NCBI GenBank assembly: GCA_903851035.1
Contig: CAINND010000056.1
Location: 1 to 34,165 of the forward strand
DNA length: 34,165 bases
Reading direction: 5' to 3'
Origin: an uncultured Acidobacteriota bacterium
GTDB taxonomy: Bacteria > Acidobacteriota > Terriglobia > Terriglobales > Acidobacteriaceae
Part shown: in pieces, positions 1 through 34,165 of the stretch
Position numbering within the stretch: the first letter of the stretch is position 1
Layout of the letters: every line of letters starts with the position of its first letter
The notes under the pieces: generated by a model
Seen by the model: the letters and a program-made list of their open reading frames with translations, nothing else
Database searches by the model: none
What the model was told of the DNA's origin: nothing
Made by a program: the position numbers and the translations under genes

Positions 1-402
1 GCGACGGTGGCCGTGATCGTGCTCCGCGTGAGCCGCGTGGCCTGGCCGAGCACGGCATTGCCCGCAACCTTGAGGACGCCGACGCCATCGCGCCTGAGAT
101 AGAGGACGAGTTTGAGAGCGAGGCCAGCGTGGCCGAGCAGTCATTCTCCTCGCCATCCGATCAGCCCGCGGCGTCTGCCGGTGTTCTGCCTGGCGAATCC
201 ATCTCCAAGTATCGTGGCGGAGAAACTCGCGCCCCTCGCGCGGAAACCTGCGGCGAAGAAGCTCCCGCTGCTTCTGCCGATGGCGAGCGCAGCGAGCGTG
301 AACCGCGCCGCGATCGTAACGACCGAGGACGCCGAGGACGCCGCGACCGTGATGATCGTGGCCGCGACGGTGGCCGTGATCGTGCTCCGCGTGAGCCGCG
401 TG
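1..402 (+). repeat. In-frame internal duplication in the RNase E/G extension
   Basis: Bases 1-39 are identical to 364-402, an offset of 363 bases (121 codons), both encoding DGGRDRAPREPR. The LPGESISKYRG motif at 186-218 recurs at 468-500. The extension therefore grew by duplication of charged and motif segments, and more units may lie upstream of the window. Confidence 0.85.
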
Positions 403-2918
403 AAGGCACTCGCGGTGGCTCCCGTGATGAGGGTTACGCGCGCCCGCAAAACTACACGCCCATCCTGCTGCCCGGCGAGTCGATCTCAAAGTATCGCGGC
501 GTGGAGCCGGTGGATGTGCCCTCACTGCTCGAGCCCGCAGCCGAGCCGGTGGTGCACCAGGCCGATGTCTTCACCCGTCACACTGAGGTGAGCGAGCCCG
601 AGGCCCAGCCTCATCTGGAGCCGGCGGCGATTGCCGAGCCCGCGCATCAGCCCGAGCCCGTGCATCAGCCCGAGCCGGAAGCTCCGGCCCAGTCCGAAGC
701 CAGGGCCGAGTCGAATCCCGACGAAAATAATCATGACGAGCCGCGCTCCAGCGCCAGCTACTCCGGCAACAGCGGACTGCCTTCGCTGACGCAGCGCCAC
801 GACGATGTGCCGGTAAGCGCCGCCGAAGCCGGTGACGTGGATGAGATTGAGGAAGACGAATTCGAGGAGACGACGGAAGAGGCCGCAGCCCAGTCGCATC
901 TGGCCGAGGGCGTCCATCACGAAGAAGTTACTCACCAGGAAGCGCACCATGAAGTGACTCATGAAGCCGCGCACCATGAAGCCGCGCAGCATGAGCCTGA
1001 GCACCAGGAAGCTCCGGTTGTCGAGCCTGAAGCTCGTCCCGGACGCCGCTCCTGGCGCGACCGCGTCTCCAAGATATTCGGCTCCTCCTACGTTCCCCCG
1101 CCGCAGCCGGAAGGCCACGCGACGAACGAGGATGCGACGGATGACGACGAGCTGGAGGCCGAAGAGGCAGCAGCTCCGGCGGAGGAGTCCAAGCCCGCCG
1201 CCAAGCCCGTGCCGCAGCCCAGGCCGATTCGTACGCGCCACGACGAGGGCCGCTTCGTCATCGAAGGCGGCGCCGTGGAGCACGAGGAGATCGACGAGGA
1301 AGAGGCGGAGATGCCGGCCCTGGCCGAGCATGTCGGCCGCTACCACGAGAGCGACGACGATGAGGCCGAGGGTTCGCAGTTCGGCACCGCCGTGCGCGAC
1401 ACCGGCGAGGAAAACGAACTCGAAGATGACGAATACGACTTTGGCGGCGAGGAGTTCGAGGAGAGCGAGATGCTCGCCGATGGCGACTCCGCCGTGGAAG
1501 AAGAGGAAGAAGAGGACGAAGGCGAAGCCGAGGAAGGTGAAGCCACTGCCGAGCCCGGCGCCGAGGGCGAAGGCGCTCCCGGTGGACGCCAGTCGCGCCG
1601 CCGCGGCCGCTTTGAACGTGGAGGCCGCCGTGACCGCAATGATCGTGGCGACCGTGGCCGTCGTGGTGCTCCGCAACGCGGACGCCGTGGCGCCCCGCGT
1701 CAGTCGCGTGTTGTGCCCCTCATCAGTGAGCTGCTGAAGGAAGGCCAGGAGATACTGGTGCAGATTGCCAAGGAGCCCATCGGCAAAAAGGGTGCGCGCA
1801 TCACCAGCCACATCGCCCTGCCGGGCCGCTTCCTGGTTTACATGCCCACGGTCAACCACATCGGCGTTTCGCGCAAGATCAACAGCGACGAGGAGCGCCA
1901 GCGCCTGAAGCGCATCGTCAGCAGCGAGCGTGAGAACGGACATGGCGGCTTCATCGTGCGCACGGCGGCGGCCAACATCCGCGAAGAGGAACTCCGCGCC
2001 GACATCCGCTTCCTCAAGCACCTGTGGAACGAGATTCGCACCCGCGCCGAAAGCGGCAAGAGCCCGGCGCTCATCTATCACGATCTCAACCTTGTTGAGC
2101 GCATTCTGCGCGACCAGGTCACCAGCGACTTCTCGCAGATCTGGGTGGATAACGAAGCCGAATACGAGCGCGTGGTGCGCTTTGCCTCGCGCTTCCAGCC
2201 CAACCTGGTGCGGCGCATCAAGCTCTACACCAAGGACACGCCGCTCTTCGAGCAGTTCGGCATCAGCGAGGAGATCAACAAGAGCCTCAAGAGCAAGGTC
2301 TGGCTCAAGAGCGGCGGCTACATCGTCATCAACCAGACGGAAGCCCTCGTCGCCATCGACATCAACACCGGCAAGTACGTGGGCAAAACCGCGCGGCTGG
2401 AAGACACGATCGTCAAGACCAACATTGACGCCGTCAAGGAAATCGTCCGCCAGGTTCGCCTGCGCGATCTTGGCGGCATCATCATCGTGGACTTTATTGA
2501 CATGGACGAGCGCAAGAATCGCCAAAAGGTGATGGCCGCGCTCGAAGAGGCGATGAAGGCCGACCGTGCGCCGTCGAAAATCCTGCAGTTTAATGATTTC
2601 GGACTGGTGGCCATCACGCGCAAGCGCGTCAAGCAGTCGTTGGAGCGCACCCTGGGCACGCCGTGCCCGTATTGCGACTCCACCGGCTTCGTCAAGAGCG
2701 TGCCCACCATATGCAATGAGATTTACGTCGAGATGCGCAAGGTGCGCCGCCACGTTCAGGGCAAGGAGGTCATGCTGCGGGTCAACCCCGAGGTGGCCAA
2801 GGAGCTCAAGGGCGGCAACGGCCGTTGGCTGACGGAGATGGAAGAGCTGCTCGGCCGTCCCGTGCTGGTCAAGAGCGACGCCCAGTTGCACCAGGAAAAG
2901 TTCGACATAAACTACTAA
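1..2918 (+). CDS. rng: Ribonuclease E/G family endoribonuclease, 5'-truncated by the window edge
   Basis: Single-strand-specific endoribonuclease for rRNA maturation and mRNA decay, cytoplasmic. The frame (codons from base 3) is open to the left edge with no stop, so the gene begins outside; the GTG at 129 is only an internal codon. About 570 visible N-terminal residues are low-complexity: R/D/G-rich, His-rich and strongly acidic, with the motif LPGESISKYRG at 186-218 and 468-500. The conserved core starts near base 1700: an S1-like RNA-binding region, then the metal-binding aspartates of AIDIN (Asp codon 2358) and IVDFIDM (Asp codon 2490), then the Zn-link cysteines CPYC (2664 and 2673). It ends soon after, so it lacks the E. 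coli RNase E C-terminal degradosome scaffold; the long extension is at the N-terminus instead. A strong terminator follows. RNase E versus G cannot be decided from sequence alone. Confidence 0.93.
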   Translation, partial: DGGRDRAPREPRGLAEHGIARNLEDADAIAPEIEDEFESEASVAEQSFSSPSDQPAASAGVLPGESISKYRGGETRAPRAETCGEEAPAASADGERSEREPRRDRNDRGRRGRRDRDDRGRDGGRDRAPREPREGTRGGSRDEGYARPQNYTPILLPGESISKYRGVEPVDVPSLLEPAAEPVVHQADVFTRHTEVSEPEAQPHLEPAAIAEPAHQPEPVHQPEPEAPAQSEARAESNPDENNHDEPRSSASYSGNSGLPSLTQRHDDVPVSAAEAGDVDEIEEDEFEETTEEAAAQSHLAEGVHHEEVTHQEAHHEVTHEAAHHEAAQHEPEHQEAPVVEPEARPGRRSWRDRVSKIFGSSYVPPPQPEGHATNEDATDDDELEAEEAAAPAEESKPAAKPVPQPRPIRTRHDEGRFVIEGGAVEHEEIDEEEAEMPALAEHVGRYHESDDDEAEGSQFGTAVRDTGEENELEDDEYDFGGEEFEESEMLADGDSAVEEEEEEDEGEAEEGEATAEPGAEGEGAPGGRQSRRRGRFERGGRRDRNDRGDRGRRGAPQRGRRGAPRQSRVVPLISELLKEGQEILVQIAKEPIGKKGARITSHIALPGRFLVYMPTVNHIGVSRKINSDEERQRLKRIVSSERENGHGGFIVRTAAANIREEELRADIRFLKHLWNEIRTRAESGKSPALIYHDLNLVERILRDQVTSDFSQIWVDNEAEYERVVRFASRFQPNLVRRIKLYTKDTPLFEQFGISEEINKSLKSKVWLKSGGYIVINQTEALVAIDINTGKYVGKTARLEDTIVKTNIDAVKEIVRQVRLRDLGGIIIVDFIDMDERKNRQKVMAALEEAMKADRAPSKILQFNDFGLVAITRKRVKQSLERTLGTPCPYCDSTGFVKSVPTICNEIYVEMRKVRRHVQGKEVMLRVNPEVAKELKGGNGRWLTEMEELLGRPVLVKSDAQLHQEKFDINY

Positions 2919-2941
2919 CCCGCGGCCTCGGCCGTAAGCTC

Positions 2942-2976
2942 AAGAGGAGAGTCCACCGGGCTCTCCTCTTTTCTTG
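2942..2976 (+). terminator. Rho-independent terminator after the RNase E/G gene
   Basis: A perfect 10-bp stem (AAGAGGAGAG 2942-2951 with CTCTCCTCTT 2961-2970) and a 9-base loop run into TTTTCTT. It lies 23 bases after the stop codon. Confidence 0.9.
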
Positions 2977-3017
2977 TGCCCGCGCATGTGCCATCGAGCT
3001 ATTGCACACTTTGCCAA

Positions 3018-3046
3018 TTGTGAGCCTCGGCCACGCTTTGTAGAAT
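3018..3046 (+). promoter_or_regulatory. Sigma70-type promoter giving a near-leaderless mRNA
   Basis: TTGTGA (3018-3023), a 17-base spacer and TAGAAT (3041-3046). The expected transcription start is about 3053, next to the ATG at 3054. The alternative ATG at 3045 lies inside the -10 box and would be excluded if this promoter is real. Confidence 0.55.
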
Positions 3047-3053
3047 GCTCGTC

Positions 3054-4349
3054 ATGCCCCGGACCATTCTCTTGTTTGCCCTGTTGGCCTGCTCGTCTTT
3101 TGTGCTTGCGCAAAACCACGCTGCCCGCGCGCAGTCTCCCACCCCCGACCCTTACAAGATCATCGCCCTGGAGTTTCGTGGCTCCACGCGCTTCACCTCC
3201 GAGGATATCTCCGCCGCAACCGGCTTAACGGTGGGCAGTGACGGCCACGAGGAGAATTTGCAGCAGGCCTTACAGGTGCTTTCAGAGAGCGGAATGTTCC
3301 GCGACATGAAGTACACCGGCACAACCAGCTACCTGGGCAAGAAGGTCACTTTTATCCTGACCGACGAAAAGACTCTTTACCCGCTGCGCTTCGATAACTT
3401 CGTCTGGCTCAGCGAATCTGATTTGCTGGCCGAACTCAAGCGCCGTGTTCCGTTCTTTCGCGGCCAGGTTCCCGGCGTCGGTCACATGTCAGATCAAATC
3501 GCCGAGCAGTTGGAGGCCATTCTCAAGGAGAAAGGCGTGCAGGCCGGCGTCGAGGGTCGACCTGAGGGAGGGATCGATTCCTCGAAGATTACCAGCTACC
3601 TCTATACGGTGAAGGGGGTTCACACACCGATCCGCAAGTTTGAGTTCGCCGGGGCCAGCCCTGCGCTGGAGACCCTTTTGCAGCAGCGCTCCGGCGAAAA
3701 GCTGGGCCGGGATTATTCCGTGATGGAGTTGACGGATTTCACCCACAGGGAGTTGCTGACCATCTACCAGCGTCGCGGCTATGTGCAGGCAAAGTTCTCG
3801 GCTCCGCAGGCCCAACCGGTCGCCCCCGGGGAGAACGCCGTCATCGTCCGCCTCGCCGTTGCGGAGGGCAGTTGCTATTCCCTGAGGGAGGTTCACTGGG
3901 AGGGGAATACCGCCATGGACGCCGCGCAACTGCAGGCCAGTCTTCATCTCAAGCCAGGCGAGCCGGCCAATCTCATTCAACTGAAATTTGATCTGCAGGT
4001 GGTGCAGGGCGCTTACAAAAAGCTGGGATACCTCGATGCCGCTGCCAAGGTCGATGCCGAATACGACGACGCGGCCGCGAAGGTTGACTTCCGCATCGTC
4101 ATCAGCGAAGGCAAACTATATCACTACGGCCCGCTGCATACGGAGGGCCTCAGCGAGGAGCAGGGTGCGCTGGTGCAAAGCCAGTGGCAAAAGCTCTCCG
4201 GCGCCGTGGCCGACCCTGAATTGCTGCGCAGCTTTACCGTGGGCGTGCGTCTGATCAAGAACCTGGCATCCTACAAAATTCAGATGAGGCAGATGAAGAA
4301 CTCGGCCGACGGTGTCATTTCCCTGGAACTGATCTTTACGGGGAACTAG
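3054..4349 (+). CDS. Exported POTRA-repeat protein (BamA/TamA-like N-terminal region without a barrel)
   Basis: The product is 431 aa from ATG 3054 (434 aa from ATG 3045). It has a signal peptide (hydrophobic LLFALLACSSFVLAQ) and then POTRA-like modules. Recognisable starts are IIALEFRGSTRFTSEDI, IRKFEFAGASPALETLL and LREVHWEGNTAMDAAQL, each followed by the typical helix and a GYL/GYV turn before the last strand. POTRA domains of BamA, TamA and FtsQ bind partner proteins in the periplasm. The chain stops after the last POTRA-like unit without the roughly 400-residue Omp85 barrel, so it is unlikely to insert proteins by itself. A role as a periplasmic accessory in outer-membrane assembly is inference. 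It is flanked by a terminator on the left and a hairpin on the right, so it is probably monocistronic. No Shine-Dalgarno sequence precedes either start. Confidence 0.8.
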   Translation: MPRTILLFALLACSSFVLAQNHAARAQSPTPDPYKIIALEFRGSTRFTSEDISAATGLTVGSDGHEENLQQALQVLSESGMFRDMKYTGTTSYLGKKVTFILTDEKTLYPLRFDNFVWLSESDLLAELKRRVPFFRGQVPGVGHMSDQIAEQLEAILKEKGVQAGVEGRPEGGIDSSKITSYLYTVKGVHTPIRKFEFAGASPALETLLQQRSGEKLGRDYSVMELTDFTHRELLTIYQRRGYVQAKFSAPQAQPVAPGENAVIVRLAVAEGSCYSLREVHWEGNTAMDAAQLQASLHLKPGEPANLIQLKFDLQVVQGAYKKLGYLDAAAKVDAEYDDAAAKVDFRIVISEGKLYHYGPLHTEGLSEEQGALVQSQWQKLSGAVADPELLRSFTVGVRLIKNLASYKIQMRQMKNSADGVISLELIFTGN

Positions 4350-4372
4350 CGGCAGGCTGCGGCAAGAAAAAG

Positions 4373-4393
4373 GGCCGGACAATGAGTCCGGCC
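4373..4393. terminator. Perfect hairpin after the POTRA gene; T-tract only on the minus strand
   Basis: GGCCGGAC (4373-4380), 5-base loop, GTCCGGCC (4386-4393): a perfect 8-bp stem. On + it is followed by AGTATCAG, with no U-tract. On the minus strand it runs into CTTTTTCTT, so it is a better terminator for transcription entering from the right. It may still end or stabilise the POTRA mRNA. Confidence 0.55.
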
Positions 4394-4692
4394 AGTATCA
4401 GTACACAGGTATGAATGACTTCCCGCTCATTATATCAGCAAAAGAATTTGGCGCGGCTATTGCGTGATTTACCGGGAGTATCTGTCCGGATGCGGGGTGC
4501 CGGAGGCTGCCGACCGGCTTTCGGGCGGGGGTAGCGTCAGCCCACTCGGACTCCAATTGCGGACGTTCGTAATGGGGTACAGGGCACGATTGATAAGTTT
4601 GGAATCGTTTGCATTAACGCCCCAGTATATTGTGGTTATGCGGCGGACCGGCTACCAAGTATGGCCCTTCCGGGTGGCCGTACCCCTTATTT

Positions 4693-4732
4693 ACCGGGAA
4701 GACACCTGTTATCTTCCGGGTTTCTCCGGAAG
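4693..4732. promoter_or_regulatory. Candidate operator: three CCGGAAG-type half-sites upstream of the pilus promoter
   Basis: CTTCCGG (4713-4719), six bases, CCGGAAG (4726-4732) is a perfect dyad. The same CTTCCGG also pairs with an upstream half-site, ACCGGGAAGA (4693-4702) against TCTTCCGGGT (4712-4721), 9 of 10 positions. The array ends 6 bases before the -35 box at 4739. Binding of a dimeric regulator is inference. Confidence 0.45.
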
Positions 4733-4738
4733 TTTGGG

Positions 4739-4769
4739 TTGACTTGACCGCCCGGAACTCTGCTATAAC
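4739..4769 (+). promoter_or_regulatory. Promoter of the HTH-pilMNOPQ operon with extended -10
   Basis: TTGACT (4739-4744) and the extended -10 TGCTATAAC (4761-4769), spacing 19. An overlapping TTGACC at 4744 sits too close (14). The TGn extension compensates for the long spacer. The predicted start near 4776 leaves a leader of about 158 bases before the first ATG. Confidence 0.65.
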
Positions 4770-4775
4770 CAGCGC

Positions 4776-4933
4776 GTAGCATCCCCCCGAGAAAGCAAGG
4801 AACCTGGCTGGCCGTCCCATGCCTGAGCGGGCCTGGCCGGTGGCCGCGATGCCGTGCGGACGTACTCCGCCGGGGCATCGCGTTTTGGGGACCCTGTCAG
4901 TAAGGCATTGTGCTTTGGAGAGGGCTTACGCAT
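4776..4933 (+). ncRNA. Structured 5' leader of the pilus operon with attenuator-like hairpin
   Basis: Two hairpins can be drawn. The first pairs GCTGGCC (from about 4806) with GGCCGGT (about 4835), using G-U pairs, with an inner CCC/GGG. The second pairs CGCGATGCC (4845-4853) with GGCATCGCG (4874-4882), enclosing GCGGA/TCCGC (4856-4860 with 4866-4870). It runs directly into TTTT (4883-4886), as an intrinsic terminator does, 47 bases before the start codon. It does not match a riboswitch class I can recognise; in particular the c-di-GMP (GEMM) consensus is not evident. Confidence 0.45.
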
Positions 4934-5167
4934 ATGTCCGAATCGCCTGAGGTGATGAACATCCGGCAAGCCTCCAGCTATCTTGGGGTCAGTCCCGACA
5001 CGCTCTACAAGTATGTGTCGGAGGACAAAATCCCGGCATTCAAGCTGGGCAATCGCTGGAAGTTCAAGAAGGCACTGCTGGACCGCTGGATGGAGAGCAA
5101 GAGCAGCGGCGGTGAAGTGGTGATGAAAAAGAAGCCGCGTGCATTGCGCACGGCGGCCATGCGGTAG
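4934..5167 (+). CDS. Small excisionase/MerR-type helix-turn-helix protein
   Basis: A 77-aa DNA-binding protein. The ATG at 4934 is preceded by GGAGAGGG at a 9-base spacing; a GTG at 4910 lies upstream of this SD and is rejected. Residues 8-55 form an excisionase-family winged HTH: MNIRQASSYLGVSPDTLYKY is the helix-turn-helix, followed by the wing with IPAFKLGNRWKFKKALLDRW. The C-terminal tail is short and basic (MKKKPRALRTAAMR). It is the first gene after the pilus promoter and lies 21 bases before pilM, so it is almost certainly co-transcribed. No integrase or phage genes are nearby, so a role as a pilus-operon regulator is more likely than recombination, but its target is unknown. Confidence 0.85.
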   Translation: MSESPEVMNIRQASSYLGVSPDTLYKYVSEDKIPAFKLGNRWKFKKALLDRWMESKSSGGEVVMKKKPRALRTAAMR

Positions 5168-5188
5168 CTGCAATAAGGGTGCGCCAGT

Positions 5189-6253
5189 ATGTTTGGTCTT
5201 AGCTTATTCGGTTCCAAAAAGACGATCGTCGGTCTCGATATCGGCTCCAACAGCATCAAGGCCGTGGAGCTGCAGCGGAACCGTGGCGAGGTCATGGTCA
5301 GCCATCTCGGCATTGAGCCGCTGGCCAGTGACATTGTCGTGGATTCGATGATCGTGGACAGCGGCAGCGTGGCCAGCGCCATCGGCAAAATCTTCAGCGA
5401 GCACGCGTTCAAGGCCAAGCAGGTTGCCACCTCGGTCAGCGGCCACTCCGTGATCGTCAAAAAGATCTCCATGCAGGCCATGGAGGAGCCCGAACTGGGC
5501 GAAGCCGTGGCCAACGAAGCCGCGCAGTACATTCCCTTTGACATGGCGGACGTCAACATTGACTACAAGGTGCTGAGCGACAACCTGGGCGCTCCGACCA
5601 TTGACGTGCTGCTGGTGGCCGTCAAGAAGGACAAAATTCTGAACTACACCAATGCGCTGCAGCTCAGCGGACGCCAGCCCGCCATCGTGGATATTGACGC
5701 CTTCGCCCTGCAGAACTGCTACGAGTACAACTACGATCCCGCGCCCAACGCCGTGGCCGCACTGCTCAACATTGGCGCCAGCGTGATGAACATCAACATC
5801 GTCAAGGGCAACATTCCGCTCTTCACCCGCGACGTCAGCGTGGGCGGCAACCAGTTTACCGACAGCTTGCAGAAAGAGCTCGACCTCACCAACGAGGACG
5901 CCGAGGCCCTCAAGCTGGGCAAAAAGGTGGGCACCGTCAGTGAAGACGCCAAGCTGCCCATCCTGCAGCAGGTGACCGAGATCATCGTGCTGGAGATTCA
6001 GAAGACCTTTGATTTCTTCCGGGCCACGGCCAGCGGAGAACACATCGAGCGCATCTATCTTGCCGGCGGCTCCTGCCAGGTGCAGGGGCTGGTGGAGGCC
6101 CTCCGACAGGAGTTCTCCATCCCGGTGGACATCATGAACCCGTTTCTTAAGATCGTCCCCCCCATCGGCGAAGGTGCTGACGTGGTGGAGCGCAACTCGG
6201 CGCAACTGGCGGTGGCCGTCGGTTTGGCGCTGCGGAGCTTTGACAAATTATGA
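5189..6253 (+). CDS. pilM: Type IV pilus assembly protein PilM (actin-like)
   Basis: A 354-aa cytoplasmic actin-fold ATPase-like protein that binds the N-terminal peptide of PilN and couples the cytoplasmic motor side to the inner-membrane platform. The N-terminal phosphate-binding motif VGLDIGSNSIKAVEL, central ALLNIGASVMNINIVKGN, and C-terminal IYLAGGSCQVQGL with VERNSAQLAVAVGLALR are typical of PilM. Length is as expected for the family. The start has a TAAGGGT Shine-Dalgarno 9 bases upstream. The stop overlaps the pilN start (ATGA at 6250-6253), which implies translational coupling. Gene order M-N-O-P-Q is the canonical type IVa order. Confidence 0.95.
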   Translation: MFGLSLFGSKKTIVGLDIGSNSIKAVELQRNRGEVMVSHLGIEPLASDIVVDSMIVDSGSVASAIGKIFSEHAFKAKQVATSVSGHSVIVKKISMQAMEEPELGEAVANEAAQYIPFDMADVNIDYKVLSDNLGAPTIDVLLVAVKKDKILNYTNALQLSGRQPAIVDIDAFALQNCYEYNYDPAPNAVAALLNIGASVMNINIVKGNIPLFTRDVSVGGNQFTDSLQKELDLTNEDAEALKLGKKVGTVSEDAKLPILQQVTEIIVLEIQKTFDFFRATASGEHIERIYLAGGSCQVQGLVEALRQEFSIPVDIMNPFLKIVPPIGEGADVVERNSAQLAVAVGLALRSFDKL

Positions 6254-6831
6254 TCCGGATTAATCTGCTCGGTCTCGCAAAACCGAAGAGGGGCAAGCGT
6301 CGGCTGTTTACTCTGCCGAAGCTGACCACCGACGGCCCGTCCCCGCTGATTACCGGATTGGCCATGCTGGTGCTGGCCGGCGCGGGTGTGTACTACAGCT
6401 ATGTGCACCTGGTGAAGACCCACGAGAAGTTGCAGGCCGATCTCAGCGAGGCCAACCGCAACATCGCCTCGATGACCAAGGTGAAGCAGGCCTTCCTCGA
6501 GCGCCAGAAGGAGTACGACGCCTACAAGCGGCGTTACGACATCATTGACCAGTTGCGCGCCGGACAGGTGGGCCCCGTGCCGTTGCTCACCAACCTCAGC
6601 GACACGGTCAACCACACCGAGGGCGTCTGGGTGCTGAACATGCGTGACGATGGTGCGTCGGTTTCACTTGATGGCATGGCGCTTGGCCCCAACAACGTGG
6701 CCAACCTGATGACCAATCTGAAGAAGTCGGGCTACTACAAGAACGTGGAATTGAAGGACACCTTCCAGGAGGAGGGTCATAAGATGCAGACCTTCAGCTT
6801 CACGCTCGTCTGTGAGAAGGCAAAGGCGTAA
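6250..6831 (+). CDS. pilN: Type IV pilus assembly protein PilN
   Basis: A 193-aa bitopic inner-membrane protein. It starts with MIRINLLG, the conserved cytoplasmic peptide that docks into PilM, followed by a basic stretch (KPKRGKRR), a transmembrane helix at about residues 32-52, and a periplasmic coiled coil and ferredoxin-like domain that dimerises with PilO. The start overlaps the pilM stop by four bases and the stop lies three bases before pilO, so the unit is translationally coupled. The periplasmic part contains VSLDGMALGPNNVANLMTNL, a typical PilN signature. Confidence 0.93.
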   Translation: MIRINLLGLAKPKRGKRRLFTLPKLTTDGPSPLITGLAMLVLAGAGVYYSYVHLVKTHEKLQADLSEANRNIASMTKVKQAFLERQKEYDAYKRRYDIIDQLRAGQVGPVPLLTNLSDTVNHTEGVWVLNMRDDGASVSLDGMALGPNNVANLMTNLKKSGYYKNVELKDTFQEEGHKMQTFSFTLVCEKAKA

Positions 6832-6834
6832 GTC

Positions 6835-7452
6835 ATGGTGAGCTTCAAGGAACTGCCATATCTGGCGCAAATCGGAATCGTGGTGCTGCTGGTCGCTCTG
6901 CTGGCCGGCGGCGCCTACCTGTTCTCTCTGCAGCCGCTGCAAAAGGCCAATGAGGCCGACGCGCTGACCTTGAAGAGCAAGCGCGCCGAGATCGCCCAGC
7001 TCAGCCCCTACAAGGCCAAGCTCGCCGAACTCACCGCCCAGTCCGCCTCTCTGCAGGCGCAGATGGAGGCGCAAAAGAAGATCGTTCCCGAGGAGAAAGA
7101 GGTGCCCTCGTTCATCACCGTGCTGGCCAGTGAGGCCGCCAAGGCCGGTGTCGAGGTTCGCCGCTACACTCCCAAAGACACCGCCACCAAGGAGTACTAC
7201 GTAGAGGTGCCGTTTGAGATTGACGTCGATGGCCCCTACTACTCGGTGCTCAACTATTTTGACCGCGTCCAGAAGCTGGAGCGCATCGTCAACGTCAGCC
7301 GCCTGGGCATGGGTGCCATCAAGGGTGGTCGCACCCCGGTGAAGAAGAGCTATAAGTGGGCTCCCACCGAAACGGTGACTGCCAGCGCGCTGGTCACAAC
7401 TTTCTACAGCATCACCAAGAGCGGCCCCCCGGCCCCTCCGGTGAAAAAGTAG
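6835..7452 (+). CDS. pilO: Type IV pilus assembly protein PilO
   Basis: A 205-aa bitopic inner-membrane protein that forms the alignment complex with PilN and PilP. One transmembrane helix lies at about residues 11-31 (IGIVVLLVALLAGGAYLFSL). A coiled coil follows at about 33-85 (A/K/E/Q-rich), then a ferredoxin-like periplasmic domain with PFEIDVDGPYYSVLNYFDRV and a C-terminal TASALVTTFYS strand. It is cleanly nested between pilN (gap 3) and pilP (gap 8). Confidence 0.93.
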   Translation: MVSFKELPYLAQIGIVVLLVALLAGGAYLFSLQPLQKANEADALTLKSKRAEIAQLSPYKAKLAELTAQSASLQAQMEAQKKIVPEEKEVPSFITVLASEAAKAGVEVRRYTPKDTATKEYYVEVPFEIDVDGPYYSVLNYFDRVQKLERIVNVSRLGMGAIKGGRTPVKKSYKWAPTETVTASALVTTFYSITKSGPPAPPVKK

Positions 7453-7460
7453 GTGAGGCC

Positions 7461-8255
7461 ATGAAGAGGAGCGTCATCATCCTGGCTCTTTGTTTGAGCC
7501 TGCCCGCGTGGGGGCAGATCCACTGGCCTTGGCAAAAGGCTCAGCCCGCACCGGCCAAGCCCGCGGTTCCGGCCGCCAAGGCTCCGGCGCCTGCTCCGGC
7601 GGTCAATAAGCCGCCGATGCCCGCGCCCGCGCCTGCTCCTGCGGCCAAGGCTCCGGTGGCTGTTCCCGCTCCGCAGGGAGCCAAGAACGCACCGCAGCCC
7701 GCAAAGAATACTCCGCCCCCACCGGTGAAGAATCCAGCTCCGGTGGCAGGGCACGGACCGGTTCCGGTAGGCGGTCCGGCACATGGAGGAAAGACTCCCG
7801 CGCCGCAGCCCGTCAGTCATGCCCGTCGCGCGCCGCAGCATGAGCACGACCGCATGGCGGGCAAAGCTGCTCCGGCGGCCAAGTCCACTGCGGGCAAGCC
7901 GGCGGAGAAAACCTCTGAGGCGCCCAAGGTTGCCGGCAAGGGCATGCGCGATCCCTTTGTCAGCCCGGTTGTCGAGCGCGTTCACGGCGGCGTTGCCTGC
8001 CACGGCACCGGACGCCAGTGCCTTGAGGTCGGCGAGATTACGCTCAACGGTATCGTGCGCTCCAGCAATGGCAACATTGCCGTGGTCACCACCGGCGAGC
8101 ACACATATTTTCTGCGGGTGAACGACCCGCTGGTCAACGGCTCGGTGGAGCGCATCAATCATGATTCCATCGTGCTGCGCGAGCGTTATCAGGACGACTT
8201 CGGCCGTTCTTCCACGCGTGAGGTCACGCGCAAGATTGGCACACCCGCCGGATAG
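7461..8255 (+). CDS. pilP: Type IV pilus assembly protein PilP, long Ala/Pro-rich form
   Basis: A 264-aa periplasmic protein linking the PilN/PilO platform to the secretin PilQ. The ATG at 7461 is chosen because it gives a clean signal peptide (MKRSVIILALCLSLPAWGQ) and follows GTGAGG; a longer frame from 7356 would overlap pilO. Residues about 25-155 are Ala/Pro/Lys-rich and presumably span the periplasm. The conserved PilP domain starts at RDPF (residues 163-166) and continues through GEITLNGIVRSSNGNIAVV and the strand FLRVNDPLVNGSVERI. Unlike proteobacterial PilP, no lipobox cysteine is seen at the signal-peptide end, and the linker is much longer. Confidence 0.85.
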   Translation: MKRSVIILALCLSLPAWGQIHWPWQKAQPAPAKPAVPAAKAPAPAPAVNKPPMPAPAPAPAAKAPVAVPAPQGAKNAPQPAKNTPPPPVKNPAPVAGHGPVPVGGPAHGGKTPAPQPVSHARRAPQHEHDRMAGKAAPAAKSTAGKPAEKTSEAPKVAGKGMRDPFVSPVVERVHGGVACHGTGRQCLEVGEITLNGIVRSSNGNIAVVTTGEHTYFLRVNDPLVNGSVERINHDSIVLRERYQDDFGRSSTREVTRKIGTPAG

Positions 8256-8367
8256 TCCGGCGCAGTCATGTTTTTGTTAGGGCAAGGACTCGGTCATGTT
8301 ACGAACTAGAGCGAGGAACGAGAAGCACACGTGGGGCGCGGCAACGGGCCACGCGGGGAGACTTACC

Positions 8368-10887
8368 ATGAGGGTCAAGCGACTGCTGACGGTAGCACTG
8401 ATGGCGCTGGTTTGCGCCGGAACGGCCACGGCGGCTTCACAACTGAACTCCGTGCAGGTTACGCCAAAGGATAACGCGGCGGTGCTCAGCCTGCGCACCA
8501 CAGGTGCGTTCACGCATAAGGAATATCGCGCGGACGATCACCTGGTGCTGGTGGATTTGAGCGGCGTCACCCCGGATGCGGCGGTGCAGCGCTCGGCCTC
8601 CTTGAGTTCCTCCGTGCTGAAGAGCTACCGGCTCTCCAGTTACGTCAGCGCCAGTGGCGCCGATGTGACCCGGGTCGAGCTCGTCGTCGGCGACAACGTC
8701 TCCCTCCAGGTGGCGGATCAGCCCGACGGCTTGCAGATTACGCTGCTGGCCTCCAGCGCCAAGCCTTCCACCGTCGCGCCTGCTCCGGCTCCGGCCGCAG
8801 CCGCGGCCAATAAGCCGGTGCCCGCCTACGCCCAGCCCATCGTGCGCAATCCGGTGCAGCCTGTGCAGACCGCCTCGGCTCCGGCCGCCAAGCCTGCCAC
8901 GTCCAGTCCGTCTCCGGCCCCGGCGCCCAAGATTGCACCGGCCGCCAAGCCGGCCAGCGCTGCTCCGGCCCCGGCGGCTTCCGCCAAGGCTCCGCGCACG
9001 GTGATTCGCGCCATCGGCCTGGAGCACACCAGAAATTCGGTGAACATCACCATCAGCGGCGTCACGTCGGCAGAGCCTTTCCTGCTCACCAATCCCGACC
9101 GCATCGTCCTCGACTTCAACAACACGGTCGTACACCAGGGCGTAAAGGGATTCCCGGTCAAGGGCAAGGACGTGCTGCATCTCCGTGTGGCGCGCCACCA
9201 GCTTGAGCCGCCCATCACCCGCGTGGTGGTCGATCTGGGTGGTCCGCGCACCTATGAAGTCGTCAAGGGCGCGGGCAAAATCACTTTGAAGGTCAACAAG
9301 ACGGAAGCCGAAGTGGCCGTGGCCGCACCGGCTCCCCGTCCCGTCCGCCCCGCTCCGCAGCCGGCGGTTAAGCCCAGCGTGCGGGTCCAGATGGATACCC
9401 AGAGCACTCCGCCGCCTCCGGCCGCACAGACCTCGGTGATCCCGACGGTCAAGGCCATACAGAATCGCCTCGCCGATTCCGATGCCAGGGCGGATGGGCA
9501 GGAGCCTTTCACTCCGCGTCCCACTCCGGCAGAAGTTCGCCCGGCGGTCGATCCCGGCCAGCGCGCCGGACAGGCCGCGGGCACCGTTGCCTCGGCGGGC
9601 ACGCCTGCTTCTCTGCTGAACAGCGCCTCGGCCAACAACAAGTACACCGGCGAACCCATCTCGGTGAACTTGAAGGACGTGGATCTGAAGGACTTCTTCC
9701 GCCTGATTCACGAGATCAGCGGTCTCAATATCGTGCTCGATCCCAACGTCAAGGGCACCATCACCATCGTGCTGGACGACGTGCCCTGGGATCAGGCGCT
9801 CGACATCGTACTGAAGAACAGCCAGCTTGACCGCGAGTTGCAGGGCAACGTGCTGCGCATCGCCGCCACCGAAAGCCTTCGCAAGGAGGCCGTGGACCGC
9901 CGCGCCCAATCCGAGGCCGTCGCCCTGGCCGTCGAGCGTCAGACCATCACCCGCACCCTGAGCTATGCCAAGGCACAGCAGGCCCTGCCCACAGTGAAAA
10001 AATTCCTCAGCGCGCGTGGTGAGGTCATCGCCGACGAGCGCACCAACGCGCTCATCATCAGTGACATTCCCAGCGTGCTGCCCAACATCGACAAGATGAT
10101 CACGCAGCTCGACCGCCGCAGCCAGCAGGTGGAGATCGAAGTCCGCGTCGTCAGCGCCACCCGCACCTTCAGCCGCGATCTCGGCGTGCAGTTGGGCTTC
10201 AACTGGGGCAACGGCGTCACCACCATTGGCGGCTCCAACCCCAACGGCAGTGGCAGCTCCATCACCAGCTCGGGCAGCGGTACCAGCACCGGAACGGCCA
10301 GTTCCAGCACCTTGCCGCCGCTCTTTACCTCGTTCACTGCGGCCGGTGCCACCAGCGGCTTCTCCTTCAGCAACATCACCAAGAGCTACGGCATTGACGC
10401 CGTGCTGACGGCCGCTGAGTCGCATAATCTGGCCAAGGTGCTCAGCCGTCCGCGCGTGGTCACGCAAAACAACGTCAAGGCTGAGGTCAAGCAGGGCGTC
10501 AAGCTGCCGGTGTACACCGCCAGCACCGCCAACGCCAACGCCAGTGTCAGCTATGTGGATGCTGTGCTCCGCCTTAGCGTGACTCCGCAGATTACCGCCG
10601 AGGGAACCATCTTCCTGACCGTGGACGTGGAGAACACGCAGCCCAGCGGCACCATCAACAGCAACTACATCCTCACCACGCAGCAGGTGAACACCCAGAT
10701 TCTGGTCACCGACGGCGGTACGGTTGTCATCGGCGGCGTCATCCAGACCCAAAACTCGGTCAGCACCTCGCAGACCCCGATTCTGGGCAGCATCCCGTTG
10801 CTTGGCAACCTCTTTAAAGAGCGCTCGGTCAAGACCTCAACCGACGAGCTGATCTTCTTCATCACGCCGAAGATCATGCAGAGCTAA
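8368..10887 (+). CDS. pilQ: Type IV pilus secretin PilQ
   Basis: An 839-aa outer-membrane secretin through which the pilus exits. ATG 8368 is chosen: GGGGAGA lies just upstream and the product begins with a signal peptide (MRVKRLLTVALMALVCAGTATA); the frame could extend to 8296 but without signal character. Domains in order: AMIN about 25-110, Pro/Ala-rich linker about 128-210, second AMIN about 212-308 (peptidoglycan binding), another linker, STN/N0 about 430-505 (VNLKDVDLKDFFRLIHEISG), secretin N1 about 529-585, and the secretin pore about 588-835 with the terminal SIPLLGNLFKERSV signature. A Ser/Gly/Thr-rich insert at about 620-655 lies in the pore domain. It is the last gene of the operon, followed by a strong terminator. 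Confidence 0.95.
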   Translation: MRVKRLLTVALMALVCAGTATAASQLNSVQVTPKDNAAVLSLRTTGAFTHKEYRADDHLVLVDLSGVTPDAAVQRSASLSSSVLKSYRLSSYVSASGADVTRVELVVGDNVSLQVADQPDGLQITLLASSAKPSTVAPAPAPAAAAANKPVPAYAQPIVRNPVQPVQTASAPAAKPATSSPSPAPAPKIAPAAKPASAAPAPAASAKAPRTVIRAIGLEHTRNSVNITISGVTSAEPFLLTNPDRIVLDFNNTVVHQGVKGFPVKGKDVLHLRVARHQLEPPITRVVVDLGGPRTYEVVKGAGKITLKVNKTEAEVAVAAPAPRPVRPAPQPAVKPSVRVQMDTQSTPPPPAAQTSVIPTVKAIQNRLADSDARADGQEPFTPRPTPAEVRPAVDPGQRAGQAAGTVASAGTPASLLNSASANNKYTGEPISVNLKDVDLKDFFRLIHEISGLNIVLDPNVKGTITIVLDDVPWDQALDIVLKNSQLDRELQGNVLRIAATESLRKEAVDRRAQSEAVALAVERQTITRTLSYAKAQQALPTVKKFLSARGEVIADERTNALIISDIPSVLPNIDKMITQLDRRSQQVEIEVRVVSATRTFSRDLGVQLGFNWGNGVTTIGGSNPNGSGSSITSSGSGTSTGTASSSTLPPLFTSFTAAGATSGFSFSNITKSYGIDAVLTAAESHNLAKVLSRPRVVTQNNVKAEVKQGVKLPVYTASTANANASVSYVDAVLRLSVTPQITAEGTIFLTVDVENTQPSGTINSNYILTTQQVNTQILVTDGGTVVIGGVIQTQNSVSTSQTPILGSIPLLGNLFKERSVKTSTDELIFFITPKIMQS

Positions 10888-10926
10888 TCACCGTTTTCTC
10901 CTCCCCCCGGTGGAGATTGCAGGCAG

Positions 10927-10959
10927 GCGGGCTTCTTCGGAAGCCCGCTTTGCTTTCTT
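10927..10959 (+). terminator. Terminator of the pil operon (UUCG tetraloop)
   Basis: A 9-bp GC-rich stem (GCGGGCTTC 10927-10935 with GAAGCCCGC 10940-10948) is closed by an exceptionally stable C(UUCG)G tetraloop and followed by TTTGCTTTCTT. It lies about 40 bases after the pilQ stop. Confidence 0.92.
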
Positions 10960-10980
10960 CCACTTACAAGGCATCCCATT

Positions 10981-10986
10981 TACAAT
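10981..10986 (+). promoter_or_regulatory. -10 box directly abutting the M24 peptidase start (leaderless candidate)
   Basis: TACAAT (10981-10986) is followed after six bases by the ATG at 10993, so a normal initiation distance would start the mRNA on the start codon. No clear -35 and no Shine-Dalgarno are present. Confidence 0.5.
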
Positions 10987-10992
10987 TTAGAG

Positions 10993-12069
10993 ATGGACTA
11001 TCGACGGCGGCAAAGCCGGTTGCAGCAGTTGTACGCCACCCACCAGGTGGACGCCCTGCTCGTCACGCACCTGCCCAATGTGCGCTACCTGACGGGCTTT
11101 ACCGGCAGCGCGGCCGTGCTGCTGGCCTCGGCCAAACCCCTGTTTTTTACCGATGGCCGCTACCGGGAGCAAGCCGCCGTCCAGGTGCGTGGGGCAAAGG
11201 TCGTCATCCCCCACGGAAGTGCCTTTTCTGCGGCCGCAAAGGCCTGCCACGGGCAGCGTGTCGCCCGCCTGGGGGTCGAGGCCGACCGGATGCCTCTCAG
11301 CCAGTTCCAGGCCCTGCGCCGCGAATTGGGTAAAGGCGTCAAAATTGTGCCACTCAGCGGCGTGGTCGAAGGTCTGCGTGCGGTCAAAGAGCCGTCCGAA
11401 ATCCGCCTAATCCGCCAGGCCATCCAGCTCTCAAGTGATTTGTTTCCTGCGCTTTTAAAGGCCCTCAAACCCGGCCAGACTGAGATTTCCGCCGCCGCGC
11501 GACTGGAGTATCTAGCCCGCCGCGCCGGGGCGGAAGCCATGTCTTTTGAGACGATTATCGCCAGTGGCAAGCGCTCGGCCCTGCCCCACGGCCTGGCCAG
11601 CCCGGCCCATCTGCCGGAGCAAGGCTTCGTGGTGTTAGACTACGGGGTAGTTTCCCAGGGGTATTGCAGTGACATGACCCGTACCGTTCACCTTGGCCGC
11701 GCCACGGCCAAAGAGCGGAGCCTGTACGCCGCCGTGCTGGAGGCGCAACTGGCTGCAACGGAAGCGGTTCGTCCCGGTGCCACCTGTGGCGAAGTGGATG
11801 CGGCCGCCCGCAGGGTTTTGCGCCGCGTGGGGCTGGCAAAGTTCTTTACGCACTCCACCGGGCATGGCGTCGGGCTGGAGATTCACGAGCCGCCCAGGGT
11901 GGGCGCTAAAAGTGACGCCATCCTTGAGGCCGGCATGGTCATCACCATCGAGCCCGGCGCGTATCTGCCCGGCCGTTACGGTGTCCGCATTGAGGACATG
12001 GTGCTGGTGACCAGCCGTGGCAGCGAGGTGCTGACGCCGGTGGACAAAGCGCTGATCGAATTGTTGTAA
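10993..12069 (+). CDS. M24 family metallopeptidase (Xaa-Pro aminopeptidase/dipeptidase)
   Basis: A 358-aa cytoplasmic enzyme removing residues next to proline. The N-terminal creatinase-like domain (1 to about 130) contains LLVTHLPNVRYLTGFTGS. The C-terminal pita-bread domain has all five dinuclear metal ligands: Asp216 (VLDYG), Asp227 (SDMTRT), His291 (STGHGVGLEIHE), Glu320 (ITIEPGAY) and Glu334 (VRIEDM). Length fits bacterial PepQ/YpdF-type enzymes, which are shorter than PepP. Whether it acts as an aminopeptidase or a prolidase cannot be told. The start at 10993 is supported by the -10 box six bases upstream rather than by an SD. In many bacteria a related peptidase gene precedes accB, as here. 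Confidence 0.93.
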   Translation: MDYRRRQSRLQQLYATHQVDALLVTHLPNVRYLTGFTGSAAVLLASAKPLFFTDGRYREQAAVQVRGAKVVIPHGSAFSAAAKACHGQRVARLGVEADRMPLSQFQALRRELGKGVKIVPLSGVVEGLRAVKEPSEIRLIRQAIQLSSDLFPALLKALKPGQTEISAAARLEYLARRAGAEAMSFETIIASGKRSALPHGLASPAHLPEQGFVVLDYGVVSQGYCSDMTRTVHLGRATAKERSLYAAVLEAQLAATEAVRPGATCGEVDAAARRVLRRVGLAKFFTHSTGHGVGLEIHEPPRVGAKSDAILEAGMVITIEPGAYLPGRYGVRIEDMVLVTSRGSEVLTPVDKALIELL

Positions 12070-12102
12070 CGCGATTTGCTGTAAAAGCCCGCTCTGCCGA
12101 TT

Positions 12103-12108
12103 TACAAT
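12103..12108 (+). promoter_or_regulatory. Candidate -10 box for accB
   Basis: TACAAT lies within TTTACAATT, the same 9-mer that precedes the M24 gene and (on the minus strand) the DUF2461 gene. The best upstream hexamer (TTGCTG, 12076) is 21 bases away, so the -35 is weak. It would give a leader of about 87 bases for accB. Confidence 0.4.
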
Positions 12109-12201
12109 TCGCCGATTGCGGCATTCGTGCAAAGTGGGGAAGTACTTTAGGGGATAAATCCAACGCTGCGCCGGGCAAGACGCGGGCGCATCTGGCGGCC
12201 A

Positions 12202-12660
12202 ATGAATCAGAAGGAAATTAAAGAGCTCGTCGAGTTTCTAGTCGAAAAAGACATCGCCGAATTTGAGATGGAGCGCGGCGAGATCAAACTGCGCATCAAG
12301 CGCGGCTATGCCGTGGTGCAGCAGGCTCCGGCCCCGGCGGTGGTTGCCGCCGCTCCGGTGGCTGCGCCCGTGGCCCCGGCGGTTGCCGCGGCTCCGCCCG
12401 TGGCGGCCACCGAGGAGGGCGTGGAGATCATCAAGTCGCCCATCGTGGGCACCTTCTACGAGGCCTCTTCGCCCGGCGCTCCGGCCTTTACCAAGCAGGG
12501 CGACAAGGTGGCCCTGGGCCAGGTGCTGTGCATCGTGGAGGCCATGAAGCTGATGAACGAGATCGAGTCGGAGTACGCCGGCGAGATCGTCAAGGTGTTG
12601 GTCAGCAACGGCCAGCCGGTGGAATACGGCCAGCCCCTCTTCAAGATTCGCGTCAAGTAA
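12202..12660 (+). CDS. accB: Biotin carboxyl carrier protein of acetyl-CoA carboxylase
   Basis: A 152-aa carrier that shuttles carboxybiotin between biotin carboxylase and the carboxyltransferase in the first step of fatty acid synthesis. The N-terminus ([34 protein letters not shown] is the family pattern, shown here only in part: [20 protein letters not shown]) is followed by an Ala/Pro swivel linker at about 38-72. The biotinyl domain carries EAMKLMNEI, with the biotinylated lysine at residue 116 (codon 12547). Length is typical. The start codon has only a weak SD. accC follows after 115 bases that contain a terminator-like hairpin. Confidence 0.96.
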
Positions 12661-12669
12661 TGCAGTGGC

Positions 12670-12698
12670 GGGTCTGGATGTTCCAGACCCATTTTTAT
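12670..12698 (+). terminator. Intercistronic terminator/attenuator between accB and accC
   Basis: GGGTCTGGA (12670-12678), 3-base loop, TCCAGACCC (12682-12690): a perfect 9-bp stem followed by ATTTTTATT. It has every feature of an intrinsic terminator and lies 9 bases after the accB stop. Confidence 0.85.
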
Positions 12699-12775
12699 TG
12701 CCACGCGGCCAGCGGCGTTAGCCGCCTTTCGCCCCACACGGGCACAAGGCGCTTCCGCCGGGAGCACACCAAAGC

Positions 12776-14131
12776 ATGTTCAAAAAGATTCTGATTGCCA
12801 ACCGCGGTGAGATTGCCCTGCGCATCATCTGCGCCTGCAAAGAGCTGGGCGTCAAGACCGTGGCCGTGTACAGCGAGCCCGACCGTAATTCTCTGCATGT
12901 GCGCTTTGCCGACGAAGCCATCTGCATTGGCCCGGCGCGCCCCGGTGAGAGCTACCTCAACATTCCGGCCGTCATGAGCGCCGCGGAGATTACCAACTCC
13001 GAGGCTATTCATCCCGGCTACGGCTTGCTCAGCGAGAACGCCAACTTCGCCCACGTCTGTGAGACGAGCGGCCTCAAATTCATCGGCCCGCCCTCGGAGG
13101 TCATCCGCATGATGGGCGAAAAGGAAAAGGCCCGCCAGGCGATGAAGCGCTGCGGCGTGCCCATCCTGCCCGGCTCCGATGGCATCATCGCCAATGAGGA
13201 AGAGGCGCTCAAGTGGGCGCAGCAGGTCGGCTTCCCGGTCATCGTCAAGGCCAGCGCCGGCGGCGGCGGACGCGGCATGAGGATCATCCGCTCGGCCGAG
13301 GAGCTGCCGCATATGTTCGCCAGCGCTCACGCCGAGGCCGCTGCGGCCTTCGGCAACGGCGACCTCTACATGGAGAAGTTCATCGAGCGTCCGCGCCACA
13401 TCGAGTTCCAGGTGCTGGCCGATGAGCACGGCAACGTCGTCAGCCTGGGTGAGCGCGATTGCAGCGTGCAGCGCCGCCACCAGAAGCTGATCGAGGAGTC
13501 GCCCTCGCCCGCCGTCTCTCCTGAAATACGCAAACGGATCAACGCCGTGCTGGAAAAGACGATGAAGGAGATCGGCTACCAGAACGCCGGCACCGTCGAG
13601 TTCCTGATGGATGAGGACGGCAGCCTGCACTTCATCGAAATGAACACGCGCATCCAGGTAGAGCATCCGGTCACGGAGTTCGTCACCGGCGTGGACCTGG
13701 TGAAGGCGCAGTTGCAGATCGCCAGTGGCGCCAAGCTGACGGACATCATCACCCTGCCCATCGTACCCAAGGGCCACTCCATCGAGTGCCGCATCAACGC
13801 CGAGCATCCGGAGAAGTTCACGCCCTCGGCGGGCAAGATTACGGTCTTCAACACGCCCGGCGGCAACGGTGTGCGCGTGGATACCGCTCAGTATCAGGAT
13901 GGCGTGGTGCCGCCGTATTACGATTCGCTCATCGCCAAGCTGATTGTGTATGGCCGCGACCGCCAGGAGGCGCTGGCCCGCATGAATCGCGCGTTGGACA
14001 TGTTCATCGTCGAAGGCATCCATACTTCGATTCCGCTGCACAAGCGCGTGCTGGCCGATCCTGATTTTGTGGCCGGAAAGTTCGACACAAAGTTCATGGA
14101 GCGCTTTATGCCGCAGAAGAAACATTCGTAG
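12776..14131 (+). CDS. accC: Biotin carboxylase subunit of acetyl-CoA carboxylase
   Basis: A 451-aa ATP-grasp enzyme that carboxylates biotin on AccB using ATP and bicarbonate. The N-terminal preATP domain starts [17 protein letters not shown]. The central ATP-grasp region has [14 protein letters not shown] (glycine-rich ATP loop) and the catalytic region [16 protein letters not shown], with the metal-binding Glu and the active-site Arg. The C-terminal domain has ECRINAEHP and [13 protein letters not shown]. Full length for AccC. GGGAG lies upstream of the ATG. It is separated from accB by a terminator-like hairpin, so part of its expression may come from readthrough. The carboxyltransferase subunits are not in the window. 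Confidence 0.97.
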
Positions 14132-14144
14132 GGTTTATCTAAAA

Positions 14145-14167
14145 GAGGGCGGCCCGGTGCCGCCCTC
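14145..14167 (+). terminator. Strong hairpin after accC without a U-tract
   Basis: GAGGGCGGC (14145-14153), loop CCGGT, GCCGCCCTC (14159-14167): a perfect 9-bp GC-rich stem 13 bases after the stop. The following bases GTGCATTG contain no T-run, so it may act with Rho or as a 3'-end stabiliser. Confidence 0.6.
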
Positions 14168-14180
14168 GTGCATTGATGAC

Positions 14181-14350
14181 GATGACAAAGTTGCATGAAA
14201 GGAAATGTCATTGCGACCGAAGCGCCGCAGGCGCGTAGTGGAGTGACCTTTTGTTTTGCTCTGCCAAGAAACAAAGGGTGGTTCGACTCCGCGCCCAAAA
14301 GCGGGCGCTGCGCTCACCATGACATTTCGTTAGTTTGAGATGTTCTCAGG
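14181..14350. repeat. Structured intergenic repeat, copy 1
   Basis: About 170 bp, ungapped at both ends with the copy at 31799-31970. The core is bounded by a perfect 10-bp inverted repeat, GAAATGTCAT (14202-14211) and ATGACATTTC (14319-14328). Inside are three hairpins: GCGCC/GGCGC (14222-14226 with 14230-14234); GGAGT plus ACCTTTTGTTT (14240-14244, 14246-14256) with AAACAAAGGGT and ACTCC (14269-14279, 14286-14290); and GCGCCC/GGGCGC (14291-14296 with 14303-14308). Together they draw a cloverleaf. No open reading frame or transposase is present. Confidence 0.9.
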
Positions 14351-14414
14351 TTTGTCGATTGCCTGAGGCCAGCACCAAACAGTTTTTTACGCTGTATGCC
14401 AAGTTCGATCCGCG

Positions 14415-15068
14415 ATGTTTATGCTTAAGCTGCCTGCGCTGTATCCCATCATCGACGCTGACACGCTGGCCGCCCGCGAGCCGCTGACCAGCGTCCGGGC
14501 AATGGTCTGCGGACAGGCGCGCGAACTCTACGACGCGGGCTGCACGGTGCTGCAATTGCGCACAAAGCAGCTCTCCGCGGAGGAGGCCCTGGAGTGCGCC
14601 CGCGCCCTGCGCCGCATGTTGCCCGAGGCCGTGCTCATCATGAATGACCGCGCCGATCTTTGCATGGCCGCCGGTTTTGATGGCGTGCACGTGGGCCAGC
14701 AGGATCTTTCCGCCAAGGGCGCGCGCATGGTGGTGGGCCCGGGGCGCATAGTCGGGCTGAGCACGCACACGGCCGAGCAGTTCGCCGTGGCGCTTACCGA
14801 GCCGGTGGACTACATCGCCATCGGGCCGGTCTTCGACACCACGAGCAAGCAGAATCCCGATCCTACGGTTGGGCTGGAGGGTGTAGCCGGGGCGCGGCAG
14901 GCGCTGATCGAGAGCGAGCGCGAGGTGGCACTGGTGGCCATCGGCGGCATACGTCATGAAACTGCCGCCTGGGTGCGCCGCGCCGGAGCCGATGCCGTGG
15001 CCGCGATTGGTGAATTAACGGATGCCCCGGGTGATTCGGCTAGGGAATTTTTCCGCCGGATGATGTAG
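14415..15068 (+). CDS. thiE: Thiamine phosphate synthase
   Basis: A 217-aa TIM-barrel enzyme that joins hydroxymethylpyrimidine pyrophosphate and thiazole phosphate to thiamine phosphate. Motifs in order: VLQLRTKQ (phosphate/substrate binding), IMNDRADLCMAAGFDGVHVGQQDL (the NDR...HxGQ.D pattern that binds HMP-PP and Mg), GLSTHTAEQ, YIAIGPVFDTTSK and ALVAIGGIRHETA. Full length. The start is either ATG 14415 or ATG 14421; neither has a good SD. No other thi gene is adjacent and no TPP riboswitch is recognisable upstream; the gap is taken up by the repeat element instead. Confidence 0.93.
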   Translation: MFMLKLPALYPIIDADTLAAREPLTSVRAMVCGQARELYDAGCTVLQLRTKQLSAEEALECARALRRMLPEAVLIMNDRADLCMAAGFDGVHVGQQDLSAKGARMVVGPGRIVGLSTHTAEQFAVALTEPVDYIAIGPVFDTTSKQNPDPTVGLEGVAGARQALIESEREVALVAIGGIRHETAAWVRRAGADAVAAIGELTDAPGDSAREFFRRMM

Positions 15069-15168
15069 AGTTCTTGGAAACACCCATACGGAGAGCCGGG
15101 GGATCGCACACCTGCCGGGCTCGCAATGCTAGACAACTGATACCCATAGCCAGATGGTAAGGAGAGCG

Positions 15169-16713
15169 GTGAGTAAACTCGCAGAGCAATCCCACGCTGC
15201 CGGTGGCGCGGAGTTCGTCAAAGGCCTGGGCCTGACCAGCGCGACGACGCTCGTCATGGGCTCCATGATCGGCTCCGGCGTCTTCATTGTGGCCGCCGAC
15301 ATCGCCCGCGTGGTGGACTCGCCCGCGCTGCTGATTGCCGCATGGCTGGTGACGGGCTTCATGACCATCGCCGCCGCGCTGAGCTACGGCGAGCTGGCGG
15401 CCATGATGCCGCACGCCGGAGGCCAATACGTTTACCTGCGTGAGTCGCTCGGCCCGCTCTGGGGATTCCTCTACGGCTGGACGCTCTTCCTCGTCATTCA
15501 GTGCGGTACCATCGCCGCCGTGGGCGTGGCCTTCGGCAAATTCCTCGGCATCTTCTTTCCCACCATCAGCAGCTCCAATTGGATTTTGCACCTCTGGAAG
15601 GTTCCCGCCTTCCACGTTGGCCCCATGGTGCTGGGCAACATGGAAGTGGGCCTGAACACGCAGAACCTGGTGGCCGTCGTCATCATCCTGCTGCTCTCGG
15701 CCATCAACGTCTTCGGCGTAAAAACCGGAGCCGTTGTGCAGGTGGCATTTACCACCGCCAAAATTCTCTCGCTGGTGGGCCTTGTGCTGCTGGGCATTTG
15801 GGCGGGAAGTACCAGTGAGGCGCTGGCCGCCAACTTCGGAGCCAACTTCTGGCGCAACGCCGGGCTGGGCGCGCTGCACCGGATTCCCATGGGCGTCAGC
15901 GGCGCCACCGCGCTGGTCTCCACCATTACCGTGCTGGCCGTGGCACAGGTCGGTTCGCTCTTCAGCGCCGACGCCTGGAACAACGTCACCTTCACGGCCG
16001 GCGAGGTGCGCAACCCGCAGCGCAATCTGCCGCTCTCGCTGGCCATCGGCACCGGATCGGTCATCCTGCTCTACATCGCCGTCAACTTCATCTACCTGCT
16101 GGTGCTGCCCTTGTGGGGCGATCCCTACGCCATGACCAGCGTGGGCCGCGGCATCCAGTACGCCAGTGAAGATCGCGTGGCCACGGCCGTCATGCAGCAA
16201 ATGCTGGGTCAGACGGGCGCGCAGTTGATGGCCGCCGCCATCCTCATTTCCACCTTTGGCTGCGCCAACGGAATGGTGCTGGCGGGCTCGCGCGTTTACT
16301 ACGCCATGGCCAAGGACGGACTGTTCTTCAAGAGCTGCGGCCAACTGCATCCGCGCTACAAGACGCCGCACATTTCGCTGATGGTGCAGGCCCTTTGGAC
16401 CGCCGTGCTCTGCCTGAGCGGCAGCTATGGACAACTGCTGGATTACATCATCTTCGCCGTGCTGCTGTTTTACGTGCTCACGCTGGTGGGTCTGTTCGTG
16501 CTGCGCCGCACCCGTCCGGATGCCGAGCGTCCGTATCGCGCCGTGGGCTATCCGTGGCTGCCCATTGCGTACATTGTGATGGCCGTCTTCATTGATATTG
16601 TTCTGCTGATTTACAAGCCGCAGTACACCTGGCCGGGACTGGTCATCGTGCTGCTGGGGCTGCCGGTCTATTGGATTTGGTCGCGCCGCACGGGCTCCGG
16701 TCACGCGGCGTAA
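15169..16713 (+). CDS. APC-superfamily amino acid permease (LAT-like)
   Basis: A 514-aa inner-membrane transporter with about 12 predicted helices, beginning with TTLVMGSMIGSGVFIVAADI, the APC helix-1 break (GSGVF) that binds the amino acid backbone. The mid-protein segment FSADAWNNVTFTAGEVRNPQRNLPLSL corresponds to helix 6 and the conserved E-x-x-N-P loop (shown in part: TAGEVRNPQRNLP). A GTG start at 15169 is preferred because AAGGAG lies just upstream; ATG 15154 overlaps that SD. Substrate is unknown. It is followed at 54 bases by a second APC permease and may be co-transcribed with it. Confidence 0.88.
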   Translation: MSKLAEQSHAAGGAEFVKGLGLTSATTLVMGSMIGSGVFIVAADIARVVDSPALLIAAWLVTGFMTIAAALSYGELAAMMPHAGGQYVYLRESLGPLWGFLYGWTLFLVIQCGTIAAVGVAFGKFLGIFFPTISSSNWILHLWKVPAFHVGPMVLGNMEVGLNTQNLVAVVIILLLSAINVFGVKTGAVVQVAFTTAKILSLVGLVLLGIWAGSTSEALAANFGANFWRNAGLGALHRIPMGVSGATALVSTITVLAVAQVGSLFSADAWNNVTFTAGEVRNPQRNLPLSLAIGTGSVILLYIAVNFIYLLVLPLWGDPYAMTSVGRGIQYASEDRVATAVMQQMLGQTGAQLMAAAILISTFGCANGMVLAGSRVYYAMAKDGLFFKSCGQLHPRYKTPHISLMVQALWTAVLCLSGSYGQLLDYIIFAVLLFYVLTLVGLFVLRRTRPDAERPYRAVGYPWLPIAYIVMAVFIDIVLLIYKPQYTWPGLVIVLLGLPVYWIWSRRTGSGHAA

Positions 16714-16767
16714 ATATCTGCTCGGTAACACTTCCGCATCCTTTTTGCGAGGGGAGAAGAAACAGGA

Positions 16768-18297
16768 ATGGCGAATCTGCTGCTGACAAAACCGCTGGAC
16801 ATGCTGCTGCACGAGGCCGCTGAAACAGGCGAGCACAGCCTGAAGCGCGTGCTCGGTCCCATCAACCTCATCATGCTGGGCGTGGGTGCCATCATTGGCG
16901 CGGGCATCTTCGTGCTCACCGGCTCGGCTGCCGCGCGTTATGCCGGCCCGGGCATCGTCATCAGCTACATTCTGGCGGGCGTGGCCTGCGCCTTCGCCGG
17001 GCTTTGCTACGCGGAGTTCGCCTCGCTCATCCCCATTGCCGGCTCGGCCTACACCTACGGCTACGCCACGCTGGGTGAGATATTCGCCTGGATCATCGGC
17101 TGGGACTTGATCCTCGAATACGCCTTCGGCGCCGCCACCGTCGCCAGCGGATGGTCGAGCACACTGGTCGCCTTCCTGCAGGATTACGGCATCAACATAC
17201 CGCCGCAGATTTGCGACACGCCGGGCACGGTCTGGGTCTTTCTCACCGATAAAGCGCGCTGGGTGCCGCTCTCCACGCTGCCTTCGGGCGTGGATTACTC
17301 CGCCCTGCCGCACGCCACTGCGGTCTTTAACCTGCTGGCCTTCCTCGCCATCCTGGTGGTCACCCTCATCCTGGTCATCGGCATTCAGGAGTCGGCCAGC
17401 TTCAACACAGGCATTGTCTTCGTCAAGCTCTTCGCCGTCATCACCTTCATCGCCGTCGCCGCCGGATACGTCATGGCGCACAAGGCGCAGTCGGTGGCCA
17501 ACTGGACGCCATTCGTTCCGCAACTGCCCGGCTATGGCTGGGCCGGAGTGATCCGAGCCGCCGGTGTCGTCTTCTTCGCCTACATCGGCTTTGACGCCGT
17601 CAGCACGGCCGCGCAGGAGGCCAAAAACCCGCAGCGCGACATGCCCATCGGCATCCTCGGCTCGCTGCTCATCTGCACCGTGCTCTACATCCTGGTCAGC
17701 TTCCTGCTCACCGGAACCGTGCACTACACGCGCCTCAACGTGGGCGCGCCGGTCTCACTGGCCATCCGCGAAACCGGCGTACGGTGGGGCAGCTACGTGG
17801 TCAACGCCGGAGCGCTGGCCGGACTGAGCACCGTGATGCTGGTCATGCTGCTCGGCCAGTCGCGCGTCTTCTACTCCATGTCTCGCGACGGATTGCTCTG
17901 GAAGTGGGCTGGCGAAATCCATCCCAAGTTCCGCACGCCTTGGAAGAGCTCCATCGTCGTCGGCATCTTCGTTGCCTGCTTTGCCGCCGTGGTTCCCATC
18001 GGCATCCTGGGCGAACTGGTTTCCATCGGCACGCTGCTGGCATTTGTCATCGTCTGCGCAGGTATCTGGATTCTGCGGGTGCGCAAGCCGGAGTTGCATC
18101 GTCCCTTCAAGACGCCGCTGGTGCCCTTTGTGCCCATCATGGGCATGCTGGTCGCTCTGCTGATGATGGTCTTTCTGCCCTGGCAAACCTGGTCGCGGCT
18201 CATTATCTGGTTGGCCATCGGCATGGTCATCTACTTTACCTATGGCCGCCACCACAGCAAGGTGCAGCGCGTGGCCGCCGGCAAGAGCCCCGAATAG
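16768..18297 (+). CDS. APC-superfamily permease, cationic amino acid transporter (CAT/YfnA) type
   Basis: A 509-aa inner-membrane permease. The cytoplasmic N-terminus is followed by LGVGAIIGAGIFVLTG, the strongly conserved first helix of the CAT branch. Next come CYAEFASLIPIAGSAYTYGY (helix 3) and FFAYIGFDAVSTAAQEAKNP (helix 6 and the EAKNPQRD loop). Two long periplasmic/cytoplasmic loops (about 145-180) are typical of bacterial YfnA-like members. Translation start has GAGGGGAGAAG about 10 bases upstream. The pair of permeases differs enough (LAT-like versus CAT-like) that this is not a recent tandem duplication. It ends with a terminator at 18320. Confidence 0.9.
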   Translation: MANLLLTKPLDMLLHEAAETGEHSLKRVLGPINLIMLGVGAIIGAGIFVLTGSAAARYAGPGIVISYILAGVACAFAGLCYAEFASLIPIAGSAYTYGYATLGEIFAWIIGWDLILEYAFGAATVASGWSSTLVAFLQDYGINIPPQICDTPGTVWVFLTDKARWVPLSTLPSGVDYSALPHATAVFNLLAFLAILVVTLILVIGIQESASFNTGIVFVKLFAVITFIAVAAGYVMAHKAQSVANWTPFVPQLPGYGWAGVIRAAGVVFFAYIGFDAVSTAAQEAKNPQRDMPIGILGSLLICTVLYILVSFLLTGTVHYTRLNVGAPVSLAIRETGVRWGSYVVNAGALAGLSTVMLVMLLGQSRVFYSMSRDGLLWKWAGEIHPKFRTPWKSSIVVGIFVACFAAVVPIGILGELVSIGTLLAFVIVCAGIWILRVRKPELHRPFKTPLVPFVPIMGMLVALLMMVFLPWQTWSRLIIWLAIGMVIYFTYGRHHSKVQRVAAGKSPE

Positions 18298-18319
18298 ACA
18301 CACGTTTGATTCACCCGAG

Positions 18320-18346
18320 CGCCCTCCCGCGGGAGGGCGTTCGCTT
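18320..18346 (+). terminator. Terminator after the permease pair
   Basis: CGCCCTCC (18320-18327), loop CGCG, GGAGGGCG (18332-18339), followed by TTCGCTTT. The stem can extend by further G-C pairs into the loop. Confidence 0.75.
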
Positions 18347-18396
18347 TATGCAAAAATACGGGGTGCGGCATCACAACGCGCCAAAGGGGAAACACC

Positions 18397-18696
18397 ATGC
18401 GCTATCTGCTGATCTACAACGCGGGACCGGAGTACGTCGAACGTCGCGGAGCCTTTCGCGCCGATCATCTCAAGCTGGTGGCCGACTGTTACCATCGCGG
18501 CGAACTGACGCAGGCCGGAGCGCTGGCCGAGCCCGCCGACGGCGCGGTCTTCGTCTTTACCACCCGCCAGGCCGCGGAGGCCTTTGCCGCCGCCGACCCT
18601 TATGTGGCCAACCAGGTGGTGCGCGGTTGGCAGGTGCGGCAGTGGTTCGTGGTGGCGGGCGACGGAGCGGAGACCGTACCGGGTTTTCAGTTGTAA
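18397..18696 (+). CDS. YCII-domain protein
   Basis: A 99-aa single-domain protein of the YciI family (dimeric ferredoxin-like alpha+beta barrel). MRYLLIYNAGPEYVERRGAF opens the first strand. His24 (ADHLKLV) and Asp67 (AADPYV) match the conserved His-Asp pair that forms the putative active site in YciI proteins. YANQVVRGWQVRQW-type C-terminal strand is present (VRGWQVRQWFVV). AAAGGGG lies 8 bases before the ATG. Function is not established for this family beyond a likely small-molecule enzyme role. The next gene starts 49 bases downstream on the same strand. Confidence 0.87.
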   Translation: MRYLLIYNAGPEYVERRGAFRADHLKLVADCYHRGELTQAGALAEPADGAVFVFTTRQAAEAFAAADPYVANQVVRGWQVRQWFVVAGDGAETVPGFQL

Positions 18697-18745
18697 TTCA
18701 CAGGGCTTGCGCGCGAACGCCACGCGGGAGCATCCTACCCCCTGC

Positions 18746-19945
18746 ATGATGCAGCCATTCCATACGAGATACGATTTGCGGCGCGCGGCGTGTTGCTGCT
18801 GGCTCGCTGTGCTGTGGATATGGCTCTCTGCCGCGGCGCTGGCCCAGCCCAATCCGCAGTGTGTGCCCGGCATGCGCGTGCTTGTGGATGGCTCGCATTG
18901 TCCTGAGAACTGTGTGCGCCCCGTGGACTTTCCCGGCTACGATCCTGCCGTGCCGCGAAGTTTCTCCCGCAATCAGGAGCGCGTCGGCGTTTGCGCGGCC
19001 ATGGCTAGTGCCGATTACATCTGTTACGAACTGCGCCGCATGGGGCGCTGGCCGCAGTCGGCGGAGGCCGCGCAGGGCTGCTCGGCACTCGACCTCGAGG
19101 TGCAGGCCTTCTCGGAAGAGAAGAGCCATCTCGATCCCAACACCATCCGCAAACTGCTCGGCGCCTTCCTCGACGAGAACAGCCAGGTTACGGAGACCAA
19201 TCGCGTGGATCACAACGCTGACGACTTCGTCAGCCTTGTCGAGGAGCGCGGCATCTGTCCGGAGTCACGCTTTCCCAGCGAGTTTCCCACGCACGGCGGT
19301 CTGCGCGACGTTTACCTCGGCGTGGAGCGGCGTTTGCGCGAGTATCAGCCCGTGCCCGGCGCAGAGGTGAAGATTGATGATGTCTGTCCTGAGTGCCGCT
19401 GGATTGCCCCCACCCTGACCGATGCCGAGTGGAGCGACGTGTTGCGCTTTGTGGCCGCCATGCCCGCGCGCGCGCAGAATACCTTTGAGATCATGCGCAA
19501 GATTAACGAGCTGGCCTGCCCCGCGCCTACGCGCATTCACCTGCCGGAGGACCATCACCTTTGCTGCGATGACTATGCCGCCCTGGAGCAGCACCTGGCG
19601 GAAAAGGGAAGCGTCGCCGTCGCCAGCTTCCACGCCCACGAACTGAGCCCGCGCACCATTCCCGAATCGCGCGACCTGCATGCCGCCGTCGTCTATGGCG
19701 CGCGCGTCATCAGAGATTTAGATGCGAGGGATTTAGATGCGAAGAATGTTGATGCCAAGAATGTCGCCGCGATGAACAACGACGCCGAGGCCTGCTACTA
19801 CACGATCAAAAACTCCTGGGGCCCGGCCGCCTGCCGAACCCTTGCGCCGGACGTGCTCTGCGATCCCGACACAGGTGCCTTCCTCGTGCGCGACCGCCTG
19901 CTGCGCCGCATCCTCAAGGGCGCCTACTGGGGAGAGTTTCATTAA
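18746..19945 (+). CDS. Divergent papain-fold (C1A-like) cysteine protease, exported
   Basis: A 399-aa protein with an N-terminal hydrophobic signal segment (CCCWLAVLWIWLSAAALA, residues about 16-33). A papain triad can be placed: Gln77 and Cys83 (NQERVGVCAAMASAD) with the same six-residue spacing as papain Gln19/Cys25, His312 (DLHAAVVYG) and Asn356 in KNSWGP, the hallmark C1 Asn motif. Many cysteines (about 39-56, 227-231, 266-283) suggest disulfides, consistent with export. There is no obvious propeptide. Between His312 and Asn356 lie 44 residues instead of 16, filled by five pentapeptide repeats. ATG 18746 (or 18749) is chosen because the signal segment follows directly; the SD is weak. Family assignment rests on motifs only. 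Confidence 0.7.
   Translation: MMQPFHTRYDLRRAACCCWLAVLWIWLSAAALAQPNPQCVPGMRVLVDGSHCPENCVRPVDFPGYDPAVPRSFSRNQERVGVCAAMASADYICYELRRMGRWPQSAEAAQGCSALDLEVQAFSEEKSHLDPNTIRKLLGAFLDENSQVTETNRVDHNADDFVSLVEERGICPESRFPSEFPTHGGLRDVYLGVERRLREYQPVPGAEVKIDDVCPECRWIAPTLTDAEWSDVLRFVAAMPARAQNTFEIMRKINELACPAPTRIHLPEDHHLCCDDYAALEQHLAEKGSVAVASFHAHELSPRTIPESRDLHAAVVYGARVIRDLDARDLDAKNVDAKNVAAMNNDAEACYYTIKNSWGPAACRTLAPDVLCDPDTGAFLVRDRLLRRILKGAYWGEFH
19712..19786 (+). repeat. Five 15-bp coding repeats (pentapeptide xxxDA)
   Basis: Five consecutive 15-base units encode RDLDA, RDLDA, KNVDA, KNVAA, MNNDA. The first two differ only in the first codon (AGA/AGG). Units become more diverged and more GC-rich from left to right. 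They lie between the catalytic His and Asn codons of the protease. Confidence 0.88.
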
Positions 19946-19984
19946 ACCTCGCCATCATCTGCGCTGTTCCGCAAAAACGCACCG

Positions 19985-20656
19985 TTAGAACTTCAACCCC
20001 AGCGCCTTGGTCGTGAACTCCACCAGCGGAACAAAGCTCTTGCACAGCGCGGTGTACTGCTTCAGCAGTTGCGCTCCGCAAATCTGCTCCTCGCTCAGCG
20101 CGGCCAGGGCTACAAAGTCCTTGCGCTTCAGGTCGTCGAGGCAGGGATGCTCGGCGGGAAAGCCCTTGGGCGGACGCGACAGGCTGTCACCGGCCAGTTC
20201 CAGTTTTCCGCGAGCCTTCTTCCATCGCGCCGGATCGCCGACGATGGCCGTGCGAATCTTCGTAAGGGCCGGCGCGTCCGGATGCCAGACGCCGCCTCCG
20301 GCAAAGCAGCCGCCCGGTTCAAGATGCAGGTAGAAGAGTGGCGCGTGCACGTCCTTACCGGCCTCGTGTTCAAAGTGGATTCCTACGTGAGTTTTATATG
20401 GCGTCTTGTCGGCGGCGAATCGCGTGTCGCGATAGATGCGGAAGAGTGAGCCGCGCGTGGGCCGTGCATCGGCCACCAGGTGCGGAGCCAGCACGGCCAA
20501 AGGCTCGGCCATGTCGGTGATGAAGCGCAGCGCGGGCTCAACCACCACCGCCTGGTAGCGGTCTTTATTGCGCTGGAACCACTCGCGCGTGTTGTTGCGC
20601 TTCAGTTGCCGCAGGAAGGTGAATAGCTCGGGAGTGAAGTACGCTTGGGCCTTCAT
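19985..20656 (-). CDS. DUF2461 (TIGR02453) family protein
   Basis: A 223-aa cytoplasmic protein of unknown function. Recognised by its N-terminal pattern YFTPELFTFLRQLKRNNTRE and WFQRNKDRYQ, the RPTRGSLFRIYRDTRFAADK segment with KTPYKTHVGIHFEH, and FYLHLEPGGCFAGGGVWHPD, all conserved in this family. It starts at ATG 20656; a TTG at 20665 in the same frame overlaps the -10 box and is rejected. Convergent with the protease gene (39-base gap) and divergent from the aminotransferase gene. Confidence 0.88.
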   Translation of the reverse strand: MKAQAYFTPELFTFLRQLKRNNTREWFQRNKDRYQAVVVEPALRFITDMAEPLAVLAPHLVADARPTRGSLFRIYRDTRFAADKTPYKTHVGIHFEHEAGKDVHAPLFYLHLEPGGCFAGGGVWHPDAPALTKIRTAIVGDPARWKKARGKLELAGDSLSRPPKGFPAEHPCLDDLKRKDFVALAALSEEQICGAQLLKQYTALCKSFVPLVEFTTKALGLKF

Positions 20657-20664
20657 AGGCCGCA

Positions 20665-20693
20665 ATTGTAAAACGCCGCCGCCATGGAACCAA
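20665..20693 (-). promoter_or_regulatory. Promoter of the DUF2461 gene, leaderless candidate
   Basis: On the minus strand TTGGTT (20693-20688), a 17-base spacer and TACAAT (20670-20665). The ATG at 20656 begins 8 bases after the -10 box, so the expected start is within about three bases of the start codon. Confidence 0.65.
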
Positions 20694-20857
20694 GCCCCGC
20701 GCGGGAATGTATTCTTCTATTTTCGATTTGTAAAATTCGCGGCGCTCGCTTTCGCGCGACGCACGGTTTTCGGTTACAGTGTTATGCAATCTCGTTCGGC
20801 TCCGTTTCGGAGACCGCATAGCGCATCGCACAACACAACTTCGCCGGAGGCACGCAA

Positions 20858-22087
20858 ATGGATACCGTCAATCCTTTGACCACCCCGCTGACCACTTCTT
20901 CCCGCCGGGGATTCCTGCGCGCGGCCGCCATGATCGGTGCCGCCGCCGCGGCCACAAGAATTTTTGGCGAGCCCGAGCTGGCTCACGCCGAGCGCCTCAA
21001 AATGCCTCCCTATGTCGAGGGCGCCATCTACATCAACGCCAATGAAAATCCTCTTGGCCCCAGCCAGGCCGCGCGCCGCGCCGCCGCCGATGCCATCGCC
21101 CTCGGCGGTCGCTACCGCATGGAGTTGGCCGAGCAGTTGGAAGCTCTCTTTGCCGCGCAGAACGGACTGAACCCGGATTACGTGATGGCCTATCCGGGCA
21201 GCAGCCAGCCCCTGCATTATTCGGTGCTCGCCTTCTGCTCACCGCAGCGTCCGCTGGTCATTGCCAACCCCGGTTACGAGGCCGGTTCCATGGCCGCCAA
21301 GGCCTGCGGCGCGCCAGTCTTCCAGGTGCCGCTGGCAAAGGATTACAGCCACGACGTGCGCGCCATGTGCGAGGCCTCGCCCCACGCCGGAGCGCTCTAC
21401 ATCTGCACGCCCAACAATCCCACCGGTACGGTCACCCGCCGCCATCAGTTGGAGCACGCGCTCCAGCACAAGCCGCAGGGCAGCATCCTCATCATCGACG
21501 AGGCCTACCTGCACTTCTGCGACGAGCCTTCCGCCCTGGACATGGTCGCCGCCGGAAAAGACGTGGTCGTGCTGCGCACCTTCAGCAAGCTCTACGGAAT
21601 GGCCGGCCTGCGCCTGGGCTTTGCGGCAGCGCGACCCGATCTGCTGGAAAAAATCTTCATGCAGGGTGGCTGGACGATGAGCCCGGTCACGGCCGTCGCC
21701 GCCGGCATGGCCAGCCTCCAAGACGCGGAGCTTGTGCCGCGCCGCCGCCGCGAGTTGGCAACACTGCGTGCAGAGGTCTTCGACTGGCTCACCCGCAAGG
21801 GCTATCCCTTTGTGCCCTCGGTCAGCAACTGCTTCATGCTGGACGCGCAGCGCCCCACGGCCGAGGTCATCCACGCCATGCAGCAACGCGGCGTCGTTAT
21901 AGGACGCGCCTGGCCCGCCTGGCCCACACACGTGCGCATCACCATCGGCACCGCCGAGGAGATGCGCCGCTTCCAAACTGCCTACGAGCAGGTGATGGCC
22001 ACAAAGTCGTTATCGAAGGTAGAGCCGCTGCCGCAACGCCCGAGCGATGCACCCTTCAAGCCGCCGAAGTATCGCGTGCAGGGGTAG
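20858..22087 (+). CDS. Tat-exported class I/II (HisC-like) PLP aminotransferase
   Basis: A 409-aa fold-type I pyridoxal-phosphate enzyme. Residues 14-40 form a twin-arginine signal (SSRRGFLRAAAMIGAAAA), so the folded holoenzyme is predicted to be exported. The catalytic part resembles histidinol-phosphate aminotransferase: INANENPLGPSQAARRA at the entry, YICTPNNPTGTV, ILIIDEAYLHF with the PLP-pyridine Asp, and the Schiff-base Lys244 in TFSKLYGMAGLRLGF, followed by the substrate Arg region VRITIGTAEEM. The C-terminus has a 30-residue Pro/Lys-rich tail. There are no his genes nearby and the export signal argues against histidine synthesis; the substrate is unknown. Confidence 0.88.
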   Translation: MDTVNPLTTPLTTSSRRGFLRAAAMIGAAAAATRIFGEPELAHAERLKMPPYVEGAIYINANENPLGPSQAARRAAADAIALGGRYRMELAEQLEALFAAQNGLNPDYVMAYPGSSQPLHYSVLAFCSPQRPLVIANPGYEAGSMAAKACGAPVFQVPLAKDYSHDVRAMCEASPHAGALYICTPNNPTGTVTRRHQLEHALQHKPQGSILIIDEAYLHFCDEPSALDMVAAGKDVVVLRTFSKLYGMAGLRLGFAAARPDLLEKIFMQGGWTMSPVTAVAAGMASLQDAELVPRRRRELATLRAEVFDWLTRKGYPFVPSVSNCFMLDAQRPTAEVIHAMQQRGVVIGRAWPAWPTHVRITIGTAEEMRRFQTAYEQVMATKSLSKVEPLPQRPSDAPFKPPKYRVQG

Positions 22088-22111
22088 GGTAGAGCGCGTA
22101 TCTGTTCCATA

Positions 22112-22140
22112 TTGACCTGTAATCCCCCACCACTTATGGC
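22112..22140 (+). promoter_or_regulatory. Promoter of the small charged protein
   Basis: TTGACC (22112-22117), 17-base spacer, TATGGC (22135-22140). The expected start near 22147 leaves only about five bases before the ATG at 22152. Confidence 0.5.
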
Positions 22141-22151
22141 ATCGTGGTCAT

Positions 22152-22379
22152 ATGTCTATCCACGAAATCAAGCCGAAGCGCGAAATTGACCAGGCAAGAC
22201 TTGCCCGCGTCGGAGCAGAGATGGATGAGCCGCGCATGACGGAATCCGCGCGCGAGGGAGAAGGAATAACTCCGCCGGAGCATGGCCCCGAGCTGGGCCA
22301 TTCACTGGAATCCATCGAGCGCAGCATTGAAACCGAAGGAGGGAAGAAGCATGGCAAAGCTCACCACCGCAACGCATAA
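22152..22379 (+). CDS. Small highly charged protein of unknown function
   Basis: 75 aa, rich in Glu, Arg, Lys and His with almost no hydrophobic core (MSIHEIKPKREIDQARLARV at the start, KKHGKAHHRNA at the end), so probably disordered or nucleic-acid/protein binding. I recognise no family. Support comes from a well-spaced promoter immediately upstream and from its position in an otherwise empty gap; no SD is visible. Its stop is about 30 bases before a hairpin that could terminate it on the + strand. Confidence 0.5.
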   Translation: MSIHEIKPKREIDQARLARVGAEMDEPRMTESAREGEGITPPEHGPELGHSLESIERSIETEGGKKHGKAHHRNA

Positions 22380-22410
22380 CCGCCTGCCGCCTCACTTCGT
22401 CTCCAAACGC

Positions 22411-22437
22411 AAAAACCGCCTCAGCCGAGGCGGTTTT
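22411..22437 (-). terminator. Terminator of tRNA-Glu, possibly bidirectional
   Basis: AAAACCGCCTC (22412-22422), loop AGCC, GAGGCGGTTTT (22427-22437): an 11-bp stem. On the minus strand it ends in TTTTTGCGTTT just past the tRNA 3' end. On + it ends in GGTTTTGAAG and could stop the small upstream gene. Confidence 0.88.
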
Positions 22438-22447
22438 GAAGAGCTTT

Positions 22448-22522
22448 TGGTAGCGCTACCGGGAATCGAACCCGGGTTTTAAGATTGAGAATCTCACGTC
22501 CTAACCCCTAGACGATAGCGCC
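22448..22522 (-). tRNA. tRNA-Glu (anticodon CTC)
   Basis: 75 bases including an encoded CCA. Acceptor GGCGCTA pairs with TAGCGCT (a G-U at the first pair). The D arm is GTC/GAC around TAGGGGTTAG. The anticodon stem TGAGA/TCTTA has loop TTCTCAA, giving CTC, which reads GAG. The T arm is CCGGG/CCCGG with loop TTCGATT. All cloverleaf elements are present. Confidence 0.96.
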
Positions 22523-22537
22523 ACATGGGCCTCATTC

Positions 22538-22566
22538 AATATAACAAACGGCGCTGATTCCGCCAA
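22538..22566 (-). promoter_or_regulatory. Promoter of tRNA-Glu
   Basis: On the minus strand TTGGCG (22566-22561), 17-base spacer, TATATT (22543-22538). The expected start lies about nine bases before the mature tRNA 5' end. Confidence 0.7.
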
Positions 22567-22576
22567 ACGCCGCGTG

Positions 22577-22974
22577 CTACTCCAGCTCGTCCGGCAGCAG
22601 GCCGATGTTCTTTTCTCCGGCGGCTTTCTTTTCTTCGTACTTCTTCACCCACGCCTCCCAGCTTTTTCCGGCGGCCGTGTCGCGGCCCGTAAAGGCCACG
22701 GCGGCAATGTCGTTGTAGCTGATGTTGCGGCGTCCGCCTTCTTTCAGCAGCACGCGCACCAGGCTCTGCGCCAGTGTCGCGCCGGTGCGTCGGTCGTACA
22801 AATAGCCCACCAGCACTTCGCCGTTCTTCAGCGTCAGCGTCACGTCGCCGCGATAGTCGAATGCCTGTTCCAGCGCCGCGCGTGTCTCTTCTTCGCTGGC
22901 CAGTTCGGGCACCCAGCCTTCCAGCGTCTCTCTATGCTTGTTCTCGGCATCCACCGTGCGCGTCGTCTCCGTGG

Positions 22975-22978
<4 letters not shown>
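22577..22978 (-). CDS. Conserved small protein coupled to hpnH, unknown function
   Basis: 133 aa, soluble, acidic N-terminus. The middle (DVTLTLKNGEVLVGYLYDRR, then LVRVLLKEGGRRNISYNDI) reads as a five-strand SH3/Sm-like barrel pattern. A basic helix (WEAWVKKYEEKKAAGEKN) and the tail LLPDELE follow. The start codon overlaps the hpnH stop by four bases (ATGA at 22978-22975), so translation is coupled and its level is tied to HpnH. No membrane segment or catalytic motif is seen. The barrel assignment is inference from pattern only. Confidence 0.8.
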
Positions 22979-24102
<1,124 letters not shown>

Positions 24103-24201
24103 CCTTGAACATCCTCCAAAAGACTATCGTAGCTGATTCCGCCCCGGCAGGGCCTAAATCCATGGCCCGAAAGGCGAAACCGTCATTAAACGCGCCGTAT
24201 C

Positions 24202-24897
24202 TCAGGCTGAATGGGCATAGAGTGCGTGCATGTTCTGGCGCAGCATCTCCTCCACCAGCAGGCGTTCGGCCTCGCCAATGGACTTCCACTGCATGGTGCG
24301 CAGCAGGCTGGCGCGATTGGTGCGGGTAAACAGCACCATGGAAATCGTCGTCAGGAACTGCAGCTTTGTCTCCGGGGCATCCGCCGCGCGTCCGGTCAGC
24401 CGGCTTACGAACTCGGCGCCGATATCCAGGATGCTGGTAAAGTGGGCATGCAGAATGTCAAAGGCCTGGGTCGGCTGCGACTGCTCGCGCAGGATAAACT
24501 GTCCCCAGCAGTCGGGCGCGTCGGTGCCCAGCATCACGTGGGCAAAGTCCACCATGAACTCAACGAACAGCTCCAGCGTCTGATGACGGTTCAGTCCGGG
24601 CTTGGAGAGTCCCTGCCGGGCGCGATCGCACGCCGGCTGAAAGCGTCCCGTCACCTCCGCGCCAATATGCTCGGCGGCGGCGTGGTACAGGCCCTGCTTG
24701 CTGCCAAAGTAGTAGGGAATGGAGACCAGGTTGGCCTGGGCGCGCTCCACAATGGTGCGCGTGCTGGCCGCTTCATAGCCCAGGTCGCTAAAGACCTCTA
24801 CGGCCACCTCGATCAGGCGCTGGCGGGTGCGTTCGCTGCGGTCCTGGCAGGCCGAGCGTCCAAATGGCGACTTGCTGCGGGTTAGTAGTTTCGTCAT
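24202..24897 (-). CDS. TetR-family repressor, CecR-like
   Basis: 231 aa from ATG 24897 (an in-frame GTG at 24906 is possible). The N-terminal HTH domain spans about 20-70: RQRLIEVAVEVFSDLGYEAA, TRTIVERAQANLVSIPYYFG and SKQGLYHAAAEHI. The SIPYYFG recognition helix and the C-terminal domain (FMVDFAHVMLGTDAPDCWGQ) resemble CecR/YbiH regulators, which control efflux genes. It is divergent from the tolC-emrA-emrB-like operon with a 93-base shared region, the usual layout for a local repressor. It also precedes hpnH on the same strand, so it may be co-transcribed with the hopanoid gene. Confidence 0.9.
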   Translation of the reverse strand: MTKLLTRSKSPFGRSACQDRSERTRQRLIEVAVEVFSDLGYEAASTRTIVERAQANLVSIPYYFGSKQGLYHAAAEHIGAEVTGRFQPACDRARQGLSKPGLNRHQTLELFVEFMVDFAHVMLGTDAPDCWGQFILREQSQPTQAFDILHAHFTSILDIGAEFVSRLTGRAADAPETKLQFLTTISMVLFTRTNRASLLRTMQWKSIGEAERLLVEEMLRQNMHALYAHSA

Positions 24898-24911
24898 CTC
24901 GTTCACTTTTG

Positions 24912-24964
24912 TTTACACAGTTTGGTTGACAAATAAATCAAGCGTATGATTTCGTAGATATACT
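24912..24964. promoter_or_regulatory. Divergent promoter/operator between tetR and the efflux operon
   Basis: AT-rich island in GC-rich surroundings. TTGACA (24926-24931) lies 13 bases before TATGAT (24945-24950), shorter than the usual spacing. The imperfect dyad TTGACAAATAAATCAA (24926-24941) overlaps the -35 and is a plausible TetR operator. On the minus strand TTGATT (24940-24935) is followed about 18 bases later by TGTAAA. Confidence 0.45.
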
Positions 24965-24990
24965 AATTGAAGTCCGGTGGAGATTCAATC

Positions 24991-26466
24991 ATGCAGCTTC
25001 GACATTTTCTTGGCCTGGCGCTCGGCATTCTGATGGTAGCGCCGGTCAGCGCACAGCAACTTGCCGGTCCGGCCAGCGCCATTCAGGTGCCTCAGTCGCT
25101 GGACCAGCTCCTGGCGTCAGGCCAGCAGAGTCCTTTTTCCGGCAGCGTGCCGAATGGCGATATCAAGCCCGGGGTGCTGGAACTGAGTGTGGATGATGCG
25201 CTTTCGCGCGGCCTCAAGTACAACCTGGGCATCGTGCTCAGCGGCCAAACCACGGCCACGGCCCGCGCCGACCGCCTCAAGGACCTCAGCAACATCCTGC
25301 CGCATCTGGATGGCAGCCTGCGCGAGGCGGCCGTCAAGGCCAACCTGCAGGCCGAGGGCTTCAACTTCTCGATTCCCGGCATCAAGATTGGCCCCGGCAT
25401 CAACTTCACCAACGCCGATGCCCGCATCAGCCTGACTGAAAACCTCTTCGACCTGCACGCCATTCAGAATCTGCGTGCCGGTAACAGCAAGGTCAAGGCC
25501 GCCGAGTTCACCTTCCGCAGCGCCCGGGAGACGGTGACCCTGGCGGTTGCCGCCAGCTACCTGCTGGTCATCAGCGCGGAGAGCCAGGTCGAGGCCGCCG
25601 AAGCCGAGCTCAAGACGGCCGAGGCCCTGCAAACCCTGGCCGATGACCGCGAGAAGGCCGGCCTGACGCCCAACGTGGACACCCTGCGCGCGCGCGTTGA
25701 ATACCAGGTGCGCCGCCAGAATCTGATTGAGGCCAACAATAATCTATCCAAGCAGCGCATCACCCTGCTGCGCGTCCTCGGTCTGCCCGTGCATCAGCAG
25801 ATTAAGCTGGTCACCCGCGCCGCCTACAAGCCCTTGCCCAGCATCGGGGAAGAGGAGGCGTTGAAGATGGCCCTGGCTTCGCGTCCGGACTACCTCGCGC
25901 TGGAGCAGCAGGTGAAGGCCGCCGAGCTGATGAAGAAGTCGGCGCAGGCCGAGCGCATTCCCGCACTTGGCGTCAGCGGAGACTACGGTGCCATCGGCAC
26001 GCATCCCGGCAACGCCTTTGCAACCTGGACGGTGGGAGCCGGACTGCGCATCCCCATCTTTGAGGGCGGCAAGACCGAGGGCAACATTCGCGAGGCCGAT
26101 GCCAAGCTCAAGCAGGTGCGCGCACAGCACGACGATATGCGCGGCCGCATTGAGCAGGACGTGGCCAACGCCATGCTGGACGTGAACGCCGCCGCCGAGC
26201 AGGTCGAGGTGGCCAAGACCACTCTCGAGCTGGCCGAGCAGACTCTGACCGAGTCGAAGGATCGCTTTGCCAACGGCGTTACCAATAACATCGAGGTCAT
26301 CCAGGCGCAGGAGGCCATGGCCAACGCGCATCAGCAATACATTGGCAGCCTGTATGCGCACAACATTGCCAAGGTGCTGCTGGCGCGTGCCCTGGGCACC
26401 GCGGAGCAGACCCTGCGCACCGTGCTGGGTGAGGACACGACGCCGGTTGCGGCGCCGGTCCGTTAA
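24991..26466 (+). CDS. TolC-family outer-membrane efflux protein
   Basis: A 491-aa outer-membrane channel of a tripartite pump. ATG 24991 is chosen because it follows GGTGGAG and gives a signal peptide (MQLRHFLGLALGILMVAPVSA); the frame could start at TTG 24967 without SD. Two OEP repeats follow, each with long Ala/Glu-rich helices: the first at about 60-260 (ETVTLAVAASYLLVISAESQ), the second at about 285-470 (VGAGLRIPIFEGGKTEGNIR). No lipobox cysteine. First gene of the operon with emrA-like and emrB-like genes; 57-base gap to the next start. Confidence 0.92.
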   Translation: MQLRHFLGLALGILMVAPVSAQQLAGPASAIQVPQSLDQLLASGQQSPFSGSVPNGDIKPGVLELSVDDALSRGLKYNLGIVLSGQTTATARADRLKDLSNILPHLDGSLREAAVKANLQAEGFNFSIPGIKIGPGINFTNADARISLTENLFDLHAIQNLRAGNSKVKAAEFTFRSARETVTLAVAASYLLVISAESQVEAAEAELKTAEALQTLADDREKAGLTPNVDTLRARVEYQVRRQNLIEANNNLSKQRITLLRVLGLPVHQQIKLVTRAAYKPLPSIGEEEALKMALASRPDYLALEQQVKAAELMKKSAQAERIPALGVSGDYGAIGTHPGNAFATWTVGAGLRIPIFEGGKTEGNIREADAKLKQVRAQHDDMRGRIEQDVANAMLDVNAAAEQVEVAKTTLELAEQTLTESKDRFANGVTNNIEVIQAQEAMANAHQQYIGSLYAHNIAKVLLARALGTAEQTLRTVLGEDTTPVAAPVR

Positions 26467-26523
26467 TTTTTTCGGGGATGGCGGCGCCCTCGCGGCGTCC
26501 AATGAACTTTGGAGAGAACTGGA

Positions 26524-27762
26524 ATGGCGAACGAAGAACAGAACACTCCGGCCACGGCCGGGCAGACGAAACCCGGGCTTTTTGAACGCAATCCCGGACT
26601 GCGTACCTTGCTGCGCGTGGTGGTGGTGTTTGCCATCATCGGCGCGGTTGCCTACTGGTGGTATGGCCGCAGCTTTGAGGAGACCGATGACGCGCAGGTG
26701 GACGGACACATCTATCCCGTCAGCGCCCGCATCAGCGGCCACATCGTCAAGGTCAACGTGGAGGACGGCCAGAGTGTGAAGGCCGGCACCGTGCTCGCCG
26801 AAATTGACGACACCGACTACAAGGTGGCCGTAGAGCGTGCCCGAGCCGACTTCATGGACGCCTCCGCCTCGGCCGAAGCCGCGGGCTTCAGCGTGCCCAT
26901 CTCGCAGGTGGGTTCCAACAGCATGATCCACAGCGCGCAGAGCGACGTCATCAGCGCCGAGGCCGGCATCTCGTCGGCCAACAAGCAGGTGGACGAAGCA
27001 CAGGCACGCCTGGTGCAGGCCAAGGCCAACGCACAGACGGCTAACGCCGATCTGGCGCGCTACGCCCAGTTGGTTGCCAAGAAGGAAATCTCGCAGCAGC
27101 AATACGACCAGGCCAACGCCGCGGCCATCAGCGCCAACGCCCAGGTCACCGCCGTTGAGGCCTCTCTGCGCTCCGCGCAGGAAGTGGTCAAGCAGGCCAA
27201 GGCGCGGCTCGGCCAGGCGCAGGCCTCGCTGGCCAACGCGCAGATCAGTCCCAAGCAGGTCGCTTTGACGCAGGCTCGCGCCCGCGCCGGAGAGGCGGCG
27301 GCCGCCAAGGCCAAGGCTGCGCTCGAACAGGCCGAACTCAACCTGGGCTACACCAAGATTGTCGCGCCCGTTGATGGCGTGGTGGGCAACCGCAACGCCC
27401 AGGCGGGTGTAAATGTGCAGGCCGGCCAGGAGCTGCTCTCGATTGTGCCCACCAGCAACATCTGGGTCACCGCCAACTTCAAGGAGACGCAGTTGGAGTT
27501 TATGCGTCCCGGCCAGTCGGTCTCCATCAAGGTGGATGCACTCGGCGGCGCCAAGTTCCATGGCAAGGTCACTGCCATCGGCGGAGCCACCGGCGCGCGT
27601 TACAGCCTTCTGCCGCCGGAAAACGCCACCGGCAACTACGTCAAGGTGGTGCAGCGCGTGCCCGTGCGCATTGATTTCGATGATGCCGGCAAGCAGGGCT
27701 TCAATCAGGATGGCCGTCTGCGCCCCGGCCTCAGCGTGGTGCCCGAGGTACGCGTTCGATGA
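26524..27762 (+). CDS. HlyD/EmrA-family membrane fusion protein
   Basis: 412 aa. A short cytoplasmic N-terminus, one transmembrane helix at about 31-48 (VVVVFAIIGAVAYWWYG), then a periplasmic adaptor: lipoyl half VSARISGHIVKVNVEDGQSV, a long Ala/Gln-rich coiled coil at about 95-265 and the second lipoyl half LGYTKIVAPVDGVVGNRNAQ, followed by the beta-barrel (VTANFKETQLEFMRPGQSVS). ATG 26524 has GGAGAG 7 bases upstream; an in-frame start at 26509 would precede that SD. The stop overlaps the next start (ATGA). It bridges the MFS pump and the TolC-like channel. Confidence 0.94.
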   Translation: MANEEQNTPATAGQTKPGLFERNPGLRTLLRVVVVFAIIGAVAYWWYGRSFEETDDAQVDGHIYPVSARISGHIVKVNVEDGQSVKAGTVLAEIDDTDYKVAVERARADFMDASASAEAAGFSVPISQVGSNSMIHSAQSDVISAEAGISSANKQVDEAQARLVQAKANAQTANADLARYAQLVAKKEISQQQYDQANAAAISANAQVTAVEASLRSAQEVVKQAKARLGQAQASLANAQISPKQVALTQARARAGEAAAAKAKAALEQAELNLGYTKIVAPVDGVVGNRNAQAGVNVQAGQELLSIVPTSNIWVTANFKETQLEFMRPGQSVSIKVDALGGAKFHGKVTAIGGATGARYSLLPPENATGNYVKVVQRVPVRIDFDDAGKQGFNQDGRLRPGLSVVPEVRVR

Positions 27763-29339
27763 GTGAACCCGCCGTCGGGAAGGGACCCTGGCGACCGAGT
27801 CATAATCCGTGGGCCGTCGCCATGACGGTGACCATGGCAACGTTCATGGAGGTGCTGGACACCTCCATCGCCAACGTCGCGCTGCCGCACATTGCCGGTT
27901 CGCTCTCCGCCGGGCAGGATGAGTCCACCTGGGTGTTGACCAGCTATCTGGTCAGCAACGCCATCGTGCTGCCCATCTCTGCCTGGATGAGCGACCGCTT
28001 TGGCCGCAAGCGCTTCTACATGACCTGCGTCCTGCTCTTTACGCTCAGCTCGCTGCTCTGCGGGTTGAGCACTTCGCTTGGCATGCTGATCTTCTTCCGC
28101 ATCCTGCAAGGCGCGGGCGGCGGAGGCCTCGGCCCCAGCGAGCAGGCCATTCTGGCCGACACCTTCCTGCCGCATCAACGCGGCATGGGCTTTGCCATGT
28201 ATGGCATGGCCGTGGTGCTGGCTCCGGCCATTGGCCCCACCCTCGGCGGCTGGATTACCGATAACTACAACTGGCACTGGATATTCTTCATCAACGTGCC
28301 GGTGGGCATATTGTCCCTGTATCTCACCGAGCGGCTGGTGGAGGATCCACCCTGGATTGGCGATGCCCAGGAGCGCGCCAAGCACGAGCCCGTCGATTAC
28401 ACCGGCCTGGCGCTGATTGCCGTCGGCCTGGGTACGCTTCAGGTCATTCTCGACAAGGGCGAGCGCGAGGACTGGTTCAGCTCGCACTTCATCCAGATAT
28501 TCACCGTCATCTGCGTGGTTGCACTGGTGTCGTTCATCCTGTGGGAGTGGCACGAGAAGCATCCCATTCTCGATCTGCGCATGTTGCGACATCGAAATCT
28601 ATCGGTCAGCAACATCCTGATGTTCGTGCTCGGCTTCGTGCTCTACGGCTCCACGGTCATGATTCCGCAGTTCCTGCAGACCGTGATGGGGTATACGGCA
28701 AAGCTGGCGGGCATGGCGCTCTCTCCGGGCGGGCTGGTGGTCATGGCCCTGATGCCGCTGGTGGGCACTCTTGTGGGCAAGGTGGATGCGCGCAAGATGA
28801 TCGCCTTTGGCTTCATCACGCTCGGACTCAGCATGTTCCACATGATGGGCATGTATCCCGGCATCGACTTCCACACCGCCATGATGTATCGCATCTACCA
28901 GTCCATCGGCATGGCCTTCCTCTTCGTGCCCATCAACACCATCTGTTACTCCGGTGTGCCGCAGGAGGACAACAACCAGGTCAGCTCCATGATTAACCTG
29001 ATGCGCAATCTTGGTGGCAGCTTCGGCATCTCGTTTGTGACGACGATTCTTTCGCGCCGCATGCAGACGCACAGCTCGTACCTCATCGCGCACACCTCCG
29101 CCGCCAATGTTCCCATGCAGAAGATGCTGCACGGCATGACCGGATACTTCACCATTCACGGCGGCGGCACGGCCGGGCTCATGCAGGCCTATGGCAGCAT
29201 CTACGCCACCGTGATGCGTGAGGCGGCGGTGCTGGCGTATCGCGACACCAACTTCATCATGGGTGTTGTCACGCTCTCGGCTTTGCCTCTGCTGCTGCTC
29301 ACGCGCAAGCCCAAGCCGGGCATCCACATGGGGCACTAA
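27759..29339 (+). CDS. EmrB/QacA-type MFS drug exporter (DHA2, 14 TM)
   Basis: A 526-aa proton-driven exporter. Helix 1 has TMATFMEVLDTSIANVALPH with the DHA2 motif D1 (LDxTIVNVALP-like). Motif A is SDRFGRKRFYM in loop 2-3, and motif C is APAIGPTLGGWI in helix 5, typical of antiporter exporters. Hydrophobicity suggests 14 helices. It starts four bases inside the emrA-like gene and is the last gene of the operon. Together the three genes span both membranes; the substrate is unknown, but EmrAB-TolC systems export hydrophobic toxic compounds. Confidence 0.94.
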   Translation: MSEPAVGKGPWRPSHNPWAVAMTVTMATFMEVLDTSIANVALPHIAGSLSAGQDESTWVLTSYLVSNAIVLPISAWMSDRFGRKRFYMTCVLLFTLSSLLCGLSTSLGMLIFFRILQGAGGGGLGPSEQAILADTFLPHQRGMGFAMYGMAVVLAPAIGPTLGGWITDNYNWHWIFFINVPVGILSLYLTERLVEDPPWIGDAQERAKHEPVDYTGLALIAVGLGTLQVILDKGEREDWFSSHFIQIFTVICVVALVSFILWEWHEKHPILDLRMLRHRNLSVSNILMFVLGFVLYGSTVMIPQFLQTVMGYTAKLAGMALSPGGLVVMALMPLVGTLVGKVDARKMIAFGFITLGLSMFHMMGMYPGIDFHTAMMYRIYQSIGMAFLFVPINTICYSGVPQEDNNQVSSMINLMRNLGGSFGISFVTTILSRRMQTHSSYLIAHTSAANVPMQKMLHGMTGYFTIHGGGTAGLMQAYGSIYATVMREAAVLAYRDTNFIMGVVTLSALPLLLLTRKPKPGIHMGH

Positions 29340-29359
29340 GCGCGGTGAATAAAACCTGC

Positions 29360-29386
29360 GGGGCACGGTCCGCCGTGCCCCACTTT
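29360..29386 (+). terminator. Terminator of the efflux operon
   Basis: GGGGCACGG (29360-29368), loop TCCG, CCGTGCCCC (29373-29381): a perfect 9-bp stem followed by ACTTTC. The U-tract is short. Confidence 0.75.
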
Positions 29387-29641
29387 CATGCCATCTATTT
29401 GTGCGTTTATCTGCCTGCGGGCTGTAACCCGCGGCGCATGGATTGCGTCCAAAACTCGAATAAGCTCAAGCGCTTAGGCCATGGTTTGTTAAGAAGTGTT
29501 GCCATCGCGGCAGTTATCCGGCCTGCTCTGTGATGTTTTGTGAACTCTGGAAGAATTCTCCCACTTTCGGGAACTTTTCCCGCGTCCAAAGGCTATTCAC
29601 AGGGTTAGAGCTATTGTGACCATCAAGTCTGGGGGTAAAGC
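29387..29641. promoter_or_regulatory. Non-coding region upstream of the AraC gene with two adjacent dyads
   Basis: No gene is seen. GGAAGAATTCTCCC (29549-29562) is palindromic at 12 of 14 positions. GGGAACTTTTCCC (29569-29581) is a perfect 5-bp dyad around CTT. Their centres are about two helical turns apart and about 70-90 bases before the start codon. TCACA and TGTGA (about 29595-29617) flank the likely promoter but in the inverse of CRP order. Confidence 0.4.
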
Positions 29642-30595
29642 ATGTTGAATGGAATTGAGATGGAAGCGAACCGCATGAGCGAGTTAAACATGATCTGCGT
29701 GGAAGATCAGTCCGCGCCGAACAAGCTGGCGGATCAGACCATGGTGGGCAAGAATCTATTTGCCTGCGGTCTGCTCAAGCCCGGCACGCAGCCCTTCATC
29801 AGTCCGCTTTCGTTGCGCTTTGCCCTGCAGGATCATTACAAGATCTGCACCGAGCGCGGCCACTACAACATCACGCCCACCACCTTTGTCGTCCTCAACG
29901 AGGGGCAGAAGGGTGAGATCGTCGTTGATCCCGGCACCTCTCCGCGCGCCGCCACCATTGTCTTCGAGCACAAATATATTTCCGACGTGGCGCGCAGCTT
30001 CCAGTCGCCGCTCACCGCCGCCCTGGAACTCGATCACGACGGCGTCGTGATGCGCTTCCCGGAGTGCGTTCAGCACGAGTCGGCCTTTGAGATCGGCTCC
30101 AAGCTGCGTGCACTCTCCGCCGCCTGCCTCCGCGGAGACAGCCCGGAGAACATTGCCGACCGCTTCCGCGCCGTTGCCGAATGCGCCGTGCTGGTCTATG
30201 GCGCCAGCAGCCGCCAGATCGATTCCATTGACAGCGTGCGTCCCGGCACCCGCGCCGAACTCTATCGCCGCATCCAGCGCGCTTACATCTACATTCAGGA
30301 TAGCTACACCGAGGAGCTCTGCCTGGAAAAGATCGCCCGCGTCGCCTGCATGTCGCCGCACCACTTCCATCGCGTCTTCAGCCAGGTTTATGGCATTACG
30401 CCCTTGCGCGCACTGGCCGACCGCCGCATGCAGATGGCGCATCGTCTGCTGGAGACCACCGATACGCCGGTCTCCGCCATCTGCCGCGCCGTCGGATACC
30501 ACAGCGCGCCCACGTTCTCCAATTTATTCCGCGCCAAGTTCGGCCTGCCGCCCTCGCTCCTGCAGCAGCGCAGCCGACGGGTGCGCATGCAGTAG
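29642..30595 (+). CDS. AraC-family transcriptional regulator
   Basis: 317 aa. The C-terminal ~100 residues are a double HTH: LCLEKIARVACMSPHHFHRV (first HTH) and VSAICRAVGYHSAPTFSNLF (second, with the conserved GY.S...F..F.. pattern), preceded by RRIQRAYIYIQDSY. The N-terminal ~190 residues include a cupin-like sensor stretch (ALQDHYKICTERGHYNITPT, FVVLNEGQKGEIVVDPG) that would bind an unknown ligand. The start at 29642 has GGGGGTAAAG upstream; in-frame ATGs at 29660 and 29675 are possible. It is isolated, with terminators on both sides, so its targets are probably elsewhere or its own promoter. Confidence 0.9.
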   Translation: MLNGIEMEANRMSELNMICVEDQSAPNKLADQTMVGKNLFACGLLKPGTQPFISPLSLRFALQDHYKICTERGHYNITPTTFVVLNEGQKGEIVVDPGTSPRAATIVFEHKYISDVARSFQSPLTAALELDHDGVVMRFPECVQHESAFEIGSKLRALSAACLRGDSPENIADRFRAVAECAVLVYGASSRQIDSIDSVRPGTRAELYRRIQRAYIYIQDSYTEELCLEKIARVACMSPHHFHRVFSQVYGITPLRALADRRMQMAHRLLETTDTPVSAICRAVGYHSAPTFSNLFRAKFGLPPSLLQQRSRRVRMQ

Positions 30596-30643
30596 GCATC
30601 AAAGTCAGGGATTCTCAAAAATGTGTTAGCTCCGTTTGACGTT

Positions 30644-30670
30644 GGCCGGCAGAGATGCCGGCCGTTTTTT
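30644..30670 (+). terminator. Terminator of the AraC gene
   Basis: GGCCGGCA (30644-30651), loop GAGA, TGCCGGCC (30656-30663), then GTTTTTTG. The GNRA-type loop adds stability. Confidence 0.92.
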
Positions 30671-30682
30671 GTCTGCGGCAAT

Positions 30683-31141
30683 CTACTCGCCGCCATCCCA
30701 CACAAAGCGGTACGCACCGTCTTTCTGTTTGTGCCACACCGTCACGTAGTGGCCCCGGCTCACCTCGTCGTTGCCGCTTGCGTTCAGTATGTGGCGTTCG
30801 TATTCGCCCGTAGTGACCACGTATCCGGCATAGACGGCGCCTCCCGTGGGATGCCATAGCAGGCGGAATCCCTTTTGCGCGTAAACCTTCTCAAAGGCCT
30901 GCCGCAGTTGCTGGCGTCCCACAATGTTGGGCAGTGCCACATCCTCGGCAGCGGCGTTGGCCCAGGCCTCAGCGCCGCTCTTCTGCGCCGCGTCACTGAA
31001 GGTGCAATCCGCTGTGGCCGCGGCGCGCACGGGCTCTTCCCACGCCGGATCAATATATGAGGTGCATGTGCGGGGCGGTTGCGCGGTGTTGAGTGCCATC
31101 GGCATCAGCGATGCCAGGGCCAAAGTGAGGGCAAGGTGCAT
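30683..31141 (-). CDS. Exported SnoaL/DUF4440-like (NTF2-fold) protein
   Basis: 152 aa from ATG 31141, which has GGGAGG five bases upstream and opens a signal peptide (MHLALTLALASLMPMALNTA). The mature part has the NTF2-like pattern of DUF4440 proteins: an N-terminal helix with AAEDVALPNIVGRQQLRQAF, then strands ending in SRGHYVTVWHKQKDGAYRFV and DGGE. Members act as enzymes or ligand-binding domains; no catalytic residues can be assigned. A longer frame to 31168 lacks the SD. Convergent with the AraC gene across a strong terminator. Confidence 0.8.
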   Translation of the reverse strand: MHLALTLALASLMPMALNTAQPPRTCTSYIDPAWEEPVRAAATADCTFSDAAQKSGAEAWANAAAEDVALPNIVGRQQLRQAFEKVYAQKGFRLLWHPTGGAVYAGYVVTTGEYERHILNASGNDEVSRGHYVTVWHKQKDGAYRFVWDGGE

Positions 31142-31271
31142 GAGGTCCTCCCTGGCAAAAGAATCCACGGAATCTGCCGCCAGTGCAAGTTATGTTGCGC
31201 CGCCATTTCAGATTTCCCTCCGGCCTGCCGATAACCAAAAGGAAGGCGATTGGCTTTCTTTGGATAGACTT

Positions 31272-31694
31272 ATGAATCAGATGCAGCCCAAACCGGAGAC
31301 CCTTTGCCAGGGCAGCGATGCGCTGGAGAACATCACCCTTGATGGCGGCCATGTGCTCACCTACGCCGGCGGTGACGCCGCGCAGCTCGTCCTGCTATGC
31401 GCCAACTTTTTATCGGAGCTTCCCATCCACATGGAGCGGCTTACCGACTCCATTCGTCAGCGCGAGCACATCAGTGCCGCCGGCAACGCGCAGCGTCTCG
31501 GCAGCAGTCTGCTCGTCTTTGGCAGTGAGGTCATCACCTGCACCCTGGCCGCCCTGGAGACCAGTCTGCGCTGTGGCCGCCGGCGACAGGCCATGATCGA
31601 GTGGCGGCGTTTGCAGCGCCAGCTCGATTGCCTTGTGCCCCAGGTGCAGCGCCTCATGCTGGAGGTAGCCACGCCGCGCTGCCGCATTCAGTAG
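31272..31694 (+). CDS. Hpt-domain-like protein with the phospho-histidine replaced by Gln
   Basis: 140 aa. The layout follows histidine phosphotransfer (Hpt) domains. Gly-Gly-Asp then FLSELPIHMERLTDSI (residues 46-61) matches the first helices. NAQRLGSSLLVFGSEV (72-87) aligns with the AHxLKGSAxxxGA helix, followed by LAALETSL (92-99) and a last helix. In that alignment the phospho-His is Gln74 and the following Lys is Gly77, so phosphotransfer should be impossible. No kinase or receiver gene is adjacent. The start ATG 31272 has a weak SD; ATG 31281 is possible. Fold assignment is by pattern only. Confidence 0.6.
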   Translation: MNQMQPKPETLCQGSDALENITLDGGHVLTYAGGDAAQLVLLCANFLSELPIHMERLTDSIRQREHISAAGNAQRLGSSLLVFGSEVITCTLAALETSLRCGRRRQAMIEWRRLQRQLDCLVPQVQRLMLEVATPRCRIQ

Positions 31695-31727
31695 CGCCCG
31701 CGGGTAGGAATATTTGTGACGCGCAAG

Positions 31728-31768
31728 AAACCGCGTTCCGGGTCAACCAGCCCGGGCGCGGTTTTCTC
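31728..31768 (+). terminator. Terminator of the Hpt-like gene
   Basis: AAACCGCG (31728-31735) pairs with CGCGGTTT (31757-31764); an inner CCGGG/CCCGG stem can also form. It ends in TTTTCTC. Confidence 0.85.
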
Positions 31769-31798
31769 ATGATTGTTGAATTTTTCTTGTTTCAGCTT

Positions 31799-31970
31799 GA
31801 TGGCAAAGTTGAATAAATTGAAATGTCATTGCGACCGAAGCGCCGTAGGCGCGTAGTGGAGTGACCTTTTGTTTTGCTTTCCCCCGGAAACAAAAGGTGG
31901 TTCGACTCCGCGCCCAAACAGCGGGCGCTGCGCTCACCATGACATTTCGTAAGTTTCAAATGCCTCAAGG
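31799..31970. repeat. Structured intergenic repeat, copy 2
   Basis: Second copy of the 14181-14350 element in the same orientation. The inverted-repeat ends are GAAATGTCAT (31820-31829) and ATGACATTTC (31939-31948). The central stem ACCTTTTGTTT (31864-31874) pairs perfectly with AAACAAAAGGT (31888-31898), enclosed by GGAGT/ACTCC (31858-31862 with 31905-31909). The third hairpin is GCGCCC/GGGCGC (31910-31915 with 31923-31928). Differences from copy 1 fall in the three loops, apart from one G-U to A-U change in the central stem. No gene lies in 31695-31993. Confidence 0.9.
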
Positions 31971-31993
31971 TCGGTCAGCAGTCTGTTATTTCC

Positions 31994-32425
31994 TTATTTA
32001 TTCTCCCGCAGCCGTATGTACTTAATCTCTGCCGTGGCACAGAGTGTGCCTGTCACGTCGTGTACATCCACATGGCACAGGATCAATCTGCGCTCGGTGC
32101 CCGACACGGTGGCCGTGGCGCGGGCGTCGGTGCGGCAGGGCGACATAAAGCGGATCGTCATCTCCACCGTCGCCGTTCCTGCCTCGGCTCCGGTTACGGT
32201 CAGCGCCGCGGTGCCCGCCGTGGAGTCCGCCAGCGTCGCCAGCAGTCCGCCGTGGAAACATTCGAAGATGCCGTCCAGCGAGCGGTCGTAGGGCGCGATG
32301 ATCACCGCCCGGCCCGGCGCCAGCTCTTCCAACCGGTAGCCAAAGGTCACAACCGAGGGGATGGCCATCACCCGGCGGCGAATCTCATCCGGTGAAAATT
32401 CCTTGCCTGCTGCTTCGCTCGTCAC
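31994..32425 (-). CDS. PaaI-family hotdog thioesterase
   Basis: A 143-aa single hotdog-fold domain. The active-site pattern is His58-Gly-Gly (FECFHGGLLATLADSTAG) with Asp67 in the long central helix, as in PaaI/YbdB thioesterases that hydrolyse acyl- or aryl-CoA. VEMTIRFMSPCR is the conserved mid-strand. The start is GTG 32425 with AAGGA upstream. It is divergent from the EVE-domain gene with 49 bases between. Substrate is unknown; there is no phenylacetate cluster nearby. Confidence 0.9.
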   Translation of the reverse strand: MTSEAAGKEFSPDEIRRRVMAIPSVVTFGYRLEELAPGRAVIIAPYDRSLDGIFECFHGGLLATLADSTAGTAALTVTGAEAGTATVEMTIRFMSPCRTDARATATVSGTERRLILCHVDVHDVTGTLCATAEIKYIRLRENK

Positions 32426-32457
32426 GGTCTGCGGAGTGTCCTTTTCCGGTCAATTTG

Positions 32458-32466
32458 TGCTAAAAC
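32458..32466 (+). promoter_or_regulatory. Extended -10 before the EVE gene
   Basis: TGCTAAAAC (32458-32466) with the ATG at 32475 eight bases later. No -35 is clear and no SD is present, so a leaderless or near-leaderless mRNA is suggested. Confidence 0.4.
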
Positions 32467-32474
32467 CATGGCCC

Positions 32475-32861
32475 ATGTTCTACCTGCTCAAAACCGAACC
32501 TGCAGTTTACTCCTTCGCCCAACTGCAAAACGAACGCGAAACCATCTGGGATGGCGTCACCAATCCACAGGCCGTCAAGTATCTACGAGAGATGCACAAG
32601 GGCGACAAACTGATCATCTACCACACGGGAGACGAGCGCCGCGCCATGGGCACGGCCACCGTCCTCAGCGTGGATGCCGCCGACCCCAAGGTGCCGCTGG
32701 TTCGCATTAAAGTGGGTAAGGCCATTGCCCGGCCCTCCACTCTGGATGACATCAAACAGAGCAAGCTATTCGCCGCCTCGCCGCTCGTGCGGCAGGGTCG
32801 GCTCTCCGTGGTTCCACTCACCAGCCAGCAGTTCGACGCCCTGGTGGACGGCAAACTTTAG
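32475..32861 (+). CDS. EVE-domain protein
   Basis: A 128-aa PUA-like EVE domain, the fold that reads modified bases in DNA or RNA. It begins MFYLLKTEPAVYSF (the K-T-E-P motif), then TIWDGVTNPQAVKYLREM with the binding-pocket W-D-G-V-x-N, and KGDKLIIYHTGDERR, matching thymocyte nuclear protein 1-type members. Full length for a stand-alone EVE protein. ATG 32475 is chosen over upstream in-frame codons because the domain starts there. No restriction or modification genes are adjacent. It is followed by sodC 40 bases later, so co-transcription is possible. Confidence 0.92.
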   Translation: MFYLLKTEPAVYSFAQLQNERETIWDGVTNPQAVKYLREMHKGDKLIIYHTGDERRAMGTATVLSVDAADPKVPLVRIKVGKAIARPSTLDDIKQSKLFAASPLVRQGRLSVVPLTSQQFDALVDGKL

Positions 32862-32901
32862 CGTGGCCCGCGCGGCCGCACATTACAGGAAGGGAATTAC
32901 C

Positions 32902-33435
32902 ATGACCAATCGCATTCTGCTCGTTCTGCTGTCCCTGTCGCTGCTGCTCGGCGCTACCTCGCTCTTTGCCGGCAGCAAGCCGCCCAAGAAAGTCGTCACC
33001 ATCGTCAATGCCAAGGGCGCAAACACCGGCACGGCCACCATCAAGGAAAACAAGGAAGGCGGCGTCATCATTCACCTGGTGGTCAGCGGTCTCACCCCGG
33101 GCGAGCACGCCCTGCACTTCCACCAGACGCCCACCTGCACTGCGCCGGACTTCAAGAGCGCGGGCGGCCACTTCAATCCCACCAGCATGCACCACGGCCT
33201 TAAGAACCCGGCCGGTCCGCATGCCGGCGACATGCCGAATATCACCGTGGCAGCCGATGGCACTGCCGATGTCAAAGTAAAGGACGAGCGCGTTACGCTC
33301 CAGCCTGGCAAGCCCAACTCGCTCTTCGCCAACGGCGGCACGGCGCTTATGATTCACGCCAAAGCAGACGATATGTTGAATGACCCGGCGGGGAATGCCG
33401 GCGACCGCGTGGCCTGTGGGGTGATCGTTCCGTAA
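32902..33435 (+). CDS. sodC: Periplasmic Cu/Zn superoxide dismutase
   Basis: 177 aa with a signal peptide (LLVLLSLSLLLGATSLFA). It dismutates superoxide. The metal ligands line up completely: His72 and His74 (LHFHQ), His90 (GGHFNP), His98, His107 and Asp110 (GPHAGDMPN), and His152 (LMIHAKADD). The guiding Arg169 and Cys172 are in GNAGDRVACGVI; Cys172 would pair with Cys79. AGGAAGGGA lies 6 bases before ATG 32902. No lipobox is evident. All catalytic residues being present suggests an active enzyme. Confidence 0.95.
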   Translation: MTNRILLVLLSLSLLLGATSLFAGSKPPKKVVTIVNAKGANTGTATIKENKEGGVIIHLVVSGLTPGEHALHFHQTPTCTAPDFKSAGGHFNPTSMHHGLKNPAGPHAGDMPNITVAADGTADVKVKDERVTLQPGKPNSLFANGGTALMIHAKADDMLNDPAGNAGDRVACGVIVP

Positions 33436-33551
33436 GTCGCTGGCAGGCCATAGCTTAGCCTTCCCCACTGGTGCCACGACCATGGTAACCAGCCATGGGA
33501 CTTCCCTCCGCGCGAAATTGGGTCATACTAAGCGTGGAGCAGGAGAAGGCT

Positions 33552-33890
33552 ATGCGTACATTTCACTCTCGGCTGCGGAGCTTCGGTCTGGCGTTCGTTC
33601 TGAGCGCCGCCATCCTCTGCATTTTCAGCCCGGGTACGGCTGTGGCACAGGACTCTCCCTGCCGCAGCAAGAGCGGTGATATCAAGATTTCCTACCCGGA
33701 GCAGGCTCGCCGGATGCGTATCTTCGGCATCGTCCGCCTGCAGGTCATCCTTGGCCAGGGCGGACAGGTGCGCGAGATCAAAGTGCTGGGTGGCAACCCC
33801 CTGCTGGCCAACGCGGCGCTGCAGTCGGTGCGCGGCGCGCGCTTTGAAGGCACCGAGCCTTGCGTCATCTTCTTCGAGTACAAGGAGTAG
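33552..33890 (+). CDS. Secreted single-domain TonB C-terminal-like protein
   Basis: 112 aa. The N-terminal hydrophobic stretch (FGLAFVLSAAILCIFS) ends with AVAQ, like a cleavable signal. The rest is essentially a TonB_C domain: YPEQARRMRIFGIVRLQVIL, GGQVREIKVLGGNPLLANAA and LQSVRGARFEG. It lacks the Pro-rich periplasm-spanning linker of true TonB. Two cysteines (in DSPCRSK and TEPCVIF) flank the domain and could form a disulfide. The ATG at 33552 follows GGAGAAGG. Energy transduction is unlikely; partner binding is inference. Confidence 0.82.
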   Translation: MRTFHSRLRSFGLAFVLSAAILCIFSPGTAVAQDSPCRSKSGDIKISYPEQARRMRIFGIVRLQVILGQGGQVREIKVLGGNPLLANAALQSVRGARFEGTEPCVIFFEYKE

Positions 33891-33915
33891 TCACTCCCTG
33901 GCAACGTTTTTTCTG

Positions 33916-33948
33916 AGCCCGCGGCCCCGGCCGGCGGGCTTTTTCTTT
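33916..33948 (+). terminator. Terminator of the TonB-C gene
   Basis: AGCCCGC (33916-33922) pairs with GCGGGCT (33934-33940), with an inner GGCC/GGCC pairing, followed by TTTTTCTTT. Confidence 0.9.
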
Positions 33949-33976
33949 GCCCCCATCTTTGCCGCGTCACCCGCGG

Positions 33977-34007
33977 TTGCACCCGCAACCATCTCCCCGG
34001 CTACAAT
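33977..34007 (+). promoter_or_regulatory. Promoter of the tryptophanase-like gene
   Basis: TTGCAC (33977-33982), 19-base spacer, TACAAT (34002-34007). The expected start near 34014 leaves a leader of about 30 bases that contains the SD AAAGGA. Confidence 0.5.
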
Positions 34008-34043
34008 GATGGGTTCTTAATTCGTCCGGCATAAAGGATCGCC

Positions 34044-34165
34044 ATGCCCATCCGCACCATCATCGAACCCTTCCGCATCAAGAGCGTCGAACCCATCCGC
34101 TGGACCGATCGCGCCACGCGCCAAAAGCTCCTGGAGGCCGCGCACTACAACCTCTTCCTCCTCCC
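34044..34165 (+). CDS. Tryptophanase / tyrosine phenol-lyase family protein, 3'-truncated by the window edge
   Basis: Only the first 40 residues are visible. ATG 34044 is preceded by AAAGGA at 5 bases. The N-terminus carries EPFRIKSVEPI followed by T-D-R-A-TR and NLFLL, matching the beginning of the beta-eliminating lyase family (TnaA has EPFRIRVIEPV, then TTR and NPFLL). These PLP enzymes cleave tryptophan to indole or tyrosine to phenol plus pyruvate and ammonia. Which one this is cannot be decided from the visible part, and the catalytic lysine lies outside. Confidence 0.8.
   Translation, partial: MPIRTIIEPFRIKSVEPIRWTDRATRQKLLEAAHYNLFLL

Follow-up and report, generated by a model that had tools for sequence, protein, structure and literature searches.

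We identify the folded intergenic repeat of this window, the whole 34,165-nucleotide stretch of DNA analysed here, as very probably a non-autonomous IS1182-family MITE with a REPIN-like cargo, inserted at hairpin terminators with duplication of the hairpin. The initial annotation had suggested a MITE- or REP-like element mobilised in trans. That suggestion is supported and can be refined to IS1182-type ends that enclose a pair of inverted REP-like arms.

Two intergenic copies had been described, at 14181-14350 and 31799-31970, and both are present. In a DNA search of the own genome, they are 90% identical across 162 bp (E=2.6e-57), so their similarity is not due to chance. Copy 1 occupies the accC-thiE gap, between the end of a biotin carboxylase ORF at 14131 and the start of a thiamine monophosphate synthase ORF at 14415. 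Copy 2 lies between ORFs ending at 31694 (+ strand) and 31994 (- strand). The extent first given for them was too short: since terminal repeats fall outside it, the shared unit is longer, running from 14170 to 14365 and from 31793 to 31985. The earlier description also holds for the 10-bp repeat that closes the core (GAAATGTCAT/ATGACATTTC), for the three small hairpins and their differing loops, and for the one position where a G-U pair becomes A-U between the copies. The parts of the two copies and the hairpins beside them are as follows.

14170..14365, + strand: mini-element copy 1, whole, 196 bp (from the 12 own-genome copies aligned with their flanks; ends placed by hand)
14170..14189, + strand: left end of copy 1, TIR-like, degenerate (..TTGATGACGATGACAAA; compare CAGCTTGATGACAAA in another copy)
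14202..14328, + strand: folded core of copy 1, with two REP-like arms in inverted order, the 10-bp closing stem and three small hairpins
14351..14365, + strand: right end of copy 1, TIR-like, degenerate (TTTGTCGATTGCCTG)
14145..14167, + strand: terminator-like hairpin 2 bp left of copy 1, 3' of the biotin carboxylase gene
31793..31985, + strand: mini-element copy 2, whole, 193 bp (flank alignment; ends placed by hand)
31793..31807, + strand: left TIR of copy 2 (CAGCTTGATGGCAAA; pattern search, 1 mismatch)
31820..31948, + strand: folded core of copy 2 (DNA fold)
31970..31985, + strand: right TIR of copy 2 (GTCGGTCAGCAGTCTG; from the sequence, placed by hand)
31728..31765, + strand: terminator-like hairpin upstream of copy 2, 27 bp off its left end and not duplicated (from the sequence)

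The element is not confined to two places, as had first appeared. Using the DNA of 14181-14350 as query against the own genome (G000, 3.26 Mb, a draft in 121 contigs), with all 31 candidates scored, we found 12 copies; identity to copy 1 among the remaining eleven is 83-94%. This fits the recent spread of a folded element that the initial annotation had considered. With hand-placed ends, the 12 copies are 188-230 bp long, typically about 190 bp; they are thus short, multi-copy and too small to hold a transposase gene. The element also matches its own reverse complement, with a 69% self-match on the opposite strand. A larger ordinary duplication had been named as a possible source of the similarity, and we find instead that the similarity stops at the element ends and the repeated hairpin. 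Among 60 further relatives, G033, which belongs to another genus of the family, has at least ten matches of 74-84% identity, and partial matches occur in G035 (at least two) and G010 (at least one). In total, 57 of 61 genomes had no match, including the three other genomes of the genus, where the scoring covered up to 13 candidates in each relative. Copy counts outside the own genome are therefore lower bounds, resting on up to 13 candidates per genome among the relatives and up to two in the family search described below.

The copies share their ends. Similarity among the 12 own copies runs from about CAGCTTGATGACAAAG on the left to TTTGTCAGCAGTCTG on the right, past the span first reported, and the ends are imperfect terminal inverted repeats of the form CAG..TG.TGACAAA. 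One own copy and one from G033 have exactly CAGACTGCTGACAAA as their right end (15/15), and by inspection the left-end consensus matches the IS end at 12/15 bases. Among the G033 matches, an end with at most three substitutions to the 13 bases of GACTGCTGACAAA is recognisable on one side in 6/10, on neither side in 4/10 and on both sides in 0/10; 16/2000 random 120-bp stretches of the window contain such an end. Exact CAGACTGCTGACAAA occurs 23 times, in 16/398 genomes of the family, where its reversed control pattern has no occurrence. By base count about three occurrences are expected by chance, and two of the loci (L182, L184) resemble chance sites. Allowing one mismatch gave 32 sites in the own genome and 45 in seven genomes. 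Eight such loci outside the known copies were read; one (L089) is a further G033 copy, and no transposon was seen in the eight beyond this and a short candidate, also in G033. The candidate (L097, G033:C8:474713) is a stretch of some 120 bp bounded by TGCTGACAAA in inverted orientation; its interior is a different one, and it is possibly one more mini-element type. One own copy (L016, G000:C116, near 28582-28783) has partial tandem duplications at both ends: the left end stands twice, and TAAGTTTGAGATGT stands twice on the right.

The same end bounds full-length transposons. Nine of the 23 CAGACTGCTGACAAA ends lead into the beginning of a transposase gene, in G129, G331, G336, G409 and G277; four of these nine are cut by a contig end, and two begin contigs with a collapsed IS. 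The G336 IS measures 1573 bp; its two ends read CAGACTGCTGACAAA and TTCGTCAGCAGTCTG. Its 481-residue protein is an IS1182 family transposase by NF033551 (476.9 bits against an NCBIfam cut-off of 270) and also matches PF05598 and PF13751. Scoring up to three candidates per genome across the 398 genomes, we found NF033551-type matches in at least 260, of which 72 exceed the cut-off. The four best scores, 472-488 bits with the next at 383, belong to G129, G331, G336 and G409, and all four of these genomes carry the CAGACTGCTGACAAA end. In the own genome, NF033551 matched none of the three candidates scored out of four, where a draft in 121 contigs can miss such a gene, and PF13751 matched none of four. 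Because no IS1182 transposase was found there, the own-genome copies look orphaned. Neither G001 nor G002 has an NF033551 match among up to three candidates scored per genome. Another species of the genus, G003, has at least four IS1182-type matches (best E 1.1e-34), and G033 has at least one weak match (E=1.1e-7). PF13751, searched in four genomes, gave one weak match, in G010; PF01609, searched in two, gave one weak match, in the own genome.

Most of the 12 own copies have a terminator-like hairpin directly outside the element. With the ends of all copies placed by hand, and measured against 45-mers of the window as background rather than against other gene ends, where terminators are common, hairpins at or above the 99th percentile stand left of seven copies and right of six, on at least one side of nine and on both sides of four. 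Twelve of these 13 hairpins lie 0-5 bp from the element end and one lies 11 bp away. The hairpin beside copy 1 (14145..14167) scores at the 99.3rd percentile of 4000 random 45-mers from the window and has no second occurrence on the right side of the copy. By hairpin scoring, copy 2 has no strong hairpin within 45 bp of either end.

At half of the own copies (6/12), the flanks form a direct repeat that holds a hairpin, which is strong on both sides in four of the six. The clearest cases are L014, where a 38/38 bp repeat carries the complete hairpin and its T run on both sides, and L020, where the repeat is exact over 35/35 bp. At L015, L016, L019 and L021, the repeat spans 23-47 aligned bp with differences. 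One of the two hairpin copies has decayed at L016 and L019, and at L016 the repeat begins about 11-14 bp outside the hairpin and so does not coincide exactly with it. When every left flank was scored against every right flank, six of the 12 true pairs scored above all 132 mismatched pairs (maximum 29), and the summed score of 384 was reached in 0/20,000 permutations (mean 176, sd 26, maximum 325). Two further copies, L022 and L023, score 24 and 22, below the highest mismatched pairing. Scores are at background for copy 1 (14), copy 2 (12), L017 (14) and L018 (10). Target-site duplications, which the initial annotation had proposed looking for, are hence found at six of the 12 copies; neither window copy preserves one, since their scores are indistinguishable from background. 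The terminators that flank L021 (G000:C24, near 24592-24754) have identical stems and mutually inverted loops, GAAA and TTTC, as if one hairpin had flipped.

The full-length transposons show a similar arrangement. Identical hairpins stand on either side of the IS in G129 (28 bp, AAGCGCGGAGACTGAAGTCTCCGCGCTT) and G331 (20 bp), and in G336 a hairpin of about 20 bp stands on both sides with one difference. In all, three of the five IS-bearing genomes have equal hairpins on both sides of the IS, where the pairing of flanks in G129 and G331 rests on their identity because the two flanks lie on different contigs. In G409 and G277, hairpins are present on both sides but are unlike each other, and the transposase gene of G277 is interrupted. 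Over 21 ends with enough flank, those of the own genome and G033 included, the highest-scoring hairpin, whatever its strength, reaches to 0-1 bp of the end at 15/21; the same holds for 360/4200 random stretches drawn from these loci. Within 3 bp, 11/21 ends have a hairpin that reaches at least the 95th percentile, and 44/4200 of the random stretches have one scoring at least 20. An IS1182 with other ends (CCCCAGGCTCGCCAG), at L218 (G415:C136), has similar hairpins 23 bp outside one end and 5 bp outside the other (ATCT..CGCCCGCT..CGGGCT). Duplication of hairpins may therefore extend more widely through the IS1182 family, in whose other branches, such as that of L218, automatic finding of ends and repeats is noisy.

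Corresponding sites in sister species are free of the element. We searched the rest of the genus, the genomes G001-G003, with six 280-bp flank pieces and obtained 15 matches, of which 14 rows were read by eye and one partial match (L174) was left out; the element is absent from all 14, across six sites and three species. By eye, a single hairpin lies 3' of mtnA, the L014 site, in all three species, and at secA, the L016 site, in G001 and G003, with none visible in G002. At the accC-thiE gap, the site of copy 1, there is one hairpin in G001 and none obvious in G002 or G003. The L015 site has one hairpin in G001 and G002, beside a different upstream gene, and none obvious in G003; the L017 site has one in G002 by eye. 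The L021 site in G002 has two unlike hairpins, again by eye, without the element. Since hairpin sequences are not conserved between the sister species, and some neighbouring genes differ, we read these as element-free sites, several with a single hairpin, and not as the ancestral sequence.

We then consider what lies between the ends. The two halves of the core resemble an intergenic repeat of the family, TGTCAT..GACCG(A)AGCG..CGTAGTGGAG.GACC and TGTCAT..GAGCG..GCGGAGTCGAA..ACC. With copy 2 as query and up to two candidates scored per genome, matches occur in 37/398 genomes, own and G033 included, and mostly comprise one arm. At the loci read in other genomes of the family, arms are single or in inverted pairs (as in L102, L105, L107 and L110). 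As arms occur alone or in inverted pairs, and the core of the element is itself such an inverted pair, we call the core REPIN-like. In the own genome there are no lone arms at E<=0.001, where a decayed arm could be missed; each of the 12 places holds a whole element. Two RAYT genes are present in the own genome, at L145 (G000:C37:72300-72602) and L150 (G000:C92:48141-48452). Each has a GGGTGCCC..GGGGTAGTT repeat in inverted copies on its flanks, and the two look like ordinary RAYT-REP pairs unrelated to the mini-element. When the element and its arms were aligned locally to the two RAYT loci, the best scores were 16-27, a range with no formal control, and by eye and local alignment no RAYT gene of the own genome is flanked by the element's own repeat.

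The cargo varies among CAGACTGCTGACAAA ends. Five of the 23 (L176, L177, L178, L181 and L193) have a CTCAGCGGCTAAAGCC-like repeat 20-141 bp inside the end instead, so that the same ends appear with different cargo; these five are probably other mini-element types. A search of genome contigs with the core pattern returned 16 loci, 13 of them titled Eremiobacterota. Loci L128-L143 carry arm-like GGTGGTTCGACTNCGC..GCTCACCATGAC in contigs of Eremiobacterota, Spartobacteria, Acidobacteriales and one plain 'bacterium'. In the stretches read, this is a more widespread, cross-phylum repeat that shares arm sequence, and the mini-element ends were not seen there.

The core had been described as a cloverleaf, perhaps under selection on structure. 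Its hairpins and closing stem are present, but the lowest-energy RNA fold of the copy 1 core is a long imperfect rod (-59.7 kcal/mol), with the cloverleaf as an alternative (-52.7 kcal/mol). With the two structures imposed in turn, the rod is the more stable one in 18/19 aligned sequences. Copy 1 as RNA (-62.6 kcal/mol, z -6.2, 0/200 shuffles as low) and copy 2 as DNA (-31.6 kcal/mol, z -4.3) both form essentially one long rod. For covariation we aligned 19 sequences, the 12 own copies and seven diverged G033 copies. For the cloverleaf, 91.8% of cells are paired, six pairs are changed on both sides (reached by 9/500 shuffles) and the covariation score is 0.102 (0/500); the number of its pair types is not above shuffles (456/500 reach it). 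The rod is nearly equal, with 91.1% of cells paired, four both-side pairs (237/500) and a score of 0.090 (1/500). Slid versions of the structures pair 34-52%, a comparison that favours the structures proper because they were derived from one of the aligned sequences. A both-sided G-C to A-U change in three own copies fits hairpin 3 of the cloverleaf but does not fit the rod. Selection on the cloverleaf thus finds weak support, and there is moderate evidence either that the small core hairpins are of importance or that they undergo correction as DNA palindromes. Strand switching is another source of compensatory changes in such palindromes, and we do not take the covariation as evidence for an RNA function of the element. 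At gathering threshold, Rfam 15 has no match in the window except one tRNA gene, at 22451-22522 on the - strand.

Several other explanations deserve weighing. Our first guess was a REPIN moved by RAYT, with the inverted REP-like pair as the mobile unit and the outer ends incidental. The paired arms of the core, with their 69% self-match, would suit it, as would the occurrence of similar arms elsewhere in the family and of two RAYT genes in the own genome. Yet that guess is unsupported in the own genome because, by eye, both of its RAYTs carry another repeat, and lone arms are lacking there at the threshold given above. RAYT transposition is not known to give shared outer ends or a duplicated target, and we judge this origin to be very unlikely. 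Another candidate for the element was a structured non-coding RNA, or an attenuator, in which the RNA fold is what is conserved. It could draw on the stable fold, the high pairing and both-sided changes over the 19 sequences, and the G-C to A-U change that prefers the cloverleaf. Against this, the copies sit at scattered sites beside different genes, have transposon ends and are absent from the three other genomes of the genus; the pair-type count does not exceed shuffles, 7/19 rows are diverged G033 copies, and strand switching can yield the same changes, one copy (L021) showing an inverted terminator loop. We find no positive support for an RNA and have set it aside on the absent Rfam match and the transposon ends, leaving it a very small probability.

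The third alternative grants the insertion but not the duplication: the flanking hairpins would be two similar terminators that were already there. Terminators are common at gene ends, and G002 does have two hairpins without the element at the L021 site, though unlike ones. This account sits poorly with flanks identical over 38/38 and 35/35 bp, with the single hairpin after mtnA in all three sister species and with equal hairpins on both sides of the IS in three genomes, and we think it highly improbable.

The mini-element reading can be put as a sequence of events. A related full-length IS1182, which was not found in the own genome as it now stands, would have supplied the transposase in trans, and an IS1182 transposase of this type would have moved the own-genome copies. 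It would have recognised the terminal inverted repeats, CAGACTGCTGACAAA and the imperfect left version, and the element would have inserted at hairpin-forming intrinsic terminators 3' of genes. We infer a staggered cut at the hairpin base, with the two strands joined on opposite sides of the hairpin; because of this joining, gap repair would duplicate the whole hairpin and leave a terminator on each side. If the flanking hairpins act as terminators, the kept termination would make the insertion nearly harmless. Going further, we suggest tentatively, as a possibility somewhat short of probable, that this IS1182 branch measures its target by structure. The transposase would recognise an extruded hairpin (cruciform) and join the ends across the hairpin base, so that the duplicated length follows the terminator (~20-38 bp) and not a fixed spacing. 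The element would thereby clone the host's terminator and lie insulated between two stop signals, and gene-less derivatives would have gained unrelated REP-type cargo more than once.

For part of the family's folded intergenic repeats, these elements provide a mechanism: transposon ends with REP-like cargo parked at terminators. They also offer cases from nature in which a DDE transposase seems to duplicate its target according to secondary structure, and terminator duplication would explain why such insertions are harmless. Variable, palindrome-linked duplications are listed for the IS1182 family. Leaving aside ISfinder and the main IS reviews (Siguier and co-workers), we found in the literature searched neither whole-terminator duplication by IS1182 nor REPIN-like cargo between IS1182 ends. 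IS1182 MITEs and hairpin targeting are already in print; what is new here is the whole-terminator duplication together with the REPIN-like cargo, of which the duplication may stand in ISfinder or the reviews.

Among known systems, the IS1182-family IS identified by NF033551, such as the 1573-bp IS of G336, shares with the window element the CAGACTGCTGACAAA end and insertion abutting hairpins; the window element differs in having no transposase, a length of about 190 bp and REP-like arms inside. IS1272 and TnSha1, IS1182-family elements of staphylococci, are reported to insert into hairpins, several of them confirmed terminators, with no primary sequence consensus (PMC4923244), and the same paper relays that some IS1182 members target palindromes (PMC4923244). 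For IS1272, it reports a blunt cut within the stem, partial deletion of the hairpin and no target duplication (PMC4923244). Hairpin targeting is alike, whereas here the complete hairpin is repeated. The outcome is thus opposite to the IS1272 hairpin deletions and provides a testable contrast within one family. MITEPye1 of Paracoccus yeei is reported as a gene-less element with IS1182-like TIRs and predicted long stem-loops, preferentially intergenic, with 4-bp direct repeats and 1-3 copies per chromosome (PMC11578231); the word terminator is absent from the main text of that paper. MITEPye1 is alike in being short, gene-less and intergenic with IS1182-like TIRs, and differs in its 4-bp repeats and its 1-3 copies per chromosome. 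In the main text of a review of prokaryotic MITEs, the word IS1182 is absent (PMC10969869). REPINs are inverted pairs of REP arms that form a hairpin (PMC3116915). The core of the window element resembles them in its inverted pair of REP-like arms forming a hairpin; unlike them, the element is bounded by transposon ends, is often flanked by a repeated hairpin and has no RAYT seen with the same repeat in the own genome.
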